From NCBI RefSeq assembly GCF_023684405.1, contig NZ_JAGSOI010000016.1, positions 1 to 41,982 of the forward strand: DNA of 41,982 nt. The letters are read 5' to 3'. The notes beneath the pieces are model-generated. The model was given only the letters and a program-made list of their open reading frames with translations. It was not told where the DNA came from and made no database searches. Made by a program: the position numbers and the translations under genes. The stretch comes from Methanococcoides seepicolus (GTDB lineage Archaea; Halobacteriota; Methanosarcinia; Methanosarcinales; Methanosarcinaceae). This document shows, in pieces, positions 1-41,982 of this stretch. Position 1 is the first letter of the stretch, and every line of letters starts with the position of its first letter.

Positions 1-2
1 AG

Positions 3-140
3 TTCATTATCGATATTGATCATATGCGGGATTTAATACATGAGAAATTTATGGAGTGCTCATCAAAAATTAGCTTTGCAAAGAGATGGATTGAAAAGTT
101 TCTTAGTGAAAAACAGAAGTCCAAAATGTTGGGTGTTTGA
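3..140 (+). CDS. C-terminal end of an unidentified gene (5' part outside window)
   Basis: An open frame enters from the left edge and runs 45 codons to a TGA at 138-140. The tail is basic and probably helical, with many Lys and Glu and no Cys pairs or membrane segment. The visible residues are too few to name a family. It could be the end of a transposase or another mobile-element gene, but nothing seen proves that. The 257 bases after it hold no gene, only a perfect palindrome at 211-231. Confidence 0.4.
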   Translation, partial: FIIDIDHMRDLIHEKFMECSSKISFAKRWIEKFLSEKQKSKMLGV

Positions 141-210
141 CTATAATACCCCTCGCACAATCATTCGGGGATATAGGATACACAAAAAAATCGAACCCTC
201 AAAATAAGCA

Positions 211-231
211 GAAAGTTTACCGTAAACTTTC
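211..231. promoter_or_regulatory. Perfect palindrome, candidate operator or hairpin
   Basis: The arms are GAAAGTTTAC (211-220) and GTAAACTTTC (222-231), exact reverse complements around one C. A one-base loop would be strained in RNA, so a protein-binding dyad is the more natural reading. It lies 167 bases upstream of the cohesin-type gene and 71 bases after the truncated upstream gene. No T-run follows directly, which argues against a simple terminator. Confidence 0.45.
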
Positions 232-397
232 AATGATCCTATTGTTCGGAGTATTTCGGCTAATTTTCAAGCAATAATTTTTGCTCTACTAAATAAAAAA
301 AGCATATCCTTTTAACTTTTTTATAAACTCTTTATTTGAAACGTACCAAAATGATTTTATTTAGGGTCGATTATTATATTGTAATCCAAATGCTCAA

Positions 398-1102
398 ATG
401 AGTATATATGGTTATAAATCGACGAGTTCTAAAATCGGAGGGTTATCCATCAAACTCATTACAATAATTACTATATTTTTACTTCTGCTTGTTTTTGGTT
501 GTTTCAATTCAACTGCAACAGAAGTAACACTTGAACCATCAACTCAAATGCTTACAACTGGTGAAAGTTTCACAGTAGATGTCTTTGTATCACCTGATAC
601 TGCAATTGCAGGATTACAGTTCGATCTCGAGTTCGATAGCTCAAAAATGCAGGTAGACAGCGTATCTGAAGGCATGTTCTTTAGCCAGAATGGAGCTTTA
701 ACATTTTTCAACGCCGGAAGCATAGACAACAATGCAGGAACACTTTCAGGTGTTTACAGTTTGATAATGGGTTCTCCAGGCATCTTAGAACCTGAGTCAG
801 TTGCAAGCATCACAATAAGTGTAAAGGAGCAGGCAACAGGCACATCAACAATTAGTCTGAAAAATGTGATCATAAGTGACTCATTAGGATCTGCCATAGA
901 AGCTTTGATCATAAATACGACTCTGACTATTAATGAAGCCCATGTAGCTACATACAATCCGTACGATGAAAATAAGAACTGTATGATCGATATTGGTGAA
1001 GTGAGTGCGGCAATCGATGACTACCGTTTACAGGGTTCAACATCGATTGCAGATGTCAGTGAACTGATAGATCTGTATCGTACAGGTAAGCCATATTGTT
1101 AA
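398..1102 (+). CDS. Secreted cohesin-domain protein with C-terminal dockerin-like EF-hand module
   Basis: This is a 234-residue surface or secreted protein. Residues about 19-40 form a hydrophobic export segment ending near a lipobox-like V-F-G-C. Residues about 42-178 look like a cohesin-type beta-sandwich, starting with V-T-L-E-P-S and an A-G-L-Q-F-D-L-E-F-D strand pair as in cellulosomal cohesins and related methanogen surface proteins. Residues about 188-234 resemble the methanogen dockerin-like module, with an EF-hand loop (D-E-N-K-N-C-M-I-D) followed by a second, degenerate helix-loop. In known systems, cohesin binds dockerin in a calcium-dependent way. Having both on one chain suggests self-association or attachment to a larger surface scaffold; that is inference. 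No clear ribosome binding site precedes the ATG, so the start is less certain. Confidence 0.7.
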   Translation: MSIYGYKSTSSKIGGLSIKLITIITIFLLLLVFGCFNSTATEVTLEPSTQMLTTGESFTVDVFVSPDTAIAGLQFDLEFDSSKMQVDSVSEGMFFSQNGALTFFNAGSIDNNAGTLSGVYSLIMGSPGILEPESVASITISVKEQATGTSTISLKNVIISDSLGSAIEALIINTTLTINEAHVATYNPYDENKNCMIDIGEVSAAIDDYRLQGSTSIADVSELIDLYRTGKPYC

Positions 1103-1267
1103 GAAGTAGTTGAGAGTGATTATCTCTCAACCTCTATTTTTCTAAATATCTTGGATTCTTTAACTAATGCTAATGATCATTTTATGAATCTTATTCCATA
1201 TTAGCGTACAGCTGAATCCCGCTGACATACGACCAGTCCATTATTGCTGATGGTGAGGAATACGAAC

Positions 1268-1870
1268 ATGAAAGACGAGATGAAATGGGATATTGATGTT
1301 TCAATATTGACTAATAAGTTCATTATGAAAGAACTGCTAAAAGTCCTGGGAATTGCAACTTTCTTCACAGTTGGCATCGTGCTTTTGATAACGCTTCCTT
1401 CTGTTCTCCGTGGTGACCTTCATTCCAACAGCAGTAATGCGAGAGATATGAAGTATGCCTTGATCTTGATAGGATCGATGTTCTTGCTAACGGCGCTGTT
1501 CATATTCGCATACTATGGGAATAATTACATGCTTTCCTACAAGATGGACAATAAGAGTGTAATGACCATCACCAGAACAGAACAACGCAGCAGGAACAGT
1601 AAGTTGAACTTCCTGTTGGTGATCGTCGGGATCCTTGCCCGAAATCTCACAGCAGCAGGTGCAGGTTTTCTTGCACATTCCGGTCAGGACCAGAATCTGA
1701 AATGGAAAAGTATTAAAAAGGCTACATTCTACCCTGCAAGCAGCACCATTACGTTTTCAGCCGGATACGGTGAAAAGAGTATCGTGTTCTGTACAAAGGA
1801 AAATTACGGTAGTGTATCCGGGTTTGTAAGGGTGATGTATAATGGATCCTGCCAGATCAGAGAGGAATGA
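1268..1870 (+). CDS. Two-pass membrane protein with possible PH-like C-terminal domain
   Basis: This is a 200-residue protein of unknown function. The ATG at 1268 was chosen because GGTGAGG sits nine bases upstream; an in-frame TTG at 1244 would add eight residues. Two hydrophobic segments span about 24-47 and 62-83, with a short polar loop between them. A third, weaker hydrophobic stretch is at about 113-135. The last 60 residues are beta-rich, with a W-K-S-I-K-K-A start and alternating hydrophobics, a pattern seen in bacterial PH-like domains of membrane proteins. That resemblance is weak. It stands alone between the cohesin gene and a convergent J-domain gene. Confidence 0.6.
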   Translation: MKDEMKWDIDVSILTNKFIMKELLKVLGIATFFTVGIVLLITLPSVLRGDLHSNSSNARDMKYALILIGSMFLLTALFIFAYYGNNYMLSYKMDNKSVMTITRTEQRSRNSKLNFLLVIVGILARNLTAAGAGFLAHSGQDQNLKWKSIKKATFYPASSTITFSAGYGEKSIVFCTKENYGSVSGFVRVMYNGSCQIREE

Positions 1871-1893
1871 AAAGTAAGAGGTCTGAAGGGAGC

Positions 1894-2436
1894 TTATGTC
1901 AATTCTCTCTTCAATACCTTATGTGCAATATTTAGCTGCTTGAATTTCTCAGTGTCACCAGTTGGCTTATCTGGATGCAATTCTTTTGCCATTTCCTTGT
2001 ATTTTTTATTAATAACCTCAAAATCGGTCTCATCATGAGCACATTCGAAAAACTCTCGTGCCTCTTTGCGCTTATCATGAACATCTTTATCTTCTTTGAA
2101 CTCTAAAATAAAGTCGGACAGTGGTTTTTCCCCGGAAATAACCCTATTTGCTTCGATCTCAATTACCTTGGATAGGATATGAAGATTTTCTACATATTTA
2201 TTTTGTAGGCCATGGGTGTAATGCATTCGATGTCCATCCTGGTACCAGGTTGCAGAAGCATGAGTTTTTTTCATCGCTAGACGTTCAAGAGGGACATCAA
2301 TATCATTTTCATTAACACCTACCCTTCTTAAAGCCGTAATAATATTATTCTTGAATTGCATAGCTCTTCGATTACCAGCGTTCTTAACAATTACTGGGTC
2401 AATTTCATGTCCTTTTATTTTTATCATTTGATTCAC
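1894..2436 (-). CDS. Protein with C-terminal J domain (DnaJ-like)
   Basis: This is a 180-residue protein if it starts at the GTG; an ATG three codons in is equally possible because both lie close to a weak GAGTGA. The last 60 residues form a J domain: an E-A-R-E-F-F helix, a K-K-Y-K-E-M-A-K-E-L helix, the H-P-D tripeptide at 154-156, then a K-F-K-Q-L-N-I-A-H helix. The first 110 residues are not a known chaperone module and may give client specificity. The HPD loop is the contact that stimulates Hsp70 ATPase in known J proteins. No dnaK or grpE is nearby, so this is an orphan co-chaperone or a specialised J-domain protein. Confidence 0.75.
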   Translation of the reverse strand: MNQMIKIKGHEIDPVIVKNAGNRRAMQFKNNIITALRRVGVNENDIDVPLERLAMKKTHASATWYQDGHRMHYTHGLQNKYVENLHILSKVIEIEANRVISGEKPLSDFILEFKEDKDVHDKRKEAREFFECAHDETDFEVINKKYKEMAKELHPDKPTGDTEKFKQLNIAHKVLKRELT

Positions 2437-2775
2437 TCATTTTCGTTTTTGAAGACTTCGTTAGTACTATGCTCCTTTATATAAAAATATGCATTTTCTG
2501 AAACAACTTTCTTCCTCATCCATGTTGAAATTGCGAAAAAACATGAGCATTGCAGTCATAATTTAATGGAGTGGCAAATACCTGTGAAGTCAGGGCAGTC
2601 TTCTTCTGTCAGGTTGGTTATCAAATTCACCTGATTGATCTCACACGGGACGTTTCCATCACAAATGGGTGTCTGAAGGTCAACTCCCATTTCATAGATC
2701 CTTAAGTCTGAAATGCTTTCCTGACTTAGCATTATGTTTCAGGTAAAGCAACGCTAATAGTATTAATTAACAAAT
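2437..2775. other. 339-base gap, AT-rich, one weak short ORF
   Basis: This gap separates the J-domain gene from the zinc-ribbon gene. The only coding candidate is the 58-codon minus-strand frame at 2556-2732. The rest is AT-rich with no repeat, tRNA or strong hairpin that I could see. The J-domain gene's promoter should lie at about 2440-2500, where AT-rich stretches occur, but no single TATA box stands out. Confidence 0.4.
2556..2732 (-). CDS. Small Cys-containing ORF, possible gene remnant
   Basis: This is a 58-codon frame with four Cys residues (24, 30, 46 and 53) and an acidic, Asn-rich composition, resembling the tail of an exported protein. It has an ATG but no clear ribosome binding site and no signal sequence. 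It may be a small gene downstream of the zinc-ribbon gene, a decayed end of a surface protein, or chance. No family is recognised. Confidence 0.22.
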   Translation of the reverse strand: MLSQESISDLRIYEMGVDLQTPICDGNVPCEINQVNLITNLTEEDCPDFTGICHSIKL

Positions 2776-3051
2776 TCACTCCCATCTCTTTAATTTTGGA
2801 ATATTCTGTTGGCTCAGTTCCTTTGCTTCTTCCAAAGACATAACTCCCTCTTTATCTATTGCTTTTGAAGTTTGCTCGATCATTTCTTCCAGAGTAATAT
2901 CAGGTTGTGTGAACTTCCCATTCTGGTAGCAATAGAGACAATATTCATCACTCTTTGTCCCGTCGGCATTAGCTCCAAAATCTTCGTCTTTCCCCAAAGG
3001 CATTCCACAGCTCTGGCAGAAAACCATACCTTCAAATTCTTTCATATCCAT
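2776..3051 (-). CDS. Small zinc-ribbon protein
   Basis: This is a 91-residue cytoplasmic protein. Residues about 12-42 form a treble Cys zinc ribbon: C-Q-S-C-G-M-P-L near 12-19 and C-L-Y-C-Y-Q-N-G near 38-45. The C-terminal half is helical and acidic. The pattern matches the putative zinc-ribbon family found widely in methanogens and clostridia; its role is unknown. GGGG occurs just upstream of the start, and a second in-frame ATG lies two codons in. It lies 33 bases beyond the restored end of the OLD nuclease gene and in the same direction, so it may be co-transcribed with the defence remnants. Confidence 0.75.
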   Translation of the reverse strand: MDMKEFEGMVFCQSCGMPLGKDEDFGANADGTKSDEYCLYCYQNGKFTQPDITLEEMIEQTSKAIDKEGVMSLEEAKELSQQNIPKLKRWE

Positions 3052-3084
3052 GTTTTAACCCCACTCTTTCCTTAATTTCCTGTT

Positions 3085-4948
3085 TCATTCTGTTCCCGCC
3101 TCTAAGTGCTTAACTACTTTTTCAACAGCTGATTTTAACAAGGGAAATTTGTTATTAAGTCCTGCCTCACTAGGATTAAAATCGTCTGCAATCTTTGTTT
3201 TCATACTTTCTGAAAACTTCTCATAATCAGCTCCATTTACATTTTTCTGCAAGGTATATTTTGATTTGATTCAGAAATGGCTTTGTTTCATCCAAAGAAA
3301 ATGTGTTCGATTCTTTTTCAAAGTCTAAATTATATTGTTCTTTAAATTTACTTTCGACAAATGCTTTCCCCATAAGATCTTCGATAGTTCCCCCAGTTAC
3401 AATCTGAGATTCTAAATCTTTTAGGCTTAGAACATTTGTGTCTGTGAAATTGCTACCGATTTTTATTATTTTGTCTCTATTCTTTTTACCGGATTCATCA
3501 TCATCTAGAATAACTAGTGGGGATATATCTTCATAATTTAGCTTGCTTGCTATAGAAACAATATTATCACCATGACCATTAGTTATAAGAATTGTTTCTT
3601 TGACTTTTAATTTAGCTAGTGTTTTTTCAATTATTTTTTTATCAGATTGCCCCTCAACTAAGAGTTTGTATGGACTAAGAAAATCTTTGTATACGTTGAT
3701 GCCAAATGCTTCTTGTAATACTTCATCGTCGAAAACACTAGATTCTCCACTTATCTGCTGGTGAATGGTGTTTTTCGCATTGTCTTTTTTTATTATAAAG
3801 TTTCTTTCTTTGTTCTTTTTGTCAATCATAAAACAAGAGTGCGTTGCCAAGAATACATAATTATTTTCTCCAATTTTCAATAACTCTTTCCTTATGTCCC
3901 TGATTCCCGATGGATGAATGTGATTTTCAGGTTCATCTATAAGGATGAGTCTATTCTTCATATCTAAGCTGTGATGTTGAATAGATAAAGACAGTATTAA
4001 GGAGGCAAATTGGTGAAAACCTTGACTTCTTGAATTCATATTGAAGAATTTATTTTCGTTGGCTTTTCCTTTATCTTTAATATGAACATTACACAGGAGT
4101 GTTTCAGAAATCTCTATATCAATTTCGATTTCATGTTTCCAAACATTACCAAAATATTTCGTTGCATCTTTTGATAGAGTTGATTGCAAACCTCTGCGAA
4201 GTGAGTGGTTATTAATAATTTCTTCAATTTTTGCTTTTATTTCCTCGTTAGTTTTGTATTCACTTAATACAAAAATGTTTTTCAGAGGGATGTTTGTTAA
4301 AGGATTATCCTTAAAAGTTTGGAGGTTGATTGGCTCAGTTATTAAGTATTCTTTTTCCGGTTTCCAGAAAGAAACCTTATTTTTATATTCTTTAATTGTT
4401 TCTTCAAGTAAATCTATAAGTATTTCATGTAGTTTATCTACATCTAATATCTCAAATGCTGTCAGTTCTTCTGAATTTAATTCACTTACATGTTTGATTT
4501 TATATTCTCCTGTAGGAAGGAAGAAATAACAATAATCGTTCAATTTATTATCTTCCCAACTTACCGTATATGCTTCTTTAAAATGAGATTCACCTCGTGT
4601 TAAATATACATTCTTTGTTATGGTTTGTATTTTTAATAACTTTAGAAAGGCATTAGATTCAACTATTTTCTTTTTTAACACGGATAAATATGCTTTATCA
4701 TTCTCAAATTCAAATTCAAAATAAATATCAACATATTCCTCTTTATCATTATTTTGATTATTTAAATCAAGAAAATTAAATTCTTCTTCTGGCGTTTCTA
4801 TAAAAGACATTGCCTGCAATATATTGCTTTTACCAACTTCGTTAATACCGACAAACATTGAAGTATAACTATTTCCATGTTTTTTTACTTCAAAATTTAA
4901 ATGAGAAATTGATTTGAAATTGCAGATTTTTATTTGTTTTAATAACAT
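3085..4948 (-). pseudogene. OLD-family ATPase/TOPRIM nuclease, frameshifted near its 3' end
   Basis: The uninterrupted frame (3227-4948) gives 573 residues. It has an ABC-type ATPase with Walker A G-I-N-E-V-G-K-S at 34-41, a signature-like S-R-S-Q-G, Walker B L-I-L-I-D-E-P-E with D338/E339, and a C-terminal TOPRIM with the glutamate at 432 (L-V-E-G-Q-S-D) and D-D-D-E at 482-485. OLD-family proteins are nucleases of phage defence, for example the GajA type. The frame ends after L-A-E-K at a run of five T on the plus strand (3242-3246). Removing one base lets it continue 52 residues in the next frame to a TGA at 3085, giving 620 residues. The gene is AT-rich relative to the housekeeping part. 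It may be a true frameshift, a sequencing error, or a gene that tolerates truncation. Confidence 0.75.
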
Positions 4949-4960
4949 GTTCCATACCTT

Positions 4961-5227
4961 TTATAGACCGAACTCTTCAAGAAATAGTTCCATTTTTGCT
5001 TCAACTTCTGCAAGCTCTTGTTTGATGTTTGCGATGTTCTCTTTGACTGCATCCATATCAACAGGCTCTTCCTCTTCAAATGTGTCCACGTATCTTGGGA
5101 TGTTTAAGTTGTATTCGTTTTCCTTGATTTCATCCAGTGATGCATCATGCGCAAACTTGTCAATGTCTTCATACTTCTCATAGGCATCAACAATTCTCTG
5201 GATGTCCTCTTCCCTTAGTACATACAA
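4961..5227 (-). pseudogene. hsdM: C-terminal remnant of type I restriction methylase HsdM
   Basis: About 88 codons match the extreme C-terminus of type I N6-adenine methylases: an L-R-E-E-D-I-Q-R-I-V helix, then E-Y-N-L-N-I-P-R-Y-V, then a long acidic helix. The whole N-terminus, the SAM-binding domain and the N-P-P-Y/F motif are missing. The frame is open only 11 codons further upstream, to a TAA, and that part does not look like HsdM. The likely start is a TTG, but translation is doubtful. It lies 12 bases upstream of the OLD gene in the same direction, so the OLD gene was probably once embedded in a type I restriction operon whose hsdM, hsdS and hsdR are now lost here. Confidence 0.8.
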
Positions 5228-5392
5228 ATTACCACATTGCCTTCTAACAGTTTATGCTTATTTTTGTACTAATACAAAAAAAACTAACTCCCAATAACTA
5301 TTCTTTCCTCTATACTCAACTTTATATTTCATCACAAAATTAAACTTAGCATTGACTTTCTTGAATAAATAATGTATGATATACAAAAATCA

Positions 5393-5413
5393 GCTAATTA
5401 GCCTTATATTAGA
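5393..5413 (+). promoter_or_regulatory. Candidate promoter with overlapping palindrome
   Basis: A perfect 10-base palindrome GCTAATTAGC (5393-5402) directly abuts a TATA-like CTTATATTAG (5403-5412). Transcription would start about 25 bases downstream, leaving a short leader that carries AAGGGGG before the ATG at 5449. A protein on the palindrome would block TFB/TBP access, so this could be an operator for the redox pair. This is inferred from position only. Confidence 0.4.
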
Positions 5414-5448
5414 TGAATTATAATTTGTATATAATAAGGGGGTACTTT

Positions 5449-5904
5449 ATGCAAAGATCAAATTTAGTTGTAGCAGCAGTAGCTGTAGTGGTTCTATTTT
5501 GTCTTGTGGGAGTAGGTCTTGTTTATGCCAGTTACTCTCAGCAGGAGGACAATCTGCAGTTGAGGTCAAATTTTAATGTCTCTCAAGCCGTAGAAATCAC
5601 GATGAACGATTCGGTTGCATCCGATTACATGTCACGTTACTTCAAAGAACCTGATTGGAGGCTAACCAGGACAACCTTTGTCCAGGAAACACCTTACGAC
5701 CAGAATGGCACTGCTATGCAGGCAAACAATATTTGGAAAGTTGAGATCATGGAACGCAGTTGCGCTTGCCAGAAGATAAGCGATCTGTATGTTTTGGAAG
5801 GTTATGTCTCGGCAGACACCGGTGAAGTGCTGGAAATATCAAAACAGAAGGTTTCAGAGAGAGAATATGAAAAACAGACATGTGCTACGACAGTATGCCA
5901 CTAA
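5449..5904 (+). CDS. Membrane-anchored extracytoplasmic protein with Cys pairs, partner of CcdA-like protein
   Basis: This is 151 residues from the ATG at 5449, which has AAGGGGG just upstream; a further in-frame ATG at 5413 lacks one. Residues 6-27 are a single membrane anchor, followed by an exported domain of about 120 residues. The domain has a pattern loosely like PepSY repeats: W-K-V-E-I, a hydrophobic strand, then D-T-G-E-V-L-E-I. Four Cys lie outside the membrane: 105 and 107 (C-A-C) and 145 and 150. It overlaps the next gene by 38 bases, so the two are almost certainly co-expressed. It may be a redox client or electron acceptor of the CcdA-like transporter. No named family was recognised with confidence. 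Confidence 0.7.
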   Translation: MQRSNLVVAAVAVVVLFCLVGVGLVYASYSQQEDNLQLRSNFNVSQAVEITMNDSVASDYMSRYFKEPDWRLTRTTFVQETPYDQNGTAMQANNIWKVEIMERSCACQKISDLYVLEGYVSADTGEVLEISKQKVSEREYEKQTCATTVCH

Positions 5905-6988
5905 ATCGATATTGCCCTTATTGATACTTCTGCTTGTCATTTCAAGCATGTTCTCTGCTTCGGCAGCCCGATCAGACGAAGTGATGGTTGAATATTTCTA
6001 CGAGGATGGCTGCCTGAAATGCCAGCAAACATCCCCTGTCATAGATTCGGTGATCGGCAGGCTTGAAAGCATCAATTACACAAGTCACAACGTAGCGACC
6101 TCCTACAGTATCATGAAAGGATACGGAGTATACACTGTTCCCGCTATTGTCATAAACAAGAGTACGGTTATCGCCTATTCCGATTACGATGGGGATGATA
6201 TATTACTTGAAAGCCTTCTGGTAGAAGCTATTGAGAACGCACCGGCAATTCCTGCCAATGGTACTTTACCCTTAGCCAAAAATGTTGATGGAAGCGTTAC
6301 TTCCTTTGAACTCTCACCGTTAATTGTACTGATCACAGGCCTGCTCGCCGGTTTCAATCCCTGCCTTCTCGCGGTGATGGCATTCCTGGCTTCGGTCACG
6401 ATATCCTCCAACGGTGGAAAGAAAGAAATGCTGGTGGTCATCGGTGGTTTCTGCGCTGGTATATTCACCACTTACATGATATTCGGAATAAGTTTCCTGA
6501 AAGCCGTCACTATCTTCCCCGGATCAAGGGATTCCATCACATTGTTCATGACGGTGTTGATAGGGGTACTCGGTATCTGGCACATCTATGACGCATACCA
6601 CCTCAAGCGTCACTCAAGATCGACCTTCAAAACACCGGGTTCAATAGTATCTTTTATGGACAGCATACACGGGAAGAATGCTCTTGCTCTATCGTTCTTC
6701 GCAGGCGGTTTATTCTCATTGGTCAAAGCTCCCTGTGTAGGTGCCGTTTATCTTTCTATACTGGACATGTTAATAGCAAGGACAAATCTGCTGGAGGGAG
6801 CTGTATATCTCTTCCTCTACAATTTCGGAGTCGTGCTTCCGGTGTTAGGACTTGGTGTATTTCTGGCGTTCGGGATGAGTCCTGAAACTGTAATGCAATT
6901 CAGGGAGAAGAGACGGTCTGGGATAAGGTTCGTTACAGGTGTCGTATTGTTATTACTTGCACTGCTGTTGTATTTCAATGTTATCTGA
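5867..6988 (+). CDS. Thioredoxin-domain/CcdA-like transmembrane thiol-disulfide transporter
   Basis: This is 373 residues from the ATG at 5867, preceded by AGAGAGAG and inside the end of the upstream gene. Residues 14-34 are a signal or anchor. Residues 38-130 are a thioredoxin-like fold with C-L-K-C at 49-52 and a cis-proline in T-V-P-A at about 90-93. Residues 150-373 hold about six membrane helices with the CcdA/DsbD cysteines: G-F-N-P-C (C166) and, later, V-K-A-P-C. In known CcdA/DsbD systems such Cys pairs carry reducing equivalents across the membrane for cytochrome c maturation or disulfide reduction. Here the thioredoxin module is fused at the N-terminus, outside the cell. The specific client is unknown; the upstream Cys-rich protein is the obvious candidate. 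Confidence 0.85.
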   Translation: MKNRHVLRQYATKSILPLLILLLVISSMFSASAARSDEVMVEYFYEDGCLKCQQTSPVIDSVIGRLESINYTSHNVATSYSIMKGYGVYTVPAIVINKSTVIAYSDYDGDDILLESLLVEAIENAPAIPANGTLPLAKNVDGSVTSFELSPLIVLITGLLAGFNPCLLAVMAFLASVTISSNGGKKEMLVVIGGFCAGIFTTYMIFGISFLKAVTIFPGSRDSITLFMTVLIGVLGIWHIYDAYHLKRHSRSTFKTPGSIVSFMDSIHGKNALALSFFAGGLFSLVKAPCVGAVYLSILDMLIARTNLLEGAVYLFLYNFGVVLPVLGLGVFLAFGMSPETVMQFREKRRSGIRFVTGVVLLLLALLLYFNVI

Positions 6989-7138
6989 AAAGGGTTGGAG
7001 GTAGTTAGGTCTGCTGGACCTATCTTCAACCGTTTGTTTTCTTCTCTAAGATGATGGCTTAGTTCCCTTACTTTGACCAATATAAACTCCAAATTTTATT
7101 TATACAATTATGCTTTCTATTACTGCATGGAGGACTAC

Positions 7139-7465
7139 ATGAAAAAAGCGATCTTCAGGGACCTGTTCATCTTTGCGCTTGCACTGATCGTGGCAGTACA
7201 ATTCTGGGAAAACAACCTTTTGCTAACCTTTCTGATATTATCGATATATGGCATACGTGAATATTTCTGGTCTGAGAAAGGGGATAATATTGTATTTGTA
7301 TCCGGTGTCATCATTGGATGTAGTGCAGAGTTCATCGGCACTTATCTCGGGGTCTGGACATACGCTGCTGCTTTTTTCTTTAACATCCCACTCTGGCTTC
7401 CGTTTGCCTGGGGTCTGGTGTCAGTTATTATTATCAGGGTATCCCGTCCATTTGTTGGGGAATGA
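7139..7465 (+). CDS. Small multipass membrane protein
   Basis: This is 108 residues from the ATG at 7139; GGAGGA at 7129-7134 decides this start over the in-frame ATG at 7127. It has about four hydrophobic segments: 8-22, 27-39, 51-70 and 76-100. A conserved-looking G-V-W-T-Y-A motif is followed by N-I-P-L-W-L-P-F-A-W-G, an aromatic-rich loop-helix. The same kind of motif is seen in small uncharacterised membrane proteins of archaea and bacteria, but I cannot name the family. A TATA-like TTTATTTATA lies at about 7096-7105. The gene stands alone. Confidence 0.65.
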   Translation: MKKAIFRDLFIFALALIVAVQFWENNLLLTFLILSIYGIREYFWSEKGDNIVFVSGVIIGCSAEFIGTYLGVWTYAAAFFFNIPLWLPFAWGLVSVIIIRVSRPFVGE

Positions 7466-7536
7466 TGTCCAGGGAGTTGTCCATTGTTCAATTGGAATGC
7501 TTATAATAAAAGTACCATTGGCATCAACCATTGAGT

Positions 7537-7556
7537 AACTATTTAAAAAAATAGTT
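7537..7556. promoter_or_regulatory. Inverted repeat over the TATA region of the GyrI-like gene
   Basis: The arms AACTATTT (7537-7544) and AAATAGTT (7549-7556) are exact complements around AAAA. The centre is also the best TATA-like element, about 25 bases before a plausible start site near 7570. The ATG at 7595 follows with GAGGTG upstream. A repressor or activator dyad is possible. The AT-rich base composition makes chance more likely than for a mixed sequence. Confidence 0.35.
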
Positions 7557-7594
7557 GCAAGTAATATTGTGCAATGATATTGTGAGGTGTTGAA

Positions 7595-8080
7595 ATGTCC
7601 GATATAAGCATAGTTGAAATAGAACCACAACTGGTCATAGGAATCAGAAGGATCGGGAGTTACGAATTACTTCCAGAAATGTTCCCTGAGATATTCCAGT
7701 TTGCTGTTGGGAACAATATTGAGATTGCCGGTCCGCCAATTTTCGTCATGCATAGGACCAGTGAAGAAGATGCCCTGAGGGCAAATTCTGAAGGTAACGC
7801 TGATCTGGAAGTTGTTATCCCTGTATCAGAAAAGATAGGGGATACTGGTAGTGTCAAGTGTTACGAACTGCCTGGTGGGAAAATGGCTAAGTCCATTCAC
7901 AAAGGTCCTTATGAGGAATGTGGTCCTACATATCAGGCTCTTTTTGCATGGCTGGCTGAGAATGGATTTGCTATTATCGGTTCAATGAGGGAGGTATATC
8001 TGAACGATCCGCAAGAGATTGCTCCTGAAGATATCCTTACTGAAATATATGCTCCGGTCGAGCAAGTTATCGACCTTTAA
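7595..8080 (+). CDS. GyrI-like small-molecule-binding domain protein
   Basis: This is a 161-residue stand-alone ligand-binding protein of the GyrI-like/AraC effector-binding fold. It starts V-E-I-E-P-Q-L-V-I-G-I-R-R with an S-Y-E helix. Later come G-P-P-I-F-V-M-H, the L-P-G-G-K-M-A strand, H-K-G-P-Y-E-E-C and the terminal E-V-Y-L-N-D-P-Q-E loop with a D-I-L-T-E-I-Y-A-P strand. These are the two SH2-like repeats of the fold. Such proteins bind hydrophobic cations or drugs, sometimes hydrolysing esters; no DNA-binding domain is fused here. A clear GAGGTG precedes the ATG. It ends at a pyrimidine-rich terminator-like tract. Confidence 0.85.
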   Translation: MSDISIVEIEPQLVIGIRRIGSYELLPEMFPEIFQFAVGNNIEIAGPPIFVMHRTSEEDALRANSEGNADLEVVIPVSEKIGDTGSVKCYELPGGKMAKSIHKGPYEECGPTYQALFAWLAENGFAIIGSMREVYLNDPQEIAPEDILTEIYAPVEQVIDL

Positions 8081-8090
8081 CTCCAATCCC

Positions 8091-8119
8091 TTCTTTTCTT
8101 TTCTTTTCTTTTCTTTTTC
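8091..8119 (+). terminator. TTCTT microsatellite / pyrimidine tract, likely terminator
   Basis: This is five tandem TTCTT units followed by TTTC, 11 bases after the GyrI-like stop codon. Archaeal RNA polymerase terminates at U-rich tracts without a strong hairpin, so this fits the 3' end of the preceding transcript. It is also a simple repeat that could vary in length between strains. Confidence 0.55.
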
Positions 8120-8159
8120 AACAATAACTGATTTAAACTATCATTTACGATGTTACTCC

Positions 8160-9380
8160 ATGAACTGCTCTGGATCATCTGTAAAGATCCCTGAACTTAT
8201 GATGGGTGTCAAGAATCGTGCAGCTCTGGCTGCGTGCAGGGACTATGCAGACGGGGTCTACTTCTCTATCGACAGATTCAGTCTCAGGGCAAGAGCATGT
8301 GATATTACGCTTGATGGTCTCAATGATTTTGTAGGGGATATCAAAGAGAATGATCTTAATGCTTATCTTGCACTGAATACGGTGATATATCCCGATGACC
8401 TCGATGATCTTGATGTTGTTATAGATTCTGTCGCATCTTCGGATGTAGATGCTGTCATTGCATGGGATCCGGCAGTTATCACAAAAGCAGTAGATGCCGG
8501 TCTGAGGGTTCACATATCTACTCAGGCGAATGTATCGAACTGGCAGACCGTGGAATTCTATAGTTCTCTGGGTGCCTCCCGTGTTGTTCTGGCAAGAGAG
8601 CTCAGTATGGAGAACATAAAGGAGATCCGCCGGAACACCGATGTCGAGCTTGAGGTTTTCATTCACGGTGCCATGTGTCAGGCTATCTCCGGCAGATGCT
8701 ATCTTTCCGCTTATGTTCTCGGCAAATCCGGAAATTGTGGCGAATGTTCCCAACCATGCCGATGGAGTTGGAAACTTGTTGGTGAGGATGGCAGTGAGGT
8801 CGATCTTGAAGGGAAATATCTGTTAAGTGCAAGGGACCTATGCATGATCGAACATATCCCTGAGCTAATCGATGCTGGTGTGAATGCTTTCAAGGTCGAA
8901 GGCAGATTGAAGGATGCGAGATACACATCTATTGTATCCCGCTGTTATCGTGAAGCTCTCGATTCCTATTGTGATGGTTCGTACACAATTGAAAAAGCAA
9001 GGTCATGGAAAGAAGAGCTGGCTTCGGTCTTTAACCGTGGCTTTTCCACAGGGTTCTACTTCGGGGTACCCGGTCCGGATGGTATTTCCATCGAATCTGA
9101 TATGAACGTATCAACTACCAAAAGACATGCTGTAGGGGTGGTTACCAATTATTACAGGAAGAGCGGGGCGGCGGAAGTAAAGCTTCTCGAAACGGGTATC
9201 GCTGTTGGGGACCACATTATCATCGAAGGCAAAAGTACATACTTTGAACAGGATGTCACTGAAATAAGGTCGGATGAAGGTTCTGTCCTATCTGCATCCT
9301 CAGGGGATGTCGTGGGAATTGCTGTCAAGGATAAGGTGCGTGAAAATGACAGGGTCTACAGGTTGGAGATCCCGGAATGA
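8160..9380 (+). CDS. U32 family peptidase (tRNA/rRNA hydroxylation-type or collagenase-like)
   Basis: This is 406 residues from the ATG at 8160; the frame is open further upstream but without a better start. The N-terminal half is a TIM-barrel-like domain. The family signature is clear: E-V-F-I-H-G-A-M-C, then S-G-R-C-Y-L-S and G-N-C-G-E-C-S-Q-P-C-R-W, which hold the conserved Cys residues proposed to bind an iron-sulfur cluster. A later F-K-V-E-G-R-L-K motif and a C-terminal beta-barrel follow. In bacteria, U32 members RlhA and TrhP act in C5-hydroxylation of rRNA cytidine and tRNA uridine; other members were named collagenases. The archaeal substrate is unknown. No strong ribosome binding site is seen. 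Confidence 0.88.
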   Translation: MNCSGSSVKIPELMMGVKNRAALAACRDYADGVYFSIDRFSLRARACDITLDGLNDFVGDIKENDLNAYLALNTVIYPDDLDDLDVVIDSVASSDVDAVIAWDPAVITKAVDAGLRVHISTQANVSNWQTVEFYSSLGASRVVLARELSMENIKEIRRNTDVELEVFIHGAMCQAISGRCYLSAYVLGKSGNCGECSQPCRWSWKLVGEDGSEVDLEGKYLLSARDLCMIEHIPELIDAGVNAFKVEGRLKDARYTSIVSRCYREALDSYCDGSYTIEKARSWKEELASVFNRGFSTGFYFGVPGPDGISIESDMNVSTTKRHAVGVVTNYYRKSGAAEVKLLETGIAVGDHIIIEGKSTYFEQDVTEIRSDEGSVLSASSGDVVGIAVKDKVRENDRVYRLEIPE

Positions 9381-9462
9381 ATCATTTTTTTCAAAACATT
9401 TATAATCTTTAATATATTTATACTTATTAATATTTCCATTTGAATTCTCGGGGTGTAAAGAT

Positions 9463-9894
9463 ATGGATGAATTTATGCAGGTAGCAATAGATGAAGCGAG
9501 ATCGGGACTTAACAGTGGTGGAATTCCCATTGGTTCGGTTCTTGTAAGGGATGATCTAATTATTGGCAAGGGTCACAATTTACGTGTCCAACAGGATGAT
9601 CCAATGGCACATGCTGAAATTTCATGCCTAAGGGATGCCGGACGGGTTGGGAGCTATCGTGATTCAATTCTTTATTCCACTTTGATGCCCTGCTATCTTT
9701 GTGCCGGTGCTGTGGTACAATTTGGCATAAAAAAGGTAATTGTTGGCGAATCCAGGACCTTCTCAGGAGCAAGGGAATTTATGGAATCCCATGGAGTTGA
9801 AGTGGTCGACCTTGACCTTGATGAATGTGTAGCAATGATGGATGATTTTATCAGTAAAGATCCGGAACTCTGGAACGAAGATATTGGAAAATGA
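9463..9894 (+). CDS. Cytosine deaminase-like nucleobase deaminase
   Basis: This is a 143-residue CDA-fold zinc deaminase. The zinc and proton-shuttle residues are H50-A-E52 and P-C77-Y-L-C80. G-G-I-P-I-G-S, G-H-N39-L and the end W-N-E-D-I-G-K match yeast cytosine deaminase, where the Asn of G-H-N and the Asp of E-D-I-G contact cytosine. The length is also close to the yeast enzyme. The likely reaction is cytosine to uracil for pyrimidine salvage. A guanine-deaminase or general nucleobase activity remains possible. It sits alone between the U32 gene and top6B. Upstream there is a TATA-like ATATATTTATAC at about 9412 and GGGGTG about ten bases before the ATG. Confidence 0.82.
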   Translation: MDEFMQVAIDEARSGLNSGGIPIGSVLVRDDLIIGKGHNLRVQQDDPMAHAEISCLRDAGRVGSYRDSILYSTLMPCYLCAGAVVQFGIKKVIVGESRTFSGAREFMESHGVEVVDLDLDECVAMMDDFISKDPELWNEDIGK

Positions 9895-10071
9895 TCTTAA
9901 CATGATCTACTATGGTGTTCGGTGTAGTATCCTGCCCCGGTATGTCATTTCGTGGATCCGTTTCGCAGAGATCTATCGCAGTGATCATGCTGAAATTTAA
10001 AATGGCTGCAAACGAATAAATATCTTGCATCCTATTTTTTAATGACCACAGTCAATAGCTCCTGATATCTC

Positions 10072-10087
10072 TATCAGAATATGTATA
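10072..10087. other. Small perfect hairpin upstream of top6B
   Basis: CTGATA (10072-10077) and TATCAG (10082-10087) pair around a TCTC tetraloop, 46 bases upstream of the top6B start. It could be a dyad binding site or a leader hairpin. It is short enough to be chance. Confidence 0.25.
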
Positions 10088-10132
10088 GTCGTTGTTTCAA
10101 CCAAATTTTTAGTAATGTAGGATGAGTATTAT

Positions 10133-12001
10133 ATGGCAGCCCCAATTGCAGAAGAACTTGCAAAAAAGCAGCAAGCAATAAGTGTTGCAGAATTCTTTGA
10201 GAAGAACCGGCAGATCCTTGGTTTTGACTCTGCTCCGCGTAGTCTGATAACTACCGTAAAGGAAGCAGTGGACAATTCCCTTGATGCATGTGAGGAAGCA
10301 GAGATCCTTCCTGACATCTTGCTTCATATCGAGCGTGTCGGAAAGGATAATGTAAGTGTGATAGTAGAGGACAATGGTCCGGGTATCGTTAAAGAGCAAA
10401 TACCCAAGGTGTTTGCCAAGTTGCTCTATGGCTCACGTTTCCATGCACTGAAACAAAGCCGTGGACAACAGGGTATTGGTATTTCAGCTTCTGTCCTTTA
10501 TGCACAGTTGACAGCAGGTCATCCAACAAGTGTCATTTCCAAGATCGGTCCAGACTCCCCTGCGCATCACTATGAAGTAATGATAAACACCAGTACCAAT
10601 GACCCTGAGATCCTTCTTGATGAGGTGATCGACTGGGATAGGCCGCATGGTACTCGTGTGGAGCTGGAAATGGAAGCGTCTTATGTAAAGGGACGCAGAC
10701 AGTCCATCTATGAATATCTGAAGGCAACTGCTATCGTTAATCCTCATGCACGGCTCACTTTGATAGAGCCAGATGGCAATGAGGTCATATTTGATAGGGC
10801 TACCGACAAGCTTCCAATACCTGCAAAGGAAATATTGCCGCATCCTCATGGAATTGAGCTTGGTACTCTCATGAAGATGCTGCGCTATACTGACCGCCAG
10901 AAATTAGCTCCGTTCCTACGCTATTCGTTCTCAAAGATCGGTCTGCTTACAGCCGAGGAGATCTGCAAGGCAGCGGGACTTGATACGGAGATGTTGCCTT
11001 CGGAGCTTACAAGGGACCAGACGAAGAAATTGCTGGATGCCTTCAAAAAAGTGAAGATAATGGCGCCACCGACGGATTGTCTTTCTCCTATTGGTGAAGA
11101 ACTCATCTACAAAGGTCTTGAAAAGGAGTTCAATGTCGATTTTATTGCCACGACCACTCGTAGCCCTTCTGTCTTTTCAGGCAATCCTTTCGTTGTGGAG
11201 GTTGGTATCGCATACGGTGGCGTTCTCCAGAAAGATGACCGCATTGATATCATGAGATTTGCAAACCGTGTTCCTTTGCTGTATCAGCAGGGAGGATGTG
11301 CCTCAACTCATGCTGTCGAAGGGATCAAATGGAAACAGTATGGTCTGAACCAGCCCGGAGGCGGAATGCCAACAGGTCCGGTGGTTCTGCTTGTCCATGT
11401 GGCTTCTACGAACGTACCGTTCACATCAGAATCCAAGGATGCCATTGCTGATATTCCTGAGATAAGGGATGAGGTGGAGCTTGCAATTAAAGAGGTCTCG
11501 AGGAAGATGAACCGTTATCTGAATCGACAGGTCTCACTTAAGAAAAGGCGTGAGAAGGAGATCATCATTACTAAGGTATTGCCTAAGATGGCCCAGAAAC
11601 TTGCGGATACACTTGAGCGTGATCTCCCGGACATCAATCCGGTAGTCGCAAAGGTAATGGGTAATCTTCTTGTTATGCGCAATGTGGAACATGGGGCTAA
11701 CGGAGATGCAGCGGTCACAATAAAGGTGAAGAACTTTAGTAGTAAGCTTGCGGAGTTCAAGCTGCACGATATGCACCCCTATGAGATAGGTGATGTATCG
11801 CCAGAACCAAAGGTGATCTCCATGGGCAGTGATTTTGATTATGTATGGGCTATGAAGGTTTCTCCTGAAGGCTCTAAAGCGGTAACATATTCGTTGAGTT
11901 CCATGAGCGAGGACGAGATAAAGAGGTTACCTCAATTGATCGTTGAAGGTCTGGATGAAGAGCTGGTCACAGGTGCGAAAGCTATCAAAGGGTTGATCTG
12001 A
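10133..12001 (+). CDS. top6B: DNA topoisomerase VI subunit B
   Basis: This is 622 residues, the normal archaeal length. It is the ATPase and strand-gating subunit of the type IIB topoisomerase that relaxes and decatenates DNA. The GHKL ATP site shows the catalytic glutamate in E44-A-V-D-N48, D80-N-G-P-G, and the lid S-R-G-Q-Q-G-I-G at 109-116. A helix-two-turn-helix domain follows in the middle. The transducer domain ends in a basic helix region (K-K-R-R-E-K-E-I). It is joined to top6A with one base between stop and next ATG, so the two subunits are translationally coupled and made together. Confidence 0.97.
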
Positions 12002-12002
12002 A

Positions 12003-13124
12003 ATGGTAGATACTATTAATTCCAATTACACAGAGCAGAAAAAACAGAACGATCATCTGGCAAAGAACCGGTTGATGGGACTTGCAGAAGGTCTGTACGA
12101 CCAGTTCATTGATGAGATAGTTCCGAATGTGGCTATATCCAGCCGTACCAAGAACAATATCGAATACAGTAATGAGAGTGATGTGTGGGTATATGGTGAT
12201 AAGGAAACCCAAAGGACCGCAAAAACGGTCAAAGGGGCTTTCCAGTTGCTTAAGACCGTACATTCCATTGATTTCCTTGTGAAGAACCATCTGGCACAGG
12301 ACCGCGGTTCGACCTTAAGGGAGCTGTATTATATCTCCGAGAACTGGGATATTGCTAAATTCCGTGAGCAGGCGGAGAGCAATCGCCTTATTGAAGACCT
12401 TGAGATCATTACAGCCCTTCAGAGGGAATATTTCCATATGCGTCCTGAAGAAGATGGTGCGACCATGTTCGGTCCTATAAGGATACGCGAGGAGACCAAA
12501 CGTGGTTCCCGTATCATACACTGTCAGGAAGATATCGGTGAAAGTGGTTATCAGATCCCTTTCAATGTGGAGAACATCGAGTTCCTTGACCACGATGCCA
12601 AGTTCATCATTGCCATAGAGACTGGTGGTATGTATGCAAGGCTTATTGAGAACGGCTTTGATGAGAAGTACAATGCTATCCTTGTGCACCTTAAAGGACA
12701 GCCTGCAAGGTCAACACGCCGTCTTATCAAGAGGATGAACGAGGAGCTTGGTATCCCTGTTGTTGTTTTCACTGATGGTGATCCGTGGTCTTACAGGATA
12801 TTCGCTTCAGTTGCATACGGTGCTATCAAGAGTGCCCATCTTTCGGAGTTCATGGCGACCCCTGCTGCAAAGTTCATTGGTGTTCAGCCAACGGATATCG
12901 TTGAGTATGAGCTTTCAACCGATAAGCTTACAGACAAGGATGTGGATGCGCTTAGAAGTGAGCTTACGGACCCGAGGTTCGCAAGCGATTACTGGAAAGA
13001 GCAGATAGGCTTACAGCTTAGTATCAAGAAAAAGGCGGAACAACAAGCTTTTGCCGGAAAGGGTCTGGATTTTGTAACTGATACGTACCTGCCGAACAGG
13101 TTGAGTGAGATGGATATTATATGA
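12003..13124 (+). CDS. top6A: DNA topoisomerase VI subunit A (Spo11-like)
   Basis: This is 373 residues, the DNA-cleaving subunit. The catalytic tyrosine is in R-E-L-Y-Y-I-S at 106-112, most likely the second Tyr (110), in the winged-helix 5Y-CAP domain. The TOPRIM metal site has E205 in I-A-I-E-T-G-G and D258/D260 in V-F-T-D-G-D-P-W. It forms an A2B2 heterotetramer with the product of the upstream gene and is homologous to eukaryotic Spo11. It starts one base after the top6B stop and is convergent with a small minus-strand ORF. Confidence 0.97.
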
Positions 13125-13204
13125 TTCTCTCACACTTATTTTTAAAAATAATTTTAGAAATACCTTCCAGGAAAAAAAGTAGATCTGAATTTATTAAAAA
13201 GGTT

Positions 13205-13468
13205 TTAGAGTGTCCTGCCTTTCAGGATCTTCTCTATGACCGGCTTGTTCTGAAGGTTGTCTGTCATCCTTGCTTTGTCTATCCACATGTCCGAAGCGGA
13301 CTGTAATCCTGCTGACTTGTGTGGCATATACTCGATGCCATCAAGGGCAGGCAGTTCATTGCTCAAGGATGGTGGAATGTGAAGTCCAAGGCTCGTTTTC
13401 CCGACAGTGTGGAGCATTTCCTTGGTTTTGATATCAGGGTTTTTTGCTGGTGATTCCTTTTCTTCCAT
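13205..13468 (-). CDS. Small hypothetical protein, convergent with top6A
   Basis: This is an 87-residue charged, soluble protein with no Cys and no membrane segment. The N-terminal part is Lys/Glu-rich; the C-terminal half has a helix-like M-W-I-D-K-A-R stretch and a basic end. No family was recognised. The ATG has no good ribosome binding site, though the A/G-rich start and normal codon use suggest a real gene. It occupies most of the gap between top6A and kae1. A plus-strand frame (13121-13306) overlaps it but is less convincing. Confidence 0.45.
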   Translation of the reverse strand: MEEKESPAKNPDIKTKEMLHTVGKTSLGLHIPPSLSNELPALDGIEYMPHKSAGLQSASDMWIDKARMTDNLQNKPVIEKILKGRTL

Positions 13469-13584
13469 GGGTGTGGATTAGTCTGCTAAGTACTAAAACG
13501 TTTCTCAATGGGATGACAAGTTATATGTAATCCATTAAATCTAATACACACAAAAACCATTATTTCTAAAAGGAGACTAACTTA

Positions 13585-14592
13585 TTGACAACTGTTCTCG
13601 GTATAGAAGGCACAGCCTGGAATTTAAGTGCAGCAATTGTTGACGAAGATGATGTTATCGCAGAGGTGACTGAGACATATCGGCCAAAGACCGGAGGTAT
13701 TCATCCAAGGGAAGCTGCACAGCATCATGCTTTGTATGCGTCCGATGTCATTGAAAGATTGCTGAGGGAATATCAGGATAAAGGTTATTCTCCTCAAAAT
13801 ATCGATGCTATTGCGTTTTCACAGGGGCCGGGATTGGGGGCATGTCTGAGGACAGTTGCGACATCTGCAAGGGCACTGGCATTATTGCTGGATATCCCGC
13901 TTGTGGGTGTGAATCACTGTATTGGCCATGTTGAGATTGGACGATGGAAAACACCGGCAATTGATCCTGTGGTGCTGTATGTTAGTGGCGGTAATTCGCA
14001 GGTGCTTGGTCACAGGGCTGGCAAGTATAGGATATTCGGGGAAACCCTTGATATCGGTATAGGGAATGCTCTTGATAAATTTGCGAGGGGTGCAGGGCTG
14101 ACCCATCCGGGTGGTCCCAAGGTGGAAGAGTATGCCAGGAAAGCTACAAGCTATGTGAAAATGCCATATGTTGTAAAGGGTATGGATTTCTCATTTTCAG
14201 GGCTATCCACTGCTGCAACGGATGCTTTGAAGGATAATTCCCTTGAAGATGTCTGTTATTCTTTCCAGGAGAATGCTTTTGCAATGCTTGTGGAGGTGAC
14301 CGAGCGTGCACTGGCCCATACCGGTAAGAGTGAAGTGCTTCTTGCAGGAGGTGTGGGTGCGAACATGCGACTTCGTGAAATGCTTGATGTCATGTGTGAG
14401 GACAGAGGTGCAAGCTTCTACGTGCCTGAAAAACGTTTCATGGGTGACAATGGTGCCATGATAGCTTATACAGGTCTGTTGATGTTCGATTCAGGGACCA
14501 CTTTACCGATCGAAAGTTCTCATGTGGACCCGAGCTTCAGGCCGGATACGGTCGATGTGACCTGGATAGCTGATGAACAGGAGGTTCTCTGA
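13585..14592 (+). CDS. kae1: Kae1, tRNA N6-threonylcarbamoyladenosine synthase (KEOPS subunit)
   Basis: This is 335 residues of the Kae1/TsaD/Qri7 family, which transfers the threonylcarbamoyl group to A37 of ANN-decoding tRNAs. The start is a TTG with AGGAGA nine bases upstream. Conserved features are G-I-E-G-T-A near the N-terminus, H-P-R-E-A-A-Q-H-H at 40-48, metal ligands H111 and H115 in N-H-C-I-G-H, L-A-G-G-V-G-A-N, and D288 in M-G-D-N-G-A-M. The length equals stand-alone Kae1 proteins. Its stop overlaps the bud32 ATG by one base. Many euryarchaea have the two as one fused protein; here they lie in different frames. Confidence 0.96.
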   Translation: MTTVLGIEGTAWNLSAAIVDEDDVIAEVTETYRPKTGGIHPREAAQHHALYASDVIERLLREYQDKGYSPQNIDAIAFSQGPGLGACLRTVATSARALALLLDIPLVGVNHCIGHVEIGRWKTPAIDPVVLYVSGGNSQVLGHRAGKYRIFGETLDIGIGNALDKFARGAGLTHPGGPKVEEYARKATSYVKMPYVVKGMDFSFSGLSTAATDALKDNSLEDVCYSFQENAFAMLVEVTERALAHTGKSEVLLAGGVGANMRLREMLDVMCEDRGASFYVPEKRFMGDNGAMIAYTGLLMFDSGTTLPIESSHVDPSFRPDTVDVTWIADEQEVL

Positions 14593-15164
14593 TGTATCTT
14601 CAAAGCGGAGCTGAAGCGGTGGTTTCCCTTAAAGATGGTTTCATCATCAAGGACCGTATCCCGAAAAGATATAGGGTTGCGGAACTGGACGAGAGGATAC
14701 GCAAGGAAAGGACGCGTGCAGAAGCTCGATTGATGTCCGATGCAAGGCGTTGTGGAGTGCCTACTCCAATAATACATGATATTTATGATTTTACCATTGA
14801 AATGGAATATATCGACGGCAAGCCTGTAAAATATGTTATTGATGAAAGGATGTGTAAGCTTATGGGCAAGCTTATCGGAAGGCTTCACAGTGGTGGTATC
14901 ATCCATGGGGATCTGACAACTTCCAATATGCTCTACAGTGGGGATCGTATCTACCTTATAGATTTCGGGCTTGCATATGTGGATGGATCGGTCGAATCTA
15001 GAGGTGTTGACATCCATGTTCTGTTCCAGACACTTGAGAGCACACATCCGGATCATGAGGTATTGATAAAGGCATTCAGTCGCGGTTATAGGATAACCCT
15101 TGATATGGCGGATGAAGTGCTGGATAGAGTTAAAGAGATTGAAAAGAGGGGTCGTTATGCGTGA
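14592..15164 (+). CDS. bud32: Bud32, KEOPS atypical kinase/ATPase
   Basis: This is a 190-residue minimal RIO-like kinase of the KEOPS complex, which supports t6A synthesis by Kae1. It has G-A-E-A-V with an invariant Lys (K20) in the N-lobe, the hinge M-E-Y-I-D-G, catalytic H105-G-D107-L-T-T-S-N and D124-F-G. It ends with an E-K-R-G-R-Y-like basic tail, as Bud32 proteins do. It starts with an ATG sharing one base with the kae1 stop, and its own stop lies inside the next gene. Order kae1-bud32-XTPase suggests one operon for tRNA modification and nucleotide-pool cleaning. Confidence 0.95.
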   Translation: MYLQSGAEAVVSLKDGFIIKDRIPKRYRVAELDERIRKERTRAEARLMSDARRCGVPTPIIHDIYDFTIEMEYIDGKPVKYVIDERMCKLMGKLIGRLHSGGIIHGDLTTSNMLYSGDRIYLIDFGLAYVDGSVESRGVDIHVLFQTLESTHPDHEVLIKAFSRGYRITLDMADEVLDRVKEIEKRGRYA

Positions 15165-15702
15165 AATGGTATTTGTGACAGGAAATAAAGGTAAATTCAG
15201 TGAGGCAAAAGAGATACTTGCAGCTAAGGATATTGAACTTATGCAGAATAAGGATGGCTATCCTGAACTTCAGGAAGACGAACTTGAACCTATAGCTGCA
15301 TATGGTGCAAAATACTGTGCTGAAAAGTTAAAACATCCTGTAATGGTGGATGACTCGGGTCTTTTCATAAATGCACTGAATGGTTTTCCGGGTCCTTATT
15401 CCGCATTCGTGGAAGACAACCTTGGTAATCAGAAGGTCTTAAAGCTCATGGAAGATGAGTCTGACCGGAGTGCTGTTTTTAAGTCGGTCATCGGCTATTG
15501 CGAACCCGGAGGAGAACCTGTGACCTTTACTGGCACCGTCGAAGGTGAGATCGCCTATGAAGAGCGTGGAAGTGGGGGATTTGGTTACGATCCTATCTTC
15601 GATTATAAGGGACAGACATTCGGCGAGCTTGGTACCGAGGAGAAAAATAAAATGTCCCATCGCAAAAGAGCGCTGGACAAGTTCTTCGCCTGGCTTGACT
15701 GA
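15157..15702 (+). CDS. XTP/dITP pyrophosphatase (RdgB/HAM1 family)
   Basis: This is 181 residues from the ATG at 15157, inside the last codons of bud32. Family motifs are T-G-N-K-G-K-F near the N-terminus, V-D-D-S-G-L, G-F-P-G-P-Y-S, G-F-G-Y-D-P-I-F and a final S-H-R-K-R-A-L. It hydrolyses dITP, XTP and ITP to monophosphates, keeping deaminated purines out of nucleic acids. The length is standard. The eight-base overlap with bud32 points to coupled translation. Confidence 0.95.
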   Translation: MREMVFVTGNKGKFSEAKEILAAKDIELMQNKDGYPELQEDELEPIAAYGAKYCAEKLKHPVMVDDSGLFINALNGFPGPYSAFVEDNLGNQKVLKLMEDESDRSAVFKSVIGYCEPGGEPVTFTGTVEGEIAYEERGSGGFGYDPIFDYKGQTFGELGTEEKNKMSHRKRALDKFFAWLD

Positions 15703-15734
15703 ACACAAGATACTGCAATTTTTAGGTGGATGAT

Positions 15735-16328
15735 ATGAATTCTCTTCAACGGTTCTTAGCTGACACTCGGGGTGTTGACACTATACCGTTGAAGATGGTG
15801 TTCTATCTCTCAATTGCAGGCATGATAATCCTGATGACCGCGTTTTCGTGGAACAACATTTCTCCTGTGGTCGATGATGCTCACGTGGACAAACAACTCG
15901 AGGATGTTGCACTTGGGATATCATCTATTCAGAATGGATATGCCAAGGACATCTCAAGTAATGATGTTGAAGGCAGTATGGGTGTCCTTGACCTTTCATT
16001 GCCAGAACATGTGGATTATGTCTCATTCGGTGTCGATCCCGATCCGGATATGGATGGTAATCTGACGAATACGGAATGGGCTGTGGAAAAGAATACCATT
16101 CTTTGTAGCTATTCCGAAGGTTTCAAAACACGTGTTCATATCAATGGTGACCCGATAGAGTTCAGGAAAGGAATCTCCAATAATGGGGATGTTTGGGTCC
16201 CTGATGATGACAGTTCTGCTTTAGGTTCTGGCAAAGGTGTCGTGCTCGAAGGGCCGATCTCAGGAGAATTCGTATTTGAACCTGTGTTCGTAGAAGGTGA
16301 GGGCAAATATACCCTCAGCCATTTTTAA
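15735..16328 (+). CDS. Single-pass membrane protein, pilin-like N-terminus
   Basis: This is 197 residues from the ATG at 15735; GGTGG at 15725-15729 fits this start better than the in-frame GTG at 15726. A short charged leader (D-T-R-G-V-D) is followed by a hydrophobic helix at about 19-39, then an extracellular acidic domain of about 155 residues rich in Asp and Gly. A leader plus hydrophobic helix resembles archaeal type IV pilin-like proteins processed by a prepilin peptidase, but the expected cleavage motif is not clear. Only one Cys is present. It lies 32 bases after the XTPase and probably shares its transcript. Confidence 0.65.
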   Translation: MNSLQRFLADTRGVDTIPLKMVFYLSIAGMIILMTAFSWNNISPVVDDAHVDKQLEDVALGISSIQNGYAKDISSNDVEGSMGVLDLSLPEHVDYVSFGVDPDPDMDGNLTNTEWAVEKNTILCSYSEGFKTRVHINGDPIEFRKGISNNGDVWVPDDDSSALGSGKGVVLEGPISGEFVFEPVFVEGEGKYTLSHF

Positions 16329-16336
16329 AGACCGTT

Positions 16337-16975
16337 TTACTCGATAAAGCGAACAGAGTTCTCAAGCACTTTCTTTGCCTGTGACTCAGTTAATCCTGTA
16401 CCCATGGCGACCTTGAGTGCGGTCTCTTTTGTAATGAGATTTTCCGGACTGTGGGTGTCCGTATTGACCACCATGGTCGCACCAACTTCTGTTCCGAGCC
16501 TTGCAACGTGTCCGTTCGTTCTGTTGTGACCGTTCCTTGCGGTTATCTCGAGGCAGGTCCCATTGTCGGCAGCCATTTGTGCTTCTTCTTCGGTTATGAA
16601 ACCAGGGTGTGCAAGAATATCAACATCCTCACAGGCAATTGCTGCAGCGTTCGTACCAGGTGCAACAGGTTCCACCGGGCTTTCTCCGTGAACGACAACT
16701 ATCTCTGCTCCAAGTTCCCTTGCCATCTTTGCAAGGGATGCTATCTTGTCTGGGTGTACGTGTGTTATCTCAACTCCGGGGATAATTCTGATGTCCATGA
16801 CCTCTTCCATGTATCTTGCTTTCTTGATGCATGAGAGTATGTGTTCCACGTTGGTAAAATCAGCATGGTCTGTAAGCCCGATACCTCTGTATCCAAAAGT
16901 AACAGCTCTTCGTACAAGTTCACTTGGAATAAGTTCTCCGTCACTGAAGACGGTGTGTGTGTGTAGGTCGATCAT
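16337..16975 (-). CDS. PHP-domain phosphoesterase (histidinol-phosphatase-like)
   Basis: This is a 212-residue PHP-fold metal-dependent hydrolase. The metal ligands appear as D-L-H-T-H at 3-7 with F-S-D-G-E, T-D-H-A-D at about 36-40, an E in I-P-G-V-E-I-T-H, a V-H-G-E-S motif, an L-A-H-P-G and N-T-D-T-H near the C-terminus. It is annotated in archaea as histidinol-phosphate phosphatase domain protein; no histidine-synthesis gene lies nearby, so the substrate is open. It converges on the pilin-like gene with eight bases between stops and diverges from DUF211. Confidence 0.9.
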   Translation of the reverse strand: MIDLHTHTVFSDGELIPSELVRRAVTFGYRGIGLTDHADFTNVEHILSCIKKARYMEEVMDIRIIPGVEITHVHPDKIASLAKMARELGAEIVVVHGESPVEPVAPGTNAAAIACEDVDILAHPGFITEEEAQMAADNGTCLEITARNGHNRTNGHVARLGTEVGATMVVNTDTHSPENLITKETALKVAMGTGLTESQAKKVLENSVRFIE

Positions 16976-17031
16976 GTACTCACCTGGGATTTTATTGTAT
17001 AAATTATGAATTAATTTTTGTTTTTAATGAC

Positions 17032-17062
17032 CTGTTCATATTAATCGTTTGTGTACGAACAG
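17032..17062. promoter_or_regulatory. Inverted repeat upstream of a TATA box in a divergent intergenic region
   Basis: CTGTTCATA (17032-17040) and TACGAACAG (17054-17062) are complementary at eight of nine positions with a 13-base spacer. A strong TATA-like TTTATATAA follows at 17078-17086, pointing toward the DUF211 gene. The repeat could bind a dimeric regulator controlling DUF211, the PHP gene, or both. Confidence 0.4.
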
Positions 17063-17183
17063 TATTCCTATCAATGTTTATATAAGGTTTGCTGACAAAA
17101 CTTAAATTGTTAATTATCAGATAATTATCTATATTTCTATTACTCTCCGAATTGACCAGAAGTTTTTGGGAAGGCTGAACAAA

Positions 17184-17474
17184 TTGACAAGAATTCGAAG
17201 ATTGGTTCTGGATGTATTGAAACCCCATCATCCCTCTACTATCGAACTGGCTGGAAAGTTGAGTGGTGTTGATGGTGTTACGGGTGTGAATATCGGTCTG
17301 TATGAGGTCGACCAGAGGACAGAGAACATCAAGATCACCATTGAAGGTGATAATATTGAATATGAAGTGGTAAAACAGGAGATCGAAAAACTTGGAGCGG
17401 TCATTCACAGCATAGATGAGGTCGCTGCCGGCTCGCTCCTTGTGGAAGAAGTGGAAACCCTTCAGGATCGCTGA
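17184..17474 (+). CDS. DUF211 protein
   Basis: This is 96 residues from a TTG at 17184, with GGGAAGG about ten bases upstream. The start matches the usual family beginning [11 protein letters not shown]. It has a ferredoxin-like alpha/beta pattern ending [13 protein letters not shown]211 proteins are small archaeal oligomeric proteins of unknown role, with suggestions of ligand or metal binding. Here it is a single gene between a divergent PHP phosphoesterase and the convergent RlmE gene. Confidence 0.88.
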
Positions 17475-17492
17475 AGGATGTAACTTTTTGCT

Positions 17493-18293
17493 TCATTCCT
17501 CTTTTTTTGATCCATCAGGTGCATAACGTGCAATGACAATTGCAAAAGCAAATTCCGGTTTAACATCTACTATCTTTATCCGGACGAGATCTCCTTTTTT
17601 AACCTCATCTTGCACAAAGACCACAAAGTCTTCAACAAAGGCTATACCATTGCCCTTAGATCCTATCTTTTTGATGGTGACATCGAACTTATCATCGATC
17701 TTTAAGGGTGCTGTTAGCAATTTCTTCCCGATGACATAGATCTCTGCACTCTCTTGCCTTGAGGCTTTTGGTGAGAATGCACGGGTGTACGTGAAACTGT
17801 CGCGAACTTTGTCCATGTACTCTTTGAACATATCACCCTGAAATACTTTCACAATAAAATGTCCCTTTGGTTTAAGGATCTTCTTTGCACATTCAAGGGC
17901 AGATGTGGTAAGGTCGATGGAACGTGCATGGTCAAGGCTCCAGTTGCCGGAAAGGTTTGGTGCAGCATCACATATAACTACATCAGCGCCTCCTTCACCT
18001 ACCAGTTCTATTATCTTTTTAATTGTTTCGTCAGATGTGATATCCCCTTTGATGGTATCCACACCTTCGATCTCCTTTATGCGGCGAAGGTCAACTCCTA
18101 CTATCTTTCCGCCGGAGATCTTCTTGGCGACTTCCAACCATCCTCCTGGAGCGGCACCCAGGTCCACGATAGTATCGCCTTCTTTGATCACGTCATGTTT
18201 TTCATTGATCTGGAAAAGCTTGTAGGCTGCCCTTGAACGATAGCCTTCGTCCTTTGCTCTCCAATAATAAGTATCTCTTCTATCCCTTGCCAT
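17493..18293 (-). CDS. rlmE: RlmE/FtsJ-type rRNA 2'-O-methyltransferase with TRAM domain
   Basis: This is 266 residues from an ATG with GAGAGGT upstream; the frame is open nine codons further. The SAM site is V-D-L-G-A-A-P-G-G-W. The 2'-O-methyltransferase K-D-K-E tetrad is visible: K in R-A-A-Y-K-L, D in C-D-A-A-P-N, K in F-I-V-K-V-F-Q-G and E in S-A-E-I-Y. The last 65 residues form a TRAM RNA-binding domain, typical of the archaeal form and absent from the E. coli enzyme. The expected target is a uridine in the A-loop of 23S rRNA. It lies 30 bases downstream of the duplicated-domain gene and may be in the same minus-strand operon. Confidence 0.95.
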   Translation of the reverse strand: MARDRRDTYYWRAKDEGYRSRAAYKLFQINEKHDVIKEGDTIVDLGAAPGGWLEVAKKISGGKIVGVDLRRIKEIEGVDTIKGDITSDETIKKIIELVGEGGADVVICDAAPNLSGNWSLDHARSIDLTTSALECAKKILKPKGHFIVKVFQGDMFKEYMDKVRDSFTYTRAFSPKASRQESAEIYVIGKKLLTAPLKIDDKFDVTIKKIGSKGNGIAFVEDFVVFVQDEVKKGDLVRIKIVDVKPEFAFAIVIARYAPDGSKKEE

Positions 18294-18323
18294 GTATATC
18301 TGACCTCTCATCGCATGCAAACA

Positions 18324-19112
18324 TCAAATATCTTGTGCTGTACCAAGGGAATCTATCTGTTTGCTAAGAGCTAATATGTCGTTCTCCATATCTGCAATGC
18401 CGCCTTCGAGCCATGAATCATAATCGTAGTAAACGTTCAGAAGGTCGCTGTATTGTTGTTCAAGTGTCGGGATATCCGGACTCCCTTCCACATTCTCCGA
18501 ACATTTGTCCATATTGTGCTTGAGTTTCGTGAATCTTGCTTTTAGTCTTTCGGAATTTCTCTGTGTGAGCTTTTCCGAATCAACTTCGTTCCTGTCCGGT
18601 TTCAGTATATCCATTACTTCGCTGAGTTCGAATGGATGTTCGGGAAATGCGTTGGGTCCAAGGATATAGAACTCCCTACCCTCTTTCACATTCTCCGAAT
18701 ATTTGTCTATATTGTGCCGGAGTTCTGCGAGTCTTGCTTTTAGTCTTTCGGAATATCTCTGTGTGAGCTTTTCCGAATCAACTTCGCGCTTGTCCAGTTT
18801 CAGTATATCTAATACTTCACTGAGTTCAAATGGATACTCGGGAAATGCATTGGGTCCAAGGATATAGAACTCCATCCCCTCTTCACATTTGTCACATTCT
18901 TCAATTAGTTCTTCTGAAGAGATGGTCTCAAGAAGATGTTCGGAAACAGCTTTTTCACACATTTTCTCAATTTCGTCATGCAAAGGCTCATCTTCATCCC
19001 TTTCATAGGCAAGTTCCTTCACGATGCTGATCACTTCTTCATGAGTTGCTGCACCAAGGGCACCTACGATTCCTTCGAGTTCTTCCGGCTCTATCATGTG
19101 AACATCTCTCAT
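18324..19112 (-). CDS. Acidic protein with a 66-residue tandem duplication, coupled to a Vms1-like gene
   Basis: This is a 262-residue soluble acidic protein of no recognised family. Residues 79-144 and 145-210 are tandem copies agreeing at about 51 of 66 positions. Each begins E-F-Y-I-L-G-P-N-A-F-P-E and continues F-E-L-S-E-V, an S-E-K-L-T-Q-R run and a charged helix. The unit is 198 bases and the DNA copies are close, so the duplication is fairly recent. Residues 1-75 hold two Glu-rich helices, and the C-terminus has a long helix with W-L-E-G-G-I. The start ATG overlaps the stop of the upstream Vms1-like gene (ATGA), which implies coupled translation and a shared function. Its role is unknown; binding the Vms1-like protein or ribosomes is a guess. 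Confidence 0.8.
   Translation of the reverse strand: MRDVHMIEPEELEGIVGALGAATHEEVISIVKELAYERDEDEPLHDEIEKMCEKAVSEHLLETISSEELIEECDKCEEGMEFYILGPNAFPEYPFELSEVLDILKLDKREVDSEKLTQRYSERLKARLAELRHNIDKYSENVKEGREFYILGPNAFPEHPFELSEVMDILKPDRNEVDSEKLTQRNSERLKARFTKLKHNMDKCSENVEGSPDIPTLEQQYSDLLNVYYDYDSWLEGGIADMENDILALSKQIDSLGTAQDI
18483..18878 (-). repeat. Two tandem 198-bp coding repeats
   Basis: Copy one covers 18681-18878 and copy two 18483-18680, head to tail and in frame. Long stretches are identical, for instance across the S-E-K-L-T-Q-R and E-F-Y-I-L-G-P-N segments. Point differences are spread through both. Such repeats can expand or contract by recombination. Confidence 0.9.
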
Positions 19113-20119
19113 AATCTATAACGACGGCAACTAAAAATACTTCTCAGAATATTGCCTGTGTCATGTTTTTCTATCCTTGCGTCAATGTTCCTTTCCATCA
19201 ACGGTATCTCGATATTCATCTCATCCACTATATGGCCGGCAAGGACAATATCGCCGCAGAGGAACATCATATCGATGTCGATCATCGAGCTTGCAAGTAG
19301 ATCTTTCAGTGCACTTCTGACTTTATCTGCGTGGTGCGCAATATCTTCATCCCGAAGCCTCTCAAAACGTCTCTGGCTAAATCCACCTTTTGTGTGTTTT
19401 GCCTTGACACTGCTTCTGATGACCATGTCCTCATCAAAGACGGTCTTATCTGATGTTATTCCTATGAGCGATTCCCCTGCATGTGTTGCAAGTACGCAGA
19501 CGGTCATTTCCCGGTCCAACAGCTTTGTAAGTGGTTCTACATTGAACGATCCGGCAATCTCCAATAAACTTTCGGTTATGGGGGTGGGGGGTACTATTAC
19601 TTCGCATACCATCTTCATGTTGTCGTAAAATAGCACATATCCCGTATTGGAATTTATCTTTTTGAGCAACTGCAATGTGTCCTGGTCGAGATTATTTGTG
19701 AGTTTTCCCTGTATCTCGTTGGCCTGCATCTGTTCATATGTTGTGTATGCAGTGATGAACGAATCGTTGCCGGAAGTTATGGATGCTAACCTTTCGATGT
19801 AAGGTTCGAAAGACGATGGTGCTATCTCTTCAATAAGGGAAAATGAGTTCTCATTCGTTCCTTTGTTCCTGAGCTCTTCAAGTTGGTACGTAAGCGTTTC
19901 TATACGGACATTAGCCTCATTCAGCTTCTGTTCAGCTTCCTGTTTTGCGGCAATGGCTTTTTTTGTATTAGTTTCGTTCTTTTCAAGCCGCTTTTTGTCT
20001 ATCTCCATTTCAAGTAGATGTGACTGTAGCTTCTCTATCTCCTTTTCCAACTTTTCTTTTCCTGAATACCGGCTGAAAAGCGAGTTCAGGTTATCCGCCA
20101 CTTTTTTCTTATCATCCAT
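19109..20119 (-). CDS. Vms1/eRF1-like putative peptidyl-tRNA hydrolase
   Basis: This is 336 residues from an ATG at 20119 (M-D-D-K-K-K); the frame is open 36 codons further upstream but that part looks non-coding. Residues 20-86 are a coiled coil. The rest resembles the archaeal eRF1-domain-2-like family related to Vms1/ANKZF1. The key segment is K-G-G-F-S-Q-R-R-F-E-R-L-R at 244-256, where G-F-S-Q fits the GxxQ catalytic loop that Vms1 uses to cut peptidyl-tRNA on stalled 60S subunits. Known Vms1 proteins release nascent chains during ribosome quality control. The N-terminal coiled coil differs from eukaryotic Vms1, which has a zinc finger. It is coupled by an ATGA overlap to the next gene and divergent from coaBC. 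Confidence 0.8.
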   Translation of the reverse strand: MDDKKKVADNLNSLFSRYSGKEKLEKEIEKLQSHLLEMEIDKKRLEKNETNTKKAIAAKQEAEQKLNEANVRIETLTYQLEELRNKGTNENSFSLIEEIAPSSFEPYIERLASITSGNDSFITAYTTYEQMQANEIQGKLTNNLDQDTLQLLKKINSNTGYVLFYDNMKMVCEVIVPPTPITESLLEIAGSFNVEPLTKLLDREMTVCVLATHAGESLIGITSDKTVFDEDMVIRSSVKAKHTKGGFSQRRFERLRDEDIAHHADKVRSALKDLLASSMIDIDMMFLCGDIVLAGHIVDEMNIEIPLMERNIDARIEKHDTGNILRSIFSCRRYRL

Positions 20120-20214
20120 TTTACTCAAGTTAAGTTCTCCATAAATAAAAAATCTGTCATATCTTCTTGAAACATTCAGTAAGGTACTTATTATTAGAAT
20201 ACAAACTCTATCTG

Positions 20215-21459
20215 ATGAATACTTCACGCCATCCTACTATGTGGATAAAGGGGCAGAAAAGCGCTTCTCTTTCCGGAAAGACAATAGTTCTTGCAGTAAC
20301 GGGCAGTATCGGTGCAGTACGGGTCATAGAACTTGCACGTGAACTTATCCGTAATGGTGCAGAGGTCTATGGTGTGATGAGCGATGCTGCACAGCATATA
20401 ATCCATTCGGATGCATTACATTATGCAACAGGGCATGAAGTGATTACTGACCTTGCTGGCGAAGTCGAACATGTTAAGTTCTGTGGTGCTGAAGGGTGTG
20501 CCGATCTTCTTCTGATAGCACCGGCAACTGCTAACACTATTGGTAAGATGGCATGCGGTGTGGATGACACACCGGTGACTACCTTTGCGACCACTGCCAT
20601 AGGTTCCGGTATTCCGGTAATAGTTGTGCCTGCCATGCACAATTCCATGTATGAACATCCGGCAGTGATGGAAAATGTCGATAAGTTAAAGGGCTGGGAT
20701 ATTTCATTTGTTGGTCCTCATCTCAGTGAGGGTATCGCGAAGATAGCATCGAACGACCAAATAGTACTTGCTGTGGAGCGTGTTCTTGGGGATAGTATCC
20801 TTTCAGGTAAAAAAGTGCTCATTACGAGTGGGGCGACAGCAGAATCCATCGATCCTATCAGAATAATTACCAACCGTTCTTCAGGCAATACTGGCAGGGA
20901 GATCGCACTGGAATTCTATCGCAGGGGTGCAGAGGTTACTGTGGTTCACAGGGGCAATCTCGAGTTTGATGGTGTCAGCGAGATACTTGTGGAAAGTGCC
21001 GGTCAGATGGTGGATGCTACATTAAAGGAACTTGAGCACGGTTATGATATGCTTATCAGTGCGGCAGCGATCTCTGATTATACTATTGATGCCAGGGACA
21101 ATAAGATCAAGTCCGGCGGTGATCTATCATTGAAATTTAGAAGCACCCGAAAACTGATACGCGAGGTGCGTGATGCTTATCCCGATATATCTATAATAGG
21201 TTTTAAGGCAGAGGCATACATTTCTGAAGATGAGCTTATTGCCCGTGCAAAAGATTCGATGAAGGATGCGGATCTGGATATGGTTGTGGCTAATGAGGTT
21301 GGTACCAGCGGCATAGGTACAATTGAGAACGATGTCTACATAATACCTGCTGAAAATGGTGCTATCACTCATATCAGTGGGAACAAAAGACTGATTGCTG
21401 AAGCATTGGCGGATAATATAGAAGAAATGTTGAGGAACCGGGAATTAAATGTCCACTGA
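20215..21459 (+). CDS. coaBC: Bifunctional CoaBC (phosphopantothenoylcysteine synthetase/decarboxylase)
   Basis: This is 414 residues from the ATG at 20215; the frame is open 16 codons upstream, and no ribosome binding site is seen, so a leaderless transcript is possible. Residues 20-190 are the flavin decarboxylase: V-T-G-S-I at 28-32, active-site His in H86-V-K-F, A-P-A-T-A-N-T at 102-108 and P-A-M-H-N-S-M-Y. The C-terminal CoaB half has I-T-S-G-A-T-A-E and R-I-I-T-N-R-S-S-G-N-T-G. It makes 4'-phosphopantetheine from phosphopantothenate, cysteine and a nucleotide. The next gene starts before its stop, linking it to pantoate kinase, an upstream step of the same pathway. Confidence 0.96.
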   Translation: MNTSRHPTMWIKGQKSASLSGKTIVLAVTGSIGAVRVIELARELIRNGAEVYGVMSDAAQHIIHSDALHYATGHEVITDLAGEVEHVKFCGAEGCADLLLIAPATANTIGKMACGVDDTPVTTFATTAIGSGIPVIVVPAMHNSMYEHPAVMENVDKLKGWDISFVGPHLSEGIAKIASNDQIVLAVERVLGDSILSGKKVLITSGATAESIDPIRIITNRSSGNTGREIALEFYRRGAEVTVVHRGNLEFDGVSEILVESAGQMVDATLKELEHGYDMLISAAAISDYTIDARDNKIKSGGDLSLKFRSTRKLIREVRDAYPDISIIGFKAEAYISEDELIARAKDSMKDADLDMVVANEVGTSGIGTIENDVYIIPAENGAITHISGNKRLIAEALADNIEEMLRNRELNVH

Positions 21460-22330
21460 GGGTTCTGTTGGCAGGGCTTTTGCTCCGGGGCATATTACCG
21501 GTTTCTTTGAGATCCATAATGACCCCCTGCCTCAAAAGAGAGGTTCTACAGGATGCGGTCTTGTTCTTGATGGTGGTATTGAGACTACAGTTTCTGAATG
21601 CGTGGATATGACGGAAATTTTCCTTGATGGTATTCCTGTGGTAGCAGAGACGACAAGGGCAGTTGTAGATAAATTAGTGGATTTTCCGGTCAAAGTTAGT
21701 TGCACTTCCTCTATTCCGATCGGGTGTGGGTTTGGTGCTTCCGCTGCAGGTGCGCTGAGCGTGGCCTATGCGTTGAACGAAGCCTTCTCTCTAGGTCTTA
21801 CTTCCAATCAGCTGTTAGAAACTGCTCATGTTGCAGAGGTTACGAATGGAAGTGGGATGGGTGATGTGGAAGGTCAGTCACAGGGTGGGATACCTATCCG
21901 TCTTTCTGCGGGCTGTCCTCCGTATGGTAAGCTTGACAGGGTTCCTTCACCTCCTTTCGAGATATTCTGTGTTGTGTTGGGTGAACTTTCTACTGGTTCT
22001 ATACTTGAGGACCGTACTATTATGAATGAGATCAATTCTGCCGGCAGGGAAGCTTTACGTTCGTTACTTTCAAAGCCTACGCTCAAGAATTTCATGTTAC
22101 TCTCTAAACAGTTCACATTAAGATGTGGGCTTGCAAGTGAACGCTTGTTGGATGCTATCGAAGCTGTGGATGCTATTGGTGGTCTGTCATCTCAGGCAAT
22201 GCTGGGGGATACTGTTTTTGCGTTTTCGGGGGCTGCTTCGAGGGAGGAAGTGATAGGATCCCTTAAGGAGTTCGGTGATGTCATTACCTACAATGTTGGT
22301 TCTTGCAATCGACTTCCTTTGAATGTTTGA
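21449..22330 (+). CDS. Pantoate kinase (archaeal GHMP kinase)
   Basis: This is a 293-residue GHMP-superfamily kinase of the archaeal PoK type. The N-terminal R-A-F-A-P-G-H-I-T-G-F-F-E-I and G-S-T-G-C-G-L-V-L are typical of PoK. The phosphate loop is P-I-G-C-G-F-G-A-S-A-A-G at 90-101. In archaea, pantoate is phosphorylated first and then joined to beta-alanine, replacing bacterial PanC and PanK. The ATG lies 11 bases before the end of coaBC. The partner ligase is encoded two genes downstream. Confidence 0.94.
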   Translation: MSTEGSVGRAFAPGHITGFFEIHNDPLPQKRGSTGCGLVLDGGIETTVSECVDMTEIFLDGIPVVAETTRAVVDKLVDFPVKVSCTSSIPIGCGFGASAAGALSVAYALNEAFSLGLTSNQLLETAHVAEVTNGSGMGDVEGQSQGGIPIRLSAGCPPYGKLDRVPSPPFEIFCVVLGELSTGSILEDRTIMNEINSAGREALRSLLSKPTLKNFMLLSKQFTLRCGLASERLLDAIEAVDAIGGLSSQAMLGDTVFAFSGAASREEVIGSLKEFGDVITYNVGSCNRLPLNV

Positions 22331-22424
22331 TCGCGGATTATTTTGTTCGCAACATTGAAGAAGACATATTAACTATCACAGTATATTCTGAATCAGTCTT
22401 ATTTTATAAAAAGGAGCAAAAATA

Positions 22425-23375
22425 ATGGTAATGGAAGAAGATTGGGATCCCAAAGGCCCAAAAAGTACTAAAGACCCACAGATGCCGGAGATAAAGATCC
22501 CTCCAATGGTGGCAAACATCCTTCGTGGTGGTGCAATAGTTCTTGTGATATTGCTGATCTTTTCGGCAGTGTTCGGATCTATATTCGTTTCAGTTGGTGC
22601 AGGACAGGTCGGAGTGAAGTTCAGTCAGTTCGGTGGTGTAATGGATGATGAACTTGGTGAAGGTTTGCATATTGTACCTCCCTGGGTAAGCGTTACAAAG
22701 TATTCTGTCAGGAGCGAGATGTACACAATGAGTGCCAAAGCTGCAGAGGGTGAAGTTACCGGTGATGACCAGATAAATGCATTGACCAATGAGGGCTTGA
22801 CGCTAGGGCTTGATATCTCTGTCAGGTACAGGCTTGTTTCGGAAGATGCAAGCGTTGTTCATACAAAACTTGGTACCGCTTATGCAGAGAAGATCATCAG
22901 ACCTACTATCAAATCAGTTATAAGGGAAGTTGTTTCCGGCCATACGGCCATGGCCATATATGGTGAGCAAAGAGACCTTGTAGCTACTGAAATGCGGGAC
23001 GAGATGGAAAAGGCTCTCGTTGCCGATGGTATAATCGTTGAAGAGGTCCTACTCAGGAATGTCCAGCTTCCAGCAAAGATCGCTGATGCTATTGAGTCCA
23101 AGCTTCAGGCAGATCAGGATGCCCAGAGGATGATCTTCGTGAAACAGAAAGAGCAGCTCGAAGCTGAAAGGAGGATCATCGAAGCTAACGGTATCGCCAA
23201 CGCTACGATCGTTCAGGCAACGGGTGAGGCAGAGGCTCTGCGTCTAATTAATAAGGAGCTTGCAAAGAACCCGAAGCTTATCAACTACAAGTACATACAG
23301 ATGCTTGAGGGCCAGGAAGTGCAGACTATAATAGTGCCTTCGGATCAGGGAATCATTCTTGATGCTACCGCGTAA
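22425..23375 (+). CDS. SPFH/prohibitin-family membrane protein
   Basis: This is 316 residues. A proline-rich cytoplasmic head is followed by one membrane helix at about 34-56, then the SPFH domain from G-A-G-Q-V-G-V-K-F to the L-L-R-N-V-Q-L-P strand, then a long Glu/Ala/Gln coiled coil with the E-A-E-A-L-R-L segment usual in prohibitins, and a short hydrophobic end. Such proteins form large ring or cage assemblies on membranes and often partner with membrane proteases. No NfeD or FtsH is next to it here. AAGGAG precedes the start. Its place inside the CoA gene cluster has no obvious biochemical reason. Confidence 0.93.
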   Translation: MVMEEDWDPKGPKSTKDPQMPEIKIPPMVANILRGGAIVLVILLIFSAVFGSIFVSVGAGQVGVKFSQFGGVMDDELGEGLHIVPPWVSVTKYSVRSEMYTMSAKAAEGEVTGDDQINALTNEGLTLGLDISVRYRLVSEDASVVHTKLGTAYAEKIIRPTIKSVIREVVSGHTAMAIYGEQRDLVATEMRDEMEKALVADGIIVEEVLLRNVQLPAKIADAIESKLQADQDAQRMIFVKQKEQLEAERRIIEANGIANATIVQATGEAEALRLINKELAKNPKLINYKYIQMLEGQEVQTIIVPSDQGIILDATA

Positions 23376-23389
23376 GATCAGTGGTATGT

Positions 23390-24145
23390 ATGAGTGATAT
23401 TCCTAAGGATCACCCTCGCTACATTTCCCTTATGACAAGGGAGCGGATAGTCGAGGGTGTGGATATTGGAATTACCAGTCAGCAGGGATTGGTTGCACAG
23501 GGCAGAGGTGAGTGTTTCGATTATCTTGTCGGTGAGAGGACCACCACCTCTGCTTTTTTGGCAGAGAAAGTAGCTGTATGTATGCTGCTTCTTGCTAAAC
23601 GTCCTGTCCTGTCTGTCAATGGGAATGCTGCGGCACTTGTGCCGGAGTTCCTTGTGGAACTTTCCGAACTGGTCGGTGCTCCGCTTGAAGTGAATTTGTT
23701 CCACCGTAGTGATGAACGTGTGGAGCGTATAATTTCTTATCTTAAGCAAAAGGGTGCGTCTGAGGTGCTTGGTGGGAAGGGGGATGCAAGGCTTTCTCTT
23801 GATCATGGCAGAGCCATCGTGGATTCGGATGGTATTTACAAGGCAGATGTTGTGCTTGTTCCTCTTGAGGATGGTGACCGGTGTCAGAAACTTGTTGATA
23901 TGGGCAAGACCGTTATTGCAATAGACCTGAACCCAATGTCACGTACGTCCCAAACTGCAAGTGTGACCATTGTTGATAATGTTGTCAGGGCACTTGCAAA
24001 TATGGTCGGGCTTGCAACCGAACTAAAAAAGCTTGATCCTTTTGAACTTCAAAACATTGTAAAAGAGCATGACAATGGCAGGATATTGTCAGAATCTGTT
24101 CGTGAGATCCGCGATGGGCTTGATGGTATGATCATTGATATGTGA
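23390..24145 (+). CDS. 4-phosphopantoate-beta-alanine ligase (phosphopantothenate synthetase)
   Basis: This is 251 residues from the ATG at 23390; a GTG nine bases earlier is possible. It begins I-P-K-D-H-P-R-Y-I-S-L and has G-E-R-T-T-T-S-A, V-N-G-N-A-A-A-L-V-P, L-G-G-K-G-D-A-R and I-D-L-N-P-M-S-R-T-S, the hallmarks of archaeal phosphopantothenate synthetase. It uses ATP to join 4-phosphopantoate to beta-alanine. With the pantoate kinase and CoaBC it covers pantoate to phosphopantetheine. It overlaps the next gene's region by a few bases and ends at a TGA at 24143-24145. Confidence 0.95.
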   Translation: MSDIPKDHPRYISLMTRERIVEGVDIGITSQQGLVAQGRGECFDYLVGERTTTSAFLAEKVAVCMLLLAKRPVLSVNGNAAALVPEFLVELSELVGAPLEVNLFHRSDERVERIISYLKQKGASEVLGGKGDARLSLDHGRAIVDSDGIYKADVVLVPLEDGDRCQKLVDMGKTVIAIDLNPMSRTSQTASVTIVDNVVRALANMVGLATELKKLDPFELQNIVKEHDNGRILSESVREIRDGLDGMIIDM

Positions 24146-24153
24146 GGTTGGGT

Positions 24154-24792
24154 ATGGTCCTTATTGAAAAAACCCGTAAATTCGTTGCGGATGTGCTTGC
24201 CGATGAGCCGAGTTCTCATGAGATGTCCCATATTGAACGGGTTGAATCCTCATGTATGGTGATACAGAGTGAGGAAGGTGGCGACATTCAGGTTATACGG
24301 CTTGCAGCTCTGCTTCATGATGTGGGGGTAGTAAAAGAGCATCGTGAAGGTGGTGACCATGCTGTCCATAGTGCTGAGATGGCGTATGATCTTCTCATGA
24401 AGGAAGGTGTTGAGTCTTCGGTTATCGATCATGTCGTTTCCTGCATCCGTACGCACCGGTTCAGTCGGGGGCACAAGGCAGGATCGCTCGAAGGGCAGAT
24501 ATTGCAGGATGCCGATCGTATCGATGCTCTTGGGGCTATCGGGATATTCAGGGCGGTAATGTCAATGGGTGCTCTGCGTAGCTTGAAACATTCCAGTGGG
24601 ATCGAGAAAAGTTCATCAAGAAATGCTTATGCAGCAGATCCTCTGGATGGCTTTGCTGAATATATGGAAATGAAACCTTTTAAAATAATGGGTGGCTTAA
24701 ACACTACGACTGCAAAGAGGATTGCAGCGGACAGGCTCAGGATAATGCATCAATACCTTGATGCACTTGAGGTTGAAACATCGAACAAGTAA
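24154..24792 (+). CDS. HD-domain phosphohydrolase (YedJ/YpgQ-like)
   Basis: This is 212 residues from the ATG at 24154 with GAGGT just upstream; a GTG overlapping the previous stop is the alternative. HD-superfamily metal ligands are H26 in E-M-S-H-I-E-R, H55-D56 in L-L-H-D-V-G and D in Q-D-A-D-R-I-D-A-L-G-A-I-G. This is the stand-alone HD subfamily that acts on phosphorylated nucleotides or related small molecules. It lies 8 bases after phosphopantothenate synthetase and 15 before dadD, so it may act with either. The substrate is not predictable from the sequence. Confidence 0.9.
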   Translation: MVLIEKTRKFVADVLADEPSSHEMSHIERVESSCMVIQSEEGGDIQVIRLAALLHDVGVVKEHREGGDHAVHSAEMAYDLLMKEGVESSVIDHVVSCIRTHRFSRGHKAGSLEGQILQDADRIDALGAIGIFRAVMSMGALRSLKHSSGIEKSSSRNAYAADPLDGFAEYMEMKPFKIMGGLNTTTAKRIAADRLRIMHQYLDALEVETSNK

Positions 24793-24807
24793 CAGGTATA
24801 TGATCAT

Positions 24808-26112
24808 ATGGCGGATATTATAATTAAGAACGGTAATGTTCTGACAATGGACCCTGAGTTAGGGGACCTTAAAAACGGGGTTGTGGTTATAGATGATGGC
24901 AGTATAGTCGAGGTTGCCGAGTCAACTGAAGCGACAGCAGATACTGTTATCGATGCACGTGGCGGCGTCGTTATGCCGGGTTTCGTTAATACACATACCC
25001 ATGCAGGCATGACGCTTTTCAGGGGTTATGCAGACGATCTTCCGCTTGCGTCATGGCTTCAGGACCATATATGGCCGGCAGAAGCTGAGCTTACTGCGTC
25101 AGACGTGGTCGCGGGTACGAACCTTGCATGTCTGGAAATGATCAAAAGCGGAACCGTGGCCTTTGCGGATATGTACTTCTTCATGGAAGAGGTCGGTAAG
25201 GTCGTGGAGTCTTCAGGCCTAAGGGCTGCTCTTTCCTACGGCATGATCGAACTGGGGGATGCTGAAAAGGGGAAGAACGAACTTAAGAAAGGTAAAGGGT
25301 TTGTGAACGAGTGGAATGGAAAGGCAGACGGGAGGATCTCTGCAATGTATGGTCCGCATGCACCCAATACCTGTTCAAAGGATTTCCTCATTAAAGTAAA
25401 AGAACAGGCTGTTGCAGATAATGCTAAGATACATATTCATGTGCTTGAGACCGAGGCTGAACTGAACCAGATGAAGGAACAGTACGGTATGTGCTCTGTC
25501 AATATGCTGGATAGTATCGATTTCTTTGGACCTGATGTTCTTGCGGCACATTGTGTCTGGCTTTCTGATGGGGACATGGACATCCTGGCCAACAATAATG
25601 TCAATATCTCGCATAATCCGGTGAGCAATATGAAGCTGGCATCAGGTGTCGCACCGGTGACGAAATTGCTTGATAGGGATGCAAATGTCTGTCTTGGTAC
25701 TGATGGTTGTGCTTCTAATAATAATCTCGATATGTTCGATGAGATGAAAACTGCCACATTGTTGCAAAAGGTGGATACCATGGACCCAACTGCACTTCCT
25801 GCAAGGAAGGTGCTTGAGATGGCCACTATCAATGGGGCAAAGGCACTTGATATTAAGGGTGGGATGTTGAGGAAAGGTTATAATGCAGATGTTATAATTG
25901 TTGACATGAACAGATCCCACCTGACTCCGTTGTTCGATGTGCCTTCACAATTGGTATATTCGGCAGGCGGAAGTGATGTGAGGACTTCTATTGTCAATGG
26001 TAAGGTTCTCATGGATGATCATAAGGTGCTTTGCATGGACGAGCAGAAGATCATCGATGATGCTAAAGAGGCGGCTTCCGATCTGGTGTCAAGGGTCGAT
26101 GCCAAGAACTGA
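24808..26112 (+). CDS. dadD: 5'-deoxyadenosine/SAH deaminase (DadD/MtaD family)
   Basis: This is a 434-residue amidohydrolase of the TRZ/ATZ-MTA/SAH deaminase group. The zinc site is N-T-H63-T-H65-A-G-M, with H in I-H-I-H-V-L-E-T-E, A-A-H-C-V-W-L and the catalytic Asp in G-T-D-G-C-A-S-N-N. In Methanocaldococcus the homologue deaminates 5'-deoxyadenosine, methylthioadenosine and S-adenosylhomocysteine. The following gene is an SAH-hydrolase homologue 51 bases away. Together they fit the methanogen route SAH to S-inosylhomocysteine to inosine and homocysteine. Confidence 0.93.
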   Translation: MADIIIKNGNVLTMDPELGDLKNGVVVIDDGSIVEVAESTEATADTVIDARGGVVMPGFVNTHTHAGMTLFRGYADDLPLASWLQDHIWPAEAELTASDVVAGTNLACLEMIKSGTVAFADMYFFMEEVGKVVESSGLRAALSYGMIELGDAEKGKNELKKGKGFVNEWNGKADGRISAMYGPHAPNTCSKDFLIKVKEQAVADNAKIHIHVLETEAELNQMKEQYGMCSVNMLDSIDFFGPDVLAAHCVWLSDGDMDILANNNVNISHNPVSNMKLASGVAPVTKLLDRDANVCLGTDGCASNNNLDMFDEMKTATLLQKVDTMDPTALPARKVLEMATINGAKALDIKGGMLRKGYNADVIIVDMNRSHLTPLFDVPSQLVYSAGGSDVRTSIVNGKVLMDDHKVLCMDEQKIIDDAKEAASDLVSRVDAKN

Positions 26113-26163
26113 TGCGGGTCCGTTTTGTTATACAATATTTGAATTTATACTGGAGATCTAAAT

Positions 26164-27399
26164 ATGAGTGATAAAGATTTGATAGAATCCGGTGATATGA
26201 AGATCGGGTGGGTGCGCAGTCACATGCCTGTTCTTTCTATCATTCGTGAGAGCTTCGAACGTGAACAGCCTTTGAAAGGACATAAGATCGCAATGGCGTT
26301 GCATGTCGAAGCAAAGACCGCCGCTCTTGTGGAGGCACTTGCTATCGGTGGTGCTGAAGTTGCCATTACAGGTTGCAATCCGTTGAGCACACAGGATGAT
26401 GTTTCAGCAGCTCTCAATACGCGTGATAATATCAAATGTTATGCAAAGTATGATTGCTGCAGTGATGAATATTATGAGGCTATCGATAAAGTGCTCGATA
26501 TGAAGCCTGATATCACTATTGATGATGGTGCCGACCTTATCTTCAAGCTTCACACCGAGCGCACAGATCTGCTCCCAGGGATCCTTGGTGGCTGTGAAGA
26601 GACCACGACCGGTATTCACAGACTCAAGGCAATGGAGAAAGATGGTGCATTGAAGATGCCAGTTGTTGCGGTAAACGATGCAATGACAAAATTCCTTTTC
26701 GATAATAGGTATGGTACAGGTCAGTCAGCATGGGATGGTATCATGAGGACCACCAATCTTCTGGTTGCTGGAAAGACCGTTGTTATCGGTGGATATGGCT
26801 GGTGTGGTAAGGGTGTTGCAATGCGTGCTTCAGGACTTGGTGCGGATGTCATTGTGACAGAGATCGACCCTATTCGTGCACTTGAGGCTCGTATGGATGG
26901 TCACCGGGTCATGTCCATGGCCGAGGCTGCAAAGTATGGTGATATATTCGTCACAACTACGGGTAATGTCGATATCCTTTCAAAGAAGCACTTTGAGGTA
27001 ATGAAAGATGGTGCAATTCTTGCAAATTCAGGTCACTTCAATGTGGAGATCAATCTTGAAGAGCTGACTGCCATGGCCAGTTCTGTAAGGGCGGTCAGGA
27101 AGAATATCAAGGAGTACAATGTTGCGGGTAAGAGAATTAACGTTCTTGCAGATGGCAGACTTGTTAATCTTGCAGCGGGTGATGGTCATCCGGCAGAGGT
27201 CATGGATATGAGCTTTGCAAATCAGGCACTATGTGTCAAATATATTGCTGAGAACAAGCTTGAGAATGGTGTACATCCTGTACCGCATGATCTTGATATG
27301 TATGTTGCTGAACTGAAATTGAAATCAATGGGCATTGAAATTGATGAACTTGAACCTCATCAGACCGAATATATGGAAGGATGGGAGTGCGGGACATAA
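26164..27399 (+). CDS. ahcY: Adenosylhomocysteinase homologue, probably S-inosyl-L-homocysteine hydrolase
   Basis: This is a 411-residue NAD-dependent enzyme of the SAH-hydrolase family. Catalytic residues are present in N171-D-A-M-T-K176 and F-D180-N181-R-Y-G, and the Rossmann loop is G-Y-G-W-C-G-K-G at 210-217. It ends without the K-P-x-x-Y-R-Y tail of animal enzymes, as other archaeal members do. At the base-binding site, animal H-M-T-V-E-T reads H47-V-E-A-K-T52 here, so the adenine-contacting Glu is Lys. Given that change and the upstream dadD, the likely substrate is S-inosylhomocysteine, as shown for the Methanocaldococcus enzyme. Plain SAH activity cannot be excluded. A hairpin terminator sits on its stop codon. 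Confidence 0.92.
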   Translation: MSDKDLIESGDMKIGWVRSHMPVLSIIRESFEREQPLKGHKIAMALHVEAKTAALVEALAIGGAEVAITGCNPLSTQDDVSAALNTRDNIKCYAKYDCCSDEYYEAIDKVLDMKPDITIDDGADLIFKLHTERTDLLPGILGGCEETTTGIHRLKAMEKDGALKMPVVAVNDAMTKFLFDNRYGTGQSAWDGIMRTTNLLVAGKTVVIGGYGWCGKGVAMRASGLGADVIVTEIDPIRALEARMDGHRVMSMAEAAKYGDIFVTTTGNVDILSKKHFEVMKDGAILANSGHFNVEINLEELTAMASSVRAVRKNIKEYNVAGKRINVLADGRLVNLAAGDGHPAEVMDMSFANQALCVKYIAENKLENGVHPVPHDLDMYVAELKLKSMGIEIDELEPHQTEYMEGWECGT

Positions 27400-27439
27400 T
27401 TGTCCTGTAATTATTTTTTTAATTGTTTTTTTCTTTTTA
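27392..27439 (+). terminator. Hairpin plus T-runs after the SAH-hydrolase gene
   Basis: GGACA (27392-27396) pairs with TGTCC (27401-27405) around TAAT, which includes the TAA stop codon. T7 at 27414-27420 and further T-runs to about 27438 follow. This is a good intrinsic-type terminator for the dadD-ahcY transcript. Confidence 0.6.
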
Positions 27440-27954
27440 TCGTTTGATCGGTATGTTCAAAATTTAAAATTTCAGTGTATATATCTTCTTTTTTGATGCA
27501 TTCAAGTCATTGGTTGGTGATTTTCGGGGTCAAAGCTTATATAATGAGAGGCATATAATGGAAATCCCGAGAATGCAATATGCTAACTCTCTTTGCGGGT
27601 ATTGGTGCAACTTTATCTGTAAGTTGTTATTCAGGCTGAATAGTACTTTGCAAAGATCTGATTAGTGCGTTAGCGGTCTGATAAATGCGCTTGATATTGA
27701 TAAGGGCAGAATGTTCAATAATTCCATGTGAAAAAAGGGTTAACTTTGTAAAAAGTGAAAATAATCCTATAAATATGTATTGACAATTTCATACCTCTTT
27801 CATTTATATTTCAATATGTATTTTGTACGTGTGGATTGAGCACGTTCACTCAAAAAATATGCACGATGTGTAACCGGTATGCTTATATAGTAGTGTTCCC
27901 TTGTTACCTCGCTGTATGAGGCGGCATTTATGGTGCCAGTGCAGTAGTCACCGT
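27440..27954 (+). other. Long gene-free region with two TATA-like promoters, possible ncRNA
   Basis: No convincing protein gene lies here. Two identical GCTTATATA boxes occur, at 27535-27543 and 27881-27889. The second is 66 bases upstream of tRNA-Lys and could serve it. The first would start RNA near 27565 with nothing known downstream for over 300 bases. A 35-codon ATG frame at 27558-27665, with GAGAGG before it, begins before the predicted start site, so a noncoding RNA is as likely. CCCG near 27566 and CGGG near 27595 could pair. The strand choice follows the TATA boxes. Confidence 0.35.
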
Positions 27955-28031
<77 letters not shown>

Positions 28032-28077
28032 GCAATTCATGGATATATTGCTTGCATATTTTTTAGGAGGAGTAAAT

Positions 28078-28314
28078 TTGAGTAAGTTCAGCCTGCTTGA
28101 CCACGAATTAATCCCCCATCATGAAATTATGGATGAGGATGATCTGAAAACTGTCCTGACACATTATAATGTTGAAAGGGAACAGTTACCAAAGTTGAAA
28201 GTAACAGATCCTATCGCACAAGAGATTGGTGCGGAGCCTGGCAATGTTGTGAAGGTTATTCGCAAAAGCCAGACTGCAGGTGAAGCACTGTATTACAGAT
28301 ATGTAATAGAGTGA
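28078..28314 (+). CDS. rpoH: RNA polymerase subunit H (Rpb5 C-terminal domain)
   Basis: This is 78 residues from a TTG with AGGAGGAG just upstream, which rules out the longer frame from 28039. It begins S-K-F-S-L-L-D-H-E-L-I-P-H-H and has L-P-K-L-K-V-T-D-P-I-A, then V-V-K-V-I-R-K-S and Y-Y-R-Y-V, exactly as archaeal RpoH. It corresponds to the conserved jaw domain of eukaryotic Rpb5. It opens the rpoH-B''-B'-A'-A'' gene order typical of methanogens. A 186-base gap with a hairpin separates it from rpoB''. Confidence 0.97.
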   Translation: MSKFSLLDHELIPHHEIMDEDDLKTVLTHYNVEREQLPKLKVTDPIAQEIGAEPGNVVKVIRKSQTAGEALYYRYVIE

Positions 28315-28414
28315 AACGAGGTTTTAATATTTGAAATATCTTGTTTATTCTTTATCCACTTATTTTGGTTGCTTTTTAATGCATTGTTTCGAGGGTGCAT
28401 TCGACCGAGTTGAT

Positions 28415-28440
28415 ACTGTGACCGCCTATGTGGTCGCAGT
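28415..28440 (+). promoter_or_regulatory. Hairpin in the leader of rpoB''
   Basis: ACTGTGACC (28415-28423) and GGTCGCAGT (28432-28440) pair at eight of nine positions around GCCTATGT. It lies about 60 bases before the rpoB'' start, in an otherwise AT-rich gap. It may be a regulator site or an RNA hairpin that modulates read-through between rpoH and the large subunits. No T-run follows closely. Confidence 0.4.
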
Positions 28441-28500
28441 GACCGTTAATTCCACTAATTTTTCTTTCTAAAATCCAATTAACTAAAAGAGGGTGCTATC

Positions 28501-30186
28501 ATCGCGTTAGACACGAGCGTATTATCAGAAGCCTATTTCACAAAGGACAAGATTGTGCAGCATCACATTGACTCTTATGACAAGTTTGTCAAACATGGTC
28601 TTCAGAAGATCATTAATGAACAAGGTATAATCGAGACCGATCTCGAGGATATCTATGTCAAACTTGGTAAGATAAGGGTGGAACATCCAGTAGTAAAGGA
28701 AGCAGATGGTGCAATTGAGAAATTGTATCCAAACGAGGCAAGGTTGCGTAACCTTTCTTATTCTGCTCCTCTTTTCCTGGAAATGTCTGTTGTACAGAAT
28801 GGTGAGGAAGGAGAGCCAAGGGAGGCAAAGGTCGGCCAGCTTCCTGTAATGATCAAATCGGAGATCTGTAACCTTGTTGGCATAAGCGATGCCGAAATGA
28901 TCCAACATGGTGAGGATCCGCTTGATCCTGGGGGATATTTTATTGTAAATGGTACTGAACGTGTCGTGATGACACTTGAGGACCTTGCCCCTAACAAGAT
29001 CCTTACTGAGCTCGGTGAGCGTTACGGTGACTCCATCGAAGTTTCAAAGGTGTTCTCTCAGAGGAGAGGTTACAGGGCACTGGTAGTTGTGGAAAGAGGC
29101 AGGAAATCCCTTTTGGAGATCTCATTCCCATCTATATCCGGACGTGTCAACTTCATTACATTGATGCGTGCTCTGGGTGTTGAGACCGATGAAGATGTCG
29201 CAAAGATCGTTTCGACCGATCCTGAGATCATGAAGTTCATGTTCGAGAACCTCGAAGAGGCAGAGGTCTTCACAATAGAAGATGCTATTGAGAAGATCGG
29301 TGGTCGCGTGGCTTCCGGGCAGGCAAGGGAATACCAGATGAAGCGTGCGAACTATGTGATCGACCGTTATCTTCTTCCGCACCTTGGCAACGATCCTGCT
29401 GACAGAATACCAAAGGCACATTTCCTTGGTAGGATGGCAGAGTCATGTTTCGAGCTTGCTCTTAAAAGGCGCTCAGATGATGATAAGGACCACTACTCCA
29501 ACAAGAGGCTTAAGTTGACCGGTGACCTTATGGAAGATCTTTTCAGGGTAGCTTTCAACCGTCTTGCACGTGATGTAAAATACCAGCTTGAAAGGGCTAA
29601 CATGAGGAACAGGGAATTGAACGTAGCGACACTTGTGCGTGCGGATGTTCTTACAGATCGTCTTCAGCACCCCCTTGCCACAGGTAACTGGGTAGGCGGT
29701 AGAAGTGGTGTATCTCAGTTGCTTGACCGCACGGATTACATCTCAACTCTTTCTCACTTAAGGCGTGTCATTTCTCCACTTTCAAGGGCACAGCCTCACT
29801 TTGAGGCTCGTGATCTGCATCCTACTCAATGGGGACGCCTTTGTCCTTCAGAGACTCCCGAAGGTCCAAATTGTGGTCTGGTGAAGAACTTTGCCCAGAT
29901 GGTCGAGCTTTCTACTGGTATAGAGGATAAGGAAGTTGTTAAGAATATCATTTACGGACTTGGTGTAACTCCTGTGGAAATCTACGTTCCGGAAATTATC
30001 TTGGAATTGGCTGCCGATGTTGATTATGAGGAAGACCTGGAATTGACTCCTCATGATGAGGGCGAAGGACCTGCTGTAAAGGTTGAAACCAAGGCAGAGT
30101 CTGGGCCCAACGTTGTTGATTATCATAAGTACATGGATGAAAATGCCGATCCCGTGGGCGGCGATGAGACGGAGGTGCAAGAATGA
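28501..30186 (+). CDS. rpoB2: RNA polymerase subunit B'' (N-terminal half of beta), apparent ATC start
   Basis: This is 561 residues if read from 28501. It forms the protrusion, lobe and fork part of the second-largest subunit, with [12 protein letters not shown] near the end as in all Rpb2/beta chains. The frame is open from a TAA at 28480-28482, but no ATG, GTG or TTG occurs before GTG 28555. Starting there would remove the conserved-looking [12 protein letters not shown] that precedes it. ATC at 28501 follows GAGGGTG with five bases between, the normal place for a start. So either ATC is used, or the true start base is misread. It overlaps rpoB' by four bases (ATGA). Confidence 0.93.
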
Positions 30187-31997
30187 CTGAAGCAAAAGTC
30201 TTCCTCGATGGGGAATTTATCGGAACTCACGATGATCCGGTAGAGCTTGTCGAGAGTATAAGGGGGCAGCGCCGCAGTGGTATGTTGCCTGATCAGTTGA
30301 ATGTAACTCTTTATGAGGATATTCACGAATTAATCATAAGCTCTGATATGGGTCGTGCAAGAAGGCCTGCCCTCGTTGTTGAAGATGGTGTTCCGCTGAT
30401 CACTGAGGAACATATCGAAAAGCTCCGGGATGGCGAGATCTCGTTCCGTGATATCTTGAATATGGGTTTTGTTGAATATCTGGATGCTGAGGAGGAAGAG
30501 AATGTGTTCATTGGTCTTTATGAAAAGGACCTTACTCCTAAACACACCCATCTTGAGATAGACCCCTCCCTAATGCTTGGTATCTGTACTGGTATGGTCC
30601 CATATCCGGAGCACAATGCTTCTCCGAGGAACACCATGGGTGCAGCTATGATCAAGCAGTGTATCGGGGTTTCTTCATCCAACCTGAAACTCAGGCCTGA
30701 TACACGTGCGCATGTACTTCACTATCCGCAGAAGGCAATGACGCGTACTCAGACCTGTGATGCTATCCATTTCGATGACCGTCCGGCTGGACAGAACTTC
30801 GTTGTCGCTGTCATGTCCTACGAAGGGCATAATATTGAGGATGCACTGGTTTTCAATAAAGGTTCCATTGAGAGGGGTCTTGGAAGAAGCCACTTCCTGA
30901 GAACCTTTGAAGGTGAAGAACGCCGTTATCCTGGTGGCCAGGAAGACAAGTTCGAGATACCGGATTCTGAGTTCAGGGGTGCCCGTAGTGCAGAAGCATA
31001 TGCAAACCTCGATATTGATGGTCTTGTGAACCCTGAGACCGTTGTAGGTCCAAATGATGTGCTTATCGGTAAGACAAGTCCTCCAAGGTTCCTTGAAGAG
31101 CAGTCTGACTTTGGTATAACCATTGAACAGCGCAGGGAAAGTGCGATCACGATGCGCTCTAACGAGAAAGGTATCGTTGATACTGTTATTCTTACTGAGT
31201 CTATCAATGGTACAAGGCTTGCAAAGGTGAAGATAAGGGATGAGAGGATTCCTGAGATCGGTGACAAGTTCGCATCAAGACACGGTCAGAAGGGAGTTAT
31301 CGGTTTGATAGTTCCATATCATGATATGCCATTTACAGAACTGGGTATGGTCCCTGATCTTGTTATTAATCCTCACGCTATCCCTTCACGTATGACCGTT
31401 GCCCACGTTCTGGAAATGATCGGTGGGAAACTTGGTTCTATTGAAGGTCAGCGTATGAGGGGTACTGCATTCTCCGGTGATAAGGAGGATGGTATCCGTG
31501 CAGGGCTTCAGAAAAATGGTTTCTCGCACACAGGAAAAGAGGTGTTCTGTGATGGGGTTACCGGTAAGAAGATCCAGGCAGATGTTTTCGTTGGTGTTAT
31601 CCTTTACCAGAAGCTCCACCACATGGTTGCATCAAAGATCCATGCAAGGTCCAGAGGTCCTGTGCAGGTATTGACCCGTCAGCCAACTGAGGGACGTGCT
31701 CGTGAAGGAGGTCTTAGGTTTGGTGAAATGGAAAGAGATGTACTGATCGGACACGGTGCTGCGATGACCTTGAAGGAAAGGCTTCTCGATGAGTCTGATA
31801 AGGTCGTAGAACTCGTATGTGGACACTGTGGTATGGTGGCAACCTTTGACAGGACACGTAATATCAGATACTGTTCGAACTGTGGTGCTGAAACGGACAT
31901 TCACCCGGTGGAAATGAGCTATGCGTTCAAGTTGCTTCTTGATGAGATCAAATCCCTTGGGGTTGCTCCAAGACTTAGACTTGATGATGCGGTGTGA
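30183..31997 (+). CDS. rpoB1: RNA polymerase subunit B' (C-terminal half of beta)
   Basis: This is 604 residues. It contains the hybrid-binding and wall domains: [10 protein letters not shown] near the middle, [19 protein letters not shown], and M-R-G-T-A-F, with the C-terminal zinc site V-C-G-H-C-G then Y-C-S-N-C-G. These are universal second-largest-subunit motifs. The split from B'' by an ATGA overlap is the methanogen arrangement and keeps the halves in equal amounts. Confidence 0.97.
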
Positions 31998-32002
31998 TAA
32001 TA

Positions 32003-34654
32003 ATGCAGATGGACAATATGGTACCTTCAATACCAAAAAGGATCGGTGCGATCAAATTCGGTTTGATCTCTCCGCGCGAAGTACGTAAAATGAGCGTTAC
32101 ATCGATCATAACTGCGGATACCTATGATGATGACGGTTATCCGATAGACATGGGTCTTATGGACCTGCGTCTTGGTGTGATCGATCCTGGACTTAAATGT
32201 AAGTCCTGTGGAAGCCGTGCTGGTGAATGCCCTGGTCACTTCGGGCATATCGAACTTGTGGCACCTGTTATCCACGTTGGTTTCAATAAGATCCTTCGTA
32301 AGATCTTACGTTCGGTCTGTTGCAAGTGCAGTTCCCTTCTGCTTGAGGAAGGCAAGAAGAGGGACTTCCTTGAACAGCTGTCCAGGCAGAAGGATATGGG
32401 TCACCTTCCTGATGATGTTATCAATAATGTCTTCAAGGAAGCAAGGAAGTCAAAGACCTGCCCTTACTGTAATGAGGAGCAGCTCGATATAAAGTTCGAG
32501 AAGCCAAGTGAGTACATTGAGAATGGTCATAAGCTGACCCCTACCGAGATAAGGGACAGGTTCGAGAACATCTCGGATGATGATATCCGTGTAATGGGGA
32601 TGAACCCTGATACTGCCCGTCCTGAATGGATGATCCTTACAGTTCTTCCGGTACCTCCGGTCACTGTGAGGCCATCCATCACGCTTGAATCCGGTCAGCG
32701 CAGTGAGGATGATCTGACCCACAAGCTTGTGGATATCATTCGTATCAACCAGCGTTTCCAGGAAAATAGGGATGCTGGTGCTCCTCAGCTTATCATTGAG
32801 GACCTTTGGGAGCTTTTGCAATATCACCTTACAACTTATTTCGATAATGAGGTTTCAGGTGTACCTCCTGCCAGGCACAGGTCAGGAAGGCCGCTGAAGA
32901 CCTTGACCCAGCGTCTTAAGGGTAAGGAAGGACGTTTCAGAGGAAGTCTGTCAGGTAAGCGTGTGAACTTCTCTGCACGTACTGTGGTATCTCCTGATCC
33001 CAACCTTAGTATCAATGAAGTCGGTGTTCCCCTTTCTATTGCACAACATATGACAATTCCTGTAAGGGTCATTTCAAAGAACCTTGACCTTATGCGGGAA
33101 TATGTCCGCCGTGGACGCGAAGTTCATCCGGGTGCGAATTATGTTATCCGTGATGATGAACGTCGTATCAAGGTCACCGATATCAACAAAGAAGAACTTC
33201 TTGAGAAGCTCGAGCCTGGATGGACCATTGAAAGGCAGATGCAGGATGGAGATATCGTGCTGTTCAACAGGCAGCCTTCATTGCACAAGATGAGTATCAT
33301 GGCTCATCGCGTAAAGGTACTTCCTAATAAGACCTTCAAGCTCAATCCGGCTGTATGTCCGCCATACAATGCTGATTTTGATGGTGATGAGATGAACATG
33401 CACGTTCTTCAGACAGAAGAGTCACGTGCAGAGGCCAGTATCCTTATGCAGGTTCAGGAAAACATCCTTTCCCCGCGTTTCGGTGGTCCTATCATCGGTG
33501 GTATCCACGATCACATTTCCGGTCTGTTCCTTTTGACAAGGAATCAAAAGTTCATTAGTAAGAACGATGCACTGGAGCTTCTCCGTAAGTCTGAATTGCG
33601 TGTGCTTCCAGAGCCTGCTGGTCATCTTGAAGATGGTGAGCCTTATTGGGACGGAAAGCAGATCTTCAGTCAGATCCTTCCTAAGGGACTTTATGTCGAG
33701 TTCCCTGCGCAGGTATGTTTCAAGTGTGATACCTGTAAGAAAGGGGACTGTGAGTACGATGCTTATGTTGTCATCGAAGATGGTGAGCTGATCAAAGGTA
33801 CTATCGATGAGCAGGCTATTGGTGCGTTCAAAGGACGTGTTCTTGATAAGGTCGTTAAAGAATTCGGTACCACTGCAGGTGCACAGTTCGTAGATGATTT
33901 CACAAGGCTTGCTATCAGAGGTGTGATGCACACAGGTCTGAGCTTTGGTATCAGTGATGAGGATATTCCGCTAGAGGCCAAGGAAGGCATTGCTATAAGG
34001 CTACAGGATGCTGAAAAAGAGGTAGCTGAACTTGTTCAGGCGTATGAGAACAAGGAGCTTGAAGCTTTGCCGGGCAGGACCCTTGATGAGACCATTGAAA
34101 TGAGGATCATGCAGACCCTGGGTAAGGCAAGAGATGACACTGGTGGGATGGCTGACCAGAGTCTTGGTCTTGAGAACTCTGCGGTTATAATGGCAAGGTC
34201 TGGTGCTCGTGGTTCTATTTTGAACTTGACCCAGATGGCGGCTTGTGTAGGTCAGCAGGCGGTTCGTGGTGAGCGTATCAGGAGAGGATATGCAGGAAGG
34301 ACCCTCCCTCACTTCGATAAGGGTGACCTTGGTGCAGATGCTCACGGTTTCGTGAAGGCAAGTTACAAGAGCGGATTGAATCCGACTGAGTATTTCTTCC
34401 ACGCAATTGGTGGTCGTGAAGGTCTTGTGGATACTGCGGTCCGTACTTCCCAGTCAGGTTACCTTCAGAGGCGTCTTGTGAATGCGTTGCAGGATCTTGA
34501 GGTGCAGTATGATGGTTCTGTGCGCGAGACGAGAGGTGTCATTGTACAATTCAAGTACGGTGAAGATGGTATCGACTCCACAAAGAGTGATTACAGTAAG
34601 CCGGAGGCAATACACCGTGTTGTCAGGTCTGTTACAGGTAAGGAGGTGGCATAA
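32003..34654 (+). CDS. rpoA1: RNA polymerase subunit A' (N-terminal part of largest subunit)
   Basis: This is 883 residues from the ATG at 32003, six bases past the rpoB' stop with GGTGTGA upstream. It has the clamp zinc site C-K-S-C-G with C-P-G-H-F-G-H, a second C-C-K-C and C-P-Y-C pair, F-N-R-Q-P-S-L-H-K and the catalytic metal A loop [10 protein letters not shown]. The bridge helix region has [13 protein letters not shown] near the C-terminus. Its last base overlaps the rpoA'' start. Residue choice at the N-terminus (M-Q-M-D-N-M) leaves other Met starts possible. Confidence 0.97.
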
Positions 34655-35814
34655 TGTCCATCAGTGAAGCTACTATCGATTCTATGATAAGCGGTCTTCC
34701 GCTTCCAAAGACGACACTTGCTACGTTAAGAAAGGATGTAGTGGATGTCGGTGTCACGAAAAAAGAAATGGAAGTGATCATCGAACGTGTCATGGCAGAC
34801 TATGAGTATGCATGTGTTGAGCCCTGTGAAGCGGTTGGTGTGGTCTCTGCACAGTCCATTGGTGAACCTGGTACTCAGATGACCATGCGTACTTTCCACT
34901 ACGCTGGTGTGGCTGAGATCAACGTTACGTTGGGTTTGCCACGTCTTATCGAGATCGTGGATGCAAGGAAGACTCCAAGTACTCCTATGATGACCGTTGC
35001 TCTTGTCAAAGAGTATGCTGCAGACAGGGAATTCGCAAGGAAGGTCGCATGGGAGATCGAAGCTACTCATATCGAGCATCTGGCGGACGTTACGACCGAT
35101 CTTGCTAACATGAACCTTATCCTCGATCTTAATGAGAAGATTCTTTTGCAGAGGGGCATTGGCGTTGAGGCCATTGCTGAAAAGCTTGAAGCTGGTCTTG
35201 GTGTAAAGGTAAAGATCCCCAGTGAGGTTGCAAATCAGATCATTGTGATCCCGAAGGAACCTTTGTACAGGGATCTGCTCCAGCTTGCCAAGAACATTCA
35301 TGGTATCACTTTGAAAGGTATTGAGGGTATCAAGAGGGTAGTCATCAGAAAAGATGGTGAAGAATACACTCTTTATACTGAAGGCTCAATGCTCAAGGAA
35401 ATTCTCGAAGTCGAAGGTATAGACCTTTCAAGGACTTCTACTAACAATATTGGTGAGATCTATGAAGTGTTCGGTATTGAGGCTGCTCGTTTTGCCATCA
35501 TTAAGGAAGCCAGTGACACTCTGCGTGAGCAGGGTCTTACTGTGGATATCCGCCACCTCATGCTTGTGTCAGACATCATGACCTGTGATGGAGAGGTAAA
35601 GCAGATCGGTCGTCACGGTATTTCCGGTGAGAAGGCCAGTGTGTTTGCCCGTGCAGCGTTCGAGGTTACTGTTAATCACTTGCTTGATGCTGGTATGCGC
35701 GGTGATATCGATGAGCTTAATGGTGTTACTGAGAACATTATTGTCGGTCAGCCGATCAAGCTCGGTACTGGTGATGTTCACCTGGTTGCAAGAAATCCTC
35801 TCAAAGACCTTTAA
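34654..35814 (+). CDS. rpoA2: RNA polymerase subunit A'' (C-terminal part of largest subunit)
   Basis: This is 386 residues. It holds the trigger loop and jaw: [18 protein letters not shown] (two residues of the family consensus follow as Y-A-G-V-A), then [12 protein letters not shown], and the closing M-T-C-D-G-E-V and R-H-G-I-S-G segments. The ATG shares one base with the rpoA' stop. No intein or insertion is present in any of the four large-subunit genes. Confidence 0.97.
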
Positions 35815-35904
35815 GAGCATTAGGTTGCAACCAGAAAGTAGATATAAGGATTCAGATATTAGAATACAAATCTCAAATTGACAATATAGATGGGTTGATG
35901 TAAA

Positions 35905-36192
35905 ATGGATATTAATATTGATAAAGCACTTATCAAAGTTATCAGGACAGGTACTGTTATCATGGGTGCGAACCGCACTATTGAGGCAGCAGTTAAAAAT
36001 GAAGCAAAGATGGTAGTTCTTGCATCCAACTGCCCTGCAAACATAAGAGAGCAGATCGAGGCAACCAGCGTACCTATTTTAGATTATGCTGGTACCGGTG
36101 TCGATCTCGGTCCTGCATGCGGTAAGCCATTTACCATTGCTACCATGGCGATCATGGATGCAGGCGAATCCGATATACTTGCAGGGATCTAA
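35905..36192 (+). CDS. rpl30e: Ribosomal protein L30e
   Basis: This is a 95-residue member of the L7Ae/L30e/S12e RNA-binding fold. It has the family stretch [38 protein letters not shown] split over strand and loop, and a short C-terminus. L30e binds a kink-turn in 23S rRNA. It lies 90 bases after rpoA'' and before nusA, the usual archaeal order. Confidence 0.96.
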
Positions 36193-36208
36193 GTCAGGAG
36201 TTGTTTAT

Positions 36209-36634
36209 TTGGGCGAGATCAGACTTTCAACAGAATGTATCAGATACATTGCACTGTTTGAAAGTGTGACTCACGCTTCTATTAAGGATTGCATTGTCGA
36301 TGATGATAGGATCATCTATGTCGTAAATACTGGTGACATGGGTGCAGCTATTGGTAAATGTGGGGATAATCTCAATCGGGTTAAAAAGTCCGTTGACAAA
36401 CACATTGAACTCATCGAATATTCGGCCGAACCGGTTACATTTATAAAGAATGCTTTCGGTACTGTGTCTGTTAAGTCCGTCAGGATATCCAGTAAAGGCG
36501 ATAAGAAAATTGCCTATGTGGATGTGGCAGCAAATGAAAAAGGGCTTGCTATAGGGCGTAACGGAAGCAATATCGATAAGATAAAAAGGGTGGTAGGTCG
36601 CCATCACTATATCGATGATGTTATCTTACAGTGA
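36209..36634 (+). CDS. nusA: NusA-like KH-domain transcription factor
   Basis: This is 141 residues from a TTG with AGGAG nine bases upstream. It has two KH domains: G-A-A-I-G-K-C-G-D-N-L in the first and G-L-A-I-G-R-N-G-S-N-I in the second, both with the GxxG RNA-contact loop. Archaeal NusA lacks the S1 and N-terminal domains of bacterial NusA, so its contact with polymerase must differ. It lies 16 bases after rpl30e, between polymerase and ribosomal genes. Confidence 0.95.
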   Translation: MGEIRLSTECIRYIALFESVTHASIKDCIVDDDRIIYVVNTGDMGAAIGKCGDNLNRVKKSVDKHIELIEYSAEPVTFIKNAFGTVSVKSVRISSKGDKKIAYVDVAANEKGLAIGRNGSNIDKIKRVVGRHHYIDDVILQ

Positions 36635-36712
36635 ACTTTTGTTCACACAAATTATCTAATTCAACTGATTTATTTACGAAAATTTACGGAAAATTAATTG
36701 GGAGGATAATAT

Positions 36713-37141
36713 ATGCCAAATGGAAAGTATGCAGCTCACAGACTTCAGCAGGTTCGCAAAGACGCTAGGTGGAAAGACACCAACTACAGCAGGCGTACCT
36801 TAGGTCTGGACATTAAATCTGACCCTCTAAGTGGTGCGCCACAGGGTCGTGGAATAGTACTTGAGAAAGTGGGTGTCGAGGCAAAACAGCCTAACTCCGC
36901 TATCAGGAAATGTGTTAGGATCCAGTTGATCAAAAACGGTCGTCAGGCAACAGCTTTCTGTCCTGGTGATGGTGCTATCAATTTTATTGATGAGCACGAT
37001 GAAGTGACCGTAGAAAGAATAGGTGGCCGTATGGGTGGTGCAATGGGTGATATCCCTGGCGTGCGCTTCAAGGTCATTGCTGTGAACAATGTATCATTGA
37101 GAGAAATGGTCATTGGCAGAAAGGAAAAACCAAGGAGATAA
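36713..37141 (+). CDS. rps12: Ribosomal protein S12 (uS12)
   Basis: This is 142 residues of the archaeal/eukaryotic uS12 type. It contains [12 protein letters not shown], near the decoding centre, then [14 protein letters not shown] and [16 protein letters not shown] precedes the ATG. It starts the str-type block; the gap before it (36635-36712) is AT-rich and could hold an internal promoter. Confidence 0.97.
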
Positions 37142-37145
37142 TTCC

Positions 37146-37706
37146 ATGTACAAGTTATTCGGAAAGTGGGACCTTACAGAGGTCGAAGTTGCTGACGCTG
37201 GTATCAAGAGATATGTCAACCTAGATCCTGTTATCGTGCCACATACATCAGGTAAACACGCAAGGCAGCAGTTCAACAAGTCCGACATTACAATCGTCGA
37301 GCGTCTTGTGAACAATGTAATGCGTAATGCACAGAACACCGGTAAGAAGCAGATTGCTCTTCGTATTGTGGATGAGGCTTTAGATATCGTTAACTCGAAG
37401 ACAAAGAAGAATCCTGTTCAGGTTCTCGTGGAAGCTATTTCAAATGCAGGCCCAAGGGAAGAAGTTGTCAGACTTAAATACGGTGGTATATCTGTACCAA
37501 AGGCAGTTGACACAGCTCCACAGAGGCGTGTTGACCATGCATTGAGAAATATCTCAATAGGTTCTAATCAGGCAGCTTTCAAATCAAAGCGCACTGCAGC
37601 AGAATGCCTTGCATCTGAGCTCATCGCAGCTTCTAACCGTGATGCAAAGAGCTACTCCATCAACAGGAAGGATGGAAAGGAAAGAGTCGCAAAGGCAGCA
37701 CGTTAA
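37146..37706 (+). CDS. rps7: Ribosomal protein S7 (uS7)
   Basis: This is 186 residues from the ATG at 37146, with GGAGATAA about six bases upstream and five bases after the rps12 stop region. It has [38 protein letters not shown] and the basic R-K-D-G-K-E-R end of archaeal S7. It nucleates assembly of the 30S head and binds the 3' domain of 16S rRNA. Confidence 0.97.
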
Positions 37707-37753
37707 CCGTGTTGCTTTTTTATTTTATATAATATTCAATTGTAGGTTTTATC

Positions 37754-39946
37754 ATGGGACGAAGGAAGAAAATGGTTGAGCGTGTTACAGCGCTGATGAG
37801 CGATCCAGTAATGATTAGGAACATCGGTATTGTAGCTCACATCGATCACGGAAAAACAACTCTTTCAGATAACCTCCTCGCAGGCGCTGGGATGATCTCT
37901 AAGGAGCTCGCAGGTCGCCAGTTGTTCATGGATTCTGACGCAGAGGAGCAGGAAAGAGGTATCACAATCGACTCCGCTAACGTGTCAATGGTGCACGAAT
38001 ATGAGGACAAGGAATATCTTATCAATCTTATTGATACACCAGGTCACGTTGACTTTGGTGGCGACGTTACCCGTGCAATGCGTGCAGTAGATGGTGCAGT
38101 AGTTGTCATCGATGCTGTTGAAGGTACAATGCCTCAGACCGAGACCGTTCTGAGACAGGCACTGAAAGAGCACGTAAGGCCGGTACTTTTCATTAACAAG
38201 GTAGACCGTCTTATCAACGAGTTGCAGGTCGATGATCAGGAGATGCAGATCAGGCTCGGAAAGCTCATCGATCACGTAAACAAGCTTATCAAAGGTATGA
38301 ACGAAGAGCGCTACAACGCAGGCTGGAAGGTAAATGCAGCTGAGGGTACTGTAGCATTCGGTTCCGCTCTTTATAACTGGGCTATCAGTGTCCCTATGAT
38401 GAAGAAGACCGGTGTAAGCTTTAGTGACGTTTTCAATTACTGCCGTGAAGAAGACATGAAGGCACTTGCAGAGAAATGTCCACTCCACGAAGCAGTTAAC
38501 GATATGGTTATCAGATTCCTTCCAAGTCCTATCGATGCACAGAAGGGCAGGGTCGGAGCTATCTGGCATGGTGATCGTGAGTCCGGTATCGGTAAGCAGA
38601 TGTCTGTTGCAGATGCCACAGGAGATGTTGCTTTCATGGTAACTGATATTACCATGGACCCACACGCAGGAGAAGTTTCAACAGGTAGACTTTTCAGCGG
38701 TTCACTTTCCCGTGGTATGGAAGTTTACGTTTCAGGCGCATCAAAGACGAACAGAATCCAGCAGGTCGGTGTTTTCATGGGCCCTGAGAGACTTGAAGTT
38801 GATGCGATCCCTGCAGGTAACATTGCAGCGGTAACAGGTCTCAGGGATGCATTTGTAGGTGCCACAGTAACCACACTTGAAGGCATGGAGCCTTTCGAGA
38901 GTATCAAGCACGCAAGTGAACCTGTAGTTACTGTTGCGGTCGAAGCAAAGCACATGAAGGACCTTCCAAAGCTCGTTGAAGTTCTTCGCCAGGTCGCTAA
39001 GGAAGACCCAACACTCAAGATCACTCTTGATGAAGAGACCGGTGAGCACTTAATGGCTGGTATGGGTGAACTTCACCTTGAGGTCATTGCTCACAGGATC
39101 GAGCGTGACAAAGGTGTGGAGATCACAACAACACCTCCGCTTGTCGTATATCGTGAGACGATCGTAGGTACAGCTGGTCCTGTGGAAGGTAAATCCCCTA
39201 ACAGGCACAACAGATTCTATGTTATCGTCGAGCCACTGGAGCCAGAAGTCCGTGAGCTTATACGCAATGACGAGATCTCCATGAGGATGCCTGAAGTTGA
39301 GAGAAGGGAGAAGCTCATGGCAGCAGGTCTTAATAAGGATGAAGCAAAGAAGATCGTAAATATCTTCGAGAGCAATGCTTACTTCGATATGACAAAGGGT
39401 ATTCAGTACCTGAACGAAACAATGGAGCTTATCCTTGAGGGATTCACCGAGGTCATGAAGGCTGGACCACTTTCCAAGGAACCATGCATGGGTGTCAAAG
39501 TAAAGCTCATGGATGCAAAACTCCACGAGGATGCTGTCCACAGAGGTCCTGCACAGGTAATTCCTGCATCAAGACAGGCAATCCAGGCTGCAATGCTTAT
39601 GGCTGATGATACGCTCTTTGAACCATATCAGAAGGTATTCATCCAGGTCCCACAGGAGCAGATGGGTGGAGCAACCAAGGAGATCCAGGGTCGTCGCGGT
39701 GTCATTATAGACATGACTTCCGAAGGTGACACAACCATCATCGAGTCCAAAGCACCAGTTTCAGAGTTGTTCGGATTCGCTGGTGATATCAGATCCGCAA
39801 CAGAAGGCCGTGCAATGTGGAGTACAGAGTTCGCAGGTTTCGAACCACTCCCAATGAGCCTCATGGCTGAAGTTGTTACAGGCATCCGCAAGCGAAAAGG
39901 ACTCAAAGCAGCTTTGCCACAGGCAGAAGACTTTATGAGCTTGTAA
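37754..39946 (+). CDS. fusA: Translation elongation factor EF-2
   Basis: This is a 730-residue GTPase that drives translocation. The P-loop A-H-I-D-H-G-K-T-T lies near residues 29-37, switch [16 protein letters not shown] in switch II and N-K-V-D in G4. Domain IV has D-A-V-H596-R-G-P-A-Q, where the His is the diphthamide site of archaeal and eukaryotic EF-2. It starts [10 protein letters not shown], like other methanosarcinal EF-2. An AT-rich TATA-like stretch lies 20-30 bases upstream, so a separate transcript is possible. Confidence 0.97.
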
Positions 39947-39948
39947 GG

Positions 39949-39973
39949 TGGATATCAATCCATCTTTTTTTCT
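39949..39973 (+). terminator. Hairpin with T-run between fusA and tuf
   Basis: TGGAT (39949-39953) pairs with ATCCA (39958-39962) around ATCA, followed by TCTTTTTTTCT. It lies directly after the EF-2 stop codon. It is likely to end or attenuate fusA transcripts, and tuf has its own 123-base upstream gap. Confidence 0.6.
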
Positions 39974-40069
39974 GCTTGAGACAATTCGCTGGAAAGGTTT
40001 AAGAGTAGAAACAACCATTATGCTCAAAATTACAGATTATACCAATTAAAAATAAAGGAGAATATTATC

Positions 40070-41338
40070 ATGGCTGAGAAACCACATATGAACTTAGCAG
40101 TTATCGGACACGTTGACCACGGTAAATCAACATTTGTCGGAAGGTTGATGTTCGAGACAGGCGCAGTACCTGCACACCTTATCGAGAAATATAAGGCAGA
40201 AGCAAAAGAGAAGGGTAAGGAATCCTTCGCATTCGCATGGGTCATGGATACACTCAAGGAAGAGCGTGAGAGAGGAGTTACCATCGATATCTCACACAAG
40301 AGATTCGACACCGACAAGTACTACTTTACAGTAGTGGACTGTCCAGGTCACCGTGACTTCGTAAAGAACATGATCACCGGTGCTTCCCAGGCAGATGCAG
40401 CTGTTCTTGTAGTTGCAGCACCTGACGGTGTAATGGCCCAGACAAAGGAGCACGTTTTCCTTTCAAGGACCCTTGGTATCAACCAGCTTATCGTTGCTAT
40501 TAACAAGATGGACGCAGCTGAATACAGCGAGGACAGATACAACGAGGTAAAGAAAGAAGTATCACAGCTCCTCGGTATGGTAGGATTCAAGGCAGAGGAT
40601 GTCCCATTCATTCCAACCTCCGCATTCGAAGGCGACAACATAACAAAATCAAGCGCGAACACTCCATGGTACACTGGTCCTGCATTGCTTGAGTGCCTCA
40701 ACAATCTTACTGTGCCAAGTAAGCCAGACACACTTCCACTCCGTATCCCAGTACAGGATGCATACACCATTTCCGGCATCGGTACCGTTCCAGTAGGTAG
40801 GGTAGAGACCGGTATCATGAAGAAGGGCCAGAAGGTCACCTTCATGCCAAGCGGCGCAACTGGTGAGGTCAAGTCAATTGAGATGCACCACGAAGAATGG
40901 GATCAGGCTGTACCTGGTGACAACATCGGTTGGAACGTAAGAGGTATTGGAAAGAACGACGTCAGGAGAGGTGACGTATGTGGTCCTGCAGAAAAGCCAC
41001 CATCGGTAGCTGAAGAGTTCACCGGACAGATCGTTGTCCTTCAGCACCCATCCGCTATCACAGTCGGATACACTCCTGTATTCCACTGCCACACAGCTCA
41101 GACTGCATGTACTCTCATGGCCATCAACAAGAAGTTGGATCCAAAGAGCGGTCAGGTCAAGGAAGAGAACCCAACCTACATCAAGGCTGGAGATGCAGCT
41201 ATCGTTACAATCAAGCCAACAAGGCCAATGTGTATTGAGCCTGTAAGTGAGATTCCACAGCTCGGCAGATTCGCTATCCGTGATATGGGTATGACGATCG
41301 CTGCCGGTATGTGTATGAGTGTTACACAGAAGAAATAA
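40070..41338 (+). CDS. tuf: Translation elongation factor EF-1 alpha
   Basis: This is a 422-residue GTPase that brings aminoacyl-tRNA to the ribosome. P-loop G-H-V-D-H-G-K-S-T is near residues 13-21, R-G-V-T-I-D in switch I, D-C-P-G-H-R-D-F in switch II and N-K-M-D in G4. It is archaeal/eukaryotic type, with the A-W-V-M-D motif and an R-F-A-I-R-D-M-G end. AAAGGAG precedes the ATG by 10 bases. rps10 follows 34 bases later after a T-run. Confidence 0.98.
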
Positions 41339-41340
41339 CA

Positions 41341-41361
41341 CTCTTTCTCTTTTTTTTTAAT
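41341..41361 (+). terminator. T-run after tuf
   Basis: A pyrimidine tract CTCTTTCTC followed by T8-9 lies just after the EF-1 alpha stop. U-rich tracts end archaeal transcripts. With rps10 only 34 bases away, this is likely partial termination. Confidence 0.4.
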
Positions 41362-41372
41362 AGGAGAAAAAC

Positions 41373-41684
41373 ATGGCACAGAAAGCAAGAATACGATTAT
41401 CAGGCACAAGTCCTGTAAACCTCGATGGTGTTTGCGACCAGGTGAAAGCCATTGCAAACCGCACTGGAGTAAGCATATCCGGTCCAGTTCCACTTCCAAC
41501 AAAGAAGTTGGTAGTTCCTGTAAGGAAGAGCCCTAGTGGCGACGGTACAGCAACATGGGACCACTGGGAAATGCGTGTCCACAAAAGACTTATTGACATT
41601 GCAGCTGATGAGCGTGCACTTAGACAGCTCATGAGAATTAATGTTCCAAAAGATATCAGTATTGAGATCGTACTCCAGAATTGA
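41373..41684 (+). CDS. rps10: Ribosomal protein S10 (uS10)
   Basis: This is a 103-residue complete uS10: A-R-I-R-L-S-G-T at the start, G-P-V-P-L-P-T-K near the middle, [15 protein letters not shown] and a V-P-K-D-I-S-I-E-I end. It lies in the 30S head. TAGGAG precedes the ATG. It is the last gene of the conserved block before a terminator and a mobile element. Confidence 0.97.
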
Positions 41685-41710
41685 GTACTATTGAAAAACG
41701 ACTTAAATTA

Positions 41711-41772
41711 GTTACAGATCTATATCTGTAACATTTCTCCTCCCACTTTACTTACTTCTCTTTTTTCTTATT
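41711..41772 (+). terminator. Terminator after rps10
   Basis: A strong hairpin, GTTACAGAT (41711-41719) with ATCTGTAAC (41724-41732) around CTAT, is followed by a pyrimidine-rich tract with T-runs to about 41770. It closes the translation-factor operon. The dyad is also symmetric enough to be a binding site. Confidence 0.7.
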
Positions 41773-41849
41773 ATTTGAGCTTATACTTTTATGGTAGTCC
41801 ATCAATATTTAGTTGATATTATGTAATGTGAATCATATACATATATATC
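41773..41849. mobile_element. Probable left end of insertion sequence
   Basis: This is an AT-rich stretch between the S10 terminator and the transposase ATG with no gene. By position it must include the element's left terminal inverted repeat and the transposase promoter. The exact boundary cannot be set, because the right end and target duplication are not visible. Confidence 0.35.
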
Positions 41850-41982
41850 ATGGGGAAACGGGGACCAAAACCAAAATTTAATGATGTTGCTTGTCCTAAT
41901 GAAGACTGTGAATACTATGGCCTTACTGGAAAAGGTAATGTTGTAGGTAATGGAACTTATCAGATCAAAGGTAAACGTATTA
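41850..41982 (+). CDS. N-terminal part of an insertion-sequence transposase (runs off window)
   Basis: This is 44 codons, open at the right edge. It starts M-G-K-R-G-P-K-P-K-F and has a C-P-N-E-D-C pair followed by Y-Y-G-L-T-G-K-G-N-V-V-G-N-G-T-Y. This is the N-terminal zinc-finger half found in IS1-like and related archaeal transposases. The catalytic domain is outside the window. The left end of the element should lie between the rps10 terminator and the ATG; a stem ATCAA/TTGAT at 41802-41818 and the adjacent GGTAGT (41792-41797) are possible end sequence, but no inverted repeat can be tested without the other end. Confidence 0.65.
   Translation, partial: MGKRGPKPKFNDVACPNEDCEYYGLTGKGNVVGNGTYQIKGKRI

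Follow-up and report, generated by a model that had tools for sequence, protein, structure and literature searches.

A known family of Vms1-like archaeal release factors in an operon with DUF7109 and rlmE in Methanosarcinaceae

Introduction

Yeast Vms1 and human ANKZF1, the release factor of RQC, carry an eRF1-type RNase H domain with a GxxQ loop. The yeast loop reads GGSQ, in which Q295 and G292 are needed for release; the deletion of S294, giving GGQ, abolishes function (PMC5989216). In 2019, Burroughs and Aravind described an archaeal family, aVLRF-1, that is only distantly related to the eukaryotic one (PMC6514570). They found it in some archaea only; its members have an N-terminal coiled coil, a GGxSQ motif, a conserved Arg after the loop and no C-terminal Pelota domain. 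Prokaryotic VLRF-1 proteins were reported as standalone. We found no report of biochemistry on any archaeal VLRF-1 in the open-access literature.

Here we follow up a Methanococcoides locus in which a Vms1-like gene, a gene for an acidic protein and an rRNA methyltransferase gene lie in a row. The original prediction suggested that the first two may be an undescribed quality-control pair. The Vms1-like release factor of that proposal stands, although as a member of the family described in 2019, while the pair as a dedicated module is not supported. The window protein has these features of aVLRF-1 and is likewise distributed over a subset of archaea. Unlike the standalone genes reported for prokaryotes, its gene shares an operon with DUF7109 and rlmE.

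Results

Gene order at the locus

The window, which is the whole stretch of 41,982 nucleotides that we analysed, comes from a Methanococcoides contig. Its closest named relatives are M. alaskense and Methanococcoides MAGs, with 93-96% protein identity. The minus strand carries aVLRF-1, then DUF7109, then rlmE, as follows.

19109..20119, minus strand: aVLRF-1 (Vms1-like archaeal release factor), 336 aa; Pfam acVLRF1 and eRF1_2
18324..19112, minus strand: DUF7109 protein, 262 aa, acidic; PF23421, E 1.3e-32
17493..18320, minus strand: RlmE/FtsJ 23S rRNA 2'-O-methyltransferase with a C-terminal TRAM; Pfam FtsJ and TRAM
20167..21459, plus strand: coaBC, divergent, upstream of aVLRF-1; TIGR00521, 1.4e-106

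Comparing gene orders, we find that the cluster is bounded on its left by coaBC in many Methanosarcinaceae, a conserved arrangement. The stop codon of aVLRF-1 (TGA) overlaps the ATG of the DUF7109 ORF as ATGA, as had been noticed. The homologues of DUF7109 start at residue 6 of the window protein (MIEPEEL), so the true start may lie ~11 nt past the aVLRF-1 stop, without any overlap. Among the relatives, the spacing of the two genes varies between -4 and +54 nt. Thus, the ATGA overlap is not a conserved property of the locus.

The third gene is the rRNA methyltransferase noted after the acidic protein. Its own start (MARDRRD) lies a few codons inside the ORF 18320..17493. The protein has the FtsJ domain (5.9e-56) in common with RlmE/FtsJ, the Um2552 methyltransferase, and adds a TRAM domain (3.1e-8). 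Against TIGR00438 it scores 1.5e-74, which is below the equivalog cut-off, as is the case in all 71 genomes of the family. In two other families, f17 and f32, the rlmE gene that follows DUF7109 is short (194-206 aa; loci L104, L105, L106 and L130-L132) and apparently lacks TRAM; the one locus of these that we checked with Pfam, L104 in f17, encodes 194 aa with FtsJ alone.

The Vms1-like protein belongs to aVLRF-1 and keeps the loop Gln

Performing family searches, we find that the Vms1-like protein matches Pfam acVLRF1 at 1e-13 (52.1 bits, cut-off 27.1) and eRF1_2 at 2.5e-6, above its cut-off. NCBIfam gave a partial match to aRF1_eRF1, with acVLRF1 below its cut-off, and the profile of the protein matches aRF1/eRF1 among solved structures. 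The layout consists of a coiled coil at about residues 2-85, a middle domain and the RNase H-fold eRF1 domain 2. Residues 2-85 are predicted to be helical (2-47 and 53-85), with a local pLDDT of ~55-80 in a model that is poor elsewhere, and the profile weakly matches the coiled coils of keratin and GCN4. As to a stop-codon-binding domain between the coiled coil and the catalytic domain, the aRF1 model covers residues 129-277, but Pfam eRF1 domain 1 is unmatched, and the structure model is poor in that region. Pfam gave no eRF1_3 match, the C-terminal Pelota/eRF1 domain 3 being absent, and the chain ends ~87 residues past the loop Gln. The coiled coil and the GxxQ-type loop named in the original prediction are thus both present. 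The RNase H domain and the loop are common to Vms1 and ANKZF1, while the Rei1 zinc finger, ankyrin repeats and VIM of Vms1 are missing.

The loop reads KGGFSQRRFERLR and is located as follows.

19367..19390, minus strand: catalytic-loop codons K244-R251 (KGGFSQRR; Gln249); alignment A1

In alignment A1, which holds 19 aVLRF-1 homologues, K244, G245, G246, S248, Q249, R251 and F252 are invariant. The loss of this Gln among homologues would have spoken against the original prediction; we find the GGxSQ motif in 67/67 full-length homologues from methanogens and Halobacteria, the window copy being GGFSQ. Aligned to the archaeal aRF1 structures, the window loop reads GGFSQRR versus GGQSQRR. Hence, F or W takes the place of the canonical GGQ glutamine in aVLRF-1, and the conserved Gln stands two residues further on.

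This replacement of the canonical Gln would fit an inactive or regulatory binder of the A site, similar to Dom34, rather than a release factor. However, GGxSQ is invariant, and the comparable Gln of yeast Vms1 is the Q295 whose requirement, like the effect of the S294 deletion, is described above (PMC5989216). We consider an inactive binder very unlikely; judging from its sequence, aVLRF-1 is probably a peptidyl-tRNA hydrolase. The same genome encodes a separate aRF1 candidate, Pelota and NEMF/Rqc2, which marks aVLRF-1 as an extra factor.

In genome G000, Pelota and a NEMF/Rqc2 homologue adjoin on the same strand (contig C126:63614-66674, loci L176 and L177). This pair may be an archaeal stalled-ribosome operon, apart from the aVLRF-1 locus.

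The acidic protein is a DUF7109 member with a recent duplication

The protein encoded after aVLRF-1 was thought to belong to no known family. In fact, it matches Pfam DUF7109 (PF23421) over its full length with 113.4 bits (cut-off 27). It is acidic as described, with a pI of 4.43 and 64 D+E against 29 K+R. It differs from PF23421 by the tandem duplication of a 66-aa middle segment.

18675..18872, minus strand: repeat copy 1, 66 aa, residues 81-146, DUF7109 middle segment; identity to copy 2
18477..18674, minus strand: repeat copy 2, 66 aa, residues 147-212, in-frame tandem duplication; absent from other relatives

The copies are identical at 50/66 aa (76%) and at 87% of 198 nt, far above chance, so the two 66-residue repeats are real. 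The duplication is found only in the 262-aa DUF7109 proteins of four genomes, all Methanococcoides (G000, G002, G003 and G009). In the relative that comes next, G006, the protein has 196 aa and a single copy, and neither G006 nor any other relative examined has the duplication. The dN/dS values between orthologues were 0.13-0.60 for copy 1 and 0.20-0.59 for copy 2, the higher values resting on few changes. Since both copies are mostly constrained, the duplication looks tolerated or mildly useful, but it is recent and lineage-specific. As the repeat is limited to four close relatives, we no longer regard it as what defines the partner.

When DUF7109 was searched by sequence against solved structures, no credible match emerged (the best was CheA, E 0.021), and we found no open-access literature that names the family. 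The AlphaFold models of both this protein and aVLRF-1, built on shallow alignments of four sequences, were poor (mean pLDDT values of 43.3 and 40.2). PF23421 matches are strongest in Halobacteria, and the methanogen versions score below the haloarchaeal ones. The unrooted DUF7109 tree splits Halobacteria from the methanogen-side groups, a pattern in which vertical descent and transfer are not separable.

aVLRF-1 and DUF7109 are linked only in the window's family

We surveyed 295 genomes of the phylum; the counts are raw and ignore kinship. A genome was scored as aVLRF-1-positive when it held a profile match beyond the canonical aRF1. Many genomes gave weak extra matches to the aVLRF-1 profile, which we took as canonical aRF1 and left out of the count. 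The window's family, f1, is Methanosarcinaceae, which is certain from Methanococcoides. The Halobacteria label (f13, f18, f23, f24, f31, f33 and f36) was inferred from a Haloferax control, from long open frames of high GC content and from how strongly DUF7109 matched.

DUF7109 is present in 87/295 genomes. If DUF7109 and aVLRF-1 formed a dedicated two-component module for nascent-chain release, the two genes should be found together. In Methanosarcinaceae, they are adjacent on the same strand, within the spacing given above, in all 23 of the 23 surveyed genomes that hold both. Moreover, 48 of the 49 DUF7109-bearing genomes of Halobacteria also hold aVLRF-1, as might be expected if the two shared a role without being linked. 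However, aVLRF-1 is present in 71 of the 87 DUF7109 genomes and absent from 16, namely seven Methanosarcinaceae (genera g8 and g14), two of f2, five of f17, one of f32 and one of f36. Conversely, aVLRF-1 occurs without DUF7109 in the genera g5, g7 and g11 and in the families f6, f10 (many members), f20 and f27. The linkage is also missing in Halobacteria: DUF7109 was near none of 18 aVLRF-1 loci (~4 kb flanks), and neither aVLRF-1 nor rlmE was near any of 30 DUF7109 loci (1.5 kb flanks, tblastn with the window proteins, of modest sensitivity).

The co-occurrence and linkage across archaea expected from the original prediction are therefore not seen, as the adjacency of the two genes is confined to the window's family. 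Since the genes are kept singly within that family and are unlinked in Halobacteria, they are not an obligate release pair, and a dedicated new rescue module of the two is quite unlikely.

rlmE is the most widely kept methanogen-side neighbour of DUF7109

Checking the gene neighbours, we find rlmE directly after DUF7109 on the same strand in 35/36 genomes of the window's family; in the 36th (G021) the locus is near a contig end. The order DUF7109-rlmE is kept in the seven genomes of the family that lack aVLRF-1. It is also found in f17 (5/5) and f32 (1/1), both without aVLRF-1. Of its two neighbours, rlmE is the one that DUF7109 keeps more constantly. Where a genome of the window's family has no DUF7109, aVLRF-1 and rlmE keep their order, at times with an inserted gene, and no DUF7109 remnants were detected between the two (best E 0.77).

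Alternatively, the operon could be mostly incidental, with three growth-linked genes on one promoter and an unrelated function for DUF7109. Its context does vary by lineage, with an oxidoreductase-like pair in f2 and a NUDIX gene adjoining it in one haloarchaeal locus, and the context of aVLRF-1 varies likewise. As rlmE is not the neighbour of DUF7109 in f2 (4 loci) or in Halobacteria (0/30 loci, 1.5 kb flanks), the DUF7109-rlmE link is not universal. Against an incidental arrangement, the order DUF7109-rlmE is kept in f1, f17 and f32, whose DUF7109 proteins form separate groups in the tree, and this exceeds the usual incidental proximity. We regard a mostly incidental operon as rather doubtful.

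We also noted other neighbours of the two genes. In f2, all four loci (L100, L101, L112 and L113) place DUF7109 immediately before a gene pair resembling indolepyruvate ferredoxin oxidoreductase, which we named from its sequence. Outside the window's family, aVLRF-1 has other neighbours related to the ribosome, in line with a ribosome-themed operon. In f5 (L027, L029 and L032), it comes directly after genes for an RNase PH subunit of the exosome and for proteins similar to eL43 and Brix, an rRNA-processing operon in which RNase PH is confirmed by Pfam and the eL43 and Brix types are our reading. In f27, it adjoins PUA-domain and ZPR1 genes. In Halobacteria (L156-L173), aVLRF-1 often comes after DUF5802 and before DUF1611 and mandelate-racemase-like genes.

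Discussion

We favour, with a probability of roughly 55%, a ribosome-themed operon aVLRF-1 - DUF7109 - rlmE that is specific to Methanosarcinaceae and whose products would act at the large ribosomal subunit; there, aVLRF-1 would carry out release and DUF7109 would aid RlmE or 50S maturation. In this operon, aVLRF-1, as a member of the known VLRF-1 clade, would hydrolyse peptidyl-tRNA independently of the codon. We propose that its RNase H-fold domain brings the loop residue Gln249 (GGFSQ) to the peptidyl transferase centre when a 50S:peptidyl-tRNA complex has stalled, and that aVLRF-1 then frees the nascent chain. RlmE, going by its family, would 2'-O-methylate the A-loop uridine near the end of the A-site tRNA. 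DUF7109 may assist RlmE or the maturation of 50S, perhaps by serving as a small adaptor that is acidic and helical, and the 66-aa duplication would merely lengthen its middle region in one Methanococcoides lineage.

The most widely kept methanogen-side link of DUF7109 is rlmE, and this points to assistance to RlmE or 50S maturation as its most likely role. Judging from gene order, DUF7109 is more likely such an accessory than an obligate release partner. A shared operon of the three genes is sensible and does not require a complex. A more far-reaching scheme would make DUF7109 an archaeal A-site factor of the large subunit, which aids the A-loop maturation by RlmE and, in Methanosarcinaceae, couples it to release by aVLRF-1, thereby clearing defective or unmethylated 50S subunits with peptidyl-tRNA. 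We see this scheme as a long shot.

In summary, the locus holds a release factor from a family described before, within an operon of modest interest. Whereas aVLRF-1 had been reported, the link between DUF7109 and rlmE appears not to have been. If aVLRF-1 is active, archaea would gain a Vms1-type release step beside Pelota and NEMF. The DUF7109-rlmE pair offers a first concrete functional lead for DUF7109, and it is the part worth keeping.
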